Source of the DNA: Leucobacter weissii
Lineage (GTDB): Bacteria; Actinomycetota; Actinomycetes; Actinomycetales; Microbacteriaceae
Length of the DNA: 64,000 bases
Assembly: GCF_017565745.1 (NCBI RefSeq)
Contig: NZ_JAGDYM010000004.1
Span: 434,001-498,000 of the forward strand
Reading direction: 5' to 3'
The number at the start of each line of letters is the position of its first letter. Within the stretch, counting starts at the first letter, position 1. The translations under genes were made by a program, and so were the position numbers. This document shows, in pieces, positions 1-64,000 of the stretch. Under the pieces are notes generated by a model. The model was given only the letters and a program-made list of their open reading frames with translations. It was not told the origin of the DNA and searched no databases.

Positions 1-723
1 GAAGGACGCGACTCCGCTCGGGATGAGCACCCCGCCCTCCCTCCCGGGACCTGCGAAGAGGGGGATGCCCACATCCCCGCCGGCGGCCACCTCGCGGGAC
101 AGCTTGCCCACGACCTGCCCGAGCTGAGTGGCGAAGAGGGCCCCGCCTACGCTGCGCAGCATCGGTCCGAAGCCTCCGACCGCGGTGCGGAGCTCTTCGG
201 GGAGCTGATCGTCCAGCGCGTCCATGAGCGCATTCGAGATCGATTCGGCCACCGGCTCGGCCAGGCTGATCCAGGTGTCGACGGTCTGCTGCACCCATTC
301 CACGCGGGTGAGGGTCCGCGGTGCGTCGGGGCTCTGGCCGACCTCGGTCGCCTCGTCGAGCCAGAGGCCGGCGACGGGGAAGGCGCGCAGGGCCGCAGCG
401 CCGTCCTCGGCCGAGGACCCCTGCGCGGCCACCTCGATCGCGGTGCTCCTGGTGATGCCCCAGTCGATGCCCTCGCCAGGGCTCTGCATGGCCTGGCGCA
501 GCGTGGCGAAGAGGCCCTGCAGCGAACCGGTGTCGCCGGGGAGGCCGGCGGCCTGGGCCAGGGCCGCGGGGTCGAAGCCGACCAGGCCGTTGCCGCCCTC
601 CGCGGAGAGCAGATCCCTCAGCAGCCGCTGCAGCGCCTCGGCGTCGCCGCCGGGATCCGGCGCGCCCTCGTTCTCGCCGTCCTCGTCGGGGTGCGCGGCG
701 TCGTCGGGATCGTTCTGGCTCAT
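1..723 (-). CDS. Zinc-dependent metalloprotease, DUF2342 family (N-terminal part)
   Basis: The reverse strand from the ATG at 721-723 stays open to the window edge, giving the first 241 residues. The acidic start (MSQNDPDDAAHPDEDG), a helical region with IDWGITRST, VAGLWLDEAT and LTRVEWVQQTVDTW, and a later FATQLGQVVGKLSRE / GDVGIPLF stretch match the actinobacterial DUF2342 metalloprotease family, once called F420-biosynthesis-associated. The HExxH zinc site lies in the C-terminal half, outside the window, so catalysis cannot be checked. It is divergent from the Lon-like PDZ gene, an arrangement common in Actinobacteria. A TAGCGT hexamer (731-736, reverse strand) seven bases before the ATG, with an overlapping GAGGA, suggests leaderless or short-leader transcription. 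Confidence 0.85.
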   Translation of the reverse strand, partial: MSQNDPDDAAHPDEDGENEGAPDPGGDAEALQRLLRDLLSAEGGNGLVGFDPAALAQAAGLPGDTGSLQGLFATLRQAMQSPGEGIDWGITRSTAIEVAAQGSSAEDGAAALRAFPVAGLWLDEATEVGQSPDAPRTLTRVEWVQQTVDTWISLAEPVAESISNALMDALDDQLPEELRTAVGGFGPMLRSVGGALFATQLGQVVGKLSREVAAGGDVGIPLFAGPGREGGVLIPSGVASF

Positions 724-730
724 GTCCTCA

Positions 731-736
731 ACGCTA
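731..736 (-). promoter_or_regulatory. Candidate -10 (TAGCGT) of the DUF2342 gene
   Basis: TAGCGT lies seven bases before the ATG on the reverse strand. It is one of about eleven cases here where a TAnnnT-like hexamer is 6-7 bases from the start codon, which predicts a leaderless transcript. A GAGGA in the gap could act as a ribosome site if transcription starts further upstream. Confidence 0.4.
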
Positions 737-833
737 CGGTATTCGACCCAGATTGTGCTGCTAGTGTCTCCGTTTCGGGAGGCGCTCCATTGCGCTTGCT
801 GCGAACAGGACGAGAGCGCGAGGTGGGAGCCGG

Positions 834-1904
834 ATGGCGAAGCGAGGGGCCTGGCGCTGGTGGCTGGCGGCGGCGATGGCGGCCACGGCGATCCTCCTCG
901 CTTCCACGACCCCGTCGCCCTACGCCATCCAGGCGCCGGGGCCGGTCGTCGACGTCTTCGGAACCATCGAGACCGAGGACGGCACCTTCGACGTGCTGCA
1001 GGTCGACGGGACCGAGACCTACGAGACCGCCGGCTCCCTGAACGTGCTGAGCGTCGTGATCTCCGGCAGCCCCGAGCACCCGGCGAGCTGGCTGCGCGTC
1101 CTGGGCGCGATGACGGATCCCACCAAGCAGATCCTCCCTCGGGAGGCGGTCTTCCCCGATGAGGTCTCCTCCGACGAGCGTACGCAGCAGAACGCCGAGC
1201 TCATGCTCTCCTCCCAGGCGACGGCCACGGCTGCGGCCCTGAACAAGCTGGGCACCCCGCCGCAGAGCACCGTCGTCGTCGCCGGCGTGTTCGAGGACGG
1301 GCCGGCGGTCGGCACGCTGCGCGAGGGGGATCTGCTGCTCGGCGTCGACGGGAAGGCCGTGTCGACCGTCGCGGAACTGCGAGCCGAGGTGGGGGATCGG
1401 GAGGCGGGCGACGCGGCGCTGCTGGAGGTCGAGCGCGAGGGGAGGCGGCTCGAGATATCGCTCGTCCCGGAGAGCCTCGACGGCAGCGGCGAGCTCATGC
1501 TCGGCGTCACCGCGGCACCGGAGCTCGATGTCCCGTTCGACGTCGAGCTGGAGCTCGACCGGATCGGCGGTCCGAGCGCCGGACTGGTCTTCGCGCTCGC
1601 CGTCTACGACCTGCTGACACCGGGTGAGCTCACCGGCGGGCTGGCGATCAGCGGCACCGGGACGATGGACGTCGACGGGACGGTCGGGCCCATCGGCGGG
1701 CTGTCGTCGAAACTGTGGGCGGCCGCCTCCGCGGGAACCGATCTCATGCTCATGCCGGTCGAGAACTGCGCGGACCTGCCCGAGCGCCTGCCCGCGGGCA
1801 TGAAGATCGTCCCGGTGGCGGATCTCGACGAGGCGGTCGAGGCGATCGGATCGGTCGCGGCGGGCGGCTCTGCGGCCGGAGTGGAGCGCTGCCGCGCGGG
1901 ATGA
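834..1904 (+). CDS. Lon-like secreted/membrane PDZ protease (YlbL type)
   Basis: 356 residues. An N-terminal membrane anchor (about 7-22) is followed by a PDZ domain (about 138-208, GVFEDGPAVGTLREGDLLLGV) and an S16 Lon-type proteolytic domain. The catalytic dyad is intact: Ser248 in GGPSAGL and Lys293 in GGLSSKLWAA, 45 residues apart, much as in Lon. The ATPase domain of Lon is absent. The family (YlbL in Bacillus) is an extracytoplasmic processing protease. The ATG at 834 has an AGGTGGGA ribosome site. It sits between the divergent DUF2342 gene and the UPF0182 gene, a linkage repeated in Actinobacteria. The substrate is not known. Confidence 0.9.
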   Translation: MAKRGAWRWWLAAAMAATAILLASTTPSPYAIQAPGPVVDVFGTIETEDGTFDVLQVDGTETYETAGSLNVLSVVISGSPEHPASWLRVLGAMTDPTKQILPREAVFPDEVSSDERTQQNAELMLSSQATATAAALNKLGTPPQSTVVVAGVFEDGPAVGTLREGDLLLGVDGKAVSTVAELRAEVGDREAGDAALLEVEREGRRLEISLVPESLDGSGELMLGVTAAPELDVPFDVELELDRIGGPSAGLVFALAVYDLLTPGELTGGLAISGTGTMDVDGTVGPIGGLSSKLWAAASAGTDLMLMPVENCADLPERLPAGMKIVPVADLDEAVEAIGSVAAGGSAAGVERCRAG

Positions 1905-1991
1905 GGAGCGCGGTCCGCTGGGGGTATTGTCAGTAGCCCCCGATAGGGTTGGACGAACGCAAGTTTCGTTGCCCCGATGGAGAGTACCCAC

Positions 1992-4900
1992 GTGACCGAC
2001 CAGAGCACCTCAGCAGAGCCGGCCCGCACCCGCCGTATTTCCCCGATCGCCGTCACCGTCGTCCTGGTGATCCTCCTGATCCTCGGATTCCTGGCCGTCG
2101 CGTCGGTGATGACCGAGGTGCTGTGGTATCGGCAGCTGGGGTATCTCCCGGTGCTGACGACCCAGTGGATCGCCGCTGGAGTCATGTTCGTCATCGGCTT
2201 CCTCGCCATGGCCGTTCCGGTCTTCTTCGCGATCGACCTCGCCTATCGCAAGCGTCCCGTCTACGCGCGTCTCACCGCGCAGCTCGATCGCTACCAGGAA
2301 CTGGTCGAGCCGGTGCGCCGGGTGGTCAAGTGGGCGCTTCCCGCCCTCGTCGGCCTGTTCGGCGGGTTCGCGGCCGCGTCGCAGTGGCAGCGGGTGCTGC
2401 TCTGGCTCAACTCGTCGCCGACCGGGGAGACCGACGCCGAGTTCGGGCTCGACCTCTCCTTCTTCCTCTTCCAGCTGCCCTTCTGGCAGGGCGTCGTCGG
2501 TTTCGCCTCCGCGGTGATCCTGCTCTGCCTGATCGCCGGGGTGGCGACGAGCTATCTCTACGGCGGCATATCGTTCTCCGGGCGGGACTTCAGGATCTCG
2601 AAGGCCACGCGGATCCAGACCGCCGTATTCGCCACCCTCTACCTGCTGCTGCAGGGAATCAGCCTCTGGCTCGACCAGTACGCCTCGCTGACCGATGCGA
2701 GCGGACGGTTCACCGGGGCGACGTACTCGGTCGTGCACGCCGTGATCCCCGGCAAGCAGATCCTCGCCGCGATCGCGGTGCTCGTCGCCGTGCTCTTCCT
2801 CGTGACCGCCTTCACCGGCAAATGGCGCCTCCCCGTGATCGGCACCGCGCTTCTGCTGGTCAGCGGTCTCGTGGTGGGCGTCGGATACCCCTGGGCGATC
2901 CAGGAATTCCGGGTGAAGCCGGATGAGAAGAGCCTCGAGAACGAGTACCTCGAGCGGAACATCGAGGCGACCCGGCACGCCTACGGCATCGACCAGGTCG
3001 AGGTGGAGCGCTACGACGCGGTCACCGACGCCGAGCCCGGTCAGCTGCGCGGCGACGCCGTCACCACCTCGAACATCCGCATCATCGATCCCGAGGTGGT
3101 CTCGCCGACCTTCGCGCAGCTCGAGCAGAGCCGGCAGTACTACCAGTTCCCCAGCTCGCTCAGCGTCGATCGCTACGAGATCGACGGGAAGACCGAGGAC
3201 ACCGTCTCCGCCATCCGCGACATCAACGTCGACGGACAGCAGGGATGGTACAACCGCACCCTCGTCTACACCCACGGCTACGGCCTGGTGGCGGCCTACG
3301 GCAACCAGCGATCCTCGGGCGGCGAGCCGGTGTTCCTGGAGAGCGGTATCCCGACCAGCGGCCGGCTCGGAGACTTCGAGCCCCGCGTGTACTTCGGCAT
3401 GTACTCTCCCGAGTACTCCATCGTCGGCGGCGAGCGGGATCGACCGATCGAGCTCGACTACCCGGCGGACGACCAGACCCAGACGCCCGCGGAGGACGAC
3501 GCGGCCGAGCAGCCCGCCGAAGGAGCGGAGGAGGCTCCGGCCGCCGAAGAGGCTCCGGTGGAGGAGATCGTCGAGGAGAGCGACGGAGCCCGCCAGAATC
3601 TCACCACCTTCTCCGGGGACGGCGGCCCGGTCATCGACAACATCTTCACGAAGATCATCTATGCGCTCAAATTCCAGGACATGGAGGTGCTGCTCTCCGG
3701 CGCGGTCGTTGACGGATCCCAGATCCTCTACGATCGGAACCCGGTCGACCGCGTCCAGAAGGTGGCGCCGTATCTGACGATCGATTCGGCGCCGTACGCC
3801 TCGGTCGTCGACGGCCGCGTGGTGTGGATCGTCGACGGGTACACCACTTCCGACGCGTACCCCTACAGCGAGCTCAAGGACATGAACGAGCTCATCGTCG
3901 ACGCGGACAATCCGCGCCGCAGCCAGCTGAGCAACCCGGTCAACTACATCCGCAACTCGGTGAAGGCGACCGTGGACGCCTACGACGGCTCGGTGTCGCT
4001 GTACGCCTGGGACGAGGAGGATCCTCTGCTCAAAGCATGGGGCGGCATCTTCCCGGGCACGCTGAAGAGCATCTCGGAGATGAGCGGCGAACTGCTGAGC
4101 CACGTGCGCTACCCGAGCGACATGTTCAAGGTGCAGCGCGAGCTTCTCGCCACCTACCACGTCACCGACCCCGGCGCGTTCTACTCGGACGAGGACGCCT
4201 GGCGGACTCCCACCGACCCGGTGTCGACGAGCGCACGCACGACGACCACCACCACGCAGACCAACGCGGACGGGACCTCCACGGCGGCCTCGACCTCCGC
4301 CGGCAGCGGCCAGCCCAAGCAGCCGCCCTACTATCTGACGCTCGCGGCGGGGGCGAACGCCGATCCGAACTTCTCCATCTACTCGACCTACATCCCCCGA
4401 GCCGAGGGCGCGGGACAGCGCGATATCCTCACCGGCTATCTCGCGGCGAATGCGAATGCCGGGTCGGAGGACGGGGTCGTCTCCGAGGAGTACGGCACGC
4501 TGAAACTGCTGACCCTTCCGAAGGGAACCAGCATCCCCGGGCCCGGGCAGGTGCAGAACAGCTTCACGACCGACAACCAGGTCTCGCAGCTGCTCAACAT
4601 CCTGCGCCAGGGGGAGAGCGAGGTGATCAGCGGTAACCTGCTGACACTGCCGGTGGGCGGTGGTCTGCTCTACGTGCAGCCCGTCTACGTGCAGGCGAAG
4701 CAGGGCACCAGCTTCCCGATTCTGCAGAAGGTGCTCGCCTCCTTCGGCGATGAGATCGCGTTCGAGGACACGCTCGACGAGGCACTCGACTCCCTGTTCG
4801 GTGGAAACTCCGGCGTCGATGCCGGCGATGGCGACATCAGCGGCGAGACTCCCGAGGATCCGTCCGAGGAACCCGGCGAGCCGGTCGAGCCGAGCGTCCC

Positions 4901-5048
4901 CTCGGCCGATCTGGAGACCGCGCTGAAAGACATGCAGGAAGCGCTCAGCGAGCGCGACGAGGCGATGCAGCAGGGCGACTGGGCGGCGTTCGGCGAAGCG
5001 GACGAGCGGCTCCGCGACGCCATCGAGCGGGCCATGCAGGCCGAATAG
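1992..5048 (+). CDS. UPF0182 family large membrane protein
   Basis: About 1018 residues. Seven hydrophobic segments fill roughly the first 320 residues (first SPIAVTVVLVILLILGF). A large extracytoplasmic domain follows, then an acidic helical tail (LSERDEAMQQGDWAAFGEAD). Family landmarks include TEVLWYRQLGY near the start and TSNIRIIDPEVVSPTFAQLEQ after the membrane region. The GTG at 1992 is preferred over the ATG at 1977 because GGAGAG (1979-1984) lies seven bases upstream of it. An acidic Glu/Ala/Pro insert (about 3480-3590) and a Thr-rich stretch (about 4230-4310) look like flexible linkers. The function of UPF0182 is unknown. Confidence 0.9.
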   Translation: MTDQSTSAEPARTRRISPIAVTVVLVILLILGFLAVASVMTEVLWYRQLGYLPVLTTQWIAAGVMFVIGFLAMAVPVFFAIDLAYRKRPVYARLTAQLDRYQELVEPVRRVVKWALPALVGLFGGFAAASQWQRVLLWLNSSPTGETDAEFGLDLSFFLFQLPFWQGVVGFASAVILLCLIAGVATSYLYGGISFSGRDFRISKATRIQTAVFATLYLLLQGISLWLDQYASLTDASGRFTGATYSVVHAVIPGKQILAAIAVLVAVLFLVTAFTGKWRLPVIGTALLLVSGLVVGVGYPWAIQEFRVKPDEKSLENEYLERNIEATRHAYGIDQVEVERYDAVTDAEPGQLRGDAVTTSNIRIIDPEVVSPTFAQLEQSRQYYQFPSSLSVDRYEIDGKTEDTVSAIRDINVDGQQGWYNRTLVYTHGYGLVAAYGNQRSSGGEPVFLESGIPTSGRLGDFEPRVYFGMYSPEYSIVGGERDRPIELDYPADDQTQTPAEDDAAEQPAEGAEEAPAAEEAPVEEIVEESDGARQNLTTFSGDGGPVIDNIFTKIIYALKFQDMEVLLSGAVVDGSQILYDRNPVDRVQKVAPYLTIDSAPYASVVDGRVVWIVDGYTTSDAYPYSELKDMNELIVDADNPRRSQLSNPVNYIRNSVKATVDAYDGSVSLYAWDEEDPLLKAWGGIFPGTLKSISEMSGELLSHVRYPSDMFKVQRELLATYHVTDPGAFYSDEDAWRTPTDPVSTSARTTTTTTQTNADGTSTAASTSAGSGQPKQPPYYLTLAAGANADPNFSIYSTYIPRAEGAGQRDILTGYLAANANAGSEDGVVSEEYGTLKLLTLPKGTSIPGPGQVQNSFTTDNQVSQLLNILRQGESEVISGNLLTLPVGGGLLYVQPVYVQAKQGTSFPILQKVLASFGDEIAFEDTLDEALDSLFGGNSGVDAGDGDISGETPEDPSEEPGEPVEPSVPSADLETALKDMQEALSERDEAMQQGDWAAFGEADERLRDAIERAMQAE

Positions 5049-5055
5049 CACCCGA

Positions 5056-5090
5056 GGAGAGGATGCCGCTCACAGGGCGGCATCCTCTCC
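5056..5090 (+). terminator. Strong hairpin after the UPF0182 gene
   Basis: A 14-bp perfect stem (5056-5069 with 5077-5090) and 7-base loop start eight bases after the stop codon. There is no T tract. The arms carry the GAGGATGCC core that also forms the next hairpin. Confidence 0.65.
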
Positions 5091-5160
5091 CTGTGCGAAA
5101 AAGGCCGGTGCCGCGCTGATCCGGCACAACCCGCTCGGTTGCGGGCCTCGCGCTGCAACG

Positions 5161-5196
5161 AGAAAAGAGGATGCCCTTCCGGGCATCCTCTTTTCT
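5161..5196. terminator. Bidirectional terminator between UPF0182 and tRNA-fMet
   Basis: A 16-bp perfect stem with a TTCC tetraloop (5161-5176 with 5181-5196). One arm is A-rich and the other T-rich, so each strand reads a hairpin ending in T residues. It lies just past the 3' end of the reverse-strand tRNA and backs up the previous hairpin for the forward gene. Confidence 0.8.
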
Positions 5197-5203
5197 TATT
5201 TCG

Positions 5204-5277
5204 TTGCGGGGGCAGGATTTGAACCTACGACCTCCGGGTTATGAGCCCGGCGAGCTACCGAACTGCTCCACCCCGCG
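5204..5277 (-). tRNA. Initiator tRNA-fMet (CAT)
   Basis: The reverse strand folds as a 74-base cloverleaf with anticodon CAT. Initiator hallmarks are present: an unpaired C1-A72 at the top of the acceptor stem (CGCGGGG with CCCCGCA) and three G-C pairs closing the anticodon loop (CCGGGCTCATAACCCGG). The T arm reads GTAGGTTCAAATCCTGC. The 3' CCA is not encoded (CGA follows the discriminator A), so it must be added afterwards. Confidence 0.95.
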
Positions 5278-5434
5278 GCACAAGAGATCAGCCTAGCACG
5301 GAAGTCATCGCAGGGCGAATCGGCCCCGCGTGCGTCCCGGAGCCGCCCACGATGCCACTCGAAGGTGTGGATAACCGAATCGGTCGACGGGCGGTTCGGC
5401 GCAGTCTGGACATCCTCACGAAGAAAGGACGCTC

Positions 5435-8400
5435 ATGCTCGCAGCGAACGACTCAGGGCACCGAGAGGTGCCCGTCCATCACGCGTCACGAAGGCGCACG
5501 GCGACCGCACGTCGACGACCTCCGCTCCTGCGCCGGGTCGTCATGCTCGTGCTCGCCGGCGCGCTGTTCGCCGGTGCGCTGGGCGGCGTCTCGTCGGTCG
5601 TCGGAACCGGAGTCGCGGAAGCAGCCGGCAAGGGTCCGGGAGTCTCGAACATCCCGGGCATCGGCTGGATCGGGGCTTACCGCCACAACGGCAGGATCGT
5701 CTACTGCTCGGAGCGTGGCGTTGCCGACCCCTGGGCCGACCTCCCGAGCAACACGACGGTCTCCTCGCTTCCCGCGTACCGCAGTCCCTCCGGGATCAAG
5801 GCGAGCAAGATGTCGTCGAAGTCGAAGATGCGTCAGCTGAACTATCTGCTGGATACCTACGCGCAGACGTCGAAGGGCAGCCAGGCGGCGGGCCTCGCCA
5901 CGGCGATCTGGATCCTGCGGGCCGATAACAAGATCTCCTCGCTCAAGAGCACGCTGCGCGGATCGGCGAAGGGCCGCGCGATCCTGAACGATGCGAATGC
6001 CATGCTCGCTGCGGCGAAGAGGAACGCGGTCGCGCCGGTAGCGCCGAAGAAGGTGACCGGGAAGCTCGCGCTCACGATCAACTCCGCGAGGACGCAGGGC
6101 ACGGTGTCCTGGCCTGCGGGGGCGACGTCTATCACGCTGACGAAGGCGAAGTTCACGAGCAGCGGCAAGCGGTCCGTGACGGTGACCAGCGGCAAGGCCG
6201 GGAGTCGTGGCTTTACGCTGGATGCCCCGAAGCCGAAGAAGCAGACGGTGATCACGGCGAAGGCGAAGTGGAAGACCACCGGCACTCGTGGCTGGGAGCC
6301 GAAGATCAAGACGTGGAAGGCGTCGAATGTGCCGCAGCAGCGGGTTGTGGGAACGACCGGATCCTCGACGGTGAAGACCCTCGGCGGGACGCTCGGCGCG
6401 AGCGCGACGGTGACCGCCGCGACCCCGAGCACCTGGTCGGTGTCGAGTCAGGCGCAGGCGTCGGCCGATGTGGGCGGCACGATGACCGACACCGCGATCG
6501 TCACGGGCGCAGCCTCCGCGTTGCCGCAGCCGGGGTATATCGACTTCGTGGCGTACCTGCAGCCGCTGGCCGGAGCGACGAAGCATGACAGCTCGTGGAA
6601 TCCGATCCTCGGCGACCCCTACGATGTCGAGGAGCCCGTGCTCGACGCGGACGGCCTGCCGACGTATCAGCTCGAGGTCGATGCGGACGGGAACCCGGTG
6701 TTCGATGCCGACGGGAACCCGGTGCCGGTCCTCGATGACGACGGGAACCCCGTGCCGGCGACCGAGACGGTCGCGCGACAGGATCCGGTGACCTGGACGG
6801 AGGAGGAGCTCGCGGGCCTTTCTGCCGCGGAGCTGTGCGTGCTGCAGCCGGTGGCGACCACGGCCAGGCAGCGCGTGACCGCTGCGGGACGGTATACGTC
6901 CGAGCCGGTGGAGGTGAAGTCCGCCGGCACGGTCTACTGGACCGAGCGCTACTGGCGGAGCAGCACCAACCTCCACACCGGCCGGTGCGGGCTCGCGAAC
7001 GAGAAGACCGCGATCTCCACCCCGGGCGTCGTGACGCAGGCGACCGAGACCGCGGTGATCGGCGACGAGATCTCCGACACGGCGACAGTGACCGGCCGCT
7101 TCGCCGCAGGCGCCGAGTACCACCTGGTATTCGAAGCGTACCGAGCCCCGGCACAGACGATCAGCCACGACGATGAGGACGATCCGGCGGCGGCGGAGCC
7201 GACGTGCGAGACCGGCAACCTGATCTACCGCTCCGGTGAGGTGCCCGTGACCGGGCCGGGCGAGGTCGAGTCGGGATCCTTGCCGGTGCGTTACGCGCAC
7301 GGGACGACGATCTGGTGGGTCGAGTCGCTGTATCTGACCCCGGAGGGTGGGGATCCGCAGCTGGTGCACCGCGGCGAGTGCGGGCTGGAGAACGAGACCA
7401 CCACGGTGTCGCACCCCGAGGTCGAGACGAGAGCCGTCGAGGACGCGGTGGTCGGCGACCACCTCTTCGATACGGCGATCGTGAGTGGCGAGCTCGCGCG
7501 GAACGATCACGCCCGGTGGGAGGTGACCTTCGAGGCGTTCCAGGGAGTGTTCGAGGAGCGCGCGTCGACGCCGGAGGAACTTGAGGAGACCGGGGAGGCG
7601 ACGCAGCAGGTTCCGGTCTGCGAGACGGGCAACCGGCTCTTCGAGACCGGCGCGACCGAGGTGACCGGTCCGGGCGAGGTTGAGTCCGAGCGGGTCGTCG
7701 CGACCACGGCGCATGTGGGGACGATCTGGTGGATCGAGACCCTGTGGGTGATCGAGGGCGGCGAGCGCACTGAAGTGCACCGCGGCGAGTGCGGTCTGGA
7801 GAACGAGACCACCGAGGCGACCGGGCCGACCGTGACCACGCAGGCGGTGGAGGTCGCGTTCTACGGCGACGAGCTCTACGACACCGCGATCGTCGAGGGC
7901 GAACTGTCGGCGCGTGAGGGCGTGACCCACGAGGTGACGTTCTCCGCGTATCGCGCTGAGTACGGTGGCGGCGCTCCGGTGTGCGAGCCGGGGAACCTGC
8001 TGTTCACCACGGAGGCGACGGCTGTCACGGGGCCTGGGACATACGAGTCGTCTCGCACGATCGCGACTCCGGAGCATGCGGGCACGATCTGGTGGATCGA
8101 GACGCTGTGGCAGATCGGTGCTGATGGAGGCGGCGGAGATGAAGGCGCCGAACTGCACCGCGCTGAACTCGCCCGCGGCGAGTGCGGCCTCGAGAACGAG
8201 ACCACGAACGTGCCCGAGCCGAAGGTCACCACGACCGCGGTGTCGTCCGCAATCGTCGGCGAGGAGATCTGGGACGTCGCAGATGTCGAGGGCCCGCTGT
8301 CGACGAGGGACGGGGTGTCGCACGACGTGATCTTCGAGGCGTACCTGCAACCCGCAGACAGCCCGGACCCGGTCTGCGAGGCCGGCAACCGGATCTTCGT

Positions 8401-8734
8401 CTCCGACACGGTGAGGGTGACGAAGCCGGGAGAGTACACCTCGGAGAAGTTCACGACCGAGACGGCGCATGTCGGCACGATCTACTGGGTCGAGAGTCTC
8501 CGACTGAAGGTCGACGGTGAGGAGACCGTGATCCACCGCGGCGAGTGCGGGGCGAAGAACGAGATCACCCGCGTCAGCGAGCGGCTGCCCGTGACGGGTT
8601 CGGCACCGCTCTCCCCGGGCGGGCTGCTCGGCGTCGCGGGACTCGTCCTCGCGGCCGGTGCGGCGGCACTGGCGTGGGTCGCGAGGCGTCGCCGAACCGG
8701 GCTGAGTGTGGAGTCAACCGACTCGACGGAGTGA
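5435..8734 (+). CDS. LPXTG-anchored surface protein with five tandem repeats
   Basis: 1099 residues. A basic N-terminus and hydrophobic stretch (about 30-60) form a signal peptide. A distinct N-terminal domain (about 63-190) carries YCSERG and GLATAIWIL. A Lys-rich Ig-like region (about 200-300) follows. Then come five repeats of about 115-200 residues, each with a beta pattern (DTAIVEGELSAREGVTHEV), a VCExGN cysteine and a closing RGECGxxNE cysteine. The C-terminus is a sortase signal: LPVTG (1051-1055), a hydrophobic helix and RRRR. The ATG has a GAAAGGA site at 5423-5429. It is likely covalently attached to peptidoglycan. An adhesion role is inference from architecture. The N-terminal domain faintly recalls thioester (TQXA) domains, but the expected Gln is not evident. 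Confidence 0.85.
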   Translation: MLAANDSGHREVPVHHASRRRTATARRRPPLLRRVVMLVLAGALFAGALGGVSSVVGTGVAEAAGKGPGVSNIPGIGWIGAYRHNGRIVYCSERGVADPWADLPSNTTVSSLPAYRSPSGIKASKMSSKSKMRQLNYLLDTYAQTSKGSQAAGLATAIWILRADNKISSLKSTLRGSAKGRAILNDANAMLAAAKRNAVAPVAPKKVTGKLALTINSARTQGTVSWPAGATSITLTKAKFTSSGKRSVTVTSGKAGSRGFTLDAPKPKKQTVITAKAKWKTTGTRGWEPKIKTWKASNVPQQRVVGTTGSSTVKTLGGTLGASATVTAATPSTWSVSSQAQASADVGGTMTDTAIVTGAASALPQPGYIDFVAYLQPLAGATKHDSSWNPILGDPYDVEEPVLDADGLPTYQLEVDADGNPVFDADGNPVPVLDDDGNPVPATETVARQDPVTWTEEELAGLSAAELCVLQPVATTARQRVTAAGRYTSEPVEVKSAGTVYWTERYWRSSTNLHTGRCGLANEKTAISTPGVVTQATETAVIGDEISDTATVTGRFAAGAEYHLVFEAYRAPAQTISHDDEDDPAAAEPTCETGNLIYRSGEVPVTGPGEVESGSLPVRYAHGTTIWWVESLYLTPEGGDPQLVHRGECGLENETTTVSHPEVETRAVEDAVVGDHLFDTAIVSGELARNDHARWEVTFEAFQGVFEERASTPEELEETGEATQQVPVCETGNRLFETGATEVTGPGEVESERVVATTAHVGTIWWIETLWVIEGGERTEVHRGECGLENETTEATGPTVTTQAVEVAFYGDELYDTAIVEGELSAREGVTHEVTFSAYRAEYGGGAPVCEPGNLLFTTEATAVTGPGTYESSRTIATPEHAGTIWWIETLWQIGADGGGGDEGAELHRAELARGECGLENETTNVPEPKVTTTAVSSAIVGEEIWDVADVEGPLSTRDGVSHDVIFEAYLQPADSPDPVCEAGNRIFVSDTVRVTKPGEYTSEKFTTETAHVGTIYWVESLRLKVDGEETVIHRGECGAKNEITRVSERLPVTGSAPLSPGGLLGVAGLVLAAGAAALAWVARRRRTGLSVESTDSTE
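6421..8580 (+). repeat. Five tandem Cys-paired beta repeats in the surface protein
   Basis: Units begin near 6421, 7021, 7414, 7831 and 8215. Each runs from TxAV.G...DTA through FEAY, VCExGN, VTGPGEVES and GTIWWIETLW to HRGECGLENET. The first is the most diverged and carries a long DADGNPV insert (about 6610-6780). Each unit has one pair of cysteines, suggesting one disulfide per domain. Identity falls toward both ends, consistent with expansion from the middle units. Confidence 0.8.
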
Positions 8735-8756
8735 GTATCTCTTGGTACACGCAGGG

Positions 8757-8788
8757 TGGTGCCCCGAGCTCATCGGCTCGGGGCACCA
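8757..8788 (+). terminator. Rho-independent-type hairpin after the surface protein
   Basis: A 13-bp stem (TGGTGCCCCGAGC with its complement) and a six-base loop, 23 bases after the stop codon, followed by TAACGATT. The T tract is weak. Confidence 0.7.
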
Positions 8789-8901
8789 TAACGATTCGGA
8801 ACTTGCTCACGACAAACCGTGAATAAGCCATAGAGTTCCCGTTGTGGGGCAACAGTTATCTGGCAGCCATTTGCCAACGGCATTACGAGCACGGTGAAGC
8901 A

Positions 8902-9648
8902 GTGAACGCGTTCTGGAGAATGCCCCGCCGGTGGGCGCCGGCGGTGAGCTGGAGCAACGCTCTGCTGCTGCTCGTCCTGGGTGCGCTCTACGCTCTGGCG
9001 TTCGTCGAGGGCAGGGGCGGGATCTCAGGGCTGCCGGAGGTCGGGCCGATCCTGCTGGCAGCGTCCATGCCGGCCGCCTTCATTCTCGCTCCGTACGCCA
9101 TCTTCCTGTTCACTTTCACCGCGTGGGTCCTCAACGAGTTCGAGTCGCGGACCGCCCCGGTGCTGGTGGACGCCTTCGCCGCAGGGGCACCCTGGTTTCC
9201 GGCCGCGATCAACCTGCTGCTCGCCTACTGGCTGCTCGTGATCCTGACCTTCGTCATCGTCTTCGCGAGCGGGCACTCGCGGATCGTCCCGGAGGGGCGG
9301 AGGGCGCCGATCCGAGGCGCGGACACCACGGCGGCCGAGCACCCGGAGCCCGCGGGCGCGGCTCAGGCCAGCGCGTACGCGAGGGTCTGGGGGTGGCTGG
9401 CCGTCGCGTTCGCAGCGCCGGGCCTCGTCATCACGGCGCTCTCCTCGCCCGTGATCGCGTCCATCCCCCTGCTGGTCGCGGCGCTGCAGTGCGCGCTCGT
9501 CGCGATTCTCCTGCACGCGAAGCGATTCGTCGCCCCGGCCATCGCTGCGGGGCTCACCATCCTCAGCGTGCTGATCTTCATGATCCTACTGGTGGCCGGC
9601 ATACTGACCGCCGACTCCTTCCCTTTCGGATATGGACCCGGAGTCTGA
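8902..9648 (+). CDS. Membrane protein of unknown function (paralogue A)
   Basis: About 248 residues with roughly six hydrophobic helices and a charged cytoplasmic loop near the middle (SGHSRIVPEGRRAP). The GTG at 8902 is chosen because it aligns with the start of the next gene: both proteins begin VNA followed by RMPRxW and then SWSNA. The upstream open frame begins only at TTG 8842. No strong ribosome site is visible. It is similar throughout to its neighbour at 9680 (FPAAINxL, VITALSxPxIASIPLLVAA, ISVLIF). No domain was recognised. Confidence 0.7.
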   Translation: MNAFWRMPRRWAPAVSWSNALLLLVLGALYALAFVEGRGGISGLPEVGPILLAASMPAAFILAPYAIFLFTFTAWVLNEFESRTAPVLVDAFAAGAPWFPAAINLLLAYWLLVILTFVIVFASGHSRIVPEGRRAPIRGADTTAAEHPEPAGAAQASAYARVWGWLAVAFAAPGLVITALSSPVIASIPLLVAALQCALVAILLHAKRFVAPAIAAGLTILSVLIFMILLVAGILTADSFPFGYGPGV

Positions 9649-9679
9649 GTCGATGACGGTTCGCGAGGAGGACCAGAGG

Positions 9680-10414
9680 GTGAACGCTTCTCGGAGGATG
9701 CCCCGATGGTGGGTGCCGGCGCTGAGCTGGAGTAACGCTGCGCTGTGGATCGTGCTCGTGGCCCTGTTCGCGTCGATGCTCTTCACCGACGAACTGAGTG
9801 GACCGTGGGCGTCATGGCCGTCCACGATTCACGGCATACTCGCGTTCCCGACGGTGCTGCCGTTCATGCTGTTCCTGTTCTACCCGATGGCCTTCCTGAT
9901 CAACACCTTCGGCCCGGACACTGCGACCGCGTTCACCAACAGCTTCGGCGTGGGGTTCCTCTGGCTTCCCGCGGCGATCAATCAACTGGTCATCTTCTGG
10001 ATCGTCGTGGCTGTGTCCTTCCGCGTGTGCTCTCCAGCCAGGCAGGTGCTGACGCTCAACCCCGGCTCCGCGACGAACTCCTACGGGCCGGAGATCGTCG
10101 TCTTTCCGCAGCAGCAACCGGAGGAGGTTGCGCGGGCCGCCCGGCATGCGACGGTGTGGGGGCGGCTGGCGATAGTCTGCGCCGTCATCGGTGTGATCGT
10201 GACCGCGCTCTCCGCGCCCCTCATCGCCTCGATTCCCCTGCTGGTCGCTGCGCCCCAGTTCGCGGCCCTCGCGATGTTTCTCAGTCGAGAGAGACGACGC
10301 ATCTCGGTTCTCGCGATCTGGCTGACAATCATCAGCGTGCTGATCTTCGTGATCGTGCTGGTGGCGCGGTGGCCCTCGGGCGAGACACCCTTCGGCGGCA
10401 TCGAATTCACCTAG
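9680..10414 (+). CDS. Membrane protein of unknown function (paralogue B)
   Basis: About 244 residues, about six membrane helices. It is a tandem duplicate of the gene at 8902: the shared blocks VxALSWSNA, WLPAAINQL, VTALSAPLIASIPLLVAA and TIISVLIF appear in the same order. The GTG at 9680 is preferred because GAGGAGGA (9665-9672) precedes it by seven bases; in-frame ATGs lie at 9632 and 9653. The cytoplasmic loop differs most between the copies. The two probably form one operon and perhaps a heteromer (inference). Confidence 0.7.
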   Translation: MNASRRMPRWWVPALSWSNAALWIVLVALFASMLFTDELSGPWASWPSTIHGILAFPTVLPFMLFLFYPMAFLINTFGPDTATAFTNSFGVGFLWLPAAINQLVIFWIVVAVSFRVCSPARQVLTLNPGSATNSYGPEIVVFPQQQPEEVARAARHATVWGRLAIVCAVIGVIVTALSAPLIASIPLLVAAPQFAALAMFLSRERRRISVLAIWLTIISVLIFVIVLVARWPSGETPFGGIEFT

Positions 10415-10682
10415 CGTTCCGCACCGGAAGTTGTTCTTCAGCGACCGGCACCAGAGACGTGCTCACGCTTTCCCACCTTTTCTCCTCTCCGAGTGCCAGC
10501 CCGTCGGATGTCCGCCCGTCTCCGGACCACACCTCGGATCATCCCTTCCCCGGCCAAGATCGAGAAGATGCCCGAGCGACTGGAGGTCGGGTCGGCAACG
10601 TGCAGGTAGCGTGCAGCCCGCGTATATGTAAAACATAGACTCGGCGGGCATCCTGGGAACACGAAACCCCAGGAGGACCCCG

Positions 10683-12338
10683 ATGAGCACCACGCCTGAA
10701 TCCGAGCGCCCGGTTCCGCAGACTCCGCAGGAGCAGCCGGACGCGACGACGCAGTATCCGACGCCGACCGCGCCCACCCAGCCGCTCCCGCCCGAGGCGG
10801 TCGGCACCCCCGCAGCGCATCGGCTGCCCGACGCGCCGTCCGCCCCTGTGGCGCCCAGCCCCGCGCCCCCCCACACCTCCGCGCCCGCTCCGGCTCCCTC
10901 CGGCCACGCGGACCGGTATCCCGGCCATTCGGCCGGAACGGGCTTCCCGACGCAGCCCACGACGCCGCTGCCGGACGCACCACACGTCTCGAGCCAGCCG
11001 GCCGCGCCCCAGGCCGGAGCGGTGGCCGTCGCCGAGCCTCAGAGCGGTGCCACGGCCGCCGGAGGAGCGGTGCCCCCAGCATTCGGCGGCACCGCGACCG
11101 ACACCGCGCCGGCGAGCGAGGCTCCCCGGTCGCGGCAGGGCGGACTCATCGCGGGTATCGCCATCGGCGCGCTGCTGGGCGGGCTGGTCGGCGGCGGGGC
11201 CGCTGCGGTGGTCGCCCACAATGCGAGCACCCCGCAGACGGTGCAGGCGCAGAGCGGCGGCACGCTCACGCTGAACAACACCGAGAGCGCCACCACCATC
11301 AGCGGAGTGGCCGCGGTGGCCACCCCCAGCGTGGTCACGCTCCAGGTGTCGAGCAACTCAGCGAGCGGATCGGGATCGGGCGTCATCTACAGCGAGGACG
11401 GCTACATCCTCACGAACGCGCATGTCGCGACTCTGGAGGGTGCGACCTCCGAACCCACGATCCAGGTGCAGTTCAGCGACGGCACACTCCAAGAGGGAAC
11501 GCTGGTCGGATCCGATCCCTTCTCCGACCTCGCGGTGATCAAGGTCGAAGCCGAAGGGCTCACCCCGATCACGTTCGCCGACTCGGACGCGATCAACGTC
11601 GGCGATCTCGCGGTCGCCATCGGAGCCCCGCTGAACCTCTCCAACACCGTGACGAGTGGCATCGTGAGCGCGCTCAACCGCGGGATTACCGTGTCGAGTT
11701 CAATGGTGCCCGAGCAGAGCGACGGCCAGGACGACGGTCAGAGCCAGCAGGAGGACCCGAATGAGGGATCGAGCCCGTTCCCGTGGTTCGAGTTCGAGTC
11801 CCCGGAGGGGCAGCAGCAACAGCAGCAGCAGACGAGCTCCCAGATGGTGATCCCGGTGATCCAGACCGACGCCTCCATCAACCCGGGCAACTCGGGCGGG
11901 GCGCTGCTGAACGCCCAGGGGGAGCTCATCGGCGTCAACGTGGCGCTCGCCTCGGCGACTGCCACGAGTGAGGCCGCCGGCTCTGACGGCCTCGGCTTCG
12001 CGGTTCCGTCCAATCTCACCGCGCGTGTGGTCGCCGCGCTCATCGACGGCGAGAAGCCCTCGCACGGCCAGCTCGGGGTCACCCAGGCGACGACCTCCAG
12101 TGCGACGACGCAGACGGGCGGCGTGATCGGCGAGGTCACCCCCGGCAGCCCCGCGGAGGAGGCCGGTCTGCGATCGGGCGACGTGATCACCTCGGTGAAC
12201 GGAGCCCTGGCCGATTCGTTCACCACGGTCACAGCGCTCATCCGCATGCAGGCCGGCGGCAGTGAAGTGACGATCGGATACAACCGCGACGGGGAGCAGT
12301 ACGAGACGACGGCGACGCTCGGCACCCTCGAGTGGTAG
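10683..12338 (+). CDS. HtrA/DegP-like serine protease with PDZ domain
   Basis: 551 residues. A Pro/Ala/Thr-rich cytoplasmic N-terminus (1-150) precedes a membrane helix (about 155-180), a trypsin-like domain and a C-terminal PDZ domain (about 460-535). The triad is intact: His247 (TNAHV), Asp282 (SDLAVIK) and Ser404 (GNSGG). Between Asp and Ser sits an unusual acidic insert (about 345-395) ending in seven consecutive glutamines. The family performs extracytoplasmic protein quality control. The ATG at 10683 has CAGGAGGA upstream. The 268-base gap before it holds no gene, but GTATATGTAAAACATAG near 10621 is an A/T-rich promoter candidate. Confidence 0.93.
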   Translation: MSTTPESERPVPQTPQEQPDATTQYPTPTAPTQPLPPEAVGTPAAHRLPDAPSAPVAPSPAPPHTSAPAPAPSGHADRYPGHSAGTGFPTQPTTPLPDAPHVSSQPAAPQAGAVAVAEPQSGATAAGGAVPPAFGGTATDTAPASEAPRSRQGGLIAGIAIGALLGGLVGGGAAAVVAHNASTPQTVQAQSGGTLTLNNTESATTISGVAAVATPSVVTLQVSSNSASGSGSGVIYSEDGYILTNAHVATLEGATSEPTIQVQFSDGTLQEGTLVGSDPFSDLAVIKVEAEGLTPITFADSDAINVGDLAVAIGAPLNLSNTVTSGIVSALNRGITVSSSMVPEQSDGQDDGQSQQEDPNEGSSPFPWFEFESPEGQQQQQQQTSSQMVIPVIQTDASINPGNSGGALLNAQGELIGVNVALASATATSEAAGSDGLGFAVPSNLTARVVAALIDGEKPSHGQLGVTQATTSSATTQTGGVIGEVTPGSPAEEAGLRSGDVITSVNGALADSFTTVTALIRMQAGGSEVTIGYNRDGEQYETTATLGTLEW

Positions 12339-12340
12339 CC

Positions 12341-12382
12341 GGTTCGCCCTCGGAGTCGGCATCGCCGCTCCGGGGGCGAACC
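12341..12382 (+). terminator. Long-stem terminator after the HtrA gene
   Basis: A 15-bp stem (GGTTCGCCCTCGGAG at 12341-12355 with 12368-12382, one T-G wobble) and 12-base loop begin three bases after the stop codon. It separates htrA from the ABC transporter, which has its own promoter. Confidence 0.75.
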
Positions 12383-12402
12383 CGGAGGCATCCTGCGTTT
12401 GG

Positions 12403-12408
12403 TAGGTT
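12403..12408 (+). promoter_or_regulatory. Candidate leaderless -10 (TAGGTT) of the ABC ATPase
   Basis: TAGGTT is exactly six bases before the GTG at 12415, just after the htrA terminator. With transcription starting at or near the G, no 5' leader would exist. No ribosome site is visible, which supports this. Confidence 0.5.
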
Positions 12409-12414
12409 AGCTCT

Positions 12415-13740
12415 GTGCCGAATTCTTCGTCTGACCCGAACGCTGCCGCCTCGGAGTCTCCTGCCGAGGAGGCGGCTTCGATCGACGATCAGGCTTCGGA
12501 GCTGCCGCGCACGATCAAGCGACACGCGTCGCGTCGGGTCGTCACCGGGAGGATCGTCTCCGGTGAGCCCGCCAGCGCTGCCGTTATCCGGCCGTCCGGC
12601 GACGCGAGTGCGGAAGCCGATCTTCCGGAGCCGGCCGACGCTGATCCCGAACCCGGAGCCGAGGTCGCTGCCGAGACGGATCCCGTGATCGAGCCGGAGC
12701 CCGAGCCCGTCGCCGATCCGCAACCTGTTGCCGAGCCGGAGCCCGAACCCGTCGCTGGGCCGGAGCCGGTCGCTGAGCCGGAGCCGGATCCCCGAACGAC
12801 TCCCGAGTACTCCGGCACCGGCACGGAGTCCGTCGTCACCGCGATCCAGGAGACGGCACCGCCGGCGCCGCATCCCGCTCGGGATCCCGAGCCCGCGCCG
12901 GCCCAGCCCCGCCCGGCCGAGCGCGTCGAGATCCCGGTTCCGTCGGTGCAGCGCGCCAGGGAACGCGGCGTCGCCGCGGCTGCCAATCCGATCGTCCTGC
13001 GCACCGAGGAGCTGACGAAGAGCTATGGGGATCTGCTGGCGGCGGCGGAGGTCTCCATCGCCGTGCACGCCGGATCCTTCATCGGGGTCGTCGGCCCGAA
13101 CGGCGCGGGCAAGACCACGGTGCTGTCGATGATCAGCGGTCTCAACCGGCCCACCTCCGGTCGCGTCACCGTGCACGGCATCGATGTCTGGGCGGACGGC
13201 CCCAAGGCCAAACGCCTCATCGGCACGCTTCCCGACCGGCTCCGCCTGTTCGATCGCCTCACCGGCGCGCAGCTGCTCTACTACGCCGGCGTCCTGCACG
13301 GCGTCGAAGAGGCGGTTCTGAGCACTCGCGCCCGCGAGCTCGCACAGGCGTTCGGCCTGGAATCCGCATTGGAACGACCGGTCAGCGACTACTCGGCGGG
13401 CATGCAGAAGAAGATCGGCCTCGCGTGCGCCATGATCCACGCGCCGGGGGTGCTGGTGCTCGATGAGCCGTTCGAGGCGATCGACCCGGTCTCGGCCTCG
13501 AACGTGACGGAGATCCTCGAGAAGTTCGTCGCGGGCGGCGGCAGCGTCGTGATGTCGAGCCACAGCCTCGACCTGATCCAGCGGGTCTGCGATCATGTCG
13601 CGGTGATCGTCGACGGCGCGGTGATCGCTCAGGGCACGGTCGACGCGGTGCGCGGCGGCGTCAGCCTCGAGGAGCGGTTCAGGAGTCTGACCCGGACGGA
13701 AGAGGCTGGGAAGGGGCTGGAGTGGTTGCACGGCTCCTGA
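12415..13740 (+). CDS. ABC transporter ATP-binding protein with long acidic-proline N-terminus
   Basis: 441 residues. The ABC domain occupies about 198-430: Walker A GPNGAGKTT, signature YSAGMQKK, Walker B VLVLDEPFE and H-loop SSHSLD. The usual Q-loop glutamine is replaced within TLPDRLRLFDRLTG. Residues 1-190 are not part of the ATPase. They are low-complexity, with reiterated EPEPEPV and AEPEPE motifs at about 80-125. The GTG start has no ribosome site but a TAGGTT hexamer six bases upstream. The gene overlaps its permease partner by 19 bases. The substrate is unknown; the pair resembles ABC-2-type exporters. Confidence 0.88.
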   Translation: MPNSSSDPNAAASESPAEEAASIDDQASELPRTIKRHASRRVVTGRIVSGEPASAAVIRPSGDASAEADLPEPADADPEPGAEVAAETDPVIEPEPEPVADPQPVAEPEPEPVAGPEPVAEPEPDPRTTPEYSGTGTESVVTAIQETAPPAPHPARDPEPAPAQPRPAERVEIPVPSVQRARERGVAAAANPIVLRTEELTKSYGDLLAAAEVSIAVHAGSFIGVVGPNGAGKTTVLSMISGLNRPTSGRVTVHGIDVWADGPKAKRLIGTLPDRLRLFDRLTGAQLLYYAGVLHGVEEAVLSTRARELAQAFGLESALERPVSDYSAGMQKKIGLACAMIHAPGVLVLDEPFEAIDPVSASNVTEILEKFVAGGGSVVMSSHSLDLIQRVCDHVAVIVDGAVIAQGTVDAVRGGVSLEERFRSLTRTEEAGKGLEWLHGS

Positions 13741-15290
13741 GGCTCCGCGCTGCACTGCTGCTCGCTGCCTTCCGCGGCCGTCCTATTGCCGTGGTGCGTC
13801 GCGTGCTGCTCGGTCTGGTCGCGGTGGTCGGCGCGGTCGCGCTGGCCTGGTTGCCGCGCTGGTTCTCGGATGATCCCGGCGACCGTGCCGCAATCGACGT
13901 GGTGCTCGCCTCAGGGGTGCTTCTCCTCGCGGTGCTCGTGCCGTTCTTCGCGAATCGTGGCCACCTGGAGCCGCGTCAGTTCGCCGGGCTCCCCGAACGC
14001 CCCGGCTCGGTCGCCCTCGCGCTGCTCGTCACCACGGTGCTGAGCTGGCCCGTGCTCTGGATGCTGGTCTGGCTCGTCTCGCTCTGGCTGTTCCGGCCGG
14101 AGTGGATGGCTTCGCCCTGGCCGCCTGCTCTCGCCTGCTTGCTCATGCTGCTGCTCGCCGTGACCGGCGCGCGTCTCGCGTCGGGGCTCTCCCGGCTCGT
14201 GGTGCCGCGCCACCAGTCGGGTGCGCTGCGCGCCTCCGGGGTGATCGTGCTGATCGCCGCACTGCCGGTCGCCGTGTTCTCCGTGGCGCAGGCGCTCAGG
14301 GATCCGCACGGCACGATGACCGCCGATGCGGCTGAGATCCTCGCCTGGAGCCCGTTCGGCGCGCCGGTCTTCGGCGTGTTCCTGCATGAGACCGACGCAG
14401 CCGCGGCGTATCTCCGCTTCGCGATCGCGCTGGGATCTGTGCTGCTCCTGGGTCTCCTGTGGTTCCTCCTCGTGCGCGTCTCGCTGAGCACCGTCGCCAA
14501 GCCGATCGAGTCGGGCGCGGCCCGTCACGGGCTCGGCTGGTTCGAGCGGGTGCCGGCTCGTCCCGCCTCGGTGATCGGCGCCCGATCCCTCACCTACTGG
14601 GCGCGGGATCCGAGATACCGCGTGGCACTCGCCGCGATTCCGCTCGCTCCGGTCGTGATGCTGCTCGCGTTCTGGGTCGCCGGAGTGGGATTCGAGGCCC
14701 TCGTGCTGCTGCCGCTCCCGGTGATGCTGCTGCTGCTCGGCTGGTCGGTCCACAACGATGTGGCGCTGGACTCGACGGCCATCTGGATGCATGTCGCCAG
14801 CGGCACCAAGGGACGTCATGATCGCATCGGACGGTTGTTCCCGGTGCTCATGATCGGGCTCCCGCTCGTGCTCATCGGCTCGAGCCTCACGGTCACGCTC
14901 GTGGGGGACTGGCGCATGCTGCCCGCCGTGGCGGGCATGAACCTGGCGATCCTGTTGAGCGCGAGCGGCAGCTCGAGCGTCTTCTCCGCGCTCATGCCCT
15001 ACCCGACGACCCGTCCCGGCGACAGTCCCTTCGCGCAGCCGGCGGTGGTCGGCTCCGGCTCGGGCGCCGCGCAGACCTTCTCGATGCTGCTCGCCGCGCT
15101 GCTCGCGGTGCCGCCCGTATGGGTGGCATTTCCGGCGCTCATCGATCCGGGTTTCGCCGAGAACATGTTCGCGCTCGTCTTCGGCGTCGCATACGGAGTG
15201 GTCGTCCTGGCCGTGTGCACACTGATCGGCGGACGCATCTTCCGGCGTGCCGGCCCCGAACTGGTCGCACTCACCCAGACCTTCGACTGA
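13722..15290 (+). CDS. ABC transporter permease (ABC-2-like)
   Basis: 522 residues with about twelve hydrophobic segments in two clusters around a soluble stretch (about 255-300, SVIGARSLTYWARDPRYR). No periplasmic-binding or ATPase motif. The GTG at 13722 lies inside the ATPase gene with AAGGGG upstream, so translation is probably coupled. It is the membrane half of the exporter encoded with 12415-13740. The cargo cannot be told from sequence. Confidence 0.85.
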   Translation: MVARLLRLRAALLLAAFRGRPIAVVRRVLLGLVAVVGAVALAWLPRWFSDDPGDRAAIDVVLASGVLLLAVLVPFFANRGHLEPRQFAGLPERPGSVALALLVTTVLSWPVLWMLVWLVSLWLFRPEWMASPWPPALACLLMLLLAVTGARLASGLSRLVVPRHQSGALRASGVIVLIAALPVAVFSVAQALRDPHGTMTADAAEILAWSPFGAPVFGVFLHETDAAAAYLRFAIALGSVLLLGLLWFLLVRVSLSTVAKPIESGAARHGLGWFERVPARPASVIGARSLTYWARDPRYRVALAAIPLAPVVMLLAFWVAGVGFEALVLLPLPVMLLLLGWSVHNDVALDSTAIWMHVASGTKGRHDRIGRLFPVLMIGLPLVLIGSSLTVTLVGDWRMLPAVAGMNLAILLSASGSSSVFSALMPYPTTRPGDSPFAQPAVVGSGSGAAQTFSMLLAALLAVPPVWVAFPALIDPGFAENMFALVFGVAYGVVVLAVCTLIGGRIFRRAGPELVALTQTFD

Positions 15291-15321
15291 CCCTCCCGGG
15301 ATCCCGATCCGCGGGCGCGGG

Positions 15322-15327
15322 TACACT
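15322..15327 (+). promoter_or_regulatory. Candidate leaderless -10 (TACACT) of DUF3039 gene
   Basis: TACACT is six bases before the ATG at 15334, with no Shine-Dalgarno sequence between. Same architecture as several other genes in the window. Confidence 0.5.
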
Positions 15328-15333
15328 CGTGTC

Positions 15334-15606
15334 ATGGGTATCTTCACGCGCGACCAGCCGGACTCCGGCGGCGGACTCGATGTGCTCGACCGCGAACTCG
15401 AGGAGCTGCTGGAGAAGGACAAGGTCGAGGACGGCGACCACGAACGCTTCTCCCACTACGTGCCCAAGGACAAGATCATGGAGTCCGCGGTCACCGGCAA
15501 GCCCGTGCGGGCGCTCTGCGGCAAGAAGTGGACGCCGTCGCGGGATCCCGAGAAGTTCCCGGTCTGCCCCGACTGCAAGCGGATCTACGAGCGCATGCGC
15601 AAGTGA
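15334..15606 (+). CDS. DUF3039 family small protein
   Basis: 90 residues from the ATG at 15334 (MGIFTRDQ). The centre reads HYVPKDKIMESAVTG and the end has CGKKW plus CPDCKRIYERM, a likely zinc-binding knuckle of three or four cysteines. DUF3039 is an actinobacterial family without known function. The start is fixed by the family N-terminus; the open frame extends upstream but has no family similarity there. Convergent with pncB, 19 bases away. Confidence 0.88.
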   Translation: MGIFTRDQPDSGGGLDVLDRELEELLEKDKVEDGDHERFSHYVPKDKIMESAVTGKPVRALCGKKWTPSRDPEKFPVCPDCKRIYERMRK

Positions 15607-15625
15607 CGGCACCCGCGAGCCGCGG

Positions 15626-16948
15626 TCAGCGGTACTCGGTCGGGATCGCCGGATCCCCGCGCCTGAGCCGCATCGCGACCGGAGGCAGCTCAGCGACCGC
15701 GGCGCGGTGCCGGGAGCGCGCGGCCTCCAGACCTGCGCCCCCCGTGTGACCCGGTTGCGTCTCGCCCACCACCACGAGCGGGACGAGCAGTTGACGGGAC
15801 CGGTCCGCGAACTCCTCGCCCTCGGCCTCGCCGCCCGGGCCGTCGCCGATGAAGATCAGCTCGGCGCTGGCCCGGCCGCGGGAGTCGAGCAGTCGGCGCA
15901 CGCTCTTGCGCCCGCCCTTCGAGACCTTGTCGGCGGACTGCTTGGCCACGGACACCCAGTCCCCGTCGTCCCCGGTGCGGGCGACGAGCTTGTAGACCAT
16001 CCCCATGGTCGGCGCTCCGCTGCCGGTGACCACGGACGTGCCGACGCCGAACGAGTCGACCGGCGAGGAGGCCAGCGCGGCGACGGTGTACTCGTCGAGG
16101 TCGTTGGTCACGGTGATCCGGGTATTCGTGGCCCCGAGATCGTCGAGCAGCTCGCGCACCCGCGCCACGGTCACCGGCAGGTCGCCGGAATCGATGCGAA
16201 CCGCGCCGAGCCCGGTGCCCGCCACCTCGACGGCGGTGCGCACGCCCTGCTCGGTGTCGTAGGTGTCGACCAGCAGGGTGGTGCCCTCGCCCAGGGTGGC
16301 GATCTGCGCCTCGAACGCGGCCCGTTCGCTGTCGTGCAGCAGCGTGAAGCTGTGGGCGGCGGTCCCCATGGTCGGTATGCCGTAGCGGCGCCCGGCCTCG
16401 AGGTTGCTCGTCGCGCTGAAACCCGCGATGTATGACGCGCGGGCCGCGGCGACGGCGCTGTGCTCGCCCGTGCGACGGCCTCCCATCTCCGCGAGCGGCT
16501 TGCCGTTCGCCGCGTTCACCATGCGGCTGGCAGCGGTGGCGATCGCGGAGTCCGCGTTCAGCACGCTGAGCGCCAGGGTCTCGAGCAGCACGCCCTCGGC
16601 GAAGCCGGCCTCGACGATGAGGAGCGGCGATCCGGGGAAGAACACCTCGCCCTCGGGGTAGCCCCAGATGCTGCCGCTGAAGCGGTAGTCGGCGAGCCAG
16701 TCGAGCGTTTCCCGGCGCAGGAACCCCTGCGTCTCGAGCCAGGCGAGCTCGTCGTCGCCGAAGCGGAACCGCTCGATGGCCTCGAGCAGGCGGCCGGTCC
16801 CGGCCACAACCCCGTAGCGCCGCGCTCCGGGCAGCCGCCGGGTGAAGAGCTCGAAGACGCTCTGCCGCTGCGCGGTGCCCGCGGCCAGCGCTGCATCGAC
16901 CATCGTCAGCTCGTAGCGGTCGGTGAGGAGTGCGGTGGAGGCGTTCAC
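15626..16948 (-). CDS. pncB: Nicotinate phosphoribosyltransferase
   Basis: 440 residues. It converts nicotinate and PRPP (ATP-stimulated) to nicotinate mononucleotide in the NAD salvage pathway. Recognised from TDRYELTMVDAAL at the N-terminus, GTAAHSFTLLH around the histidine phosphorylated in the family, LVDTYDTEQGV, and VRIDSGDL with FGVGTSVVTG forming the phosphate-binding region. The length is normal. The GTG start at 16948 has TAGGCT (16955-16960, reverse strand) six bases upstream and no ribosome site. Confidence 0.93.
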   Translation of the reverse strand: MNASTALLTDRYELTMVDAALAAGTAQRQSVFELFTRRLPGARRYGVVAGTGRLLEAIERFRFGDDELAWLETQGFLRRETLDWLADYRFSGSIWGYPEGEVFFPGSPLLIVEAGFAEGVLLETLALSVLNADSAIATAASRMVNAANGKPLAEMGGRRTGEHSAVAAARASYIAGFSATSNLEAGRRYGIPTMGTAAHSFTLLHDSERAAFEAQIATLGEGTTLLVDTYDTEQGVRTAVEVAGTGLGAVRIDSGDLPVTVARVRELLDDLGATNTRITVTNDLDEYTVAALASSPVDSFGVGTSVVTGSGAPTMGMVYKLVARTGDDGDWVSVAKQSADKVSKGGRKSVRRLLDSRGRASAELIFIGDGPGGEAEGEEFADRSRQLLVPLVVVGETQPGHTGGAGLEAARSRHRAAVAELPPVAMRLRRGDPAIPTEYR

Positions 16949-16954
16949 GCGGCC

Positions 16955-16960
16955 AGCCTA
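16955..16960 (-). promoter_or_regulatory. Candidate leaderless -10 (TAGGCT) of pncB
   Basis: TAGGCT on the reverse strand, six bases before the GTG at 16948. Same hexamer and spacing as xerC. Confidence 0.5.
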
Positions 16961-16991
16961 CCGCGCGGGTCGGCGCGTGCCGCTGCGGGCG

Positions 16992-19900
16992 TCAGCGGAA
17001 GTCGCGCGAGGAGATGCCGGTGGGCGCCGCGAGCGGCTCGAAGTGCTCCGCGATCACGTTGACGACTCCTTCCGGCGAGCGTTCGAGGATCCCGCGCACC
17101 ATGAGCGCGGGGGCGGAACGGGCGACGATCCGATAGCGCGCCCAGACGTCGCGCCAGGTGACGACGTTGACGCTCCCCGCCTCGTCCTCCAGCGTGACGA
17201 AGACGATGCCGCTCGCGGTGCCCGGGCGCTGCCGGTGCGTGACGAGCCCGGCGACCTCCACGAGGCCGCCCGGCGCTGCGCGCCGCACCCGGTCGGAGCG
17301 GACGGTCCCGCGCGCGTCGAGCGCGTCGCGCATGAGCGCGAGCGGGTGCGCGCCGAAGGGGATCCCCGTCATCCAGAGATCCAAGTCGGTCTGCTCGGCC
17401 GCGCTCAGCAGGGGCAGCAGCGGAGGTTGCACGTGCACGGCGATGCCGGGCAGGAAGCGCTCGCGATTGTCGGCGGCCGGGCCGGCGGACCAGAGCGCTT
17501 CGCGGCGGCCGAGGCCGAGGCCGTCGCAGGCGCCCGCGGCCGCCAGCGCCTCGATCCGGGCGCGATCCAGATCGGCGCGGCGGGCGAGGTCGGCGAGGTC
17601 GGAGAACGGCCCGCCCCGTGTCCGCGCTGCCGCGATGCGCGCGGCGACCGCGGCTTCGATGCCGCGCACGCCGGTGAGCCCCAGGCGGACCGCGAAGGCG
17701 CCGTCCCTGCGGTGCGCGCCGCTCGTGTCGGGGGAGCCGGGGGCGAACGCTCCGGTCGGGGGCTGCTGCGGATCGAGGCAGGCGTCGAGCCCGGGGGATC
17801 CGGTCGTCGCGGCGGGACTCTCCCCGGCGTCCTCCGCCGGTTCGAGCTCGGCGTGGACGCGGGGGCGCTGCACATCGGGCGGCAGCACCCGCACCCCGTG
17901 GCGCCGCGCGTCCTCGACGAGCTCGCGGGGCGAGTAGAAGCCCATCGGCTGCGATTGCAGCAGGCCGGTGAGGAAGGCCGCCGGGTAGTGCAGCTTGAAC
18001 CAGGCGCTGACGTAGACGAGCAGGGCGAAGCTGATCGAGTGGCTCTCGGCGAAGCCGAAATCCGCGAAGGATCTGATCTGCTCGTAGAGACGGTCCGCCT
18101 CGTCGCCCTCGATCCCGTTCTCCTTCATGCCTGCGAAGAGCGTCGCCTTGAGGCTGTCGATGCGCTCCTCGCCGCGCTTCGACCCCATGGCGCGGCGCAG
18201 CAGATCGGCGTCCTCCGCCGAGCAGCCGCCCACTGCGGTGGCCATCTGCATGAGCTGCTCCTGGAAGATGGGCACCCCGAGGGTGCGCTCGAGCACCGGC
18301 TCGAGCGTCGGATGCGGGTAGGCGATCGGCTCCTGCCCGCTCCTGCGCCGCAGATACGGGTGCACCGCCCCGCCCTGGATGGGGCCGGGGCGGATGAGCG
18401 CGATCTCGATCACGAGGTCGTAGAACTCGCGGGGCCGCAGCCGGGGCAGCGTGTTCAGCTGTGCGCGGCTCTCCAGCTGGAACACGCCGATCGCGTCCGC
18501 GCGGCAGAGCAGATCGTAGACGCCCGGCTCCTCCCGCGGGATCGTGGCGAGCGTCCACTTCTCGCCGGTGCCCGCCGCGACGAGATCCATCGTCTTCTGC
18601 AGCGCGCTGAGCATGCCGAGACCCAGCAGGTCGAACTTGACGAGGCCCATCGTCTCGCAGCTGTCCTTGTCCCACTGCAGCACGGTCCGGTCCTCCATCC
18701 GGGCGTGCTCGATCGGACAGACCTCGCCGACGGGCCGCTCCGTCAGCACCATGCCGCCGGAGTGGATCCCGAGGTGCCGCGGGGCGCCCAGGAATTGCCG
18801 GGCGAGCTGCTGCACGGGGAGGGGCACCGGGCTGTCGGGATCGTCCACGGCGCTCCAGCGCTCCATCGCCTTGGTCCAGGCGCGCTGCTGGCCCGGGCTG
18901 TAGCCCAGCGCCTTCGCGGCGTCGCGGATCGCGGCCTTCGGGCGGTAGCTGATGACGTTCGCCACCTGGGCGGCGTTGCGGCGCCCGTAGGTCTCGTAGA
19001 CGTACTGGATGATCTGCTCGCGCCGCTCCGAGTCGAAGTCGACGTCGATGTCGGGCTCCTCGTCGCGCAGGCTCGATAGGAAGCGCTCGAAGGGGAGATT
19101 GTAGAAGATGGCGTCGACCTCGGTGATGCGCAGCACGTAGCACACCGCCGAGTTGGCGGCGGAGCCGCGGCCCTGGCAGAGGATCCCGCGCTCGCGCGCC
19201 TCGCGCACCAGGTCGTGCACGATGAGGAAGTAGCCGGGGAAGTCCTTCTGCTCGATCACGGCGAGCTCGCGCTCGAGTCGCTCCCGCGCGTGCTCGGGGA
19301 GCGGCGATCCGTAGCGGTATTCGGCGCCGTCCCGCACGAGCCGCCGCAGCCAGCTCATCTGCGTGTGGCCCTCGGGCACCTCGAGCTTCGGGAGACGCGG
19401 GCGCGCTGCTCGGAGGGGGAAGGCGAGTTCTCGGGCGAGGGGCACGGTGCGGGCGATGGCATCGGGATGCTGCGCGAAGCGGCGGAGCATCGCGTCGCCG
19501 CTGCGCAGGTGCGCCATCCCGCTCGCCGGCAGATACGGATCCAGCTCGTCGAGGCTGCGCCTGGCCCGCACCGCGGCCATGGCCTCGGCGAGCGCCGCCT
19601 CGGGCCGCGTGGCGTAGTGCGCGTTGCCCGTGACGATCGTGGGCAGGCGGAACTCGTCGGCGAGCGCCGCGAGGCGGGTGTTCCGGGAACTGTCCTCGGG
19701 ATGGCCGTGATCGGTGAGCTCGACGTGCACGCGGTCGACGCCGAAGAGCGCGGTGAGCCGATCCAGTTCCCGTCGCGCTGCGGCCTCGCCGTCGCTGCGG
19801 TTGCCCGCCCCGTCGAGCGCACGGCGCACGGCGCCTTTGCGGCAGCCGGTGAGGATCGCCCACTCGCCGCCGCTCGCCGCCGAGAGCGCCTCGAGATTGT

Positions 19901-20495
19901 AGCTCGGGCGCCCCTTCTCGCCCCCGTTCAGCTGCGCCTCGGTGATCGCGGCGGCGAGCCGATGGTATCCTTCTGCGCCGCGGGCGAGCACGAGCAGGTG
20001 CGTGCCTGCCGGGTCGGCCGCTCCCAGCTGCGGGGCGTCGAGGCCGAGGGAGAGCTCGGCGCCGTAGACGGTGAGCAGCGCGGGCTTGCGCTCGGAGAGC
20101 GGCCTCCGCTCGCGTTCGGCCTCTTCCGCTTCCTTCCTCGCCCGCGTCTCCGCTGCCTCGGCGGCTTCGGCGAAGCGGGCCGCGCCGGCGAAGCCGTCGT
20201 GGTCGGTGAGCGCGAGCCCGACGAGCCCCAGCCGCGTCGCTTCGGCGACCAGCTGCTCGGGGGAGGAGGCGCCGTCGAGGAAGCTGTAGTGGGAGTGGGC
20301 GTGCAGCTCGGCGTAGGGCATGATCGGTGCCCGCGTGACGGGTTCCGCGCTCGGCGCCGTTTCCGCCGGCGCCGTGACGTCTGGTGCGGTGGTCTCTCCT
20401 GCGGCGGCGCCGCGCTCTTCGGCCTCGGTGGCGCCGCGCCCGGAGAGCCGCCGTTCGAATTCGCGCCACGGAATGGGCGTGTTGTTCCATCTCAT
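16992..20495 (-). CDS. dnaE2: Error-prone DNA polymerase III alpha subunit (DnaE2/ImuC)
   Basis: 1167 residues. A PHP domain (from about 63, ELHAHSHYSFLDGAS, ALTDHDGFAG) is followed by the polymerase palm, with the catalytic PDIDVDFDSERR near residue 480, fingers (RPGPIQGGAVHPYLRRR), a helix-hairpin-helix region and a C-terminal OB fold (VEVAGLVTHRQRPGTASG). Length and OB domain fit DnaE2 rather than the replicative DnaE1. In Mycobacterium it extends mutagenic lesion bypass with ImuA' and ImuB. Residues 30-60 are an Ala/Pro/Thr linker not typical of the family. It starts 14 bases after imuB stops, in one operon. Confidence 0.95.
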   Translation of the reverse strand: MRWNNTPIPWREFERRLSGRGATEAEERGAAAGETTAPDVTAPAETAPSAEPVTRAPIMPYAELHAHSHYSFLDGASSPEQLVAEATRLGLVGLALTDHDGFAGAARFAEAAEAAETRARKEAEEAERERRPLSERKPALLTVYGAELSLGLDAPQLGAADPAGTHLLVLARGAEGYHRLAAAITEAQLNGGEKGRPSYNLEALSAASGGEWAILTGCRKGAVRRALDGAGNRSDGEAAARRELDRLTALFGVDRVHVELTDHGHPEDSSRNTRLAALADEFRLPTIVTGNAHYATRPEAALAEAMAAVRARRSLDELDPYLPASGMAHLRSGDAMLRRFAQHPDAIARTVPLARELAFPLRAARPRLPKLEVPEGHTQMSWLRRLVRDGAEYRYGSPLPEHARERLERELAVIEQKDFPGYFLIVHDLVREARERGILCQGRGSAANSAVCYVLRITEVDAIFYNLPFERFLSSLRDEEPDIDVDFDSERREQIIQYVYETYGRRNAAQVANVISYRPKAAIRDAAKALGYSPGQQRAWTKAMERWSAVDDPDSPVPLPVQQLARQFLGAPRHLGIHSGGMVLTERPVGEVCPIEHARMEDRTVLQWDKDSCETMGLVKFDLLGLGMLSALQKTMDLVAAGTGEKWTLATIPREEPGVYDLLCRADAIGVFQLESRAQLNTLPRLRPREFYDLVIEIALIRPGPIQGGAVHPYLRRRSGQEPIAYPHPTLEPVLERTLGVPIFQEQLMQMATAVGGCSAEDADLLRRAMGSKRGEERIDSLKATLFAGMKENGIEGDEADRLYEQIRSFADFGFAESHSISFALLVYVSAWFKLHYPAAFLTGLLQSQPMGFYSPRELVEDARRHGVRVLPPDVQRPRVHAELEPAEDAGESPAATTGSPGLDACLDPQQPPTGAFAPGSPDTSGAHRRDGAFAVRLGLTGVRGIEAAVAARIAAARTRGGPFSDLADLARRADLDRARIEALAAAGACDGLGLGRREALWSAGPAADNRERFLPGIAVHVQPPLLPLLSAAEQTDLDLWMTGIPFGAHPLALMRDALDARGTVRSDRVRRAAPGGLVEVAGLVTHRQRPGTASGIVFVTLEDEAGSVNVVTWRDVWARYRIVARSAPALMVRGILERSPEGVVNVIAEHFEPLAAPTGISSRDFR

Positions 20496-20509
20496 CCGAT
20501 AGCCCCGGC

Positions 20510-22201
20510 TCAGTCGTAACGGCCCTCGGCGAACCAGCGATCCGCCTCGTGGAACAGCAGCCAGGCCTCACTGCTCTCGAGCTGCACCTGCAGCCTGAAC
20601 CGCGGCGGCGTGCCGGCCCACGCGCGCTCCCGGACGGCCCAGGGCAGCGACCAGGCGCGCACCGCTCGGGCCGACGAGTCCCGCTCCGGCCGGAAACGAG
20701 CCGGATCGGCGGCGAGCAGGTCGTCCTCGTCGATGCGCACGCGCTGCCCGGCCCCGTCGAGCAGTTCGACCGGAAGCGGTTTCGCGAAGACCCGAATGGG
20801 TGCGGGTGCGGGGACCGCTCCCGGCCAGGGCCCCGGAGCGCGCGCGTGCGCCGCCCGTCGGGCGCCGCGCCGCGAGGTTCCCGCCGTGGTGCCCCAGGGG
20901 ACGAAGCGCTGCCGATCGGCGAGCAGCCGCCCGCCGACGAGTTGCATCGTGCCGACTGCGGCGTGCCCCAGCCGCCCCTGCGCTCGGCTGAGATGATGAT
21001 GCACGCGCTCGTCCGGGCCGCTGTCCCAGAGCCCGGGTTCGTGCGCGGAGGCGCGGTCCGCGTGCGCCGGCGCGAGGCGCACGCGGGTGATCCCCGCTCC
21101 GCCGCGTTCGACGTCGCGCGGCATGGCGTCGGCCTGCCAGCGGATCCGGTTCACCGCGTCGGCCGCCGTGAAGTGGCGGGGGTGGAACCAGACGTGTTCG
21201 TAGCGCGCATCGGTGTCGTCGGTGAGCTCGATCCGGAGCGCGGTGCTGACGAGGCGCGCATCGGCCAGACCGTCGATGAACTCCTCTGCGAGCGATACGC
21301 AGGCGAAGGCGAGCTGCTCGGAGCCGTCGATCGGAGGTTCGAAGGCGAGTTCGCTCGCGAACTCGCGCGCCGGGGCGCGCGGCAGGATCTCCGGACGGTG
21401 GGGCGCCCCGAGGCCCGTGGCCCGGCGGTGCGCGGCGACTCCCTCAGCGCCGAAGCGCTCTCGGATCGCCGCTTCGGGCAGCGCCGCCAGCGCGCCGAGC
21501 GTGCGGATGCCGAGACCGTGCAGCACGGCGGCGAGATCGTGCCCCGCCGCGCGGTCGACCGGAAGGGGGCCGAGGAATGCGGCCGATCCGCCGGCGCGTG
21601 CGATGCGCACGCCCGGCCGCGGATTCTCGAGGCCCGGAGCGCCCGGCTCTGCACGGGCGGCCTGCTCGGCGGCGAAGCGACCGTCCGCGATCCCGATCGT
21701 CGCCTCGTGGAAGCCGAGACGCTCGGCGAGGCCGAGGATCGCGCCCGCAGCCGTGGCCTCATCGCCGTAGTAGCGCGCCGGGCCTCGCGCGCGCATCGCG
21801 CAGAGGCCGGGGCGGAGCGGTTCGAGGTGGGGGACGAGACGTTCGAGCGCGGCGAGCACGGGGGCGAAGCGGTGTTCGTCGACCGCGGGATCGTGGGGGT
21901 GGGTGGCGAGGCTCGGGCAGCGGCTCTGCGCCTCGCGCAGTCGCAGTCCGATGCGCACCCCTTCGACGCGTGCCGCTTCGTTGCAGGCGGCCACGCGATG
22001 GTCGGCGATCAGGGCGATGGGGGCGGGGCGCTGTTGTCTCGCTGCGGTGCCGTCGCTCGGCGCGCGGTCGGCGGCCGCGCGATCGGTCGACACGCCATCG
22101 GTCGCAGCCCGTTCGATGAGGTGCGCGTGCACCGGCCAGTCGGGGATCCTGAGCACCACGATGCGTTCGGCGGCGTGGTTCGCGGCGGCGGTTCGGCTCA
22201 C
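20510..22201 (-). CDS. imuB: ImuB, catalytically dead Y-family polymerase-like protein
   Basis: About 563 residues. The GTG at 22201-22199 overlaps the imuA' stop as GTGA. The Y-family fold is recognisable, but the acidic residues of active polymerases are missing: the DxD region reads LRIPDWPVHAH and the SxDE region reads GPARYYGDEA. EPGLWDSG (about 400) is a plausible degenerate clamp-binding motif by position. In Mycobacterium ImuB is the hub joining DnaE2, ImuA' and the beta clamp. The open frame runs back to 22906 in the shadow of imuA'; that part is not family-like. Confidence 0.9.
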   Translation of the reverse strand: MSRTAAANHAAERIVVLRIPDWPVHAHLIERAATDGVSTDRAAADRAPSDGTAARQQRPAPIALIADHRVAACNEAARVEGVRIGLRLREAQSRCPSLATHPHDPAVDEHRFAPVLAALERLVPHLEPLRPGLCAMRARGPARYYGDEATAAGAILGLAERLGFHEATIGIADGRFAAEQAARAEPGAPGLENPRPGVRIARAGGSAAFLGPLPVDRAAGHDLAAVLHGLGIRTLGALAALPEAAIRERFGAEGVAAHRRATGLGAPHRPEILPRAPAREFASELAFEPPIDGSEQLAFACVSLAEEFIDGLADARLVSTALRIELTDDTDARYEHVWFHPRHFTAADAVNRIRWQADAMPRDVERGGAGITRVRLAPAHADRASAHEPGLWDSGPDERVHHHLSRAQGRLGHAAVGTMQLVGGRLLADRQRFVPWGTTAGTSRRGARRAAHARAPGPWPGAVPAPAPIRVFAKPLPVELLDGAGQRVRIDEDDLLAADPARFRPERDSSARAVRAWSLPWAVRERAWAGTPPRFRLQVQLESSEAWLLFHEADRWFAEGRYD

Positions 22202-22899
22202 CGCGCGACTGTCTCTCGTGCTCCGGGCCGGGCCCCGCCCCGCCTGCCGTCTGCGTCTCGGGCGGGGAGCGCGATGGTGCGGGCGGGCTCGCGGAGAGCG
22301 CCGCCGACCAGCCGCACGGTATGGTGCCCGGTGCCGCGACGATCCTGCGAACGCACGGTCAGCTGCCGCGCTTCGAGGATCCCCGTGCCCTGCCCGAGCC
22401 CGCTCCAGCTCGAGGCGGTGACATGCAGCGTGCTCTCGGCGCGGGGCCACTCGCCCGTGACGACGAGAGCGGATCCGTGCTCGCGCAGCCGGGCGGACAC
22501 GCGCTCGCCCTCCCCCGGGGAGACGCGGCCGGAGTGCTGCAGCGCGACGATCGTGAAGGCCTCGCTGAGGAGGCCCGCGAGACCGACCCCGTGGTCGCCG
22601 GGCTGCGGAACGAGCACGCAGCGATCGAGGGCGAGACCCAGGCCCGCCGCGGCCTCGGCGCCGAAATCCGGGTAGCCGATCAGCGCGCACCACAGGCCCG
22701 AGGCCGATGCCTCGGCGAGAAGCGCGAGGGCGAGCGTGTGCGAGCCCCGCACGGAGTACGAGGCGCCTCGTCGCAGGGCGCCGCCGGGGAGCAGCGGAGC
22801 GAGGCCGCGCTCGGTCGGCAGGGCGCGCTCGTCGAGGCGCGTCGGCTGCATCTCGGCGATGCGCCGGCGCAGTGCGGTGATGGTCGCGCCCGTTCCCAT
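22198..22899 (-). CDS. imuA: ImuA'-like RecA-fold protein of the mutasome
   Basis: About 233 residues from the ATG at 22899. The fold follows the ImuA'/SulA-like class: GLAPLLPGGALRRG, then a degenerate Walker-A position (VRGSHTLALAL), GYPDFGAEAAAGLGLALDR, LVPQPGD and LVVTGEWP. It is first of three genes (imuA'-imuB-dnaE2) expressed from a LexA-controlled promoter. The upstream open frame would cross the operator, so the ATG seven bases after the LexA box is used. An AATAAT hexamer six bases before the ATG predicts a leaderless SOS transcript. Confidence 0.85.
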   Translation of the reverse strand: MGTGATITALRRRIAEMQPTRLDERALPTERGLAPLLPGGALRRGASYSVRGSHTLALALLAEASASGLWCALIGYPDFGAEAAAGLGLALDRCVLVPQPGDHGVGLAGLLSEAFTIVALQHSGRVSPGEGERVSARLREHGSALVVTGEWPRAESTLHVTASSWSGLGQGTGILEARQLTVRSQDRRGTGHHTVRLVGGALREPARTIALPARDADGRRGGARPGARETVAR

Positions 22900-22906
22900 G
22901 CACCAA

Positions 22907-22930
22907 TTATTCGAAGATATGTTCGAATAA
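22907..22930 (-). promoter_or_regulatory. LexA (SOS) box over the imuA' promoter
   Basis: A 24-base palindrome with nine-base arms (TTATTCGAA and TTCGAATAA) around GATATG. The core TCGAAGATATGTTCGA (22911-22926) differs from the actinobacterial consensus TCGAAC-N4-GTTCGA at one base. The -10-like AATAAT on the reverse strand (22911-22906) lies in the proximal arm, so bound LexA would block polymerase directly. It controls the imuA'-imuB-dnaE2 operon. Confidence 0.85.
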
Positions 22931-23225
22931 GTCAAGTCGATGCGTTGCGCTGTGATGGGGCGACGAGAAGCACCCTCCGCGACGAGAATGGTGCTCCACT
23001 CCCGTTGCGGAGCATGCCCCTCGTCGTGGAACGCCATTGTCGTGGTGAAGGCGCGACTGCCGATAGTGTGTGCTGGCATCGGGAGTCGGGGGCCAAGGGA
23101 ATTTGGTGCCTACGAAAGTTTTTCCAAGAAGTTTGTGACGACCCGCCTCGCTTGCGCAACTGAAGTAGTGAGAGCGCTCACTGTTCGTGCTCCGCTCTCT
23201 CCGAAGAGAAAGCAGAAACAAGGTC
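22931..23225. other. Intergenic region upstream of the secreted DUF3238-like gene
   Basis: Just under 300 bases without a supported gene, visibly lower in G+C than its surroundings. It holds the divergent promoter for the gene at 23226, including an A/T-rich stretch near 23110-23130 (AAAGTTTTTCC). An inverted repeat at 23167-23182 (AGTGAG, AGCG, CTCACT) contains the core GAGCGCTC typical of LacI/GalR-family operators. No LacI-type regulator is encoded in the window. Confidence 0.4.
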
Positions 23226-24527
23226 ATGCAGAATCGTAACCATACGAAACGCCACCGGACGCTGCTCGGCACCGGAGCAATGGCCGTATTGCTTGCATCG
23301 CTGATCAGTGGATTGCCCGCAACCGCGCAGGAAAGTCCGTTTGGGGCGGATGCTCGTGTCAGCGTTACTGACTCTGACGCCGGATTGCCCGCTGCGGTTG
23401 CCGTGGTGAATGAGGCGGCTGAGGCCGAAGACGAGAACTACGAGCTCGTCTCGGTGGGCGCCCAGTCGACCGAGGGCTTCTCAGCGGTCTTGCAAGACGG
23501 CCGACATGTGGCGGTGAATGACATGCTCATGGCCTCGGACAATGAGGGTCTTGAAGAGGATGAGGCGATCTCCGTGGCATCATCCGAGCACGTGGAGTTG
23601 ATCTGGCCTGATGTGAACGCGGAGGAGGTGACCATCTACCGTGATGGCGTGAGCATCCATGAGATCGCTCATCCCTCTGCCGACGCCGCTATCTCGTACC
23701 TGGATGAGGAGGTTCGGGAGGGCAGCGAGTATTTCTACGAGGTGCACACCACTTCGAGGGTTCCGGAGGATCAGTGGGGAGAGTTCCTCACCGATGAGGA
23801 GATCGCCGCGGTACAAGAGGGCGAAGTCCCGGAGCCGACCTCCGGCAACATCTACGCACTGAACGTGCTCACCCCGATGTCTGACACGGTAGGCGCGGCG
23901 GATGCTGTAGTGCTCGCCGCGGCGAAGGCACTGCCGAGCAAGACCACGTTCCGATACCGCACCTTCATCCAGGAGGCATGGGTGGACGCACCGCCAGTCG
24001 TTTGCACTCCGCCGTCAACCAATTCCTTTCGTTTCAAAGGTGACAACCGAGGCTATGCGGCGGACAGTGGAACGTACCGGACCCATGCGGCGGCGTTCAT
24101 GAACTGGAAGGACAAGAAACTCACCTTCAACAAAAAGGTCGGCACCACGACCAGGCAGGAGAAGGTAAACGGCACATGGAAGAACACGGAGAAGAAGACG
24201 GCGAGCGCAGATGGTATCGTCTTGACGAGTCGGGGGATCAGTAGCTCTATCGCGACATTCAAGATGCGCAAAACGGTGAGGATTCCGTTCTGCAATGCGG
24301 CGTTAACTGCGCCGATAGGCGTCGAGCTGGTGATCAAAGTCTCGCGGTCTGGTTCGTATGTCATCTCGAATGGTTTGCGAAGGCCGGTCCCACGGCATGA
24401 GGCGTATCTGCGGAACGACGGAAAGAGCTGGACGCCGATTTTGAGACTGAGAAACGAGGGTTTCTCCTGCATAGCAGGTATCCCCGTATGCGGTTTTGAG
24501 ACGATCAATAAGAAGGGGACATTTTGA
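23226..24527 (+). CDS. Secreted protein with Fn3-like and DUF3238-like regions
   Basis: About 433 residues from the ATG at 23226. A clear signal peptide (KRHRTLLGTGAMAVLLASL, cleavage after PATAQ) opens it. Residues about 115-180 (VELIWPDVNAEEVTIYRDG through YFYEVHT) look like a fibronectin-type-III fold. The C-terminal part (about 240-433) has FRYRTFI, GDNRGYAADSGTYRTHAAAF and four cysteines, resembling DUF3238 secreted proteins of Gram-positive bacteria; this match is from memory of the motif. The function is unknown. Base composition is about 55% G+C in places, well below its neighbours. The start overlaps an upstream in-frame GTG at 23187 that would spoil the signal peptide. Confidence 0.65.
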   Translation: MQNRNHTKRHRTLLGTGAMAVLLASLISGLPATAQESPFGADARVSVTDSDAGLPAAVAVVNEAAEAEDENYELVSVGAQSTEGFSAVLQDGRHVAVNDMLMASDNEGLEEDEAISVASSEHVELIWPDVNAEEVTIYRDGVSIHEIAHPSADAAISYLDEEVREGSEYFYEVHTTSRVPEDQWGEFLTDEEIAAVQEGEVPEPTSGNIYALNVLTPMSDTVGAADAVVLAAAKALPSKTTFRYRTFIQEAWVDAPPVVCTPPSTNSFRFKGDNRGYAADSGTYRTHAAAFMNWKDKKLTFNKKVGTTTRQEKVNGTWKNTEKKTASADGIVLTSRGISSSIATFKMRKTVRIPFCNAALTAPIGVELVIKVSRSGSYVISNGLRRPVPRHEAYLRNDGKSWTPILRLRNEGFSCIAGIPVCGFETINKKGTF

Positions 24528-25075
24528 GTGTGGGCGAAAGAAATGACGGCGGCGCGCGAATGTCGATCCGACGCGCGCTGATGAGGTCGTTGGTGGTCGC
24601 GTTGCTCGCGTCATTCGCGGGAAACTTTGCCGCGGCCCTGTCGGTCGGGATCGTCAATGTGAGCAACGGCCTCGAAGGGGGAATGCTCTGGGGGCTGGTG
24701 CTGTTGTTACTGCCCGTCGCAAACGTCATCCTCTACCCTGTGGATCTGCTCCCGTACGCGTTGTTCTTTTGCGCGTATTGGCTCCTCCTGGTGCGTCAGT
24801 GCACTGGTGTGCAACCGCTCCGACATGCGGTATATGTCGCGCTGCTCGCGGTGGCCGCTTTCGGTGTGTCCTGGCCAGTGGTCGCGTTCGCCTTCCCGCC
24901 GCCAAATCTTGGCCTGCATGTCACCTCGCTCTGGTTTGAGATGCCGTGGCTCGTGATCCCCGTGTTCGTGGTGACGGCCGCGCTGCTGAGCCTCTGGTTC
25001 GAGCGAAGAGCACGGGCGAGGCTGAGTGCCGGCGCGCAGGCCCAAGAACCGCTCAGCGGCCGGGCCAAAGTCTGA
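24524..25075 (+). CDS. Small membrane protein coupled to the secreted DUF3238-like protein
   Basis: 183 residues from TTG 24524 (or 181 from GTG 24530, or 171 from ATG 24560). AAGGGGA at 24513-24519 suits either early start. Four hydrophobic helices and a basic C-terminal tail. It overlaps the preceding stop codon, so translation is probably coupled. No family was recognised. Pairing with a secreted protein on a low-G+C segment suggests a partner, exporter or self-protection role (speculative). Confidence 0.6.
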   Translation: MSVGERNDGGARMSIRRALMRSLVVALLASFAGNFAAALSVGIVNVSNGLEGGMLWGLVLLLLPVANVILYPVDLLPYALFFCAYWLLLVRQCTGVQPLRHAVYVALLAVAAFGVSWPVVAFAFPPPNLGLHVTSLWFEMPWLVIPVFVVTAALLSLWFERRARARLSAGAQAQEPLSGRAKV

Positions 25076-25113
25076 CGCCTGGCTGCGGCGGTGGCGTCAG
25101 ACTTTGGCCCGGC
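25059..25113 (+). terminator. 21-bp terminator hairpin containing the stop codon
   Basis: A perfect 21-bp stem (25059-25079 with 25093-25113) around a 13-base loop. The TGA of the preceding gene (25073-25075) lies inside the left arm, so the gene ends within its own terminator. Confidence 0.75.
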
Positions 25114-25182
25114 GTTACGGCTCCCGGATCTTGAGACCCGGGGACGGGGCGCGGATCGTCGGGACCGCGTAGGATGGAGGCG

Positions 25183-25506
25183 ATGAACGAAGACGACCTC
25201 GACGATTACGAGCGCGAAGCGGAACTCTCGCTGTTCCGCGAGTACCGCGACATCGTCGGCCAATTCCGATATGTCGTGGAGACCGAGCGCCGGTTCTACC
25301 TGGCCAACGAGGTCGAGTTGCAGCGGCAGGATGCCGGCAGCGATTTCTACTTCGAGCTGGCCATGAACGACGTCTGGGTGTGGGACGTCTACCGGGCCGA
25401 CCGCTTCGTGAAGTCGGTGCGCGTGCTCACCTTCAAGGATGTGAACGTCGAGGAGCTTTCGGCCCGCGAGTTCAAGCTGCCGGAGGAACTCTCCATCGAC
25501 GAGTAG
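25183..25506 (+). CDS. DUF2469 family protein
   Basis: 107 residues, strongly acidic, starting MNEDDLDDYEREAELSLF at the ATG at 25183 (GGATGGAGG upstream). REYRDIVGQFRYVVETERR and YFELAMNDVWVWDVYR are family hallmarks of this small actinobacterial protein (Rv2901c type). Its function is unknown. It begins the conserved block leading to yraN-comM-dprA. Confidence 0.92.
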   Translation: MNEDDLDDYEREAELSLFREYRDIVGQFRYVVETERRFYLANEVELQRQDAGSDFYFELAMNDVWVWDVYRADRFVKSVRVLTFKDVNVEELSAREFKLPEELSIDE

Positions 25507-25625
25507 CCTGCGGGCGGGCGCCTTTCGCCCTCCACAGGTGAGCCGGATTCGACGGATCGCCCCACTTCTCCACAGATTGAGCCGCTGCGCTCTCGCCCGT
25601 CCCGGCCTCCCGCGAAGCTGGTCGC

Positions 25626-26042
25626 ATGAACGACACAGCATCGGATCGCGCACTGTCCGTACCGCGCCCGGCCGCGCACGACGCCTCCCGCAACCGTGCG
25701 CTCGGCGCCCGCGGCGAGGCGATCGCCGCCGCCTATCTCGAGGATCGGGGCTGCCGCGTCCTCGAGCGCAACTGGCGAAACGGGGGAGCGGGGGAGCTCG
25801 ATCTGATCGTCCGCGACGGGGACGCCGTGGTCGCGGTCGAGGTGAAGACCCGGAGCGGCGTCGGGTTCGGTCATCCGCTGGAGGCGGTCACCGCGACGAA
25901 GGCCCGGCGCCTGCGCAGGCTGCTGATCGCCTGGACGAAGGAGAGGCGCCCCCGTGCCGAACGGCTGCGCATCGATGCGGTGGGCATCGTGCTGCGCGGC
26001 GGCGAGCGCCCGGACATCCATCATCTGCGAGGGATCGGATGA
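25626..26042 (+). CDS. yraN: UPF0102/YraN endonuclease-like protein
   Basis: 138 residues. The restriction-endonuclease-like core is visible: GEAIAAAYLEDRG, GELDLIVRDG and VVAVEVKTRSG (an E...D...ExK arrangement), then ATKARRLRRL. It overlaps comM by ATGA. The family is often linked to comM/dprA; its role is unproven, and nuclease activity is inferred from the fold. Confidence 0.92.
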   Translation: MNDTASDRALSVPRPAAHDASRNRALGARGEAIAAAYLEDRGCRVLERNWRNGGAGELDLIVRDGDAVVAVEVKTRSGVGFGHPLEAVTATKARRLRRLLIAWTKERRPRAERLRIDAVGIVLRGGERPDIHHLRGIG

Positions 26043-27589
26043 GCGACGTGGTGGCCCGGGTCGGCGCGATCGCACTCACCGGTCTGGCCGGAACCGGTGT
26101 GCTCGTCGAAGCGGCGCTCTCGAATCAGCTGCCTGGCATGGCCATCATCGGGCTGCCCGACACCGCGCTCGCAGAGGCGAAGCAGCGCGTGCGGGTGGCG
26201 ACCCAGCAGGCCGGGTTCGGGGTGTCGGAGCGCTTCGTCACGGTCAACCTGTCGCCCGCGGCGCTGCCGAAGCAGGGGTCGGGCTTCGACCTTGCCATCG
26301 CTCTCGCGGTTGTCGCCGCCTCCGGCGGCGTGCCGATGGAACGCATGCGGACGACCGCGCACCTGGGCGAACTCGGCCTGGACGGGGGCCTGCGCCGGCC
26401 GCCCGGTCTGCTGAGCGCCGTGCTCGCGGCTCGCAGTCTCGGCTTCGAGCGGGTGATGGTGCCGGAGCACTGCGCCAGGGAGGCCGCACTGGTGCCCGAC
26501 ATCGAGGTGATCGCCGTCGGCGATCTGCGCGGGGCGGCCGCCTGGCACCGGGGCGAGCCCGAGGGGTGGAGGCAGGGGCCGTTCGGCGCGGACGTGGCTG
26601 AGCTGCCCGATCCCGTACCCGATGCGGTGCCCGACATCGCCGAGGTGATCGGCCAGCCCGAGGCGGTCGAGGCGCTCGTCATCGCCGCGGCGGGGCGGCA
26701 TCATCTCTCCATGATCGGACCGCCGGGAGCCGGCAAGACGCTGCTCGCCACCAGGCTGCCCACGCTGCTGCCCGATCTCGCCCCGGACGAGCAGATCGTC
26801 GCGAGCAGCATCGCCTCGCTCGGCGATGGCTCGCTGACCGGTCTGGTGGTGCGTCCGCCGTTCGAGAGTCCGCACCACACGGCTTCGGCGGTGTCGATCA
26901 TCGGCGGCGGCGCGAGTGCGGTGATTCCGGGAGCGGTGACCCGGGCCTGTCACGGCGTGCTGTTCCTCGACGAGGCTCCCGAGTTCCCCCGCACGGTGCT
27001 CGACGCGCTGCGTCAGCCGCTCGAGAACGGGGTCGTCGAGATCCATCGCGCTCGCATCCGAACCACGCTGCCCGCCAGCGTGCAGCTCGTGCTCGCGGCC
27101 AATCCGTGCCCCTGCGGCAACGCCGGATCGCCCGACACCGCCCTCGAGTGCCGCTGCTCCCCGCTCATGCGCAGCCGCTATGAGGGGCGGATCTCCGGTC
27201 CGCTGGCCGATCGCATCGATCTGAGGCTGAGCGTGCGACGCGTCTCGAGCACGATCGCCGTCACCGATGAGCGTTCCCGGCCGACGAGCGCGGAGTTGCG
27301 GCAGAGGGTCGTCGCGGCACGGGAGCGGGCGCTCGAACGACTGCGGGGTACGCCCTGGCGCGTGAACGCCGAGGTGCCGGGCAGCTGGTTGCGCGGGCCC
27401 GCCGCGAGGCTGCCCCGGGCGGACACCGCGGTGCTCGACCACGCTCTGAGTCGCGGTTCTCTCACGATGCGCGGGTACGACCGGGCGCTTCGGGTGGCGT
27501 GGACCCTTGCCGATCTGTCCGGCAGAGAGCGGCCGGGGCGGAGCCAGCTCGCACAGGCGCTCGCCCTGCGCGGAGGAGCAGCAGCATGA
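26039..27589 (+). CDS. comM: ComM/YifB Mg-chelatase-like AAA+ helicase
   Basis: 516 residues from the ATG overlapping the yraN stop. The N-terminal ChlI-like domain has NLSPAALPKQGSGFDLAIAL. The AAA+ core has Walker A GPPGAGKTLLA and Walker B-type VLFLDEAPEF. A C-terminal Mg_chelatase_C region contains NPCPCGN and a second Cys motif (CRCSP). In transformable bacteria ComM promotes branch migration during recombination of incoming DNA. Coupled upstream and downstream by 4-base overlaps. Confidence 0.94.
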   Translation: MSDVVARVGAIALTGLAGTGVLVEAALSNQLPGMAIIGLPDTALAEAKQRVRVATQQAGFGVSERFVTVNLSPAALPKQGSGFDLAIALAVVAASGGVPMERMRTTAHLGELGLDGGLRRPPGLLSAVLAARSLGFERVMVPEHCAREAALVPDIEVIAVGDLRGAAAWHRGEPEGWRQGPFGADVAELPDPVPDAVPDIAEVIGQPEAVEALVIAAAGRHHLSMIGPPGAGKTLLATRLPTLLPDLAPDEQIVASSIASLGDGSLTGLVVRPPFESPHHTASAVSIIGGGASAVIPGAVTRACHGVLFLDEAPEFPRTVLDALRQPLENGVVEIHRARIRTTLPASVQLVLAANPCPCGNAGSPDTALECRCSPLMRSRYEGRISGPLADRIDLRLSVRRVSSTIAVTDERSRPTSAELRQRVVAARERALERLRGTPWRVNAEVPGSWLRGPAARLPRADTAVLDHALSRGSLTMRGYDRALRVAWTLADLSGRERPGRSQLAQALALRGGAAA

Positions 27590-28884
27590 CTCGGGCGGAG
27601 GCAGTCGCTGATCGGATGGGCGTGGACGCCGAACTGCGGCAGAGACTGCGGCGACTGAGCGCGGATGAGCGGGACGATGAGTTCCCGGGCGGTGAGGAGG
27701 GTGCGACGGGGTGGGATGGCGCCGAGACCCTGCTCGCGCGCGTCGCCTGGTCCCGTCTCGCCGAGCCCGGTGACGGCATCGCGGGGGCGATGCTGGCGGC
27801 GCTCGGTCCTCGGGTCGCGCTGCAACTGCTGATCGATGACGTTTCGGCGAGGGGCATGCGTGAACGCGTGCGCGCTGCGGGTGAGGATATCGCCGCCCGC
27901 GTGCTCGCGGAGGCGCGGGATCGCTGGCTGCCCCGCCTCGACCGGGCCGCGACGCTCGACGACATCGACCGAGCCCTCGCCGGCGGGCTCAGTGTCGTGA
28001 TCCCGGAGGGTGCCGGCTGGCCTTCTCAGCTGAACGATCTCGGCGCCCACGCGCCGATCGCGCTGTGGCTGCGCGGTGATCCCGCGATCCTCCAGGCGCA
28101 CTCGCTCGCGGTGGTGGGGGCCCGCGCGGCCAGCGGGTACGGCACCCATGTCGCCGCCGAGATCGTCGACGGCGTCTGCCGCGCGGGGGCTCCGATCGTC
28201 TCGGGAGCCGCGTACGGCATCGACGCGGTCGCGCATCGCACCGCGCTCGCCGCCTCGGCTCCGACGGTGGCGGTGCTCGCCGGAGGGGCCGATCGCGCCT
28301 ACCCGGCGGCCCACGACTCCCTGATCGGCAGGATCGCCCGTGAAGGCACCGTCTGCGCCGAGATGGTGCCCGGCTCCGCGCCGACCAAGTGGAGGTTCCG
28401 CCAGCGCAACCGGATCATTGCCGCGCTCTCCGGCGCCACATTGGTCGTCGAGGCGGGGGTGCGCTCGGGAACGCTCAACACGGCCGGGCACGCGGCCGAG
28501 CTGGGGCGGATGCTCGGCGCGGTGCCCGGCCCGGTGACGAGCGCGGCGTCGGCCGGGTGCCACCGCCTGATCCGCGAATACGGCGCGTCGCTGGTCACCA
28601 ACGCCGAGGAGGCCTGTGAACTGATCGGACTCGACGACCGGCTCGCCGTGCTCGCGGATGGGGAGCGGGTGGAGCCCGACGGGGCGCGCACCCCGCCGCT
28701 GCACGAGCGGGTGCTCGACGCCTTGCCGCTGCGCGGCGGCCGCGACGCAGCCGAGGTCGCGCGCCGCAGCGGGCTGAGCATCGCCGAGACCCGCGGCGCC
28801 CTGGCCGAGCTCGATGTGCTCGGCCGTGTCGAGCAGCGCGAACCGTCCGCCGCGGGGGAGGCCGTATGGGCGCTGCGGCGGTGA
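27586..28884 (+). CDS. dprA: DNA processing protein DprA
   Basis: 432 residues from ATG 27586 (ATGA overlap with comM; GGAGGA upstream). The Rossmann-like DprA core is at about 160-370: SLAVVGARAASGYG, SGAAYGIDAVAHRTAL, VLAGGADRAYPAAH, FRQRNRIIAALSG and EAGVRSGTLNTAGHA. A winged-helix-like C-terminus (VARRSGLSIAETRGALAELDVLGRVEQ) ends it. It binds incoming single-stranded DNA and loads RecA in natural transformation. Together with yraN and comM it forms a DNA-uptake/processing operon; uptake machinery is not in this window. Confidence 0.94.
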   Translation: MTRAEAVADRMGVDAELRQRLRRLSADERDDEFPGGEEGATGWDGAETLLARVAWSRLAEPGDGIAGAMLAALGPRVALQLLIDDVSARGMRERVRAAGEDIAARVLAEARDRWLPRLDRAATLDDIDRALAGGLSVVIPEGAGWPSQLNDLGAHAPIALWLRGDPAILQAHSLAVVGARAASGYGTHVAAEIVDGVCRAGAPIVSGAAYGIDAVAHRTALAASAPTVAVLAGGADRAYPAAHDSLIGRIAREGTVCAEMVPGSAPTKWRFRQRNRIIAALSGATLVVEAGVRSGTLNTAGHAAELGRMLGAVPGPVTSAASAGCHRLIREYGASLVTNAEEACELIGLDDRLAVLADGERVEPDGARTPPLHERVLDALPLRGGRDAAEVARRSGLSIAETRGALAELDVLGRVEQREPSAAGEAVWALRR

Positions 28885-29059
28885 GCACGGTCGCCCCGGG
28901 GGAGGAATACACCATCCCGTTCGCGATCCGGGGACCCGAGGACGACGGTCGACGAATTCTCCGCTCACGTGTAAGGATCCGGCGACTCGGGAAACAGTTA
29001 CCTTGTAGACGTGCGGGGCCGGATGATCCGGCCGGCATGCGGGGAAGGGGGAAGGTCTC

Positions 29060-29602
29060 GTGGAATCGGACTCGGGCGCCTTCGCGATCCTCTACGCCGA
29101 GAGCTATCGGATCATCGAGGGGTATGTCCGCGGGCGGGTGAACGATCCGGGAGTCGCCGAGGAACTCGTGGGGGAGACCTTCGCGATCGCCTGGGCGAAG
29201 CACCGCGACGGCACGGTCGTGACGGTCGGATGGCTGCTCAAGACCGCCCGCAACCTGATCGGGAACGAATACCGGCGCCGGGTGCGCAGCCGGGAGGGAT
29301 TCGCAAACGCGGCGATGGAGCACCGCGCCGTGCTGGAGTCGGAGGACGACGCGGAGCGGCACGCCGATCTCCGTTCCGCAGTGATGCGGCTGCGCCCCGC
29401 GGACCGGCTCGTGCTCTACCTGACCTATTGGGAGGGGCTGCCCGCCGCGGAGGCGGCGGGCTACCTCGAATGCTCCACCGCCGCGCTGTGGGTGCGGCTC
29501 ACGCGTGCCCGAGCGGCGCTGCGCAGGGCGCTCGAGGATCCCGAACCACGGCACGAGCCGCGCACCGAGACCGGGAAAGGAGCGACGCATGGACAACGCT
29601 GA
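29060..29602 (+). CDS. ECF-like RNA polymerase sigma factor
   Basis: 180 residues from the GTG at 29060 (GGGGAAGGGGG upstream). Sigma region 2 covers about 8-80 (YVRGRVNDPGVAEELVGETF, WLLKTARNLIGNEYRRR). Region 4 covers about 105-155 (LRPADRLVLYLTYWEGLPAAEAA, helix-turn-helix). Its last 14 bases overlap the following membrane protein, the usual sigma/anti-sigma arrangement. Possible self-promoter: GGGAAAC at about 28989-28995 with a short inverted repeat (29017-29033) downstream. Confidence 0.85.
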   Translation: MESDSGAFAILYAESYRIIEGYVRGRVNDPGVAEELVGETFAIAWAKHRDGTVVTVGWLLKTARNLIGNEYRRRVRSREGFANAAMEHRAVLESEDDAERHADLRSAVMRLRPADRLVLYLTYWEGLPAAEAAGYLECSTAALWVRLTRARAALRRALEDPEPRHEPRTETGKGATHGQR

Positions 29603-30647
29603 ACTGGAGCGCCGGCTGCGTGCGGCGAGGCCGGCCTCGCTTGACGACCCCCTGCCCGAGCACGCCCGGCGTCTGCTCGACGACATCGTGAGCGGGCGCA
29701 GGGCACCGAAGACGCAGGGACCCCCGCCTCGCGTCAGACGCAACCCGACGGCGCTCGCCGCGGGCATCGCGGCATTCCTCGTGGTCGCCTCGATCGCGAC
29801 CGTCGGGATCGTCTCGGTGCTTCTGCCGCGGGGGGATGAGCTCGCCGTTGCGCCGGTGACCGAGGCGGCGGTGGGACCGGTGCCGCCGGCCCTCCCCATC
29901 GGCCGGAGCGACTGGACGATCGACGCGCTGAGGGAGGAGCTCGCCGAAGAGGACCGGACGGACTCCTCCGGCTCGCGGCTGGGCGCCGTGCGGACGGAGT
30001 GGGACCTCGCGGTCGGGGACAAAGGGGAGGAGCTGCCCGATTATCTCCAGTCGCAGACGACGACGCTGACCGTCGACTCCGAGCTGCGCGGGCGGAGCCG
30101 GACGATCGCGGACGCGCCGAGCGACGTGGAGGGCTCCCCGCTCGATCCGGTCCCCGAGGACGCGCTCGAAGCAGGCACCGTGATCTGGGAGGAGACCTGG
30201 GAACCGGAGGAGTATCTGCACCCGTTCTCCGAGGAGCCGCCCACCACCGAACGCGGGATGCGCGAGTATCTCGAGCGAGACCTCGCCTGGAAGCGCATTG
30301 CGGGGATGGACGATGACGACCCGGGGCACTCGGCGGGCGACTACCTGAACGCGCTGACCGCGCTCAAGCGGATCTGGACCCTGGGCGATGCCGCTGAGCG
30401 CGCGGCGCTCCGGATCGTTCTCGGTGCGCCGGGCGCCGACGTCCTCGGCGAGACGGTGGATCGGGCGGGCAGGCCCGGGATCCTTCTCAGGATCGAAGCG
30501 GGTGCGGCGGCACCGAACTATCGGTACGACCTCGTGCTCGACGTCGAGAGCCGGCGCGTGCTGGAGGTCGAGGATATCTACGCCGGCGGCCTCTCCCACC
30601 TTCCTCTCGACCCCGGCTCTCCGGCCGGGTACACCCTCTGGAGATGA
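29589..30647 (+). CDS. Single-pass membrane partner of the sigma factor (CU044_5270-like)
   Basis: 352 residues from the ATG at 29589 (AAAGGA upstream). A cytoplasmic N-terminus (about 1-52) with MDNAELERRLRAARP and a HARRLLDDIV helix precedes one membrane helix (about 53-77) and a long extracytoplasmic domain. The C-terminal stretch (AALRIVLGAPGADVLGETVDRAGRPG) resembles proteins annotated CU044_5270 next to sigma-70 genes in Streptomyces. An anti-sigma or signal-sensing role is inferred from position and topology; no zinc anti-sigma HxxxCxxC motif is present. Confidence 0.7.
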   Translation: MDNAELERRLRAARPASLDDPLPEHARRLLDDIVSGRRAPKTQGPPPRVRRNPTALAAGIAAFLVVASIATVGIVSVLLPRGDELAVAPVTEAAVGPVPPALPIGRSDWTIDALREELAEEDRTDSSGSRLGAVRTEWDLAVGDKGEELPDYLQSQTTTLTVDSELRGRSRTIADAPSDVEGSPLDPVPEDALEAGTVIWEETWEPEEYLHPFSEEPPTTERGMREYLERDLAWKRIAGMDDDDPGHSAGDYLNALTALKRIWTLGDAAERAALRIVLGAPGADVLGETVDRAGRPGILLRIEAGAAAPNYRYDLVLDVESRRVLEVEDIYAGGLSHLPLDPGSPAGYTLWR

Positions 30648-30790
30648 CCCGAGCAGAGGTGCTCCTCTGAGCGCGCTGATCATCGTGCTCGGGACCGGCG
30701 CTCTGCCCGCATCGGTCCGGGAGCGCGACGGAGATATCGCGAACCGCGTGCCGGGCATCGCTTCGGCCAGGAAACAGGGAGACCAAGATT

Positions 30791-31708
30791 TCACACCCAG
30801 AGGGCGCTGTCAACCCGACGTACTCTGAATGCTGGTCCCCAGCTGATCTTTGGCGGCGTCAGCCAGACCGTGATTCCCGGGCCCCACCCGACGAACATCG
30901 TTCGTGCACCTGATCCGGTTTCAAGAGGAACGCATGAGGTATCGAGGTAGCCATTCACTGTGACATGAACGGCATCGAATTCTTCGGCGACAGCTTCCCA
31001 GTCGGGGATCTCCCATCTCCACCCGGTCTCGTTTGCTCCCCAATATCCGTCTCGGGACGTTGTAGCCTCTGCAGGCGCGGCATCTACGAGCCGCACCCAA
31101 TCCGCTGGACCGTCGATCTCCCAGACGCGCATCGGGCCGGTCTCCCTGATTGAAGCGTTTATCGTTGCTTCTTCGTCGCCGAAGTCGTCCTCGTTCCCCA
31201 ATAGCAAGGTTGCCGGCAGGCCAGGTTGAGGTTCGCTTGAGAGGAAGACACCGGGTATCAGCGGGATCGACTGCCAATCCCCGAACCCGGTGGAGTTCCG
31301 TGCCGTTGACATGTAGTCGCGCCAGTCAGGAGCCGGCCCGGCGACGAGGAACTCTTCCGCGGCATCGGCCTGGGGCGAATCGAAGTCGACGAGCCGCTGA
31401 AGCCTGCTGTCGAAGGGCGAGCTCCAGCTATCCGAGATTCCCTTGAGCGCGAGCTGGACGCCCAACTCGGCAATCTCCTCCTGGCTCGCCTGCGGCGTGA
31501 GATCGGCATCCGGATCCAGGAAGAATACCTGCTCCTCCATCACCTCATAGATGTAGTCCCACAAGTTCTCAGGGGTGAGGAGCGATTGTGCTTCAGCAAA
31601 GCTGGACAAGCGGATCAACGTGACAGTGTCTTCTTCTTCGGAAGTGGCCAGCCACAGGAGCCTGTCGGCAAGCCTCTCCCGCGGGGAGGGGTAGTAGGCA
31701 GCGGTCAT
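30791..31708 (-). CDS. Hypothetical protein, low G+C, toxin-neighbourhood-like C-terminus
   Basis: 305 residues, soluble and acidic, without signal or membrane segment. The C-terminal part (about 195-290: EIDGPADWVRLV, WRWEIPDWEAVAEEFDAVHVTVNGYL, VFVGWGP-like) resembles a recurring module of uncharacterised actinobacterial proteins often near polymorphic toxins. G+C is near 55%, far below both neighbours, which suggests recent acquisition. A GAAAGG site precedes the ATG at 31708. No paired gene is evident nearby. The function is unknown. Confidence 0.6.
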   Translation of the reverse strand: MTAAYYPSPRERLADRLLWLATSEEEDTVTLIRLSSFAEAQSLLTPENLWDYIYEVMEEQVFFLDPDADLTPQASQEEIAELGVQLALKGISDSWSSPFDSRLQRLVDFDSPQADAAEEFLVAGPAPDWRDYMSTARNSTGFGDWQSIPLIPGVFLSSEPQPGLPATLLLGNEDDFGDEEATINASIRETGPMRVWEIDGPADWVRLVDAAPAEATTSRDGYWGANETGWRWEIPDWEAVAEEFDAVHVTVNGYLDTSCVPLETGSGARTMFVGWGPGITVWLTPPKISWGPAFRVRRVDSALWV

Positions 31709-32034
31709 CGTCGAAAACCTTTCGTTCGCTCAGGTCTCACCATCCGCCGTATTCGAGGACGTTGTGGCGCGACCTACCTGCGGCGTAATACTTTGTACCA
31801 CTAACCAGTGGCGACGTAGATAGTGCCGGTGGGTCGCCGTTTCGACGTAGCTGATCTCCGAGGTGAGCGACCGGGACGGTGAGGGAATCCGTCGGACGCT
31901 GCCCGATGAGATCGACGGCGTCGAGGTCGTCGCGATGCCCGCCGGAGGTGGACGCCCGTGAGAAGTCGAGCTCCTCGATGAGGACGCGGGTGAGCTTCCG
32001 AGCACTGAACCGGGGAGGTCGTTAGGCTGGGCGC
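31709..32034. other. Intergenic region upstream of xerC, possible decayed sequence
   Basis: 326 bases with no supported gene. It contains the promoter side of the 305-codon reverse gene and a short open frame at 31864-31962 (GIRRTLPDEIDGVEVVAMP) that looks like a gene fragment but is not recognised. Composition rises from about 50% to normal G+C across it, so it probably marks the edge of the acquired segment. The last 12 bases hold the xerC promoter hexamer. Confidence 0.4.
32023..32028 (+). promoter_or_regulatory. Candidate leaderless -10 (TAGGCT) of xerC
   Basis: TAGGCT is six bases before the ATG at 32035, the same hexamer and spacing as pncB. Confidence 0.5.
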
Positions 32035-32967
32035 ATGCGGCTTGACGAGGCGATCGCGGGGTTCCTGACCGCGGTGGAGTACGAATACGGCTACTCGCCG
32101 CACACGATCGCCGCCTACCGGCGCGACCTCCGGGATCTCGCCGCCTTCGTCGTGGCAGACGAGGCGGGCGCGGCCCCCGGCTCCGCGGACGTGCAGGTGC
32201 TCGACCTCGAGCTGCTGCGCGCCTGGCTCTGGCAGCGGCAGCAGCGCGGACTCGCGCCGAGCACGCTCGCGCGCAACGTGGCCACGGCGAAATCCTTCGG
32301 CGGCTGGCTGGAGCAGCGTCGGCTGGTGCCGGGCAACCCGGCCTCCAGGCTGAGGGCGCCCAAGCGCGAGAGTCCGCTGCCCCGGGTGCTCAGCGAGGAC
32401 CAGCTGCAGCGCATCCTCGACCGCGCGGCTGCGCGGGCGCGGAGCGGTGATCCGGCGGAACTGCGCGACCGGGCGGTGCTCGAACTGCTCTACGCCACGG
32501 CGCTGCGCGTCTCCGAGCTCTGCGGACTGCGACTCGACGGGATCGATCTGCGCGAGCGGACCGTGCGCGTGCTCGGCAAGGGCGGCAAGGAGCGAGTGGT
32601 CCCGCTCGGCGCGCCTGCGGCCGGCGCGGTGGGGGACTATCTCGGGCGCGGGCGGTCCCCGCTCGCCGCGCGCGCCGAACGCGCGTCGCCTCCCGTGCTG
32701 TTCCTCGGCAACGACGGCGGTCCGCTCGCCGATCATGCGGTCTACCGGCTGGTGTCCCGGGAGCTCGAGCAGGAGCCCGGCAGCGGCCCGCGCGGACCCC
32801 ACACGCTCCGGCACAGCGCCGCGACCCACCTGCTGAACGGCGGAGCCGATCTGCGGGTGGTGCAGGAGATGCTGGGCCACGCGAGTCTCGGCAGCACCCA
32901 GGTCTACACGCACGTGTCGACCGAGCGTCTTGCCGAGACCTACCGCCGGGCCCATCCACGCGCCTGA
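32035..32967 (+). CDS. xerC: Tyrosine recombinase XerC
   Basis: 310 residues. A SAM-like N-terminal DNA-binding domain (1-95, YSPHTIAAYRRDLRDL) precedes the catalytic domain. Active-site residues visible: Arg158 (ALRVSEL), Lys182 (GKGGKER), His256 and Arg259 (HTLRH), His282 (LGHASL) and nucleophile Tyr291 (QVYTHV). It resolves chromosome dimers at dif with XerD. The chromosomal position (between dprA and rpsB) is conserved in Actinobacteria, which argues against a phage integrase. Confidence 0.93.
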   Translation: MRLDEAIAGFLTAVEYEYGYSPHTIAAYRRDLRDLAAFVVADEAGAAPGSADVQVLDLELLRAWLWQRQQRGLAPSTLARNVATAKSFGGWLEQRRLVPGNPASRLRAPKRESPLPRVLSEDQLQRILDRAAARARSGDPAELRDRAVLELLYATALRVSELCGLRLDGIDLRERTVRVLGKGGKERVVPLGAPAAGAVGDYLGRGRSPLAARAERASPPVLFLGNDGGPLADHAVYRLVSRELEQEPGSGPRGPHTLRHSAATHLLNGGADLRVVQEMLGHASLGSTQVYTHVSTERLAETYRRAHPRA

Positions 32968-32970
32968 GCA

Positions 32971-33025
32971 GAGAAAGCCCATTTCCGGGCTTTCTCCAGG
33001 CGCGCCGAGGCCGTCTCGGCCTCGG
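32971..33025. terminator. Two hairpins between xerC and the M23 gene
   Basis: First: a 10-bp stem GAGAAAGCCC with its complement (32971-32996) and six-base loop, four bases after xerC. Second: a 9-bp stem CCGAGGCCG with a 3-base loop (33005-33025). They serve the convergent genes on either side. Confidence 0.7.
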
Positions 33026-33074
33026 GGGAACGGTGCGGGCGAGAGCGGATGACGTGCTCGTGGCGGTGCCGGAC

Positions 33075-33563
33075 TCACCACGGCAGCAGCACGGGCCTCG
33101 GCCGCAGGAAGCGCAGCGGATTGACGTAGTCGCCGTCCACGCGCACGCCCAGGTGCAGGCAGCCGCCCGCGCAGTGCGCGTCGGAGTCGATCTCCCCGAC
33201 GATGCCGCCCGGGGCGACGATGTCCCCCGCGGCGAGTGCGCTCGTCACCGGCTCCATCGAGAGCACCGTGCGCTCGTCGACGCGGATCGAGATGACGGGA
33301 CGGTCGACGACGGTGCCCGCGAACGAGATCGTGCCGGAGGTCGGGGCCCGCACCGGGTCGCCGCTCGTGGCGGGCAGGTCGATGCCTCGGTGGCCGGCCC
33401 GATACGGGCCGTTCGGCAGGGAGTACGGCGCCGAGATCCGGAGCGGGTGACCGAGCGGCGGAGACCAGAGCCGCTCGGATGCGGCGTGGGACCGGGGCGC
33501 GACGGCGGTGACGGCTACGACGAGAAGCGCGAGCGGCAGGGTGAGCGTGCGGAGGATCCTCAT
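33075..33563 (-). CDS. M23-family peptidase-like secreted protein
   Basis: 162 residues from the ATG at 33563, giving a clean signal peptide (MRILRTLTLPLALLVVAV, cut near SHA). The LytM core has APTSGTISFAG, HRGIDLPATSG (metal ligands His and Asp) and CLHLGVRVDG. The first His of the usual HxH is Cys here, as in many short actinobacterial M23 proteins, so hydrolase activity is doubtful. A peptidoglycan or regulatory role is inferred. Longer upstream frames lack a signal and are rejected. Confidence 0.82.
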   Translation of the reverse strand: MRILRTLTLPLALLVVAVTAVAPRSHAASERLWSPPLGHPLRISAPYSLPNGPYRAGHRGIDLPATSGDPVRAPTSGTISFAGTVVDRPVISIRVDERTVLSMEPVTSALAAGDIVAPGGIVGEIDSDAHCAGGCLHLGVRVDGDYVNPLRFLRPRPVLLPW

Positions 33564-33692
33564 CGCTCCACGCTGACATGCTGCGGACCTCGGAACGGCT
33601 CGGCGTCGCGAATCTGCGGATAGCGTGCTGCGAACGGTATGGCGCTCGAACTGTGAGGGCCGATGGCGAACGAGAACAGGGGCGGTGAATGC

Positions 33693-33698
33693 TACACT
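33693..33698 (+). promoter_or_regulatory. Candidate -10 (TACACT) of rpsB-tsf
   Basis: TACACT in a non-coding stretch about 180 bases before rpsB. A start here gives a long untranslated leader, unlike the leaderless genes nearby. Confidence 0.5.
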
Positions 33699-33880
33699 GG
33701 ACGGGCACCTCGAGAGGGGTGACTTCGCGTGCCCGCGCAAGGCGAATCGCCGACGGTCTGGTCCGCTCATCCGAGCCGAACCAGCGGTGGTGACCCGGGG
33801 CACCAGGTTTCGGGGCATCCGCCCACGGAAGACAACCGTCAGAGCGCGCTTTTCCGAGCGCGCAGAACAGGAGAACGACC
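33699..33880 (+). promoter_or_regulatory. Long 5' leader of rpsB
   Basis: About 180 non-coding bases between TACACT and rpsB. It contains several pairing G/C segments, including GCGCGC repeated around CTTTTCCGA-like A/T (about 33847-33868) shortly before the ribosome site (CAGGAGAA). Ribosomal protein leaders commonly bind their own product for feedback. S2 autoregulation here is an inference. Confidence 0.4.
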
Positions 33881-34810
33881 ATGGCCGTCGTCACCATTCG
33901 CCAGCTGCTCGACAGCGGCGTGCATTTCGGGCACCAGACCCGTCGCTGGAACCCCAAGATGAAGCGCTTCATCTTCACGGAGCGCTCGGGCATCTACATC
34001 ATCGACCTGCAGCAGTCGCTGCGCTACATCGACGAGGCCTATGATTTCGTCAAGCAGACCGTCGCGCGCGGTGGCACCATCCTCTTCGTCGGCACCAAGA
34101 AGCAGGCTCAGGAGGCGATCGCCGAACAGGCTGCCCGCGTCAACCAGCCCTACGTGAACCAGCGCTGGCTGGGCGGCCTGCTGACCAACTTCCAGACGGT
34201 CACCGGCCGCCTGGAGCGGATGAAGGAGCTCGAGCAGCTCGACTTCGAGGGCGGCACCAGCGGCTTCACCAAGAAGGAGCTGCTGCTGAAGCGTCGCGAG
34301 CTCGAGAAGCTCCAGAAGTCGCTCGGCGGCATCCGCCATATGAGCAAGACCCCGTCGGCGCTCTGGGTCGTCGACACCAAGAAGGAGCACCTCGCGATCG
34401 ACGAGGCGAAGAAGCTCGGCATCCCGGTGATCGCCATTCTCGATACGAACTGCGATCCCGACGAGGTGACTTATCCCATCCCGGGCAACGACGACGCCAT
34501 CCGCTCGGTCGCGCTGCTCACCCGTGTGATCGCCGACGCGGCCGCGGAGGGACTCATGGAGCGTCACCAGAAGCCGGCCGAGGGCGAGACCGCCGCCGAG
34601 CCGCTCGCCGAGTGGGAGGTGGAACTGCTGAACGCCGAGCAGGCCGGCACCCCCGCCGAATCTGCCGAGGCCGTCGCCGAGCCCGCACCGGCCGCCGAGC
34701 CGGAGTCCGCCGAGACGCCGGCCGCCGAGCCCGAGGCCGCCGCGGCTCAGGTCGAGGAGCCTGCCGAGGCTCCCGAAGCCGCTGCGCCCGCCGAGGCCGC
34801 GGCGGAGTAA
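33881..34810 (+). CDS. rpsB: 30S ribosomal protein S2
   Basis: 309 residues. The conserved core covers about 1-235: [51 protein letters not shown] and [15 protein letters not shown]. Beyond it lies a 70-residue Ala/Glu/Pro-rich tail (AEPEPE-like) not needed for the fold, common in related Actinobacteria. Cotranscribed with tsf across an attenuator-like hairpin. Confidence 0.97.
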
Positions 34811-34813
34811 CCT

Positions 34814-34837
34814 GCGGTTCACTCGGAACCGTTATTT
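34814..34837 (+). terminator. Attenuator-like hairpin between rpsB and tsf
   Basis: A six-bp stem CGGTTC/GAACCG with a five-base loop is followed directly by TTATTTT. It is a short intrinsic terminator that could lower tsf relative to rpsB transcription. A second inverted repeat GTTCGA-AGAA-TCGAAC follows at 34844-34859. Confidence 0.55.
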
Positions 34838-34878
34838 TGACATCGTTCGAAGAATCGAACCGACGTAAAGGAGTCACT

Positions 34879-35709
34879 ATGGCATCGGTGAGCATGGCCG
34901 CCGTGAAGGAACTGCGCGATCGCCTCGGCGCAGGTATGGTCGACAGCAAGAACGCCCTGATCGAGGCCGAAGGCGATATCGACAAGGCGATCGAGATCCT
35001 CCGGCTCAAGGGGCTGAAGGGCGTCGCCAAGCGCGAGGGGCGCGAGGCCAGCGAGGGACTGGTGGCGGTCGCGCAGCGCGAGGGTCGGGCGACGCTGATC
35101 GAGCTCGCCTGCGAAACCGACTTCGTGGCGAAGAACGAGAAGTTCATCGCTCTCGGCGAGCGCGTGCTCGAGGCCATCGCCGACGCGCGGGCCGACTCGC
35201 TCGAGGAGGCGCTCGCCGCGCCGCTCGAAGGCGGCACCGTGGAGTCCGCGATCACCGACGAGTCGGCGATCATCGGCGAGAAGATCCAGCTGCGCCGCGT
35301 GGTCGTGGTGAAGGCGCCGAGCACGGCGGTCTACCTGCACCAGACCTCCAAGGATCTGCCTCCGCAGATCGGCGTCATCGTCGGTTTCGAGGGGGACGAC
35401 GAGCAGGCCGCGATCAGCATCGCGCGCCACATCTCCTTCGCCGAGCCGAGCTACGTGAACCGCGACGAGGTTCCGCAGGCCGACGTCGAGAAGGAGCGCG
35501 AGATCGTGACGGAGATCTCGAAGAACGAGGGCAAGCCCGAGGCGGCGCTCCCGAAGATCGTCGAGGGCCGACTCGAGGCGTTCTTCAAGCAGATCGTGCT
35601 GAGCGACCAGGTGCACGCGCTCGACGACCAGAAGCGCTCGGTGTCGAAGGTGGCCGAGGCCGCCGGCATCACCGTGACCGGCTTCGCGCGGGGCAAGGTC
35701 GGCGCCTGA
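34879..35709 (+). CDS. tsf: Translation elongation factor Ts
   Basis: 276 residues from the ATG at 34879 (AAAGGAG upstream). Hallmarks: the N-terminal UBA-like helix KELRDRLGAGMVDSKNAL, the family signature LIELACETDFVAKNEKF, and a C-terminal coiled region with LSDQVHALDDQKRSVSKV. It catalyses GDP release from EF-Tu. The open frame extending into rpsB is ignored because the family starts at MASVSMAAVK. Confidence 0.97.
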   Translation: MASVSMAAVKELRDRLGAGMVDSKNALIEAEGDIDKAIEILRLKGLKGVAKREGREASEGLVAVAQREGRATLIELACETDFVAKNEKFIALGERVLEAIADARADSLEEALAAPLEGGTVESAITDESAIIGEKIQLRRVVVVKAPSTAVYLHQTSKDLPPQIGVIVGFEGDDEQAAISIARHISFAEPSYVNRDEVPQADVEKEREIVTEISKNEGKPEAALPKIVEGRLEAFFKQIVLSDQVHALDDQKRSVSKVAEAAGITVTGFARGKVGA

Positions 35710-35712
35710 GCC

Positions 35713-35757
35713 CAGCACGAGGGCCCGGACCGTTCTTCGGTCCGGGCCCTCGTGCTG
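35713..35757 (+). terminator. 20-bp terminator after tsf
   Basis: A perfect 20-bp stem (35713-35732 with 35738-35757) and TTCTT loop begin four bases after the stop codon. It isolates rpsB-tsf from pyrH, which has its own TACACT promoter. Confidence 0.85.
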
Positions 35758-35785
35758 CCCGCGATCGCCGCGGGGTGCCCTAAGC

Positions 35786-35791
35786 TACACT
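35786..35791 (+). promoter_or_regulatory. Candidate -10 (TACACT) of pyrH
   Basis: TACACT 24 bases before pyrH, immediately after the tsf terminator. It leaves a short leader with GAAGGA (35805-35810). Confidence 0.5.
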
Positions 35792-35814
35792 CAGCCAGAA
35801 CTTCGAAGGAGCCG

Positions 35815-36534
35815 ATGACCATGACCCAGCCCCGCAAGCGCCGTGTGATGCTCAAACTCTCGGGCGAGGCCTTCGGCGGCGGATCGCTGGGCGTCAATCC
35901 CGACGTGGTGGGCCAGATCGCCACGGAGATCGCAGCGGCCATGTCCGACGCTGAGGTCGCCGTCGTGGTCGGGGGAGGGAACTTCTTCCGCGGGGCCGAG
36001 CTCTCCCAGCACGGTATGGATCGTGCCCGAGCCGACTACATGGGCATGCTCGGCACGGTCATGAACGCGCTCGCACTGCAGGACTTCCTCGAGCAGGCCG
36101 GCGTGTCGAGCCGGGTGCAGTCCGCCATCACGATGACGCAGGTCGCCGAGACCTACATCCCCCTGCGCGCCATCCGTCACCTCGAGAAGGGGCGGGCGGT
36201 GATCTTCGGCGCCGGAGCCGGACTGCCCTATTTCTCCACCGACACCGTCGCGGCGCAGCGCGCGCTGGAGATCCACGCCGACGAGGTGCTCGTCGCGAAG
36301 AACGGGGTCGACGGGGTCTACACCGCGGACCCCCGCGAGGATCCCGCAGCCACCCGGATCGATGAGATCGGCTACGCCGACGCCCTCGTCCGGGGCTTGA
36401 AGGTCGTCGACAGCACCGCCTTCAGCCTCTGCATGGACAACGGCATGCCGATGCGGGTGTTCGGGATGGAGCCGGCGGGCAACGTCACGGCCGCGATCCG
36501 AGGCGAGCGCCTGGGCACCCTCGTTCACAACTGA
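35815..36534 (+). CDS. pyrH: UMP kinase
   Basis: 239 residues. Bacterial UMP kinase of the amino-acid-kinase fold: [56 protein letters not shown], and [13 protein letters not shown]. It phosphorylates UMP to UDP and sets pyrimidine supply. GAAGGA allows either ATG 35815 or ATG 35821. It is followed by frr 53 bases on, the standard order. Confidence 0.97.
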
Positions 36535-36550
36535 GCCGGCTGCCAGCCGG

Positions 36551-36556
36551 TAGACT
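36551..36556 (+). promoter_or_regulatory. Candidate -10 (TAGACT) of frr
   Basis: TAGACT 31 bases before the frr GTG. It would give frr-cdsA an additional promoter besides read-through from pyrH. Confidence 0.4.
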
Positions 36557-36587
36557 TTCACAGAACGAATCATCGAAGGAGCACGCC

Positions 36588-37142
36588 GTGATTGATGAGG
36601 TTTTCGCCGACCTGAAGAATCGCATGACCAAAGCGGTCGAAGCGGCCAGGGAGGGCTTCGCCACGGTGCGCACCGGACGCGCGAATCCCTCGCTGCTGCA
36701 GGGAGTCCTGGTCGACTACTACGGCACCCCCACCCCGCTGCCGCAGCTGGCCTCGGTGTCGAACCAGGATGCGCGCAGTCTGATCATCACGCCCTACGAC
36801 AAGGGCGCGATGAAAGGCATCGAGCAGGCGATCCGCGACATGCCCAATCTCGGGGCGAACCCGAACAACGACGGCAACGTGATCCGGGTGACGCTGCCGG
36901 AGCTCACCGAGGAGCGCCGCAAGGAGTTCGTGAAGATCGTGAAGGCTCGCGCGGAGGACGGACGTGTGGCCGTGCGCAACGCCCGCCGCCATGCCAAGGA
37001 CGAACTCGATGCGCTCAAGAGCGAGGTCGGCGAGGACGAGGTCGCGCGAGCCGAGAAGGAGCTCGAGACGGTGACCAAGCAGTTCATCGATCAGATCGAC
37101 GATTCGCTGAAGCACAAAGAGGCCGAACTGCTCGAGGTGTGA
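36588..37142 (+). CDS. frr: Ribosome recycling factor
   Basis: 184 residues, GTG start with GAAGGAG upstream. All-helical arm plus beta core: [45 protein letters not shown] and [15 protein letters not shown]. It splits post-termination ribosomes with EF-G. The stop codon is one base before the cdsA start. Confidence 0.97.
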
Positions 37143-37143
37143 G

Positions 37144-38064
37144 GTGTCGGGCAAGGAGCGTCGCGATGAGTTTCGCGCCCAACTCGATGAGGCGCGGGCG
37201 CAGTTCGAGGCGACGAGCGCGAAGATCGAGGAGAAAGCCGGGCGCAACCTCTTCCTCGCGGTCGGTTCCGGCCTGATCTTCGGAGCGCTCTTCCTCGGGA
37301 GCCTGTTCATCGCTCGCCAGGCGTTCATGGTGCTCGTGGCGCTTCTGGTGTCGGTGGCGCTCGTCGAGCTGGCCGCGGCGTTCCGCGTCGCCGGTCGCCG
37401 CGTTCCGCGGGTGGGCGTGGTGATCGGCGGTCTGATCGTGACCGGGGGCGCGGTGTTCTGGGGCGCGGAGGGCGCGCTGCTGGGGCTGTTCGCGGCCTCG
37501 CTGCTTCTGACGGCCTGGCGGCTCGTCGAGGGGCTCGTCCCCGCCTGGGAGGTGCCGCCCAAGACCCTGATCCGAGACGTGTTCTCGGGACTCTTCACCC
37601 TGGTGTACGTCGCCTTTCTGGCGTCCTTCGCGATCCTGCTCGTTCAAGCGCCCCGCGGGGAGTGGTGGGTCTTCGCGCTCGTGCTGACCGTCGTCTCGGT
37701 CGACATCGGGGCGTATGCCGCGGGAGTGCTGTTCGGGCGGCACAAGATGACGCCCCGGATCAGTCCCAACAAGACCTGGGAGGGCTTCGCCGGGGCTGCG
37801 ATCGTGGCCATGGCGTCCGGCGCGCTCATCTCGGTGCTGGCTCTGCAGCAGTCCTGGTGGGTGGGCGTGCTGCTCGGTCTCGTCGTGCTGGTGACGGCGA
37901 CCGGGGGCGATCTCACCGAATCGCTCATCAAACGCAATCTGGGCGTCAAGGACATGAGCTCCTGGGTGCCGGGTCACGGCGGTTTCCTGGACCGCCTCGA
38001 TTCCCTGCTCCCGTCGGCGGTCGGCGTCTACGGGGTGGCGCTCGCGCTCGGCGTATTCGCCTGA
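37144..38064 (+). CDS. cdsA: Phosphatidate cytidylyltransferase
   Basis: 306 residues. A charged N-terminal helix (about 1-36) precedes about eight membrane segments. The family signature is present near the C-terminus: SLIKRNLGVKDMSSWVPGHGGFLDRLDS. It makes CDP-diacylglycerol from phosphatidate and CTP, the entry point of phospholipid synthesis. The GTG is one base from the frr stop, so expression is coupled. Confidence 0.95.
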   Translation: MSGKERRDEFRAQLDEARAQFEATSAKIEEKAGRNLFLAVGSGLIFGALFLGSLFIARQAFMVLVALLVSVALVELAAAFRVAGRRVPRVGVVIGGLIVTGGAVFWGAEGALLGLFAASLLLTAWRLVEGLVPAWEVPPKTLIRDVFSGLFTLVYVAFLASFAILLVQAPRGEWWVFALVLTVVSVDIGAYAAGVLFGRHKMTPRISPNKTWEGFAGAAIVAMASGALISVLALQQSWWVGVLLGLVVLVTATGGDLTESLIKRNLGVKDMSSWVPGHGGFLDRLDSLLPSAVGVYGVALALGVFA

Positions 38065-38102
38065 GACGCCGTGCCGCACATGCGAATGCCAGCGACCCAG
38101 GG

Positions 38103-38108
38103 CACAAT
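38103..38108 (+). promoter_or_regulatory. Candidate leaderless -10 (CACAAT) of the DivIVA-repeat gene
   Basis: CACAAT is six bases before the GTG at 38115; an overlapping TAGTCT lies too close to the start. A weaker match than other leaderless hexamers here. Confidence 0.35.
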
Positions 38109-38114
38109 AGTCTG

Positions 38115-38663
38115 GTGAGCACAGCCTTCCCACCGGCCACCGGCAAACAGCCGGGCTACCGCCGCGATCAGGTCGACGCCTTCCTGGACCGTGCGCGGGC
38201 GAGCTACGAGCAGGGCGCGGGGCCCGGGACGGTGACCTCGACCGAGATCAGGCGGACCGCTTTCGGCCTGAAGCGCAAGGGGTACTCCGCGCGCTACGTC
38301 GACGCGGCCATGGATCGGCTCGAGGAGGTCTTCTTCGAGCGTGAGCGGCGCACCCGACTGGCCGAGATCGGCGAGGAGCGCTGGTGGGCCGAGGTCCAGC
38401 AGCTGCTCTCCGAGGTGCGGGGGCGTATCGAGCGGCCCCCGGGGCGGCGCTTTCGACGCCGCGGGCTGTTCGCGAGCGGATACCGGCGTTCCCAGGTCGA
38501 TGCGTTTCTGGAACGGGTTCGCGCGATGCTCGCGGGCAGCGAGACCCTGACGACGGCAGAGGTGCGCGGCGTCGTGTTCCACACCCAATGGCGCGGCTAC
38601 AACGAGGATCAGGTCGATGCGCTGCTCGACGCCGTCATCGAGATGCTCCTCTCCACCCGCTGA
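38115..38663 (+). CDS. DivIVA-domain repeat protein
   Basis: 182 residues from the GTG at 38115. Four copies of a DivIVA-like motif occur: GYRRDQVDAFLDRAR, GYSARYVDAAMDRLEEVF, GYRRSQVDAFLERVR and GYNEDQVDALLDAVIEML. They form two similar halves joined by a basic linker (about 105-120, GRRFRRRG). No long coiled coil follows, unlike true DivIVA/Wag31. It may bind membranes or polar complexes (inference from motif). A known unnamed family in Microbacteriaceae. Confidence 0.8.
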   Translation: MSTAFPPATGKQPGYRRDQVDAFLDRARASYEQGAGPGTVTSTEIRRTAFGLKRKGYSARYVDAAMDRLEEVFFERERRTRLAEIGEERWWAEVQQLLSEVRGRIERPPGRRFRRRGLFASGYRRSQVDAFLERVRAMLAGSETLTTAEVRGVVFHTQWRGYNEDQVDALLDAVIEMLLSTR

Positions 38664-38686
38664 GCGTCGGCGCGTCCGGCCCGTGC

Positions 38687-38716
38687 GCGCCGCTGGGCGC
38701 ATCCCGACGACGGGAG
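38687..38716 (+). terminator. Two small hairpins after the DivIVA-repeat gene
   Basis: GCGCC-GCTG-GGCGC (38687-38700) and TCCCG-ACGA-CGGGA (38703-38716) lie in the 129-base gap. Stems are only five bp with no T tract, so termination is uncertain. Confidence 0.3.
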
Positions 38717-38792
38717 TCGAACCTCCGCCTCACCGCGCCCGGACGTCCGCCAACTCGACCGTGATCCCTTCGTGATATAGGATCGTCGCATT

Positions 38793-39428
38793 GTGACTGC
38801 TTCAAAAGCCCTCGTCCGCGCGTCCTCCTCGCGCGGTTTCCGTCTGCGCGGAGTGCTGGCCGCGTCAGCCGTCGTCGGGTTCTTCGGCATCGCCGTCGGG
38901 GCGCCCTTCACGGCGCCCAGCAGCATCGCCGTCGATGAGGGCTTCTACGAGCGGATCCACCAGGAGTTCGTGCCCGAGGCCGCTGAGCTGCAGGAGCTGA
39001 ACGTAGACGTGTCGCCGCTCTACGAGGTTCCCGAGCCCGAACCGGAGCCCGAGCCCGAGCCCGAGGAGACGGACGAGCCCGAAGCGGCTCCCGCGGACGA
39101 AGCGGTTCCGCAGGAACAGGCGCCGGAGCCCGCTCCGAAGTACACCGGGGGCGGCTCGCCAGCGGAGTGGATGGAGGCCGCCGGTATCGCGGAGAGCGAT
39201 TGGGGCTACGTCGACTTCATCGTCTCCAAGGAGAGCGGATGGAATCCCAACGCGGTGAACGCCTCGTCGGGCGCCTCCGGTCTCGTGCAGGCGCTTCCCT
39301 GCGGCAAGGTCCCGGGGAGCTGCTTCGATCCGGTCGACAACCTGCGCTGGGCCGACGGCTATGCGAAGGGCCGATACGGGAGCTGGGCCAAGGCCTACGC
39401 CTTCTGGCAGGCAAACCACTGGTGGTAG
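38793..39428 (+). CDS. Secreted lytic-transglycosylase-like protein
   Basis: 211 residues, GTG start. A signal-anchor (about 19-40) is followed by a Pro/Glu linker (PEPEPEPEPEPEETDEPE, about 77-110). The C-terminal lysozyme-like domain covers about 125-211: VDFIVSKESGWNPNAVNASSGASGLVQAL, DPVDNLRWADGYAKGRYGSW. The Glu of KESGW is the likely catalytic acid. Two cysteines (CGKVPGSC) may pair. It probably acts on peptidoglycan. TATAGGAT (38776-38783) is a promoter candidate nine bases before the GTG. Confidence 0.85.
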   Translation: MTASKALVRASSSRGFRLRGVLAASAVVGFFGIAVGAPFTAPSSIAVDEGFYERIHQEFVPEAAELQELNVDVSPLYEVPEPEPEPEPEPEETDEPEAAPADEAVPQEQAPEPAPKYTGGGSPAEWMEAAGIAESDWGYVDFIVSKESGWNPNAVNASSGASGLVQALPCGKVPGSCFDPVDNLRWADGYAKGRYGSWAKAYAFWQANHWW

Positions 39429-39471
39429 GGGTGAGCGGTACGGCATCCGCCCGCTGCACGACGGAGTAGTC

Positions 39472-39759
39472 GTGGCACGCGGGAAGCGACGGCGGCGTCC
39501 GGCATCCGGCGAGCCCCGCGACGTGACGAGGCTCGCGCACGGCGGCGCGCGGCTCGAGACACGGCGGGGATCCGACTGGTATGTGCGCGAGATCCCCGCG
39601 TCGAGGTCCGAGAAGGCATACGTCTGCCCGGGATGCGCGCTGGATATCCTGCCGGGGCAGGCCCACCTCGTGATCTGGAGTGCCGAGCACCTCTTCGGCG
39701 ACGACGCCGCGATCCGGGAACGCAGGCACTGGCACACCCACTGCTGGCGAGTGTTCTGA
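39472..39759 (+). CDS. Small conserved actinobacterial protein with Cys/His motif
   Basis: 95 residues from the GTG at 39472. A basic start (RGKRRRRP) precedes RRGSDWYVREIPAS, AYVCPGCALDILPGQAH and RRHWHTHCWRVF. The CPGC pair with HxHC suggests a zinc ribbon. A recurring unnamed actinobacterial family, sometimes mislabelled ATP/GTP-binding protein. It lies 43 bases after the transglycosylase-like gene. The function is unknown. Confidence 0.7.
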   Translation: MARGKRRRRPASGEPRDVTRLAHGGARLETRRGSDWYVREIPASRSEKAYVCPGCALDILPGQAHLVIWSAEHLFGDDAAIRERRHWHTHCWRVF

Positions 39760-39786
39760 GCGCACCCGGTGGGGGAGCGGGAGCCG

Positions 39787-40329
39787 TCAGAAGAGCGCCG
39801 GCGGAGCGGCGGCGGGGCCGGGAGGCGGCGGGGCCGAGGCGCCGTCGAGCCGCGCCGGGACGGGGGCTCCGGCGATGCCGGGTCCGGTGTCGGGATCCTC
39901 GCCTCGCTGGAAGGCGGTCGCCGCGGCGCGCGCGCGCAGGTCGGCTGCCTCGTTCAGGGGATGACCGGCGTGACCGCGGACCCATTCGAAGGTCACATCG
40001 CGGCCGGCGAGCGCGACGTCGAGCGTCTCGAGGAGCTCCCGGTTGAGCACCGGCTTCCCGTCAGCCTTGCGCCAGCCCCGGCGCTTCCACCCCGGCATCC
40101 ACTGGGTGACCGAGTTGATCACGTACTGACTGTCGCACAGCACGCGCAAGGACTCCTCGATTCCGGCGGTGGCGTGCAGCAGGTCGATGACCGCCATGAT
40201 CTCGCCCTGGTTGTTGGTCGCGCGGGGCCAGCCTCCGGAGCGCCAACGGCTCTCGTCGATGAACCAGGCCCAGCCGGCCGGTCCGGGGTTGCCGAGCGCG
40301 GAACCGTCCGCCGCCGCTGTGATCGTCAT
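39787..40329 (-). CDS. rnhA: Ribonuclease HI
   Basis: 180 residues from the ATG at 40329 (GGAGGG upstream). The four acidic residues are in place: Asp8 (ADGSALGNPG), Glu43 (NNQGEIMA), Asp66 (CDSQYV) and Asp130 (NEAADLRA). Substrate-handling residues WMPGWKRRGWRKADGKPV are present. It cleaves RNA in RNA-DNA hybrids. The last 40 residues form a Pro/Ala/Gly-rich tail. Convergent with the small gene before it. Confidence 0.93.
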   Translation of the reverse strand: MTITAAADGSALGNPGPAGWAWFIDESRWRSGGWPRATNNQGEIMAVIDLLHATAGIEESLRVLCDSQYVINSVTQWMPGWKRRGWRKADGKPVLNRELLETLDVALAGRDVTFEWVRGHAGHPLNEAADLRARAAATAFQRGEDPDTGPGIAGAPVPARLDGASAPPPPGPAAAPPALF

Positions 40330-40421
40330 GCCCTCCATTCTGCCAGGATCCCGCGCGGACCACGGCGCTCGGAGCAAAGCACCGCGTCGTATGCCGGATG
40401 TCGTTGTGCGTATGCCGGTGC

Positions 40422-40505
40422 CCTCGCGGGGGTCTCGCAAGGCGGAGGAGGGAGGCGATACCGGAAGCATCGTCGACTGACGACAACGCCGCGAGACCCC
40501 GCGAG
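40422..40505. repeat. Spaced inverted repeat in the rnhA-hydrolase intergenic region
   Basis: CTCGCGGGGGTCTCGC (40423-40438) and GCGAGACCCCGCGAG (40491-40505) are complementary apart from one extra G, about 52 bases apart. The direct repeat GTATGCCGG occurs twice just upstream (near 40389 and 40409). It lies between divergent promoters. The role is unknown. Confidence 0.45.
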
Positions 40506-40545
40506 CGGGCCGGGGCACGTGCAGTGAACATCCGGCACACGGCAC

Positions 40546-40551
40546 TAGGCT
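40546..40551 (+). promoter_or_regulatory. Candidate leaderless -10 (TAGGCT) of the hydrolase
   Basis: TAGGCT, seven bases before the ATG at 40559, no ribosome site between. Confidence 0.45.
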
Positions 40552-40558
40552 TGCGGGA

Positions 40559-41287
40559 ATGGGACGGATCACGAGCGGAACGGTGCTGCGAGCACGACGG
40601 GAAGACATCGAGCTGCGCACCGAGGACGGATTGACGCTGGTCGGAGAACTCGCGCTCCCCGAACGCACCGAGCCCCGTGCCACCCTCGTCACCCTGCATC
40701 CCCTCCCGACGCACGGCGGGTACATGGACTCCCATGTGCTGCGGAAGGCTTCGTGGCGCCTGCCCGAGCTCGCCGGGCTCGCCGTGCTGCGGTTCAACAC
40801 CCGGGGCACCACGTCCCCGCGCGGCACGAGTGAGGGCTCCTTCGGGGAGGGCGAGGACGAGCGCCTCGACGTCGCAGCCGCGATGCGGTTCGTCGCCGAG
40901 CGCGGTCTGCCCGATCCCTGGCTCGTGGGTTGGTCGTTCGGCACCGAACTCGCGCTGAAGCACGGGCTCGCTCATCCCATCAGCGGGGCGATCCTGCTCT
41001 CGCCGCCGCTGCGGCGCACCAGCGAGGAGGAGCTCGCCGCCTGGGCGGAGACCGGGGTCCCGCTCGTGGCGCTGGTTCCCGAGCTCGACGACTTCCTCCG
41101 GCCCGAGGAGGCCATCAGGAGATTCTCCGCGGTGCCGCACGCCCGAGTGGTCCCGGTCGACGGCGCCAAGCACCTCTGGGTCGGCGAGTCGTATGTTCGC
41201 CGCGTTCTCGATGAAATCGTGCGCACGGTCGGCACGGCGCCGACGCCGCTGCCGGAGGAGGCGACGGAGGATCAGCTCTCCGGCTGA
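40559..41287 (+). CDS. Alpha/beta hydrolase
   Basis: 242 residues. Fold landmarks: LVTLHPLPTHGGYMDSHVL (oxyanion loop), RFNTRGTTSPRGTSEG, nucleophile elbow GWSFGTE with Ser126, PELDDFLRPE (acid) and GAKHLWVGE (His). It resembles the COG2945/dienelactone-hydrolase-like class; the substrate is unknown. Its 3' end overlaps the convergent coiled-coil gene by 16 bases. Confidence 0.85.
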   Translation: MGRITSGTVLRARREDIELRTEDGLTLVGELALPERTEPRATLVTLHPLPTHGGYMDSHVLRKASWRLPELAGLAVLRFNTRGTTSPRGTSEGSFGEGEDERLDVAAAMRFVAERGLPDPWLVGWSFGTELALKHGLAHPISGAILLSPPLRRTSEEELAAWAETGVPLVALVPELDDFLRPEEAIRRFSAVPHARVVPVDGAKHLWVGESYVRRVLDEIVRTVGTAPTPLPEEATEDQLSG

Positions 41288-44076
41288 GCAGCCGTGGCGC
41301 CCTCTTCGCGCGGTCGCTGAGCCTCCCCGCCGGGTCGATCCGCCGTCAGCGGCGTCTCGACGGCGCTCTCCGTGACCTGGTTCATCTTCTGCGCGTTCGT
41401 GAGCACCTCCCCGAGGCTCTCGAAGTAGCGTGCGACGGCGCCGCGCTCCACCTTGAGCTGGGTCATGCGATCCTCCGCGGCGGCCAGCACCGTCTCCGCG
41501 CGGTTCTGCGCCTCGACGAAGGTGACGTGGGCGCGGTGCTCGGCCTCGCGGACGATCTCGGCCGCATCGCGCTCGCCCGCGAGACGCAGCTCCCGGGCTT
41601 CTTCGGTCGAAACGCTGATCAGTCGCGCGTGCTCGGCGCGTGCCGCGTCGACCTGCTCCTTCAACTCCGTCAGCAGAGCATTCGCCGCCGCCGCTTGCTG
41701 CTGCACGGTGGCCTCCGCCTCGGCCTGGCGGTTCGCGATCTCCCGTTCGAGCTGCTCCCTGCGCTCGGCCGCAGCCTTCTGGAAGTCGGCGGACTCGTGC
41801 TCGATGCGCTCGCGCTCCGCCCGGACCGCGGTCTCCACCTCCGTCCTGAGCGACGCGAGAGACTCCTCTTCCGCGGCTCGGCGCTCGGCGAGCTCTCGCG
41901 CGGTGCTCGCGCGCAGCAGGTCCGTCTCCTCGTGCGCGGTCGTGCGCAACTGCAGCACTTCGTGCGCGGCGGCCTCGAGCGCGGCCTCCCGCTCGGCGCG
42001 CAGCCGTTCCGCGTGCGCCTCCGCCGCGGAGGCGAGCCGCCGCTCGTGCTCGGCGCGCTCGCGTTCGATGTCTGCGGCGAGCTTGGTCCGATCGCGGTCG
42101 ACCAGCAGCTCGAACTCCTCCCGGTCGGCGCCGAGCAGGGCCGCCGCCTCGGTGCGGTCGATGCGCAGCTTCTCCGACTGGGCGGTCGCGGCGTCCGCGA
42201 GCTGCTGCTCGTGCGCCGCGAGACTCGCCGCGAGCTGTTCGCGATGGACGGTCACCTCGTCCGCGAGGGCCGCCTCGTGCGCGGCGCGCTCTCCGGCGAG
42301 CGCGCGACGCTGATCGGCGGCCTCCGTCGCGAGCAGCGTCTGCTGCGCCTCGCGCTCGTCGGCCAGTCGGCTCTGATGATCCCGAAGCTCCGACTCCAAC
42401 CGCTGCTCGTGCTCGGCGCGTTCGTCGGCGAGACGAAGCGCGTGCGATTCGCTCTCCTCCGCGATCCGACGATCGTGCTCGTTCCTCTCGGCCGCGAGAT
42501 GCTCCTGATGATCGCGGCGCTCGCGTTCGATGGCGCGGTCGTGATGCTCGCGTTCGCGTGCGATCGTCGCCCGGTGAACCTCTCGCTCGTGCGCGATCGC
42601 GGTCTCGTGCTCGTTCCGCTCGTGCGCGATGGCGGCCTCGTGCTCGTTCCGCTCGCGTGCGAGTTCGGCCTCATGATCGCCGCGCTCCTGCGCCAGCCGC
42701 TCGTCGTGCGTCCGGGACTCCTCGGAGATCCGTCGTTCGAGCGCCTCGCCGAGCTGCGCGAGGCGAGCCTCTTCGGCAGCGGTGCTCCGCTCCTGATCCT
42801 CACGGGCGCGCTGCAGCGCCGTTTCGTGCGCTTCCCGCTCCTTGGAGAGCTGCGCCTCATGCTCGGCTATCTCATCCCGAAGCACGCGGTCGTGCTGCGC
42901 CAGCTCGTTCACGATCCGCTGCTCGTGGGCGTCTCCGCGGTGCTGGAGCTCCGCCTCGGCCTGCTCCGCCGCACGAGCCCGTTCGCGCTCGGCCTGCGCC
43001 GCAGCCGTCTGGAGCTCCGCCTGCAGCGCGGCCCGTTGCCGCTCGGTCTCCGCGAGGTGCTCGGCCCGTTCCTGCGCGATGCGCTCCGCGTGGCTGCTCT
43101 CCGCCGCGGCAAGGCGCTGCTGGTGGGTCTGGAGCTCCTCGGCGATGGCGCGATCGTGCTCGGCGCGCTCCTGGGCGATCCGCCGGCGCAGGGTCTCGAT
43201 CTCGTCGGTGAGCGTGCGCCGCAGCTCGTCCATCTCCGTGTTCAGCGCGCGTTCGCGCTCGGCGTAGCGCTCGGCGTGCTCGGCCTCGGCCCGGGCCGTC
43301 CTCGCCTCGAACTCGGCTCGGGCCTCCTCGGCCTCGGCGGCGAGGCGAGCGCGCTCGAGCTCCGCCTCGCGGGCGCTCGCGGCGGTGCGCTCGGCGAGTT
43401 CCGCCGCCTCCGCCTCGTTCCGACGTCGGAGATCCTCCGCCTCGGCACGGGCGACCGTCCTGAGCCGCCCGGCCTCGGCCTCCGCCTCGGCGAGCAGCGC
43501 GCGGGCCTCCGAGCGAGCGGTCTCGAGCGCTGCGGCCGACTCCTGCTTCGATCCCGTGTCGAGGCGAGCCGCCTCCTCCCGGGATTCCCGCAGGAGGCGT
43601 TGCGACTCCTCGCGCGCTCGTGCGCTGAGCGACTCGGCCTCGGTTCGCGCTCCGGCGAGCAGCGCCTCGGCCTGCTCGGTGGAGGACGTGATCAGCTCGT
43701 CGGCGCGGGTCTGCGCCTGATCGAGCAGGCGCTTGGTCTCGGCCTCGGTGCCCTTGCGCAGCTTCTCGGCGTCGAGGTCGGCCTGCGCCATCAGATTCTG
43801 GGCGTGCTGCTCGGCGATCTTCAGGCTCTTCTCGACCCGGAGGCCGAGCCCCGAGTAGCCGCTCGCCCCGAGTTCGGCCACCTGCTCCTGCAGATCCGAG
43901 ATGAGCGTCCGCTGCGCCTCGCCGTCGCGCTGCGACTGCTGGTGAGCCGACTGCAGCGATTCGATGTGCGTCTGCAGCGCCGCGATGTGCTCCGAGAGCG
44001 TCGCCACCCGAGTATCGACCTCGGCGCGGTTGTAGCCGCGCAACGAGACGGAAAAACGGCTGTGTGCTTCGCTCAT
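41272..44076 (-). CDS. Giant DivIVA/Scy-type coiled-coil protein with hendecad repeats
   Basis: 934 residues from the ATG at 44076. The N-terminus has the DivIVA signature RGYNRAEVDTRVATLSEHI (12-30). Then comes a region like actinobacterial polar proteins (LGLRVEKSLKIAEQHAQNLM, about 85-105). From 302 to 649 the chain is built of 11-residue units (pattern xERxxHxxx[IL]A) with one 18-residue break at 434-451. The rest is Ala/Glu/Arg heptad-like coiled coil ending near 910. There are no cysteines and no membrane segment. By architecture it is a cytoskeletal or polar-scaffold protein of the Scy/FilP/Wag31 kind. A TATGAT-like hexamer lies upstream (44144-44149, reverse strand). Confidence 0.8.
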   Translation of the reverse strand: MSEAHSRFSVSLRGYNRAEVDTRVATLSEHIAALQTHIESLQSAHQQSQRDGEAQRTLISDLQEQVAELGASGYSGLGLRVEKSLKIAEQHAQNLMAQADLDAEKLRKGTEAETKRLLDQAQTRADELITSSTEQAEALLAGARTEAESLSARAREESQRLLRESREEAARLDTGSKQESAAALETARSEARALLAEAEAEAGRLRTVARAEAEDLRRRNEAEAAELAERTAASAREAELERARLAAEAEEARAEFEARTARAEAEHAERYAERERALNTEMDELRRTLTDEIETLRRRIAQERAEHDRAIAEELQTHQQRLAAAESSHAERIAQERAEHLAETERQRAALQAELQTAAAQAERERARAAEQAEAELQHRGDAHEQRIVNELAQHDRVLRDEIAEHEAQLSKEREAHETALQRAREDQERSTAAEEARLAQLGEALERRISEESRTHDERLAQERGDHEAELARERNEHEAAIAHERNEHETAIAHEREVHRATIAREREHHDRAIERERRDHQEHLAAERNEHDRRIAEESESHALRLADERAEHEQRLESELRDHQSRLADEREAQQTLLATEAADQRRALAGERAAHEAALADEVTVHREQLAASLAAHEQQLADAATAQSEKLRIDRTEAAALLGADREEFELLVDRDRTKLAADIERERAEHERRLASAAEAHAERLRAEREAALEAAAHEVLQLRTTAHEETDLLRASTARELAERRAAEEESLASLRTEVETAVRAERERIEHESADFQKAAAERREQLEREIANRQAEAEATVQQQAAAANALLTELKEQVDAARAEHARLISVSTEEARELRLAGERDAAEIVREAEHRAHVTFVEAQNRAETVLAAAEDRMTQLKVERGAVARYFESLGEVLTNAQKMNQVTESAVETPLTADRPGGEAQRPREEGATAAQPES
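42130..43173 (-). repeat. Thirty 11-residue repeats (residues 302-649)
   Basis: Twelve units (302-433), an 18-residue interruption (434-451), then eighteen units (452-649) in exact register. The typical unit is QERAEHDRAIA. Position 6 is His in 22 of 30 units and position 10 is Ile or Leu in most. The DNA shows the 33-base period, e.g. repeated TCGTGCTCGTTCC near 42600-42660. An 11-residue period is a hendecad, giving a straighter or slightly right-handed supercoil than heptads. Confidence 0.85.
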
Positions 44077-44332
44077 GCGATCCTCCGGATCCTGACGGCG
44101 ATCGTGCTCGTTCCTGAGCCCGCCGTTCTTCCCAACGAACTGAATCATAGCTAAAATGCACGGAGGCCGCCTGCGGATTACCCGGTGTGCCGTGTCGGCG
44201 CGGGTGACCCGTGCGTCCCGGCCTGAGAACCGTTCACGGGAAGCTCGGGTAGCGTTGAGAGAATGGTCGCCGCGATCGCGTGCTCGTCGTCGGCGGCCGG
44301 ATGACTGAAAGCTGACGACGAGAGGAGTCCCG

Positions 44333-46174
44333 GTGCGCTTCGGGCTGGCCATCACCTTACTCGTGCTCTCCGGAGTCCTCCTCATCCTCGGCATCGGTCA
44401 GCGCACCTTTCTCGCCGGACCCGACGAGATCGTCTACTCCTATGCGGGCGTCGAAGCCGACGGCGATTACGCGGTCCTCGACGCTCCCGAACTGGAAGCG
44501 GTGCCGGGCGACGTCGAACTCGTGATCGAGGGAGAGAACGCCTTCGCCGCGCGCGGCGCGGCGATCGATGTCGAAGCCTGGGTGAGCGCATTCCCCCATG
44601 CCACGCTGCGCGCCGATTCCGGTGGCGCGCGTCTGGTGAGCGAGGATCCCGTCGCCGCCGATCCGGAGACCGCGGAGGACGCGCAGGGCGCCGATCCTCG
44701 GGGCAGCGACCTCTGGCGCTCCGAACAGGTGGGCCCGGGCCGGATGCCGGTGACGCTCGAGCAGAACGAGTCGATCATCGTCGCGACCGGGGCGGGGACG
44801 GGCGTCTCGCTCGCGTGGGCACAGGACCGGCGGACCCCGTGGGCGGGCCCGCTGCTCGCTGCCGGTGCCCTGTTCGCGATCGCCGGCCTCGTGCTCTATC
44901 TCCTGGCGGTGGATCATGATCGTCGCGGTCTCGGTCCGCGCCGCGGGCGGAGGGGGCCGCTGCTCGGCCTGCGGAACATGTTCGGACGTCGCCGGAGGAC
45001 CCGCAGCGGGTCCGCCGCGTCGTCGGCTCGGAGCGGGAACGGAGCCCGCGCCGGTCGTCGCGCATTGCCGGTGCTCGGCATCGGACTCGCCCTCGCGCTG
45101 ACGGGCTGCTCGCCGAGCTACTGGCCGGATTTCTCCGCCGAGGAGGCGGCGACGGATGCGCCGACGGGCACCGGCGAGACGACGACCGCCGCACCCGTGC
45201 CGGTCACTCCCGAACAGCTCGATCGCATCGTCGGCGAGATCGTCGCCGCGGCCGGAACGGCCGACGACGAACTCGACGCGAAGCTGCTCGAGGCCCGGTT
45301 CACCGGAGACGCGTTGGCGCAGCGCAGCGCGAACTACGAGATCCGGGAATCGGTCGATTCCTACGACGCTCCTCCCCGGCTGACCGACGAGGCGCTCGAC
45401 TACGAACTGGTGCAGAGCACCGAGGGATGGCCCCGGACCGCCTTCGTCACGGTGGAGTCCCTGACTCCTGCCGGGACCGAGGAGGACGAGGACGGCTCGG
45501 AGGACGGGGGCGGGTCGGAGGCCGTGCGCGCCGATGCCGTTCAGGAGTCGATCGCCTCGCCGTCCCTCGCGCTCGTCATGACGCAGGAGACTCCTCACAG
45601 CAATTATCTGGTGTCGCGCGTCATCGCGCTGCGCGGGGGGATCACCATGCCGACGGCCGCGCCGGCGGAGGAGGGGACGGCGCTGCTCGCAGACGACCTG
45701 CAGACGCTGCTGCTGCCTCCGGGCGAGGTCGGAGGCGCGTACGCGAGGATCTTGGCCGGCGAGACGGACACCGAGGAGGCGGCGCTCTTCGACCTGACGG
45801 ACGACACGATCATCGAGAAGAGCGGAGCGGCATGGGTCGCCTCCGCCGAGGACGCCGCCGACGAGGACGATCAGGATGTCCGCTATTCGGTGAAGACGGC
45901 TCAGGCCGAGACGCCGAACGTGAGCCTCTCGACCGGCACCGGCGGCGCCCTGGTGACGACGACCGTGATCGAGGAGCGGGTCGAGCGGGCCGGCGAGGGA
46001 TGGAAGCCCAAGGCGGTCGGCGCGGTCTCGGCGCTCTCGGGCCTCGAGGGACAGCAGGACCGCATCGTCAGCGAGGTAGCGCATCAGCTGCTGTTCTACG
46101 TGCCGAGCAACACGGGGGATCAGCGGATCCAACTCCTGGGATACACGACCGAACTGGTGGGGGCGAGGAAATAA
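44333..46174 (+). CDS. Membrane protein with embedded lipobox (possible two-part precursor)
   Basis: 613 residues, GTG start with AGAGGA upstream. TM1 (5-22), an extracytoplasmic domain (23-168), TM2 (about 170-195), a very basic cytoplasmic linker (198-247, [10 protein letters not shown]), then a third hydrophobic stretch ending in the lipobox LTGC at Cys259. A 350-residue acidic domain follows. The positive-inside rule places Cys259 outside, as for a lipoprotein. Signal peptidase II could therefore release a lipoprotein from the same chain, or translation could restart at ATG 44978. The function is unknown; it is cotranscribed with the thioredoxin-like gene two bases on. Confidence 0.7.
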   Translation: MRFGLAITLLVLSGVLLILGIGQRTFLAGPDEIVYSYAGVEADGDYAVLDAPELEAVPGDVELVIEGENAFAARGAAIDVEAWVSAFPHATLRADSGGARLVSEDPVAADPETAEDAQGADPRGSDLWRSEQVGPGRMPVTLEQNESIIVATGAGTGVSLAWAQDRRTPWAGPLLAAGALFAIAGLVLYLLAVDHDRRGLGPRRGRRGPLLGLRNMFGRRRRTRSGSAASSARSGNGARAGRRALPVLGIGLALALTGCSPSYWPDFSAEEAATDAPTGTGETTTAAPVPVTPEQLDRIVGEIVAAAGTADDELDAKLLEARFTGDALAQRSANYEIRESVDSYDAPPRLTDEALDYELVQSTEGWPRTAFVTVESLTPAGTEEDEDGSEDGGGSEAVRADAVQESIASPSLALVMTQETPHSNYLVSRVIALRGGITMPTAAPAEEGTALLADDLQTLLLPPGEVGGAYARILAGETDTEEAALFDLTDDTIIEKSGAAWVASAEDAADEDDQDVRYSVKTAQAETPNVSLSTGTGGALVTTTVIEERVERAGEGWKPKAVGAVSALSGLEGQQDRIVSEVAHQLLFYVPSNTGDQRIQLLGYTTELVGARK

Positions 46175-46176
46175 TC

Positions 46177-47127
46177 ATGGTGCAGCACATTCCCGGCGGA
46201 GCCGTCGATCTCAGCCACCTGGCCGCGGCCGGTCAGCCGCGCGGCGCAGCGGTCGACGCGAGCGGGGCGGGAGCGGGCCCGGTCGGCGCGGTCGAGCTGC
46301 CGTCGCTCGTGATCGAGCTGACGGACCGGACCTTCGAGCAGGCGGTCCAGCTGTCGAGCACGGTTCCCGTCGTCGTCGATCTCTGGGCGGAATGGTGCCA
46401 GCCCTGCAAGACGCTCGGTCCGGTGCTCGAGAAGCTCACCGACGAGTTCGACGGACGCATCGTGCTCGCGAAGGTCGACGTCGACGCGAACCCGGGCCTC
46501 GCGCAGGCGTTCCAGGCGCAGTCGATCCCGACCGTCGTCGCGCTCGTCGGCGGGCGCCCCGTTCCGCTCTTCCAGGGAGCGGTGCCCGAGCAGCAGGTGC
46601 GCGAGGTGTTCACCCAGCTGCTGCAGCTGGCCGAGCAGCAGGGGGTCTCGGGGCGCGTCAGCACTCCCGACTCGCCCGGCGGCGAGGCCGACGATCCCGG
46701 CGCGACACCGATCAATCCGGCCCATGCCGAGGCGCTCGACGCGCTCGAGCGCGGCGACTACGCGGCGGCCGTGCGCGCCTACGAGGCGGTGCTCGCGAAG
46801 GCCCCGGCCGACCAGGAGGCTCGCGACGCGCTCGCCCAGGTCAAGCTCCTGCACCGCCTGGAGGGAGCGAACGCGGATGAGGTCCGGGCGGCCGCCGCCG
46901 CGAACCCCGGCGATGTCGCCGCGCAGGTGCTGGTGGCGGATCTCGACCTCTCGGGGGGTCACGTCGAGGACGCGTTCCTGCGGCTGCTCGAGCTCTTCGC
47001 CTCCTCAGAGGACGAGGACGCGAGGACGCGGATCCGCGAACACCTGCTCGAGCTCTTCGCCGTGGTGGGCGTGGCCGATCCGCGAGTGATCGCGGCGCGG
47101 GGTCGCCTGGCGAGCCTGCTCTACTGA
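46177..47127 (+). CDS. Thioredoxin-TPR protein (CnoX/YbbN-like)
   Basis: 316 residues from the ATG at 46177 (GAGGAA upstream, overlapping the previous stop region). The thioredoxin domain (about 50-155) has WAEWCQPCKTLGP with Cys74 and Cys77, and cis-Pro SIPTVVAL. The C-terminal half has tetratricopeptide-like helices (HAEALDALERGDYAAAVRAYEAVL) as in CnoX chaperedoxins, which bind unfolded proteins under oxidative stress. Confidence 0.9.
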   Translation: MVQHIPGGAVDLSHLAAAGQPRGAAVDASGAGAGPVGAVELPSLVIELTDRTFEQAVQLSSTVPVVVDLWAEWCQPCKTLGPVLEKLTDEFDGRIVLAKVDVDANPGLAQAFQAQSIPTVVALVGGRPVPLFQGAVPEQQVREVFTQLLQLAEQQGVSGRVSTPDSPGGEADDPGATPINPAHAEALDALERGDYAAAVRAYEAVLAKAPADQEARDALAQVKLLHRLEGANADEVRAAAAANPGDVAAQVLVADLDLSGGHVEDAFLRLLELFASSEDEDARTRIREHLLELFAVVGVADPRVIAARGRLASLLY

Positions 47128-47138
47128 GCCCGACGTCC

Positions 47139-48371
47139 GTGCGCGTGAGACCGGGGTCTGAACGCTTGCGAACCGCGTCAGGGGCCTACCTCGACCACGC
47201 CGCGACCTCTCCGATGCCCGCGGAGGTGCTCGATGCGTACGTCTCGGCCCTGCGCACGGTCGGCAATCCGGCTTCGACGCACGGGCACGGCCAGCGCGCC
47301 GGTGAACTGCTCGAGACCGCCCGGGAGCGGATCGCGATCCGCCTGGGGTGCGACCCGGCCGAGGTGATCCTCACCGCGGGCGGCACGGAATCGGTCAACC
47401 TCGCGGTGAAGGGGATGTACTGGGCGCGGCGGCGCAGGGGATCCGGGCCGGTGATCCTGGTGCCGGAGGGCGAGCACCACGCCACGATCGACGCCGTCGA
47501 GTGGTTGCGCGACGCCCAGGGGGCGCGGCTGAGGTGGTTGCCGCTCGACGCGAGCGGCGCGCTCGATCCGGGTGCGCTCGCAGCCGCGGTCGAGGAGGAG
47601 GGCGCCGAGCGCATCGCGCTCGTGTCGTTCCTCTGGGCGAACAACGAGGTGGGCACGGTGCAGCCCGTCGCCGAGCTGACGGCGCTCGCCCGAGCGGTCG
47701 GCGTGCCGTCGCACGTCGATGCGGTGGGCGCGCTCGGACAGGTTCCGGTGGATTTCGCCGCGTCCGGCGCCGCGGCGCTCTCCGTCTCGGCGCACAAGAT
47801 CGGCGGTCCGGTCGGCGTGGGGGCGCTCGTGCTCGGCCGGACGACCGCGGCCGACGCCCTGCTGCACGGCGGATCGCAGCAGCGCGCGCGCTCCGGCACG
47901 CAGGACGTCGCCGGGGCCGTCGCGTTCGCGGCGGCGCTCGACCTCGCCTACGGCGCCGATCGCGACGGCGCCGGGCGGGCGGCCCGGATGACGCGGCTCG
48001 CCGCGCTGCGGGATCGCCTCGTCGCGGGGGTGCGGGCGGCGGTGCCGGACGCCGTGCTGCGCGGTGCGGATCCGGCGGAGGCGGGATCCCGCCTGCCCGG
48101 CAATGCGCACTTCACCTTCCCCGGATGCCAGGGCGACTCGCTCGTGTTCCTCCTCGACGCGGCCGGCGTGTCGGCGTCCGTCGGATCCGCCTGCACCGCG
48201 GGCGTGGTCGAGGTCTCGCATGTGCTGCGGGCGATGGGGATTCCGGAGCAGGAGGCAGCGGGTGCGCTGCGCTTCACCCTCGGCCCCGAGACGAGCGGAG
48301 CCGAGGTCGACGCCCTCCTCGCGGCGCTGCCGGACGCCGTCGCCCGCGCCCGCGCCGCCGGTCTCTCCTGA
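47139..48371 (+). CDS. Cysteine desulfurase (IscS/NifS class)
   Basis: 410 residues, GTG start 11 bases after the thioredoxin-like gene. PLP enzyme: YLDHAATSPMP, TAGGTESVNLAVKG, the PLP-binding Lys220 in SAHKIGGP, and the catalytic Cys352 in GSACTAG. It removes sulfur from cysteine as a persulfide for tRNA thiolation and Fe-S assembly. It faces mnmA, which needs this sulfur for 2-thiouridine, 15 bases away on the other strand. Confidence 0.93.
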   Translation: MRVRPGSERLRTASGAYLDHAATSPMPAEVLDAYVSALRTVGNPASTHGHGQRAGELLETARERIAIRLGCDPAEVILTAGGTESVNLAVKGMYWARRRRGSGPVILVPEGEHHATIDAVEWLRDAQGARLRWLPLDASGALDPGALAAAVEEEGAERIALVSFLWANNEVGTVQPVAELTALARAVGVPSHVDAVGALGQVPVDFAASGAAALSVSAHKIGGPVGVGALVLGRTTAADALLHGGSQQRARSGTQDVAGAVAFAAALDLAYGADRDGAGRAARMTRLAALRDRLVAGVRAAVPDAVLRGADPAEAGSRLPGNAHFTFPGCQGDSLVFLLDAAGVSASVGSACTAGVVEVSHVLRAMGIPEQEAAGALRFTLGPETSGAEVDALLAALPDAVARARAAGLS

Positions 48372-48386
48372 CCTGCACCGAGGCGC

Positions 48387-49586
48387 TCAGGGCGACGCGA
48401 CGCGTTGCGCGCCGGTTGCGCCGGGCGCGCCCTCGCGCCCGGAGGCGGGGAGAGCCCGGTCGATGGTGAACTGCCCCAATACGCGAGTGCCGAGGTAGAG
48501 CACGGCGCTCTGGCCCGGTGCGACCCCCCGGAGCGGTTCGGCCCGGTCGAGGTCGATGTCCACGACGAACTCGTGCGTGGCCCCGGCGCGATGCTGCTCG
48601 GTGCGCTCGTGCTCGTCGATCGGGGTCAGCCGCGCGGTCGCGGGCACCGGATCGGCGTGGGCGCGGATCTGCACCTCGCAGTCGAAACGCTCCGCGAGGT
48701 CGAAGCCCGGCTCGCCCGTGAGACTCGTGCGGCCGCCCGCGATGCGCCCGATGGAGAGCTGTTCCTTCTCTCCGACGACGAGCTGATTCGAGACGGGGCG
48801 GATCGAGAGCACGTAGCGGGGCCTGCCACCGGCCGCCGGGCGCCCGATCGCGAGACCGCGCCGCTGGCCGACGGTGTAGCCCGGAGCGCCGTCGTGGGTT
48901 CCGAGGACCTCGCCCGACTCGTCCACGATCTCGCCCGGCCGGCGCTCGAGGCGCTCGCCCAGCCAGCCCCGCGTATCGCCGTCCGGGATGAAGCAGATAT
49001 CGTGGCTGTCGGGCTTCTGGGCGACCTGGATCCCGCGCCGCTGCGCCTCGGCGCGCACCAGGTCCTTCGACGGGGTGTCGCCCAGGGGGAAGTAGCAGTG
49101 GGCGAGCTGCTCGGAGGTGAGGACGCCGAGGACGTAGGACTGATCCTTGGCCCAGGCGCTCGCGCGGTGCAGCTCGCGGCCGTGGGGGCCGTTCACCAGG
49201 GTGGCGTAGTGTCCGGTCGCGACCGCGTCGAAGCCGAGCGCGATCGCCTTGTCGAGGAGCGCCGCGAACTTGATCTTCTCGTTGCAGCGCAGGCACGGGT
49301 TCGGGGTGCGACCCGCGGCGTACTCGGCGACGAAGTCGTCGACCACGTCCTCCTTGAAGCGCTCGCTGAAGTCCCAGACGTAGAAGGGGATGCCGAGCAG
49401 GTTCGCCGCGCGGCGCGCGTCCATGGAGTCCTCGATCGTGCAGCAGCCGCGGGATCCCGTGCGCAGGGTGCCCGGCATCCGGCTGAGGGCCAGGTGGACG
49501 CCGACCACCTCGTGACCCGCCTCGACCGCGCGCGCCGCGGCGACGGCGCTGTCGACGCCGCCGCTCATCGCTGCCAGAACCTTCAC
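48387..49586 (-). CDS. mnmA: tRNA-specific 2-thiouridylase MnmA
   Basis: 399 residues, GTG start at 49586. PP-loop [11 protein letters not shown]; the two catalytic cysteines in [14 protein letters not shown] and [30 protein letters not shown]-type region; C-terminal beta domain ([21 protein letters not shown]). It thiolates U34 of Lys, Glu and Gln tRNAs. TAGACT (49593-49598, reverse strand) is six bases before the start, predicting a leaderless mRNA. Confidence 0.95.
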
Positions 49587-49592
49587 CCCGGC

Positions 49593-49598
49593 AGTCTA
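49593..49598 (-). promoter_or_regulatory. Candidate leaderless -10 (TAGACT) of mnmA
   Basis: TAGACT is six bases before the mnmA GTG. It shares a 69-base divergent intergenic region with the next gene's promoter. Confidence 0.5.
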
Positions 49599-49643
49599 CG
49601 CGAGCGCGCGCGGACGTTCGAGGGCGTGCGAGCCGGAGCGTGG

Positions 49644-49649
49644 CAGACT
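49644..49649 (+). promoter_or_regulatory. Candidate leaderless -10 (CAGACT) of the nitronate monooxygenase
   Basis: CAGACT six bases before the ATG at 49656. Confidence 0.4.
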
Positions 49650-49655
49650 GGGGGC

Positions 49656-53200
<3,545 letters not shown>

Positions 53201-53325
53201 GCCGGGCACGTCCGAGGCGCGCCTCCGAGTTATCCACAGATTTCGCTTTGTTCCGATGCCGCGCTCCTGCGCTCTCTACTCTGGTGCGAAGACATACCGC
53301 AGACGACCCTCTCGGAGGTACGAAC

Positions 53326-53931
53326 ATGTCGATCGCCGTTCCCGCGACCCGCGCCGCCTGGGCGCTGCAGGATCCGCTGCTCACCGCGTACTACGACGAG
53401 GAGTGGGGCATGCCGGTGCGCGAGGAGACCGGCGTGTTCGAGCGGCTCTCCCTCGAGGCCTTTCAGGCGGGACTGTCATGGCTCACCGTTCTGCGCAAAC
53501 GCGAATCCTTCCGGCGCGCATTCGACCGCTTCGACCCCGAGATCGTCGCGGCCTACGGCGCGGCGGACATCGAGCGGCTCCTGGCGGACACCGGCATCAT
53601 CCGCAATCGCCGCAAGATCTCGGCGACGGTGCGCAACGCCGCGGCGACCCTGCGACTGCGCGACGAGGGGACCGACCTCGCGGCTCTCGTCTGGTCGTAC
53701 ATGCCCGAGCGATCACCGGCGCCGCGCGGCGACGACGAGGTGCCGAGCACCTCGCGCGAGTCGGCGGCGCTCGCGAAGGAGCTGAAGCGCCGGGGCTTCT
53801 CCTTCGTGGGGCCGACCACGGTGTTCGCGCTGATGACCGCGATCGGCATCGTCGACGCCCACCTCGTCGACAGCCCGCGGAGGGGATGCTCCGGGCTGTG
53901 GAACCGAGACGGCACCCGGGTAGGCGAATAG
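53326..53931 (+). CDS. tag: DNA-3-methyladenine glycosylase I
   Basis: 201 residues from the ATG at 53326 (GGAGG upstream). Tag family: QDPLLTAYYDEEWG, FQAGLSWLTVLRKRESFR, GIIRNRRKI, KRRGFSFVGPTTVFALM. Base-recognition Glu44 and Trp52 (E. coli Glu38, Trp46) are kept. Of the zinc-snap ligands, Cys4 is Ala10, His17 is Tyr23 and the terminal Cys is absent at its usual spacing, so zinc binding is unlikely. It excises 3-methyladenine. Confidence 0.92.
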   Translation: MSIAVPATRAAWALQDPLLTAYYDEEWGMPVREETGVFERLSLEAFQAGLSWLTVLRKRESFRRAFDRFDPEIVAAYGAADIERLLADTGIIRNRRKISATVRNAAATLRLRDEGTDLAALVWSYMPERSPAPRGDDEVPSTSRESAALAKELKRRGFSFVGPTTVFALMTAIGIVDAHLVDSPRRGCSGLWNRDGTRVGE

Positions 53932-53945
53932 CGGCTCGTGGGGAA

Positions 53946-53951
53946 TAGGAT
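53946..53951 (+). promoter_or_regulatory. Candidate -10 (TAGGAT) of gatCAB
   Basis: TAGGAT 40 bases before the gatC ATG in the short gap after tag. It would drive gatC-gatA-gatB and the coupled SGNH gene. Confidence 0.4.
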
Positions 53952-53990
53952 GGTGGGGCCCACCGATCCAGTTTCCCCCGATGGAGCAGT

Positions 53991-54326
53991 ATGCCCGACA
54001 CCCTTGCGGACTCCGGCGAATCGCAGGGCGGTGAGATCACGGCGCAGACCGTCGAGCATCTCGCCGGTCTTGCCCGAATCGCCCTCACCGACGACGAGAT
54101 CGCCTCGCTGACCGGCGAGCTCGGCTCGATCCTGCACAGCATCGCGAAGGTGAGCGAGGTGGCCGGCGGCGACGTCCCCGCCACGAGCCACCCGATTCCT
54201 CTGGGCGACGTGACGCGGCCCGACGAGGTCGCGGACGTGCTGACGCAGGAGCAGGCGCTGGCGAACGCGCCGGATGCGGCCGAGGGACTGTTCCGGGTCT
54301 CCTCGATTCTGGGGGAGGAGCAGTAG
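53991..54326 (+). CDS. gatC: Glu-tRNA(Gln)/Asp-tRNA(Asn) amidotransferase subunit C
   Basis: 111 residues. [22 protein letters not shown] and the [23 protein letters not shown] stretch identify GatC, the small wrapping subunit. The TAG stop overlaps the gatA GTG by one base. Confidence 0.94.
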
Positions 54327-55879
54327 TGGACGACGTGATCCGACTGACCGCGGCCGAGCTGGCTGCCCGGCTCGCCGCCGGCGAGGTCACCTCGGTCGAG
54401 GCGACGCAGGCGCACCTCGACCGGATCGCCGCGGTCGACGGCGCCGATGACCGCGGGCTGAACGCCTTCCTCGCCGTCGACCCCGAGGTGTCGCTGGGCG
54501 CCGCCGAAGCGATCGACGCGCGCCGCCGCGCCGGAGAGCCGCTCGGTGAGCTCGCCGGGGTGCCGCTCGCGATCAAGGACGTGCTCGTCACGACCGACTT
54601 CCCCTCGACGGCCGGCTCCCGCATCCTCGAGGGCTATCGCTCTCCCTTCGACGCCACCGCGGTCGCGAGATCGCGCGCGGCGGGTCTCGTGCCGATCGGC
54701 AAGACGAATATGGACGAGTTCGCGATGGGCTCCTCCACCGAGAACTCGGCCTACGGCCCCACTCGCAACCCCTGGGCGCCGGGCCGGGTGCCCGGCGGAT
54801 CCGGCGGCGGCTCGGCCGTGGCCGTGGGCGCCTTCGAGGCGCCGCTCGCGCTCGGCAGCGACACCGGCGGCTCGATCCGCCAGCCCGCGGCGCTCACCGG
54901 CACGGTCGGGGCCAAGCCCACCTACGGCGGCGTGAGCCGCTACGGCGCGATCGCGCTGGCCTCGTCGCTCGACCAGATCGGCCCGGTCGCGCGCACCGTG
55001 CTCGACACCGCGCTGCTCCACGACGTGATCGCCGGGCACGACCACCGCGATTCCACCTCGCTGCGCCACGACTGGCCCTCGATGGCCGCCGCCGCCCGGG
55101 CCGGGGCCGCGGGGGAGTCGCTGCGCGGCCTGCGGGTCGGCGTGGTCGCTCAGCTCTCGCTCGAGGGCGCCCAGGACGGGGTCACCGCGCGCTTCGACGA
55201 GGCGCTCGCCCTCCTGCAGGCTCAGGGCGCCGAGATCGTCGAGATCGACGCGCCCCACTTCGAATACGCCGTCGCCGCGTACTACCTGATCCTGCCGGCC
55301 GAGGCGTCGAGCAATCTCGCGAAATACGACTCGGTCCGCTTCGGGCTGCGCGTCGGCCCGGACGGGGCGGCGAACGGCACGGTGGAGGAGGTGATGAGCG
55401 CCACCCGCGAGGCCGGGTTCGGCTCGGAGGCGAAGCGCCGGATCATCCTGGGCACCTACGCGCTCTCGGCCGGCTACTACGACGCGTACTACGGCAGCGC
55501 GCAGAAGGTGCGCACCCTCATCCAGCAGGATCTCGCCGCGGCCTTCGAACGGGTCGACGTGATCGCCTCTCCCACGGCGCCGACGACGGCGTGGGAGCTC
55601 GGATCCCACCACGGGGATCCGCTGCTCGACTATCTGAACGACGCCACGACGATTCCGGCGAATCTCGCCGGAATCCCGGGGCTCAGCGTTCCGGTCGGAA
55701 CAGCCGTCGAAGACGGCCTGCCGGTCGGTCTGCAGCTGCTGGCGCCGGCGTTCGAGGACGCCCGGCTGTACCGCGCCGGAGCCGCGCTCGAGCGCCTGAT
55801 CGAGGATCGCGACGGCCGGCCCTTCTGGGCGCAGGCGCCCGAGCTGAACGGCCACATCGGCGGAAAGGCGGCGAGCTGA
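54326..55879 (+). CDS. gatA: Amidotransferase subunit A
   Basis: 517 residues. Amidase signature family with the Lys84-Ser159-Ser183 triad ([35 protein letters not shown]). It liberates ammonia from glutamine for GatB. Coupled to gatB by TGATG. Confidence 0.96.
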
Positions 55880-57393
55880 TGGCGAAGACCCGGTTGATGT
55901 CCTTCGAAGAGGCGCTGGAGCGCTTCGAGCCGGTGATCGGGCTGGAGGTCCACGTCGAACTCAACACGAGGACCAAGATGTTCAGCTCGGCGCCGAACGC
56001 GTTCGGCAGCGAGCCCAACACCAACCTCACCCCCGTCTGCCTGGGCCTCCCCGGTGCGCTCCCGGTCGTCAACGACGAGGCCGTGCGCTCGTCGATCAGC
56101 CTCGGTCTCGCACTCGGCTGCGAGATCGCAGAGGTGTCGGGCTTCGCTCGGAAGAACTACTTCTACCCGGACATGGCGAAGAACTATCAGATCTCGCAGT
56201 ACGACGATCCGATCGCCTTCGACGGCTCAGTGGAGATCGAACTCGCATCGGGACGGGTCGTGCACGTGCCGATCGAGCGGGCGCACATGGAGGAGGATGC
56301 GGGCAAGCTCACCCACGTGGGCGGATCGACCGGGCGCATCCAGGGGGCCGAGTACTCGCTCGTGGACTACAACCGCGCCGGTGTGCCCCTCGTGGAGATC
56401 GTCACGCGCCCGGTGTTCGGCGGCGAGGCGGACACGCCCGAGATCGCGGCCGCATACGTCGCGACGATCCGCGAGATCGTTCTCGCGCTCGGCATCTCCG
56501 ACGCCCGCATGGAGCGCGGCAACCTGCGCTGCGACGCGAACGTGTCGCTGCGCCCGCGGGGCAACGAGGGCGCCGGGATGGCCGTGCTCGGCACGCGCAC
56601 CGAGACGAAGAACGTCAACTCGCTGCGTTCGGTGGAGCGCGCGGTGCGCTTCGAGATCCAGCGCCAGGCGCGCATCCTCGCAGACGGCGGCTCCATCACC
56701 CAGGAGACCCGGCACTGGCACGAGGACACCGGGGAGACCTCGCCCGGGCGGCCGAAGAGCGACGCCGACGACTACCGCTACTTCCCCGAACCCGACCTGG
56801 CGCCGCTCACTCCCTCGCGCGAGCTCGTGGAGGAGCTGCGGGCCGCGCTGCCCGAGCATCCGACGCTGCGCCGCCGCCGGCTGCGCGAGGGATGGGGCTT
56901 CTCGGCGCTGGAGTTCCAGGACGTGGTGAACGCCGGCCTGCTGAGCGCGATCGAGGCGACGGTCGGCGCCGGCGTACCCGCTCAGACCGCCCGCAAGTGG
57001 TGGACGGGGGAGATCGCCCGGATCGCGAACGAGCGCTCGGTCCCTCCGGCGGATCTGATCTCGCCCGAGCAGCTCGCCTCCGTGGTGGCGCTCGTCGATG
57101 CGGGAACGCTCAACGACAAGCTCGCGCGCCAGGTGATCCAGGGCCTCATCGACGGCGAGGGCACCGCCGAGGAGATCGTCGAGGCCCGCGGCCTCGCGGT
57201 CGTCTCCGACGACGGCGCGCTGATCGCCGCGATCGACGCGGCGCTCGCCGAGCAGCCGGATGTGCTGCAGAAGATCCGCGACGGCAAGGTGCAGGCCGCC
57301 GGCGCGGTCATCGGAGCGGTGATGAAGGCGATGCGCGGCCAGGCCGACGCGGCGCGCGTGCGCGAGCTGATCCTGGAGCGGGCCGGGCACTGA
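55879..57393 (+). CDS. gatB: Amidotransferase subunit B
   Basis: 504 residues from the ATG overlapping the gatA stop. GatB/Yqey fold: [57 protein letters not shown] and [10 protein letters not shown], with a C-terminal YqeY-like helical tail that binds tRNA. It amidates misacylated Glu-tRNA(Gln) and Asp-tRNA(Asn). It ends in TGATG with the SGNH gene. Confidence 0.97.
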
Positions 57394-58868
57394 TGCTGAG
57401 CAGCAGGGCAGAGGATCGCGTCGTGCCGTTCCGCCGTTCCGTGATCGGCGGCCTGCTGCTCGCCCTCCTGCTCTCGTTCCTCGTCGCTCCCGCGCCGTCC
57501 GCGCAGGCCGCTTCGGACCGCAGGGTGAGCGCCTCGGTCGTCAGGAAGACCGTCGACCCGGGCGCCGCGATCACGGTCAAGGCCAAGGTATCGGGCTTCA
57601 CGCGCACACCGATCGTCCGTCTGCAGGAGCGACGGGAGGGGCGCTGGGTCACCGTCAAGCGGCTCACCCGGACCTCGAAGCACCACTACCGGACCACGCT
57701 CACGCGGAAGACGGCCGGGGTCGCGAGCTTCCGCGTGCTGGCATACGAGTGGCGCTCGGGCAAGCGCAAGGTCGAGCGGCGCTCGCTCATCCGCAAGGTC
57801 CGGGTGCGGGCGGTCACGACGCTCACGGCGAGCCAGTCCGCGACCGAGACCACCGGGAAGAGGATTCTGGTGGAGGGGCGGGTCAGCCCGGCGTTGCCCG
57901 GCGCCCGCATGACCCTGCAGCGCAAGACGGGCGCGAGATGGGTCGACGTCCAGTCGGTCAAGCCGGATGCCGGCGGCCGCTTCTCCCTCCGGCTGTGGCC
58001 GGGCGAGGGGGCTGCGGTGTTCCGAGTGAGCCGGGCGGCGCAGGATCGTTCGACCCGGGCGGTCAGCGGATGGATCCGGGCCAGAGGAGTGGAACCCTCG
58101 GTCTGCGTCCAGCCGCTCGCCGGTGACGCCGAGCTGCGGCAGTCCCTGCGCGACCGTCTCGCACGCAGTTCGGAGCATCCGGTGGTGATCGTCGGAGCGG
58201 GATCGTCGACGACCTCCGGCTCCGGCGCCTCGCAGGAGATGAACCGGTGGCTCAACCGCTTCGCCGCGGCGCTCTCCGCCGATTTCGACCTGTCCGGCAA
58301 CCTCCCGGCGCCCGTGCTCCGTCAGGACGCGTTCGGCTGGAGCGAGCCGCGGGAGACCTCGGGCATCCACGTCGTCAACGTGGGCGTGGGCGGCGCCACC
58401 TCCGAGAGCTACCTGCTCCGCGGCTCGCCGGAGACCCGGCTCAGCAGGGTCGCCGGACTCGCCCCGGACATCGTGGTGCACTTCGTCGGCTCCAACGACT
58501 ATCGGAAGAGCCGGGATCCCGTCGCGGACTACACGCCGGATCTGCGGCGGTCGATCGAGGAGCTGGACGGACTCCTGGAGGGCGGGGAGAAGCCGATTCA
58601 CGTGCTCGTGCACGCCTACCGGCCGATGAGGCCCACCGGGCTGCCGTTCCCCTGGGCGGCGTATCGCGATGCGATGGCGCAGGTGGCCGCCGAGGATCCC
58701 GAGCGCCGGGTGAGCATCGACCTCTCGAAGTGGTTCACGGATGCCGGGGCCACCGCCTCAGACCCGTGGAACCTGATCCGCGGCGATCTCGTGCATCCGA
58801 CCGACGCCGGGCACGAGGCGCTCGACGGTCTCATCCGCCGCGCGCTCGACCTCAACCGCGACTGCTGA
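57393..58868 (+). CDS. Secreted SGNH/GDSL hydrolase with two Ig-like domains
   Basis: 491 residues from the ATG overlapping the gatB stop. A signal peptide (about 14-40, cut near AQAAS) precedes two beta domains (about 44-130 and 135-230) of Lys/Arg-rich GRWVTVKRL and GRFSLRLWPG type, like those of cell-wall enzymes. The hydrolase domain starts at about 265: VIVGAGSSTTSG (nucleophile Ser block), NVGVGGATSES (Gly block), VHFVGSNDYR (Asn block) and DLVHPTDAGH (Asp-His). Likely an extracellular esterase on wall polymers or lipids. Confidence 0.83.
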   Translation: MLSSRAEDRVVPFRRSVIGGLLLALLLSFLVAPAPSAQAASDRRVSASVVRKTVDPGAAITVKAKVSGFTRTPIVRLQERREGRWVTVKRLTRTSKHHYRTTLTRKTAGVASFRVLAYEWRSGKRKVERRSLIRKVRVRAVTTLTASQSATETTGKRILVEGRVSPALPGARMTLQRKTGARWVDVQSVKPDAGGRFSLRLWPGEGAAVFRVSRAAQDRSTRAVSGWIRARGVEPSVCVQPLAGDAELRQSLRDRLARSSEHPVVIVGAGSSTTSGSGASQEMNRWLNRFAAALSADFDLSGNLPAPVLRQDAFGWSEPRETSGIHVVNVGVGGATSESYLLRGSPETRLSRVAGLAPDIVVHFVGSNDYRKSRDPVADYTPDLRRSIEELDGLLEGGEKPIHVLVHAYRPMRPTGLPFPWAAYRDAMAQVAAEDPERRVSIDLSKWFTDAGATASDPWNLIRGDLVHPTDAGHEALDGLIRRALDLNRDC

Positions 58869-58875
58869 GGCGGCG

Positions 58876-59847
58876 ATGACGCCCGGGCACCGCGATCGCG
58901 CCGCCGATGTCTTCGATCCCGAGCTGCGCGCGGCGCTCGCCGTCGTCGGGGGAGTGTTCCCGCCGACGATCACCCCCGGGCTGATCCCGTTCATGCGGCG
59001 TTCCTACGCCTCACCGCCGCGCGACGAACTGCTGCGAGGCCACGATGTCGAGATCGAGGACTTCGACTATCCGGGATACGGCGGCGCGGCGATCGCGGGA
59101 TCGATCATCAGGCCGGCCGGAGCGCGGCCCAGCGCCGTGATCCTCAGCTTCCACTCGGGCGGCATGATGTTCGGAGACCGATTCAGCGGTGTCGATCTCG
59201 CGCTCGACTGGGTCGCGCGGCTCCGAGTCGGACTCGTCACGGTCGACTATCGTCTGGCGCCCGAGCATCCCCATCCGACCCCTTTCGAGGACTGCTACGC
59301 CTCGCTCGTGTGGCTGGCCGCGCACGCGCGTGAACTCGGCTTCGACCCCGAACGCGTCCTGATCGCCGGAGCGAGCGCCGGCGGCGGACTGGCGGCCGCG
59401 GTGGCGCTCGCGGCCCGCGAGCGCGGAGGCCCCCGTGCGGTCGGGCAGCTGCTCGACTATCCGATGCTCGACGATCGGGGCGTCACGGATTCCACGCGAC
59501 GATTCGACGGCGTGGGCGTCTGGGACCGGGTGAGCAACGAGACCGGATGGAACGCGCTGCTCGGCGACGCGGTCGGCGGGGGGACGGTGTCGCCCTACGC
59601 CGCGCCGGCGCGGGCGGAGACGCTGGCCGGGCTGCCGCCGGCCTATCTGGACGTCGGGGCGGCGGAGATCTTCCGGGACGAGACGGTGGATTATGCGCAG
59701 CGGATCTGGCGCGACGGCGGCGACGCGGAGCTCCACGTCTGGCCCGGCGCCTTTCACGCCTGCGACATCTTCGCCCGGCACACCGGCATCGCCAGGGCGA
59801 TGATCGAGACGCGTCTGAGATGGCTGCGCCGCCGCTTGGAGGATTGA
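58876..59847 (+). CDS. HSL-family alpha/beta hydrolase (esterase/lipase)
   Basis: 323 residues. Hormone-sensitive-lipase type: oxyanion motif HSGGMMFGD (HGGG variant), VDYRLAPEHPHPTPFEDC, nucleophile GASAGGG with Ser167, FRDETVDYAQRIW (acid Asp/Glu) and catalytic His294 (GAFHACD). Soluble; seven bases after the SGNH gene. The substrate is probably a short-chain ester. Confidence 0.87.
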   Translation: MTPGHRDRAADVFDPELRAALAVVGGVFPPTITPGLIPFMRRSYASPPRDELLRGHDVEIEDFDYPGYGGAAIAGSIIRPAGARPSAVILSFHSGGMMFGDRFSGVDLALDWVARLRVGLVTVDYRLAPEHPHPTPFEDCYASLVWLAAHARELGFDPERVLIAGASAGGGLAAAVALAARERGGPRAVGQLLDYPMLDDRGVTDSTRRFDGVGVWDRVSNETGWNALLGDAVGGGTVSPYAAPARAETLAGLPPAYLDVGAAEIFRDETVDYAQRIWRDGGDAELHVWPGAFHACDIFARHTGIARAMIETRLRWLRRRLED

Positions 59848-59905
59848 CCGCACTCTGGCAGACTGCTGCACAAGCCCGGAGGCCGGCACACGAAGAGGTG
59901 GCACC

Positions 59906-60937
59906 ATGCAAGAACTGCTCGGCAGGCTCGGTGCGCTCGATCCCGAGGCCAGCCAGTCGTTGCGGGTGGTGGCGTGCTTCGACGAGCTCATGGCCGGGGG
60001 CGTCGGCGTCCGCGGCCTGATGAGCGCCGCCGCGGCGCTCGCGGGTCGGCCGGTCGGGCTCGTCCGCTCCCCGGGGCACGCCGCGGAGGTGGTGGGTCCG
60101 GACGGCATCGCCCTGGCGCCGGTCCCGCCCGGCTCGAACCGGCATCGTGCGGATCCGCTCACCGTCTGGATCGTGGACGAGGACCTCCCGACGGTCAACG
60201 ACCGCATCATCCTCGAACGTCTCGCCCTCGCGCTGCAGCTGCGCCTGAACGGCGGAACACGTCCGGAGCGGCGCGATCTGGCCAGCCTGATCGACCCGGA
60301 GACGCCCCGGTCGGAGCGCCTCGAGATCGCCGTGCGGCGGGGTCTCGACGCGGGCCTGCCCCACCGCGCGGTGGCGACGCCGCTCTTCGCGACGTGGCGC
60401 CGGCGTCCCACGGGGCTCGAGGACGTCGTGCCGACCGAGCACGGGCCGGTGCAGCTCTCGATCGTCGACGCGCGCGCGGAGGCGGCGGCCGATCCGATCG
60501 GGATCAGCCGCCCCGCGGACCTCGTCGGACTGCCCGCCGCCGCCCGCTCGGCTCTGGTCTGCCTGCGGCTGTGCACCGCTCGGGAACCGGCGGTGCGCGC
60601 GGACGAGCTCGGCGGCTTGGCCGAGGTGCTGGCGGACGCGCCGGCGGATCGACCGCCCGATCAGGACGAGCTCGCTCTGGCCGCGCTGGCGGAGCAGACG
60701 CCCTGGGTCGGAGAGACGGTCGAGGCGCTCACCCGCGCCTCGACCGCGCGCGAGGCTGCGCGGCTCGCGAGCGTGCACCACAGCACGATGAACGCCCGCC
60801 TCGACACGATGACCGGGGCGCTCGGCTATCATCCCCTCGACGGGCTGGGGCGTGCGAGATTCGCGCTGAGCGCTCTGCGCTGGCGTCTGCGGCGCTCGGA
60901 GGCGTTCGTGCTCCCGCCGCCCCCCGCCGGACGCTGA
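59906..60937 (+). CDS. PucR/CdaR-like transcriptional regulator
   Basis: 343 residues. N-terminal and central sensor-like regions are followed by a C-terminal PucR-type helix-turn-helix (about 285-335): STAREAARLASVHHSTMNARLDTM then GYHPLDGLGRARFALSALRW. The family regulates purine, sugar-acid or aromatic catabolic genes. Flanked by hydrolases it may control, though the effector is unknown. A CAGACT hexamer lies near 59857. Confidence 0.75.
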   Translation: MQELLGRLGALDPEASQSLRVVACFDELMAGGVGVRGLMSAAAALAGRPVGLVRSPGHAAEVVGPDGIALAPVPPGSNRHRADPLTVWIVDEDLPTVNDRIILERLALALQLRLNGGTRPERRDLASLIDPETPRSERLEIAVRRGLDAGLPHRAVATPLFATWRRRPTGLEDVVPTEHGPVQLSIVDARAEAAADPIGISRPADLVGLPAAARSALVCLRLCTAREPAVRADELGGLAEVLADAPADRPPDQDELALAALAEQTPWVGETVEALTRASTAREAARLASVHHSTMNARLDTMTGALGYHPLDGLGRARFALSALRWRLRRSEAFVLPPPPAGR

Positions 60938-61060
60938 GCGGACGACCGCCAAGTGGCGGGGTCGCGGCTCGCATCCGGGTCGCGTTGTCGGTTCTGCCCG
61001 CGCCGTGCGCCGCGCATACTTGGGGATGTCCGCATCCGAACCCACAACGAGGTGGTCATC

Positions 61061-62116
61061 ATGATCGACAACGCCTACTACTCCAGCGACATCCACCAGG
61101 ACTTCGACATCGTCTCCGTCGGCCGGCTCGAACTCGAGGAGGGCGGCGTCATCGAGGACACCACCCTCGCCGTCCGCACCTGGGGCACCCTCGCTCCCGC
61201 GAGGGACAACGCGATCCTGATCCCGACCTGGTATTCGGGCACGCATCAGATCTGGGCCGACGCCTACATCGGTCCCGGCCACGCGCTCGATCCGGAGAAG
61301 TACTTCATCGTCTGCGTCAATCAGATCGGCAACGGGCTCAGCGTGTCTCCTCACAACACCGGCGATCCGACCATCGCGATGTCGAGGTTCCCGCGCGTGC
61401 GCATCGGAGACGACGTCGTGGCGCAGGAGCGGCTGCTGCGAGAGCGCTTCGGGATCGAGCGCCTCGCGCTGGTCGTCGGCGGCTCGATGGGGGCGCAGCA
61501 GAGCTACGAGTGGGCGGTGCGCTTCCCGGACCAGGTGCTCCGGGCCGCCCCCATCGCAGGCACCGCGAAGAACACCCCGCACGATTTCCTGTTCACCGAG
61601 ACGCTCAACGAGCAGATCTGGTCGGATCCGGGCTGGAACGGCGGCGAGTACACGAGCCACGAGCAGGTGCGCGACGGGCTGATCCGTCACGCCCACCTGT
61701 GGGGCACGATGGGGTTCTCGACCGAGTTCTGGAAGCAGGAGAAATGGTCGGCCCTCGGCTTCGGGTCGAAGGAGGGGTTCCTCACCGGCTTCCTGGAGCC
61801 CTATTTCACCGCGATGGATCCGAACGCGCTGCTCGCGATGGCCTGGAAGTGGCAGCGGGGCGACGTGTCCCGCCACACCGGCGGCGACCTGGCCGCGGCA
61901 CTCGGCAGGATCACCGCCAAGACGTTCGTGCTGCCGATCAGCGAGGACATGTTCTTCCCCGTGCGCGACTGCGCCGCCGAGCAGGCGCTCATCCCGGGCA
62001 GCGAGTTGCGGGTGATCGACGACGTTCATGGGCATCTCGGTCTGTTCGCGGTGGACCCGGGCTTCATCCCCCAGGTGGATCGGCACCTCGGCGACCTGCT
62101 GAGCCTCCCCGTCTGA
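61061..62116 (+). CDS. MetX-like alpha/beta hydrolase (homoserine acetyltransferase family)
   Basis: 351 residues from the ATG at 61061 (GAGGTGG upstream). MetX fold: TLAVRTWGTLAPARDNAILIPTW, nucleophile GGSMGAQQS with Ser142, ISEDMFFP (acid) and DVHGHLGLF (His). True MetX proteins keep NYFVICPNVLGG near the front; here YFIVCVNQIGNG is similar but the lid region differs. It could be an acetyltransferase or a related thioesterase/hydrolase. The second choice is favoured by its neighbours. Confidence 0.75.
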   Translation: MIDNAYYSSDIHQDFDIVSVGRLELEEGGVIEDTTLAVRTWGTLAPARDNAILIPTWYSGTHQIWADAYIGPGHALDPEKYFIVCVNQIGNGLSVSPHNTGDPTIAMSRFPRVRIGDDVVAQERLLRERFGIERLALVVGGSMGAQQSYEWAVRFPDQVLRAAPIAGTAKNTPHDFLFTETLNEQIWSDPGWNGGEYTSHEQVRDGLIRHAHLWGTMGFSTEFWKQEKWSALGFGSKEGFLTGFLEPYFTAMDPNALLAMAWKWQRGDVSRHTGGDLAAALGRITAKTFVLPISEDMFFPVRDCAAEQALIPGSELRVIDDVHGHLGLFAVDPGFIPQVDRHLGDLLSLPV

Positions 62117-62195
62117 CCGCGCTCCGCCCCGCCGGAGCCGCATAGAATCGAGTGGAACGGCTCGCGCGCGGCCCGGGCCGGGGGAGGGGAGTCGC

Positions 62196-63329
62196 ATGAG
62201 CGAGACCGGAGCCGACGGCGAGCACTCGACCAGGGGCGCCTACGTGACGGGCGGAGCCGAGTTCACCCGCGACACGAACTACATCGAGGATCGCATCGTC
62301 GCGGATCCCGCGGCGGTGCGCGGGCTGCCCGCGCCGCCCGCGTCGAAGGTCGGGGCGGTGGGCTACGGCCTCCGCGAGGGGGCGGAGGCCTGGCCGGTCG
62401 AACCCGGCCGCTACCGCCTGGTCGCGGCGGCCGCGTGCCCCTGGGCGAACCGCGCCCTCATCGTGCGCCGACTCCTGGGGCTCGAGGGCGTCATCTCCGT
62501 CGGACGGCCCGGACCGGTGCACGACGCCAGATCCTGGACCTTCGACCTCGAGGGATCGCCCGAGAACGTCGGCGATCGCGACCCCGTGCTCGGCACGGCC
62601 CGGCTGCAGGAGAACTACTTCGCGCGCTTCCCCGGCTATCCGCGCGGCATCACGGTCCCCGCGATCGTCGATGTTCCGAGCGGGCGGGTGGTGACCAACG
62701 ACTACCCTCAGATCACCCTCGACCTCTCGACGGAGTGGCGCGAGTTCCATCGCGACGGCGCGCCGGATCTGCTGCCGGACGGCGCGCTGGAGGAGATGTG
62801 GCCCGTGATCACCCGGATCTTCACCGAGGTCAACAACGGCGTGTACCGCTGCGGCTTCGCCGGCAGCCAGGACGCCTACGACGCCGCGTATCGACGGCTC
62901 TGGGCGGCGCTGGACTGGCTCGAGGAGCGGCTCGCCACCCGCCGCTACCTCATGGGCGGCACGATCACCGAGGCGGATGTCCGGCTCTTCACCACGCTCG
63001 TGCGCTTCGACCCGGTCTATCACGGGCACTTCAAGGCGAACCGGAACCGTCTGCTCGAGATGGAGCACCTGTGGGGCTACGCGCGCGACCTGTTCCAGAC
63101 GCCGGGGTTCGGCGACACCGTCGACTTCGTCCAGATCAAACGGCACTACTACGTCACCCACGAGGACATCAACCCCACCCGGATCGTGCCGGACGGGCCG
63201 GAGCTGTCCAACTGGCTCGACCCCCACGGGCGGGAGCGCCTCGGCGGGGAGCCCTTCGGCGACGGCACGCCGCCCGCGCCGCCGACCGAGGGCGAGCGGG
63301 TCGTGCCCGGACACGGCCCGCTGGGCTGA
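62196..63329 (+). CDS. Glutathionyl/mycothiol hydroquinone reductase (GST superfamily)
   Basis: 377 residues, ATG with GGGGAGGGGA upstream. Xi-class GST: YRLVAAAACPWANRALI with catalytic Cys81, DYPQITLDLSTEWREF, GVYRCGFAGSQDAYD and TEADVRLFTTLVRFDPVYHGHFK. The enzymes reduce S-thiolated hydroquinones formed in quinone breakdown. Actinobacteria use mycothiol instead of glutathione, so that is the likely thiol. A TAGAAT hexamer (about 62141) is a promoter candidate. Confidence 0.88.
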   Translation: MSETGADGEHSTRGAYVTGGAEFTRDTNYIEDRIVADPAAVRGLPAPPASKVGAVGYGLREGAEAWPVEPGRYRLVAAAACPWANRALIVRRLLGLEGVISVGRPGPVHDARSWTFDLEGSPENVGDRDPVLGTARLQENYFARFPGYPRGITVPAIVDVPSGRVVTNDYPQITLDLSTEWREFHRDGAPDLLPDGALEEMWPVITRIFTEVNNGVYRCGFAGSQDAYDAAYRRLWAALDWLEERLATRRYLMGGTITEADVRLFTTLVRFDPVYHGHFKANRNRLLEMEHLWGYARDLFQTPGFGDTVDFVQIKRHYYVTHEDINPTRIVPDGPELSNWLDPHGRERLGGEPFGDGTPPAPPTEGERVVPGHGPLG

Positions 63330-63339
63330 GAGCGGCGAG

Positions 63340-64000
63340 GTGAGCGGAGCCGAGCGGAGCACGGCCTCGATCCTGCACGTCGACATGGACTCGTTCTTCG
63401 TCTCGGTCGAGCTGCAGGATCGCCCCGAGCTCCGCGGCCTTCCGACGGCCGTCGCGCACGACACCGGTCGCTCGGTCGTGTCGAGCGCCAGCTACGAGGC
63501 GCGCCGCTTCGGGGTGCGGTCGGCGATGCCCGTCGTCCGCGCGAAGCAGCTCTGCCCGGGACTGATCCTGATCGATCCGCACTTCGAGAAGTATCGCGCC
63601 GCCTCCCGGGAGGTGATGCAGGTGTTCCGCGAGTTCACCCCGCTGGTCGAGCCGCTCAGCATCGACGAGGCGTTCCTCGACGTGGCCGGATCCGCGCGCC
63701 TGTTCGGGCCGCCGGCCGAGATCGCCCGCCGGCTGAGGGAGCGCGTGCGCGAGCGCACCGGCCTTCCGGCCTCCGTGGGCCTCGCGAGCACGAAGCACGT
63801 CGCCAAGCTCGCCTCGCAGCGGGCCAAGCCCGACGGGGTGCTCGAGATCCCGCCCGAGCGCACGCTGGAGTTCCTGCACCCGCTTCCCGTCGAAGCGATC
63901 TGGGGCGTCGGCGGGGCCACCGCCCGTGCGCTGCACGGTCGCGCGATCCGCACCGTGGGGGAGCTCGCGCGCGAGCCGCTCGAGAGCCTGCGGCGGATCG
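63340..64000 (+). CDS. dinB: DNA polymerase IV (DinB), N-terminal part
   Basis: About 220 residues are visible from the GTG at 63340, running off the window. Catalytic acids are intact: Asp15 (LHVDMDSFF), Asp109 and Glu110 (LSIDEAFLD). SYEARRFGVRSAMPVVRAKQLCP and GLASTKHVAKLASQRAKPDG follow. The thumb and little finger (with the clamp motif) are outside. It follows the reductase by 10 bases. Confidence 0.94.
   Translation, partial: MSGAERSTASILHVDMDSFFVSVELQDRPELRGLPTAVAHDTGRSVVSSASYEARRFGVRSAMPVVRAKQLCPGLILIDPHFEKYRAASREVMQVFREFTPLVEPLSIDEAFLDVAGSARLFGPPAEIARRLRERVRERTGLPASVGLASTKHVAKLASQRAKPDGVLEIPPERTLEFLHPLPVEAIWGVGGATARALHGRAIRTVGELAREPLESLRRI

Follow-up and report, generated by a model that had tools for sequence, protein, structure and literature searches.

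A 934-residue protein of Leucobacter weissii combines a FilP-type head with a long rod in an exact eleven-residue (hendecad) register, and one core-like position of this register is occupied again and again by histidine. The position is conserved and largely excludes charge, and among the proteins examined the full histidine ladder is confined to one clade, in which the rod length mostly stays in phase with the eleven-residue unit. The gene lies in the 64,000-nucleotide stretch of DNA that we analysed (the window), in which we recognized the following features.

41272-44076, minus strand: gene of the FilP-family rod protein, 934 aa (ATG at 44076 with GGAGG upstream; from the translation and the upstream sequence)
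43864-44076, minus strand: DivIVA-like head, residues 1-71, with the motif RGYNRAEVD (PF05103, PDB matches, helix 17-71 in the model)
43843-43863, minus strand: conserved hinge SGYSGLG, residues 72-78 (alignment A1; helix break in both models)
41668-43377, minus strand: hendecad rod, residues ~234-803, interrupted at residue 436 by a single heptad stutter (11-state model; period 3.66)
42130-43173, minus strand: histidine ladder, residues 302-649 (histidine in 22 of 31 histidine-position units)
42724-42777, minus strand: 18-residue step (11+7), residues 434-451, the sole phase break within the ladder
41380-41589, minus strand: conserved C-terminal tail, residues 830-899, including AEDRMTQLKVERGAVARYFESLGEV (near-invariant columns in alignment A2)

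Hendecad register and histidine ladder

We denote the histidine position h and the Ile/Leu position, four residues after it, a. Under the a-d-h convention of PMC9858780, onto which we mapped the register ourselves, Ile/Leu would presumably be central and histidine would flank the core.

The protein contains 41 histidines, and spacings of 11 residues are evident in their list. An 11-state cyclic model placed the array at residues ~234-803, about 52 units in all, with a single break (d>i) at residue 436 that corresponds to one extra heptad; histidine occupies 24 of the 51 histidine-position units. The hydrophobic period of the rod is 3.66. The first-pass annotation had described the array as running from residue 302 to 649, and while its register was right, the true array is longer. 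Within residues 302-649 we found 27 histidines, 22 of them in phase when one break was allowed, compared with a maximum of 11 in phase over 5,000 random placements. The ladder thus stands at 22 of 31 units (22 of 30 in the earlier count), and the fixed Ile/Leu position described with it has one of these two residues in 29 of 32 units. The 18-residue step that had been noticed is 11+7 and is the only break in the ladder. The statement that histidine recurs at every turn was mistaken, as the 11 residues from one histidine to the next make three helical turns.

Mean identity between units is 48% for DNA and 29% for protein, with maxima of 85% and 73%. TRF reported short patches only, among them 33-bp units at 42584-42679. 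The histidine codon is CAC in 20 of 25 cases in the window. The GC content is 72.5% for the gene and 70% for the window, and a long plus-strand ORF opposite the rod gene (41527-44154) was set aside as presumably a reading of this GC-rich gene.

The rod gene and an alpha/beta hydrolase gene (40559-41287, plus strand) are convergent, and their ends overlap by 16 bp (41272-41287). On the other side lies a divergent 613-residue ORF (44333-46174, plus strand) with no Pfam or NCBIfam match at E 0.001. About 2.6 kb from the rod gene we found a PolyDIV-type gene with four DivIVA-like domains (38148-38663, plus strand; TIGR03543, E 5e-51). Its neighbour is a cdsA-like CTP-transferase gene, and a gene of the amino-acid-kinase family (35752-36534) is near, in agreement with the UMP-kinase surroundings that passages of PMC9858780 describe for PolyDIV. 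Methylmalonyl-CoA epimerase and crotonyl-CoA reductase genes, which those passages give as neighbours of some FilP/Scy clusters and not as a requirement, were absent among the ten window ORFs scanned in Pfam.

Head, hinge and tail

The DivIVA-like N-terminal signature pointed out earlier was borne out by a PF05103 match on residues 1-225 (E 4e-8, 33.7 bits with a cut-off of 28). All 46 N-terminal regions of alignment A1 also matched this domain, with E-values of at most 0.01. The full-length 934-residue protein had no Pfam match and stayed under every curated NCBIfam cut-off. When the head region was used in a PDB profile search, GpsB and DivIVA chains were among the matches. The top match was a designed helical bundle, and apolipoprotein and ATP-synthase chains were also found, as expected of a coiled coil.

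Twelve residues precede RGY in the head. The hinge residues G76, L77 and G78 are invariant in A1, and the FilP-like proteins of loci L211 and L212 have AGLG at the hinge place. The tail model matched 40 of 40 proteins outside the histidine clade, and one genus protein of 51 is without the tail anchor. In the displayed rows of A1, a seven-residue insertion in the head coiled coil (window residues ~38-44) is present in the genus and some related genera and absent in outside genera and L134; like the changes in the rod, it is a one-heptad change.

Structure models were made for monomers and are uninformative on the dimer. The head-region model (pLDDT 88.8) has helices at residues 17-71 and 77-224. 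The full-length model is of low confidence (pLDDT 65.5) and has helices at 17-64, 80-262 and 291-894, with the helix broken at 263-290.

Relation to FilP, Scy, DivIVA/Wag31 and PolyDIV

In a five-sequence comparison, the head was nearest to a FilP-like protein encoded beside a Scy-like gene (L211, E 4e-17), followed by the Scy-like protein (7e-8) and the DivIVA-domain protein of the window's own genome (0.025). Genomes G450 and G391 carry a FilP-like ORF of 311-317 aa beside a Scy-like ORF of 1,272-1,344 aa (starts set by script), a pairing that makes both genomes probably Streptomyces-like. FilP of Streptomyces, placed in the FilP/Scy group of the DivIVA superfamily in parts of PMC9858780, shares with the window protein the DivIVA-like head, a YxGLG hinge and a long coiled-coil rod. 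Two features of the group were found in the window protein, namely a single N-terminal DivIVA-like domain, for which the group pattern is GYDxxEVD with a short coiled coil, and a long coiled-coil rod with extended hendecads (period 3.66, 11-state register). It differs from the FilP-like proteins in being about three times longer (934 vs 311-317 aa), in its rod period (3.66 vs 3.62-3.64) and in its 41 histidines, compared with 2-3 in the two FilP-like relatives beside Scy-like genes.

The Scy-like ORFs (L211/L212) are of a similar length class and have a hendecad-rich rod. However, they lack a histidine ladder, and their rods have high power (44-49) at 51/14 = 3.643, matching the 51-residue repeat of Scy, and low power (0.4-3.0) at 11/3. 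Fifty-one residues make four hendecads and one heptad, whereas the window rod has one heptad in about 52 units. Scy identity was rejected on the period (3.66, not 3.643) and on the head, which is nearest to FilP. The head motif GYxxxxVD is common to DivIVA/Wag31 and the window protein, and Wag31 identity was rejected at 39.9 bits against the NCBIfam cut-off of 260. A separate DivIVA-domain gene is present on contig C24 of the genome; its best piece scored 56.9 bits, also under the Wag31 cut-off. PolyDIV proteins have two or more DivIVA-like domains, and the window protein has one stretch only. The earlier assignment to a FilP/Scy-type protein with an exact hendecad register and histidine at a core-like position is supported.

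Distribution among relatives

Matches were found in 54 of 54 genus (Leucobacter) genomes searched, in 191 of 249 genomes at the family level and, with a head-region profile, in 248 of 296 genomes at the class level. A search with the 225 N-terminal residues found four loci, three in Leucobacter (L001, L002 and L004) and a more distant one in Aquiluna (L003). From the 186 matching genomes of other genera we fetched 50, first the ten best-scoring and then, by score among the matches listed, 40 from 40 further genera, so that 136 other-genus matches fall outside the sample; the ten non-genus proteins of the ladder set are these ten best-scoring matches. Two genus rows were left out (G024, at a contig end; G048, a 422-aa frame), and G054 (L004, start missing) entered the shuffle test only. 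L001 duplicates L079, and six order-level rows (L003, L018-L022) were used in the histidine-pair and period test only, four of them also being in the tree.

Histidine pairs at distance 11 exceeded the best of 300 shuffles in 53 of 53 genus rows (one a duplicate) and in 10 of 10 rows of other genera in the ladder set. Persistence of the histidine position in homologues, which the first-pass annotation had put forward for checking, holds within the clade: the ladder is in phase in 61 of 61 clade proteins, being weakest in L128 and L131 with 4 such pairs each. The L002 and L097 proteins have 929 aa each. The 40 proteins from 40 further genera (L136-L175) share with the window protein the head, hinge, tail, hendecad rods and mostly in-phase length. 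They have 1-20 histidines, and no full ladder was found among them; three of the 40 (L144, L150 and L151) beat the shuffles with short patches, which may be independent small gains. In 20 regions from the class search, the DivIVA-like ORFs had 0 or 1 histidine pair at distance 11.

A tree of 105 head regions, for which the bootstrap had not settled, placed all 61 ladder proteins in one clade (support 100/94). Judged from these sequences, the full ladder most simply arose once among the proteins examined and was then kept.

As a set, the 40 outside proteins have hendecad rods with layers of Leu and of Val/Thr/Leu/Ile. The near-pure hendecad array had been thought unusual, but these ladder-free relatives are, as a group, also hendecad, and FilP/Scy hendecad rods are described in passages of PMC9858780. 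The 11-residue period is sharp in the longer outside rods and weak or absent in some short ones (for example L163, L164 and L170). Two cyclic shifts fit the counterpart of h in the outside genera equally well (0.870 and 0.868); followed from the tail (58-90% of positions), the register suggests Leu, and followed from the hinge, Ala/Thr.

Rod length is locked to the eleven-residue phase

We measured rod length between the head motif and the tail anchor. The 50 of 51 genus proteins in the analysis have 22 distinct lengths, from 731 to 1,072 residues. Modulo 11, 14 of these lengths fall into one class, 6 are one heptad longer and 2 are two heptads longer (41, 7 and 2 proteins); modulo 7 the distribution is flat. 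Eight of 10 proteins of related genera belong to the main modulo-11 class and two are one heptad short. The 40 outside proteins measure 361-1,010 residues; one class takes in 26 of them, 12 exceed it by one heptad and 2 fit neither. Between the members of 18 disjoint close pairs the length difference is 0 in 8 pairs and 11, 22, 33, 44 or 66 residues in 10. Phase-locked lengths would be expected from selection on register, and also from repeat-mediated indels. To judge by their mean identities, the units have diverged too far for simple slippage.

The histidine position as a probable core-edge layer

To avoid circularity, we retrained the register model with histidine treated as missing. Even so, h received ~1,361 of the 1,534 rod histidines in the 51 genus proteins (posterior sums), and in 10 proteins from other genera it received 224 of 287. 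In the genus set, histidine makes up 45% of the residues at h, and the others are mainly Leu, Gln, Ala and Phe. Charged residues account for 8% at h and 3% at a, compared with 28-78% at the other nine positions.

Substitution in the 18 close pairs was lowest at h (76 of 974, 7.8%), followed by d (10%), e (15%) and a (16%), with 23-30% at the remaining positions. Free variation of the histidine position, which would have spoken against a core role, was looked for and rejected on the finding that h is the slowest of the eleven. Histidine at h changed in 34 of 501 comparisons and histidine elsewhere in 58 of 86. The 34 replacements at h were Gln (24), Tyr (3), Ile (2), Leu (2), Asn (1), Ser (1) and Val (1), with no Asp and no Arg in these pairs, though Arg is one transition from CAC.

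Judged by the hydrophobic moment, h lies 48-49 degrees from the axis and so borders the core instead of occupying its centre, and charge-only axes computed without h gave no usable direction. From these sequence patterns, h is apparently a core-edge layer.

Glu usually lies 4 residues before and 7 after histidine, and Arg often 3 before and 8 after. We compared units whose two neighbouring units both have histidine. Of 866 units with histidine, 96% had Glu at -4 and 93% had it at +7, compared with 69% and 60% of 161 units without; an acidic residue stood at +1 in 68% compared with 47%. Neither the units within a protein nor related proteins count as independent, and the contrast is weaker than these counts suggest.

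A proposed polar layer in a parallel rod and its alternatives

The explanation we favour, and hold to be probable, is a FilP-type parallel dimeric rod in which a repeated polar His/Gln layer fixes packing and phase. The protein would be a cytoskeletal scaffold of the FilP family (DivIVA superfamily), with head, hinge, parallel dimeric rod and conserved tail. Its rod of eleven-residue units would be nearly unsupercoiled and the array ~85 nm long (570 residues at 0.15 nm). Each unit would contribute two mostly uncharged core layers, one of Ile/Leu and, four residues before it, one of histidine (Gln, Leu or Ala in some units), and the Arg at -3 and +8 could form a salt bridge with the partner chain. 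The His/Gln layer would then work chiefly as a polar layer that recurs along the core and promotes parallel pairing in phase; with such pairing along the array, mostly whole-unit length changes would be tolerated. Such changes could also arise by repeat-mediated deletion. A ladder with one histidine per unit cannot stop slips by 11 residues, so it could fix the phase and not the absolute register. The dimer is taken from the family paper (PMC9858780), as the protein is known here from its sequence and monomer models, and by analogy with FilP/Scy a filament and a role at the pole would be expected. The parallel order of the chains, and a histidine layer that sets phase and pairing, we infer. 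The idea that histidine sets the straightness of the filament was not supported; straightness would come from the 11-residue period.

Two rather unlikely readings give the histidines a chemical function. The likelier is a proton or metal switch, in which protonation at mildly acid pH, or zinc-type binding by histidine pairs together with nearby Glu, alters rod stability or lateral assembly. The enrichment of Glu beside histidine (-4, +7 and acid at +1, as above) speaks for it, since acidic neighbours would raise the pKa of histidine and could complete a metal site, and FilP assembly is pH-dependent in vitro according to portions of PMC6599971. However, the units and proteins behind the Glu contrast are not independent, and the two FilP-like relatives with 2-3 histidines indicate that the pH dependence of FilP need not come from such a ladder. 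The presence of Gln, Leu, Ala and Phe at the position also means that no single site is obligatory and speaks against an obligatory metal site, and consecutive histidines, 11 residues (~16 A) apart, are too far from each other for chelation along one helix. Gln in place of histidine fits the polar layer better than a metal site. The other, which we consider unlikely, is a FilP rod turned tunable in one bacterial lineage, where tens of stacked Glu-flanked histidine layers form a cooperative proton or metal switch controlling rod stability or assembly, and length is set in whole 1.6-nm units.

Alternatively, the histidines could sit at the seam edge, spaced by 1.6 nm, and help dimers to pack side by side into filaments or to bind a partner. 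The moment analysis agrees with this, as do the banded filaments formed by FilP (described in portions of PMC6599971). We regard it as improbable, since h is charged in only 8% of cases and is otherwise filled mostly by Leu, Gln, Ala and Phe, in the manner of a core layer. That repeat expansion or composition produced the ladder as a side effect, without selection on histidine, is very hard to credit. The protein is repetitive and rich in Glu, Arg and Ala, the window has 70% GC, and short DNA repeats including the 33-bp units do occur. Yet the mean DNA identity between units is only 48%, the ladder is kept throughout the clade, and the substitution rates of histidine at h and elsewhere are not equal (7% and 67% in close pairs). 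Wholesale recent expansion of a DNA repeat was rejected on the identities between units and the short TRF patches.

Significance of the histidine layer

The rod itself is not new: hendecad rods of FilP/Scy are already known from PMC9858780, which describes hendecad coiled coils as largely unexplored, and what is new is the histidine layer. A literature search over titles and the starts of abstracts, with few subscription papers, returned among the papers listed none on a histidine hendecad ladder, which is no proof of novelty, and nothing on the rod protein in Leucobacter or Microbacteriaceae. The family provides 100 natural rods that share head and tail; between the anchors they measure 361 to 1,072 residues, and most keep the 11-residue phase of their group. 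With one branch carrying a histidine core layer, the rules that connect hendecad sequence to packing become directly testable in a natural series. The same series allows a direct test of how rod length is determined in a bacterial filament.
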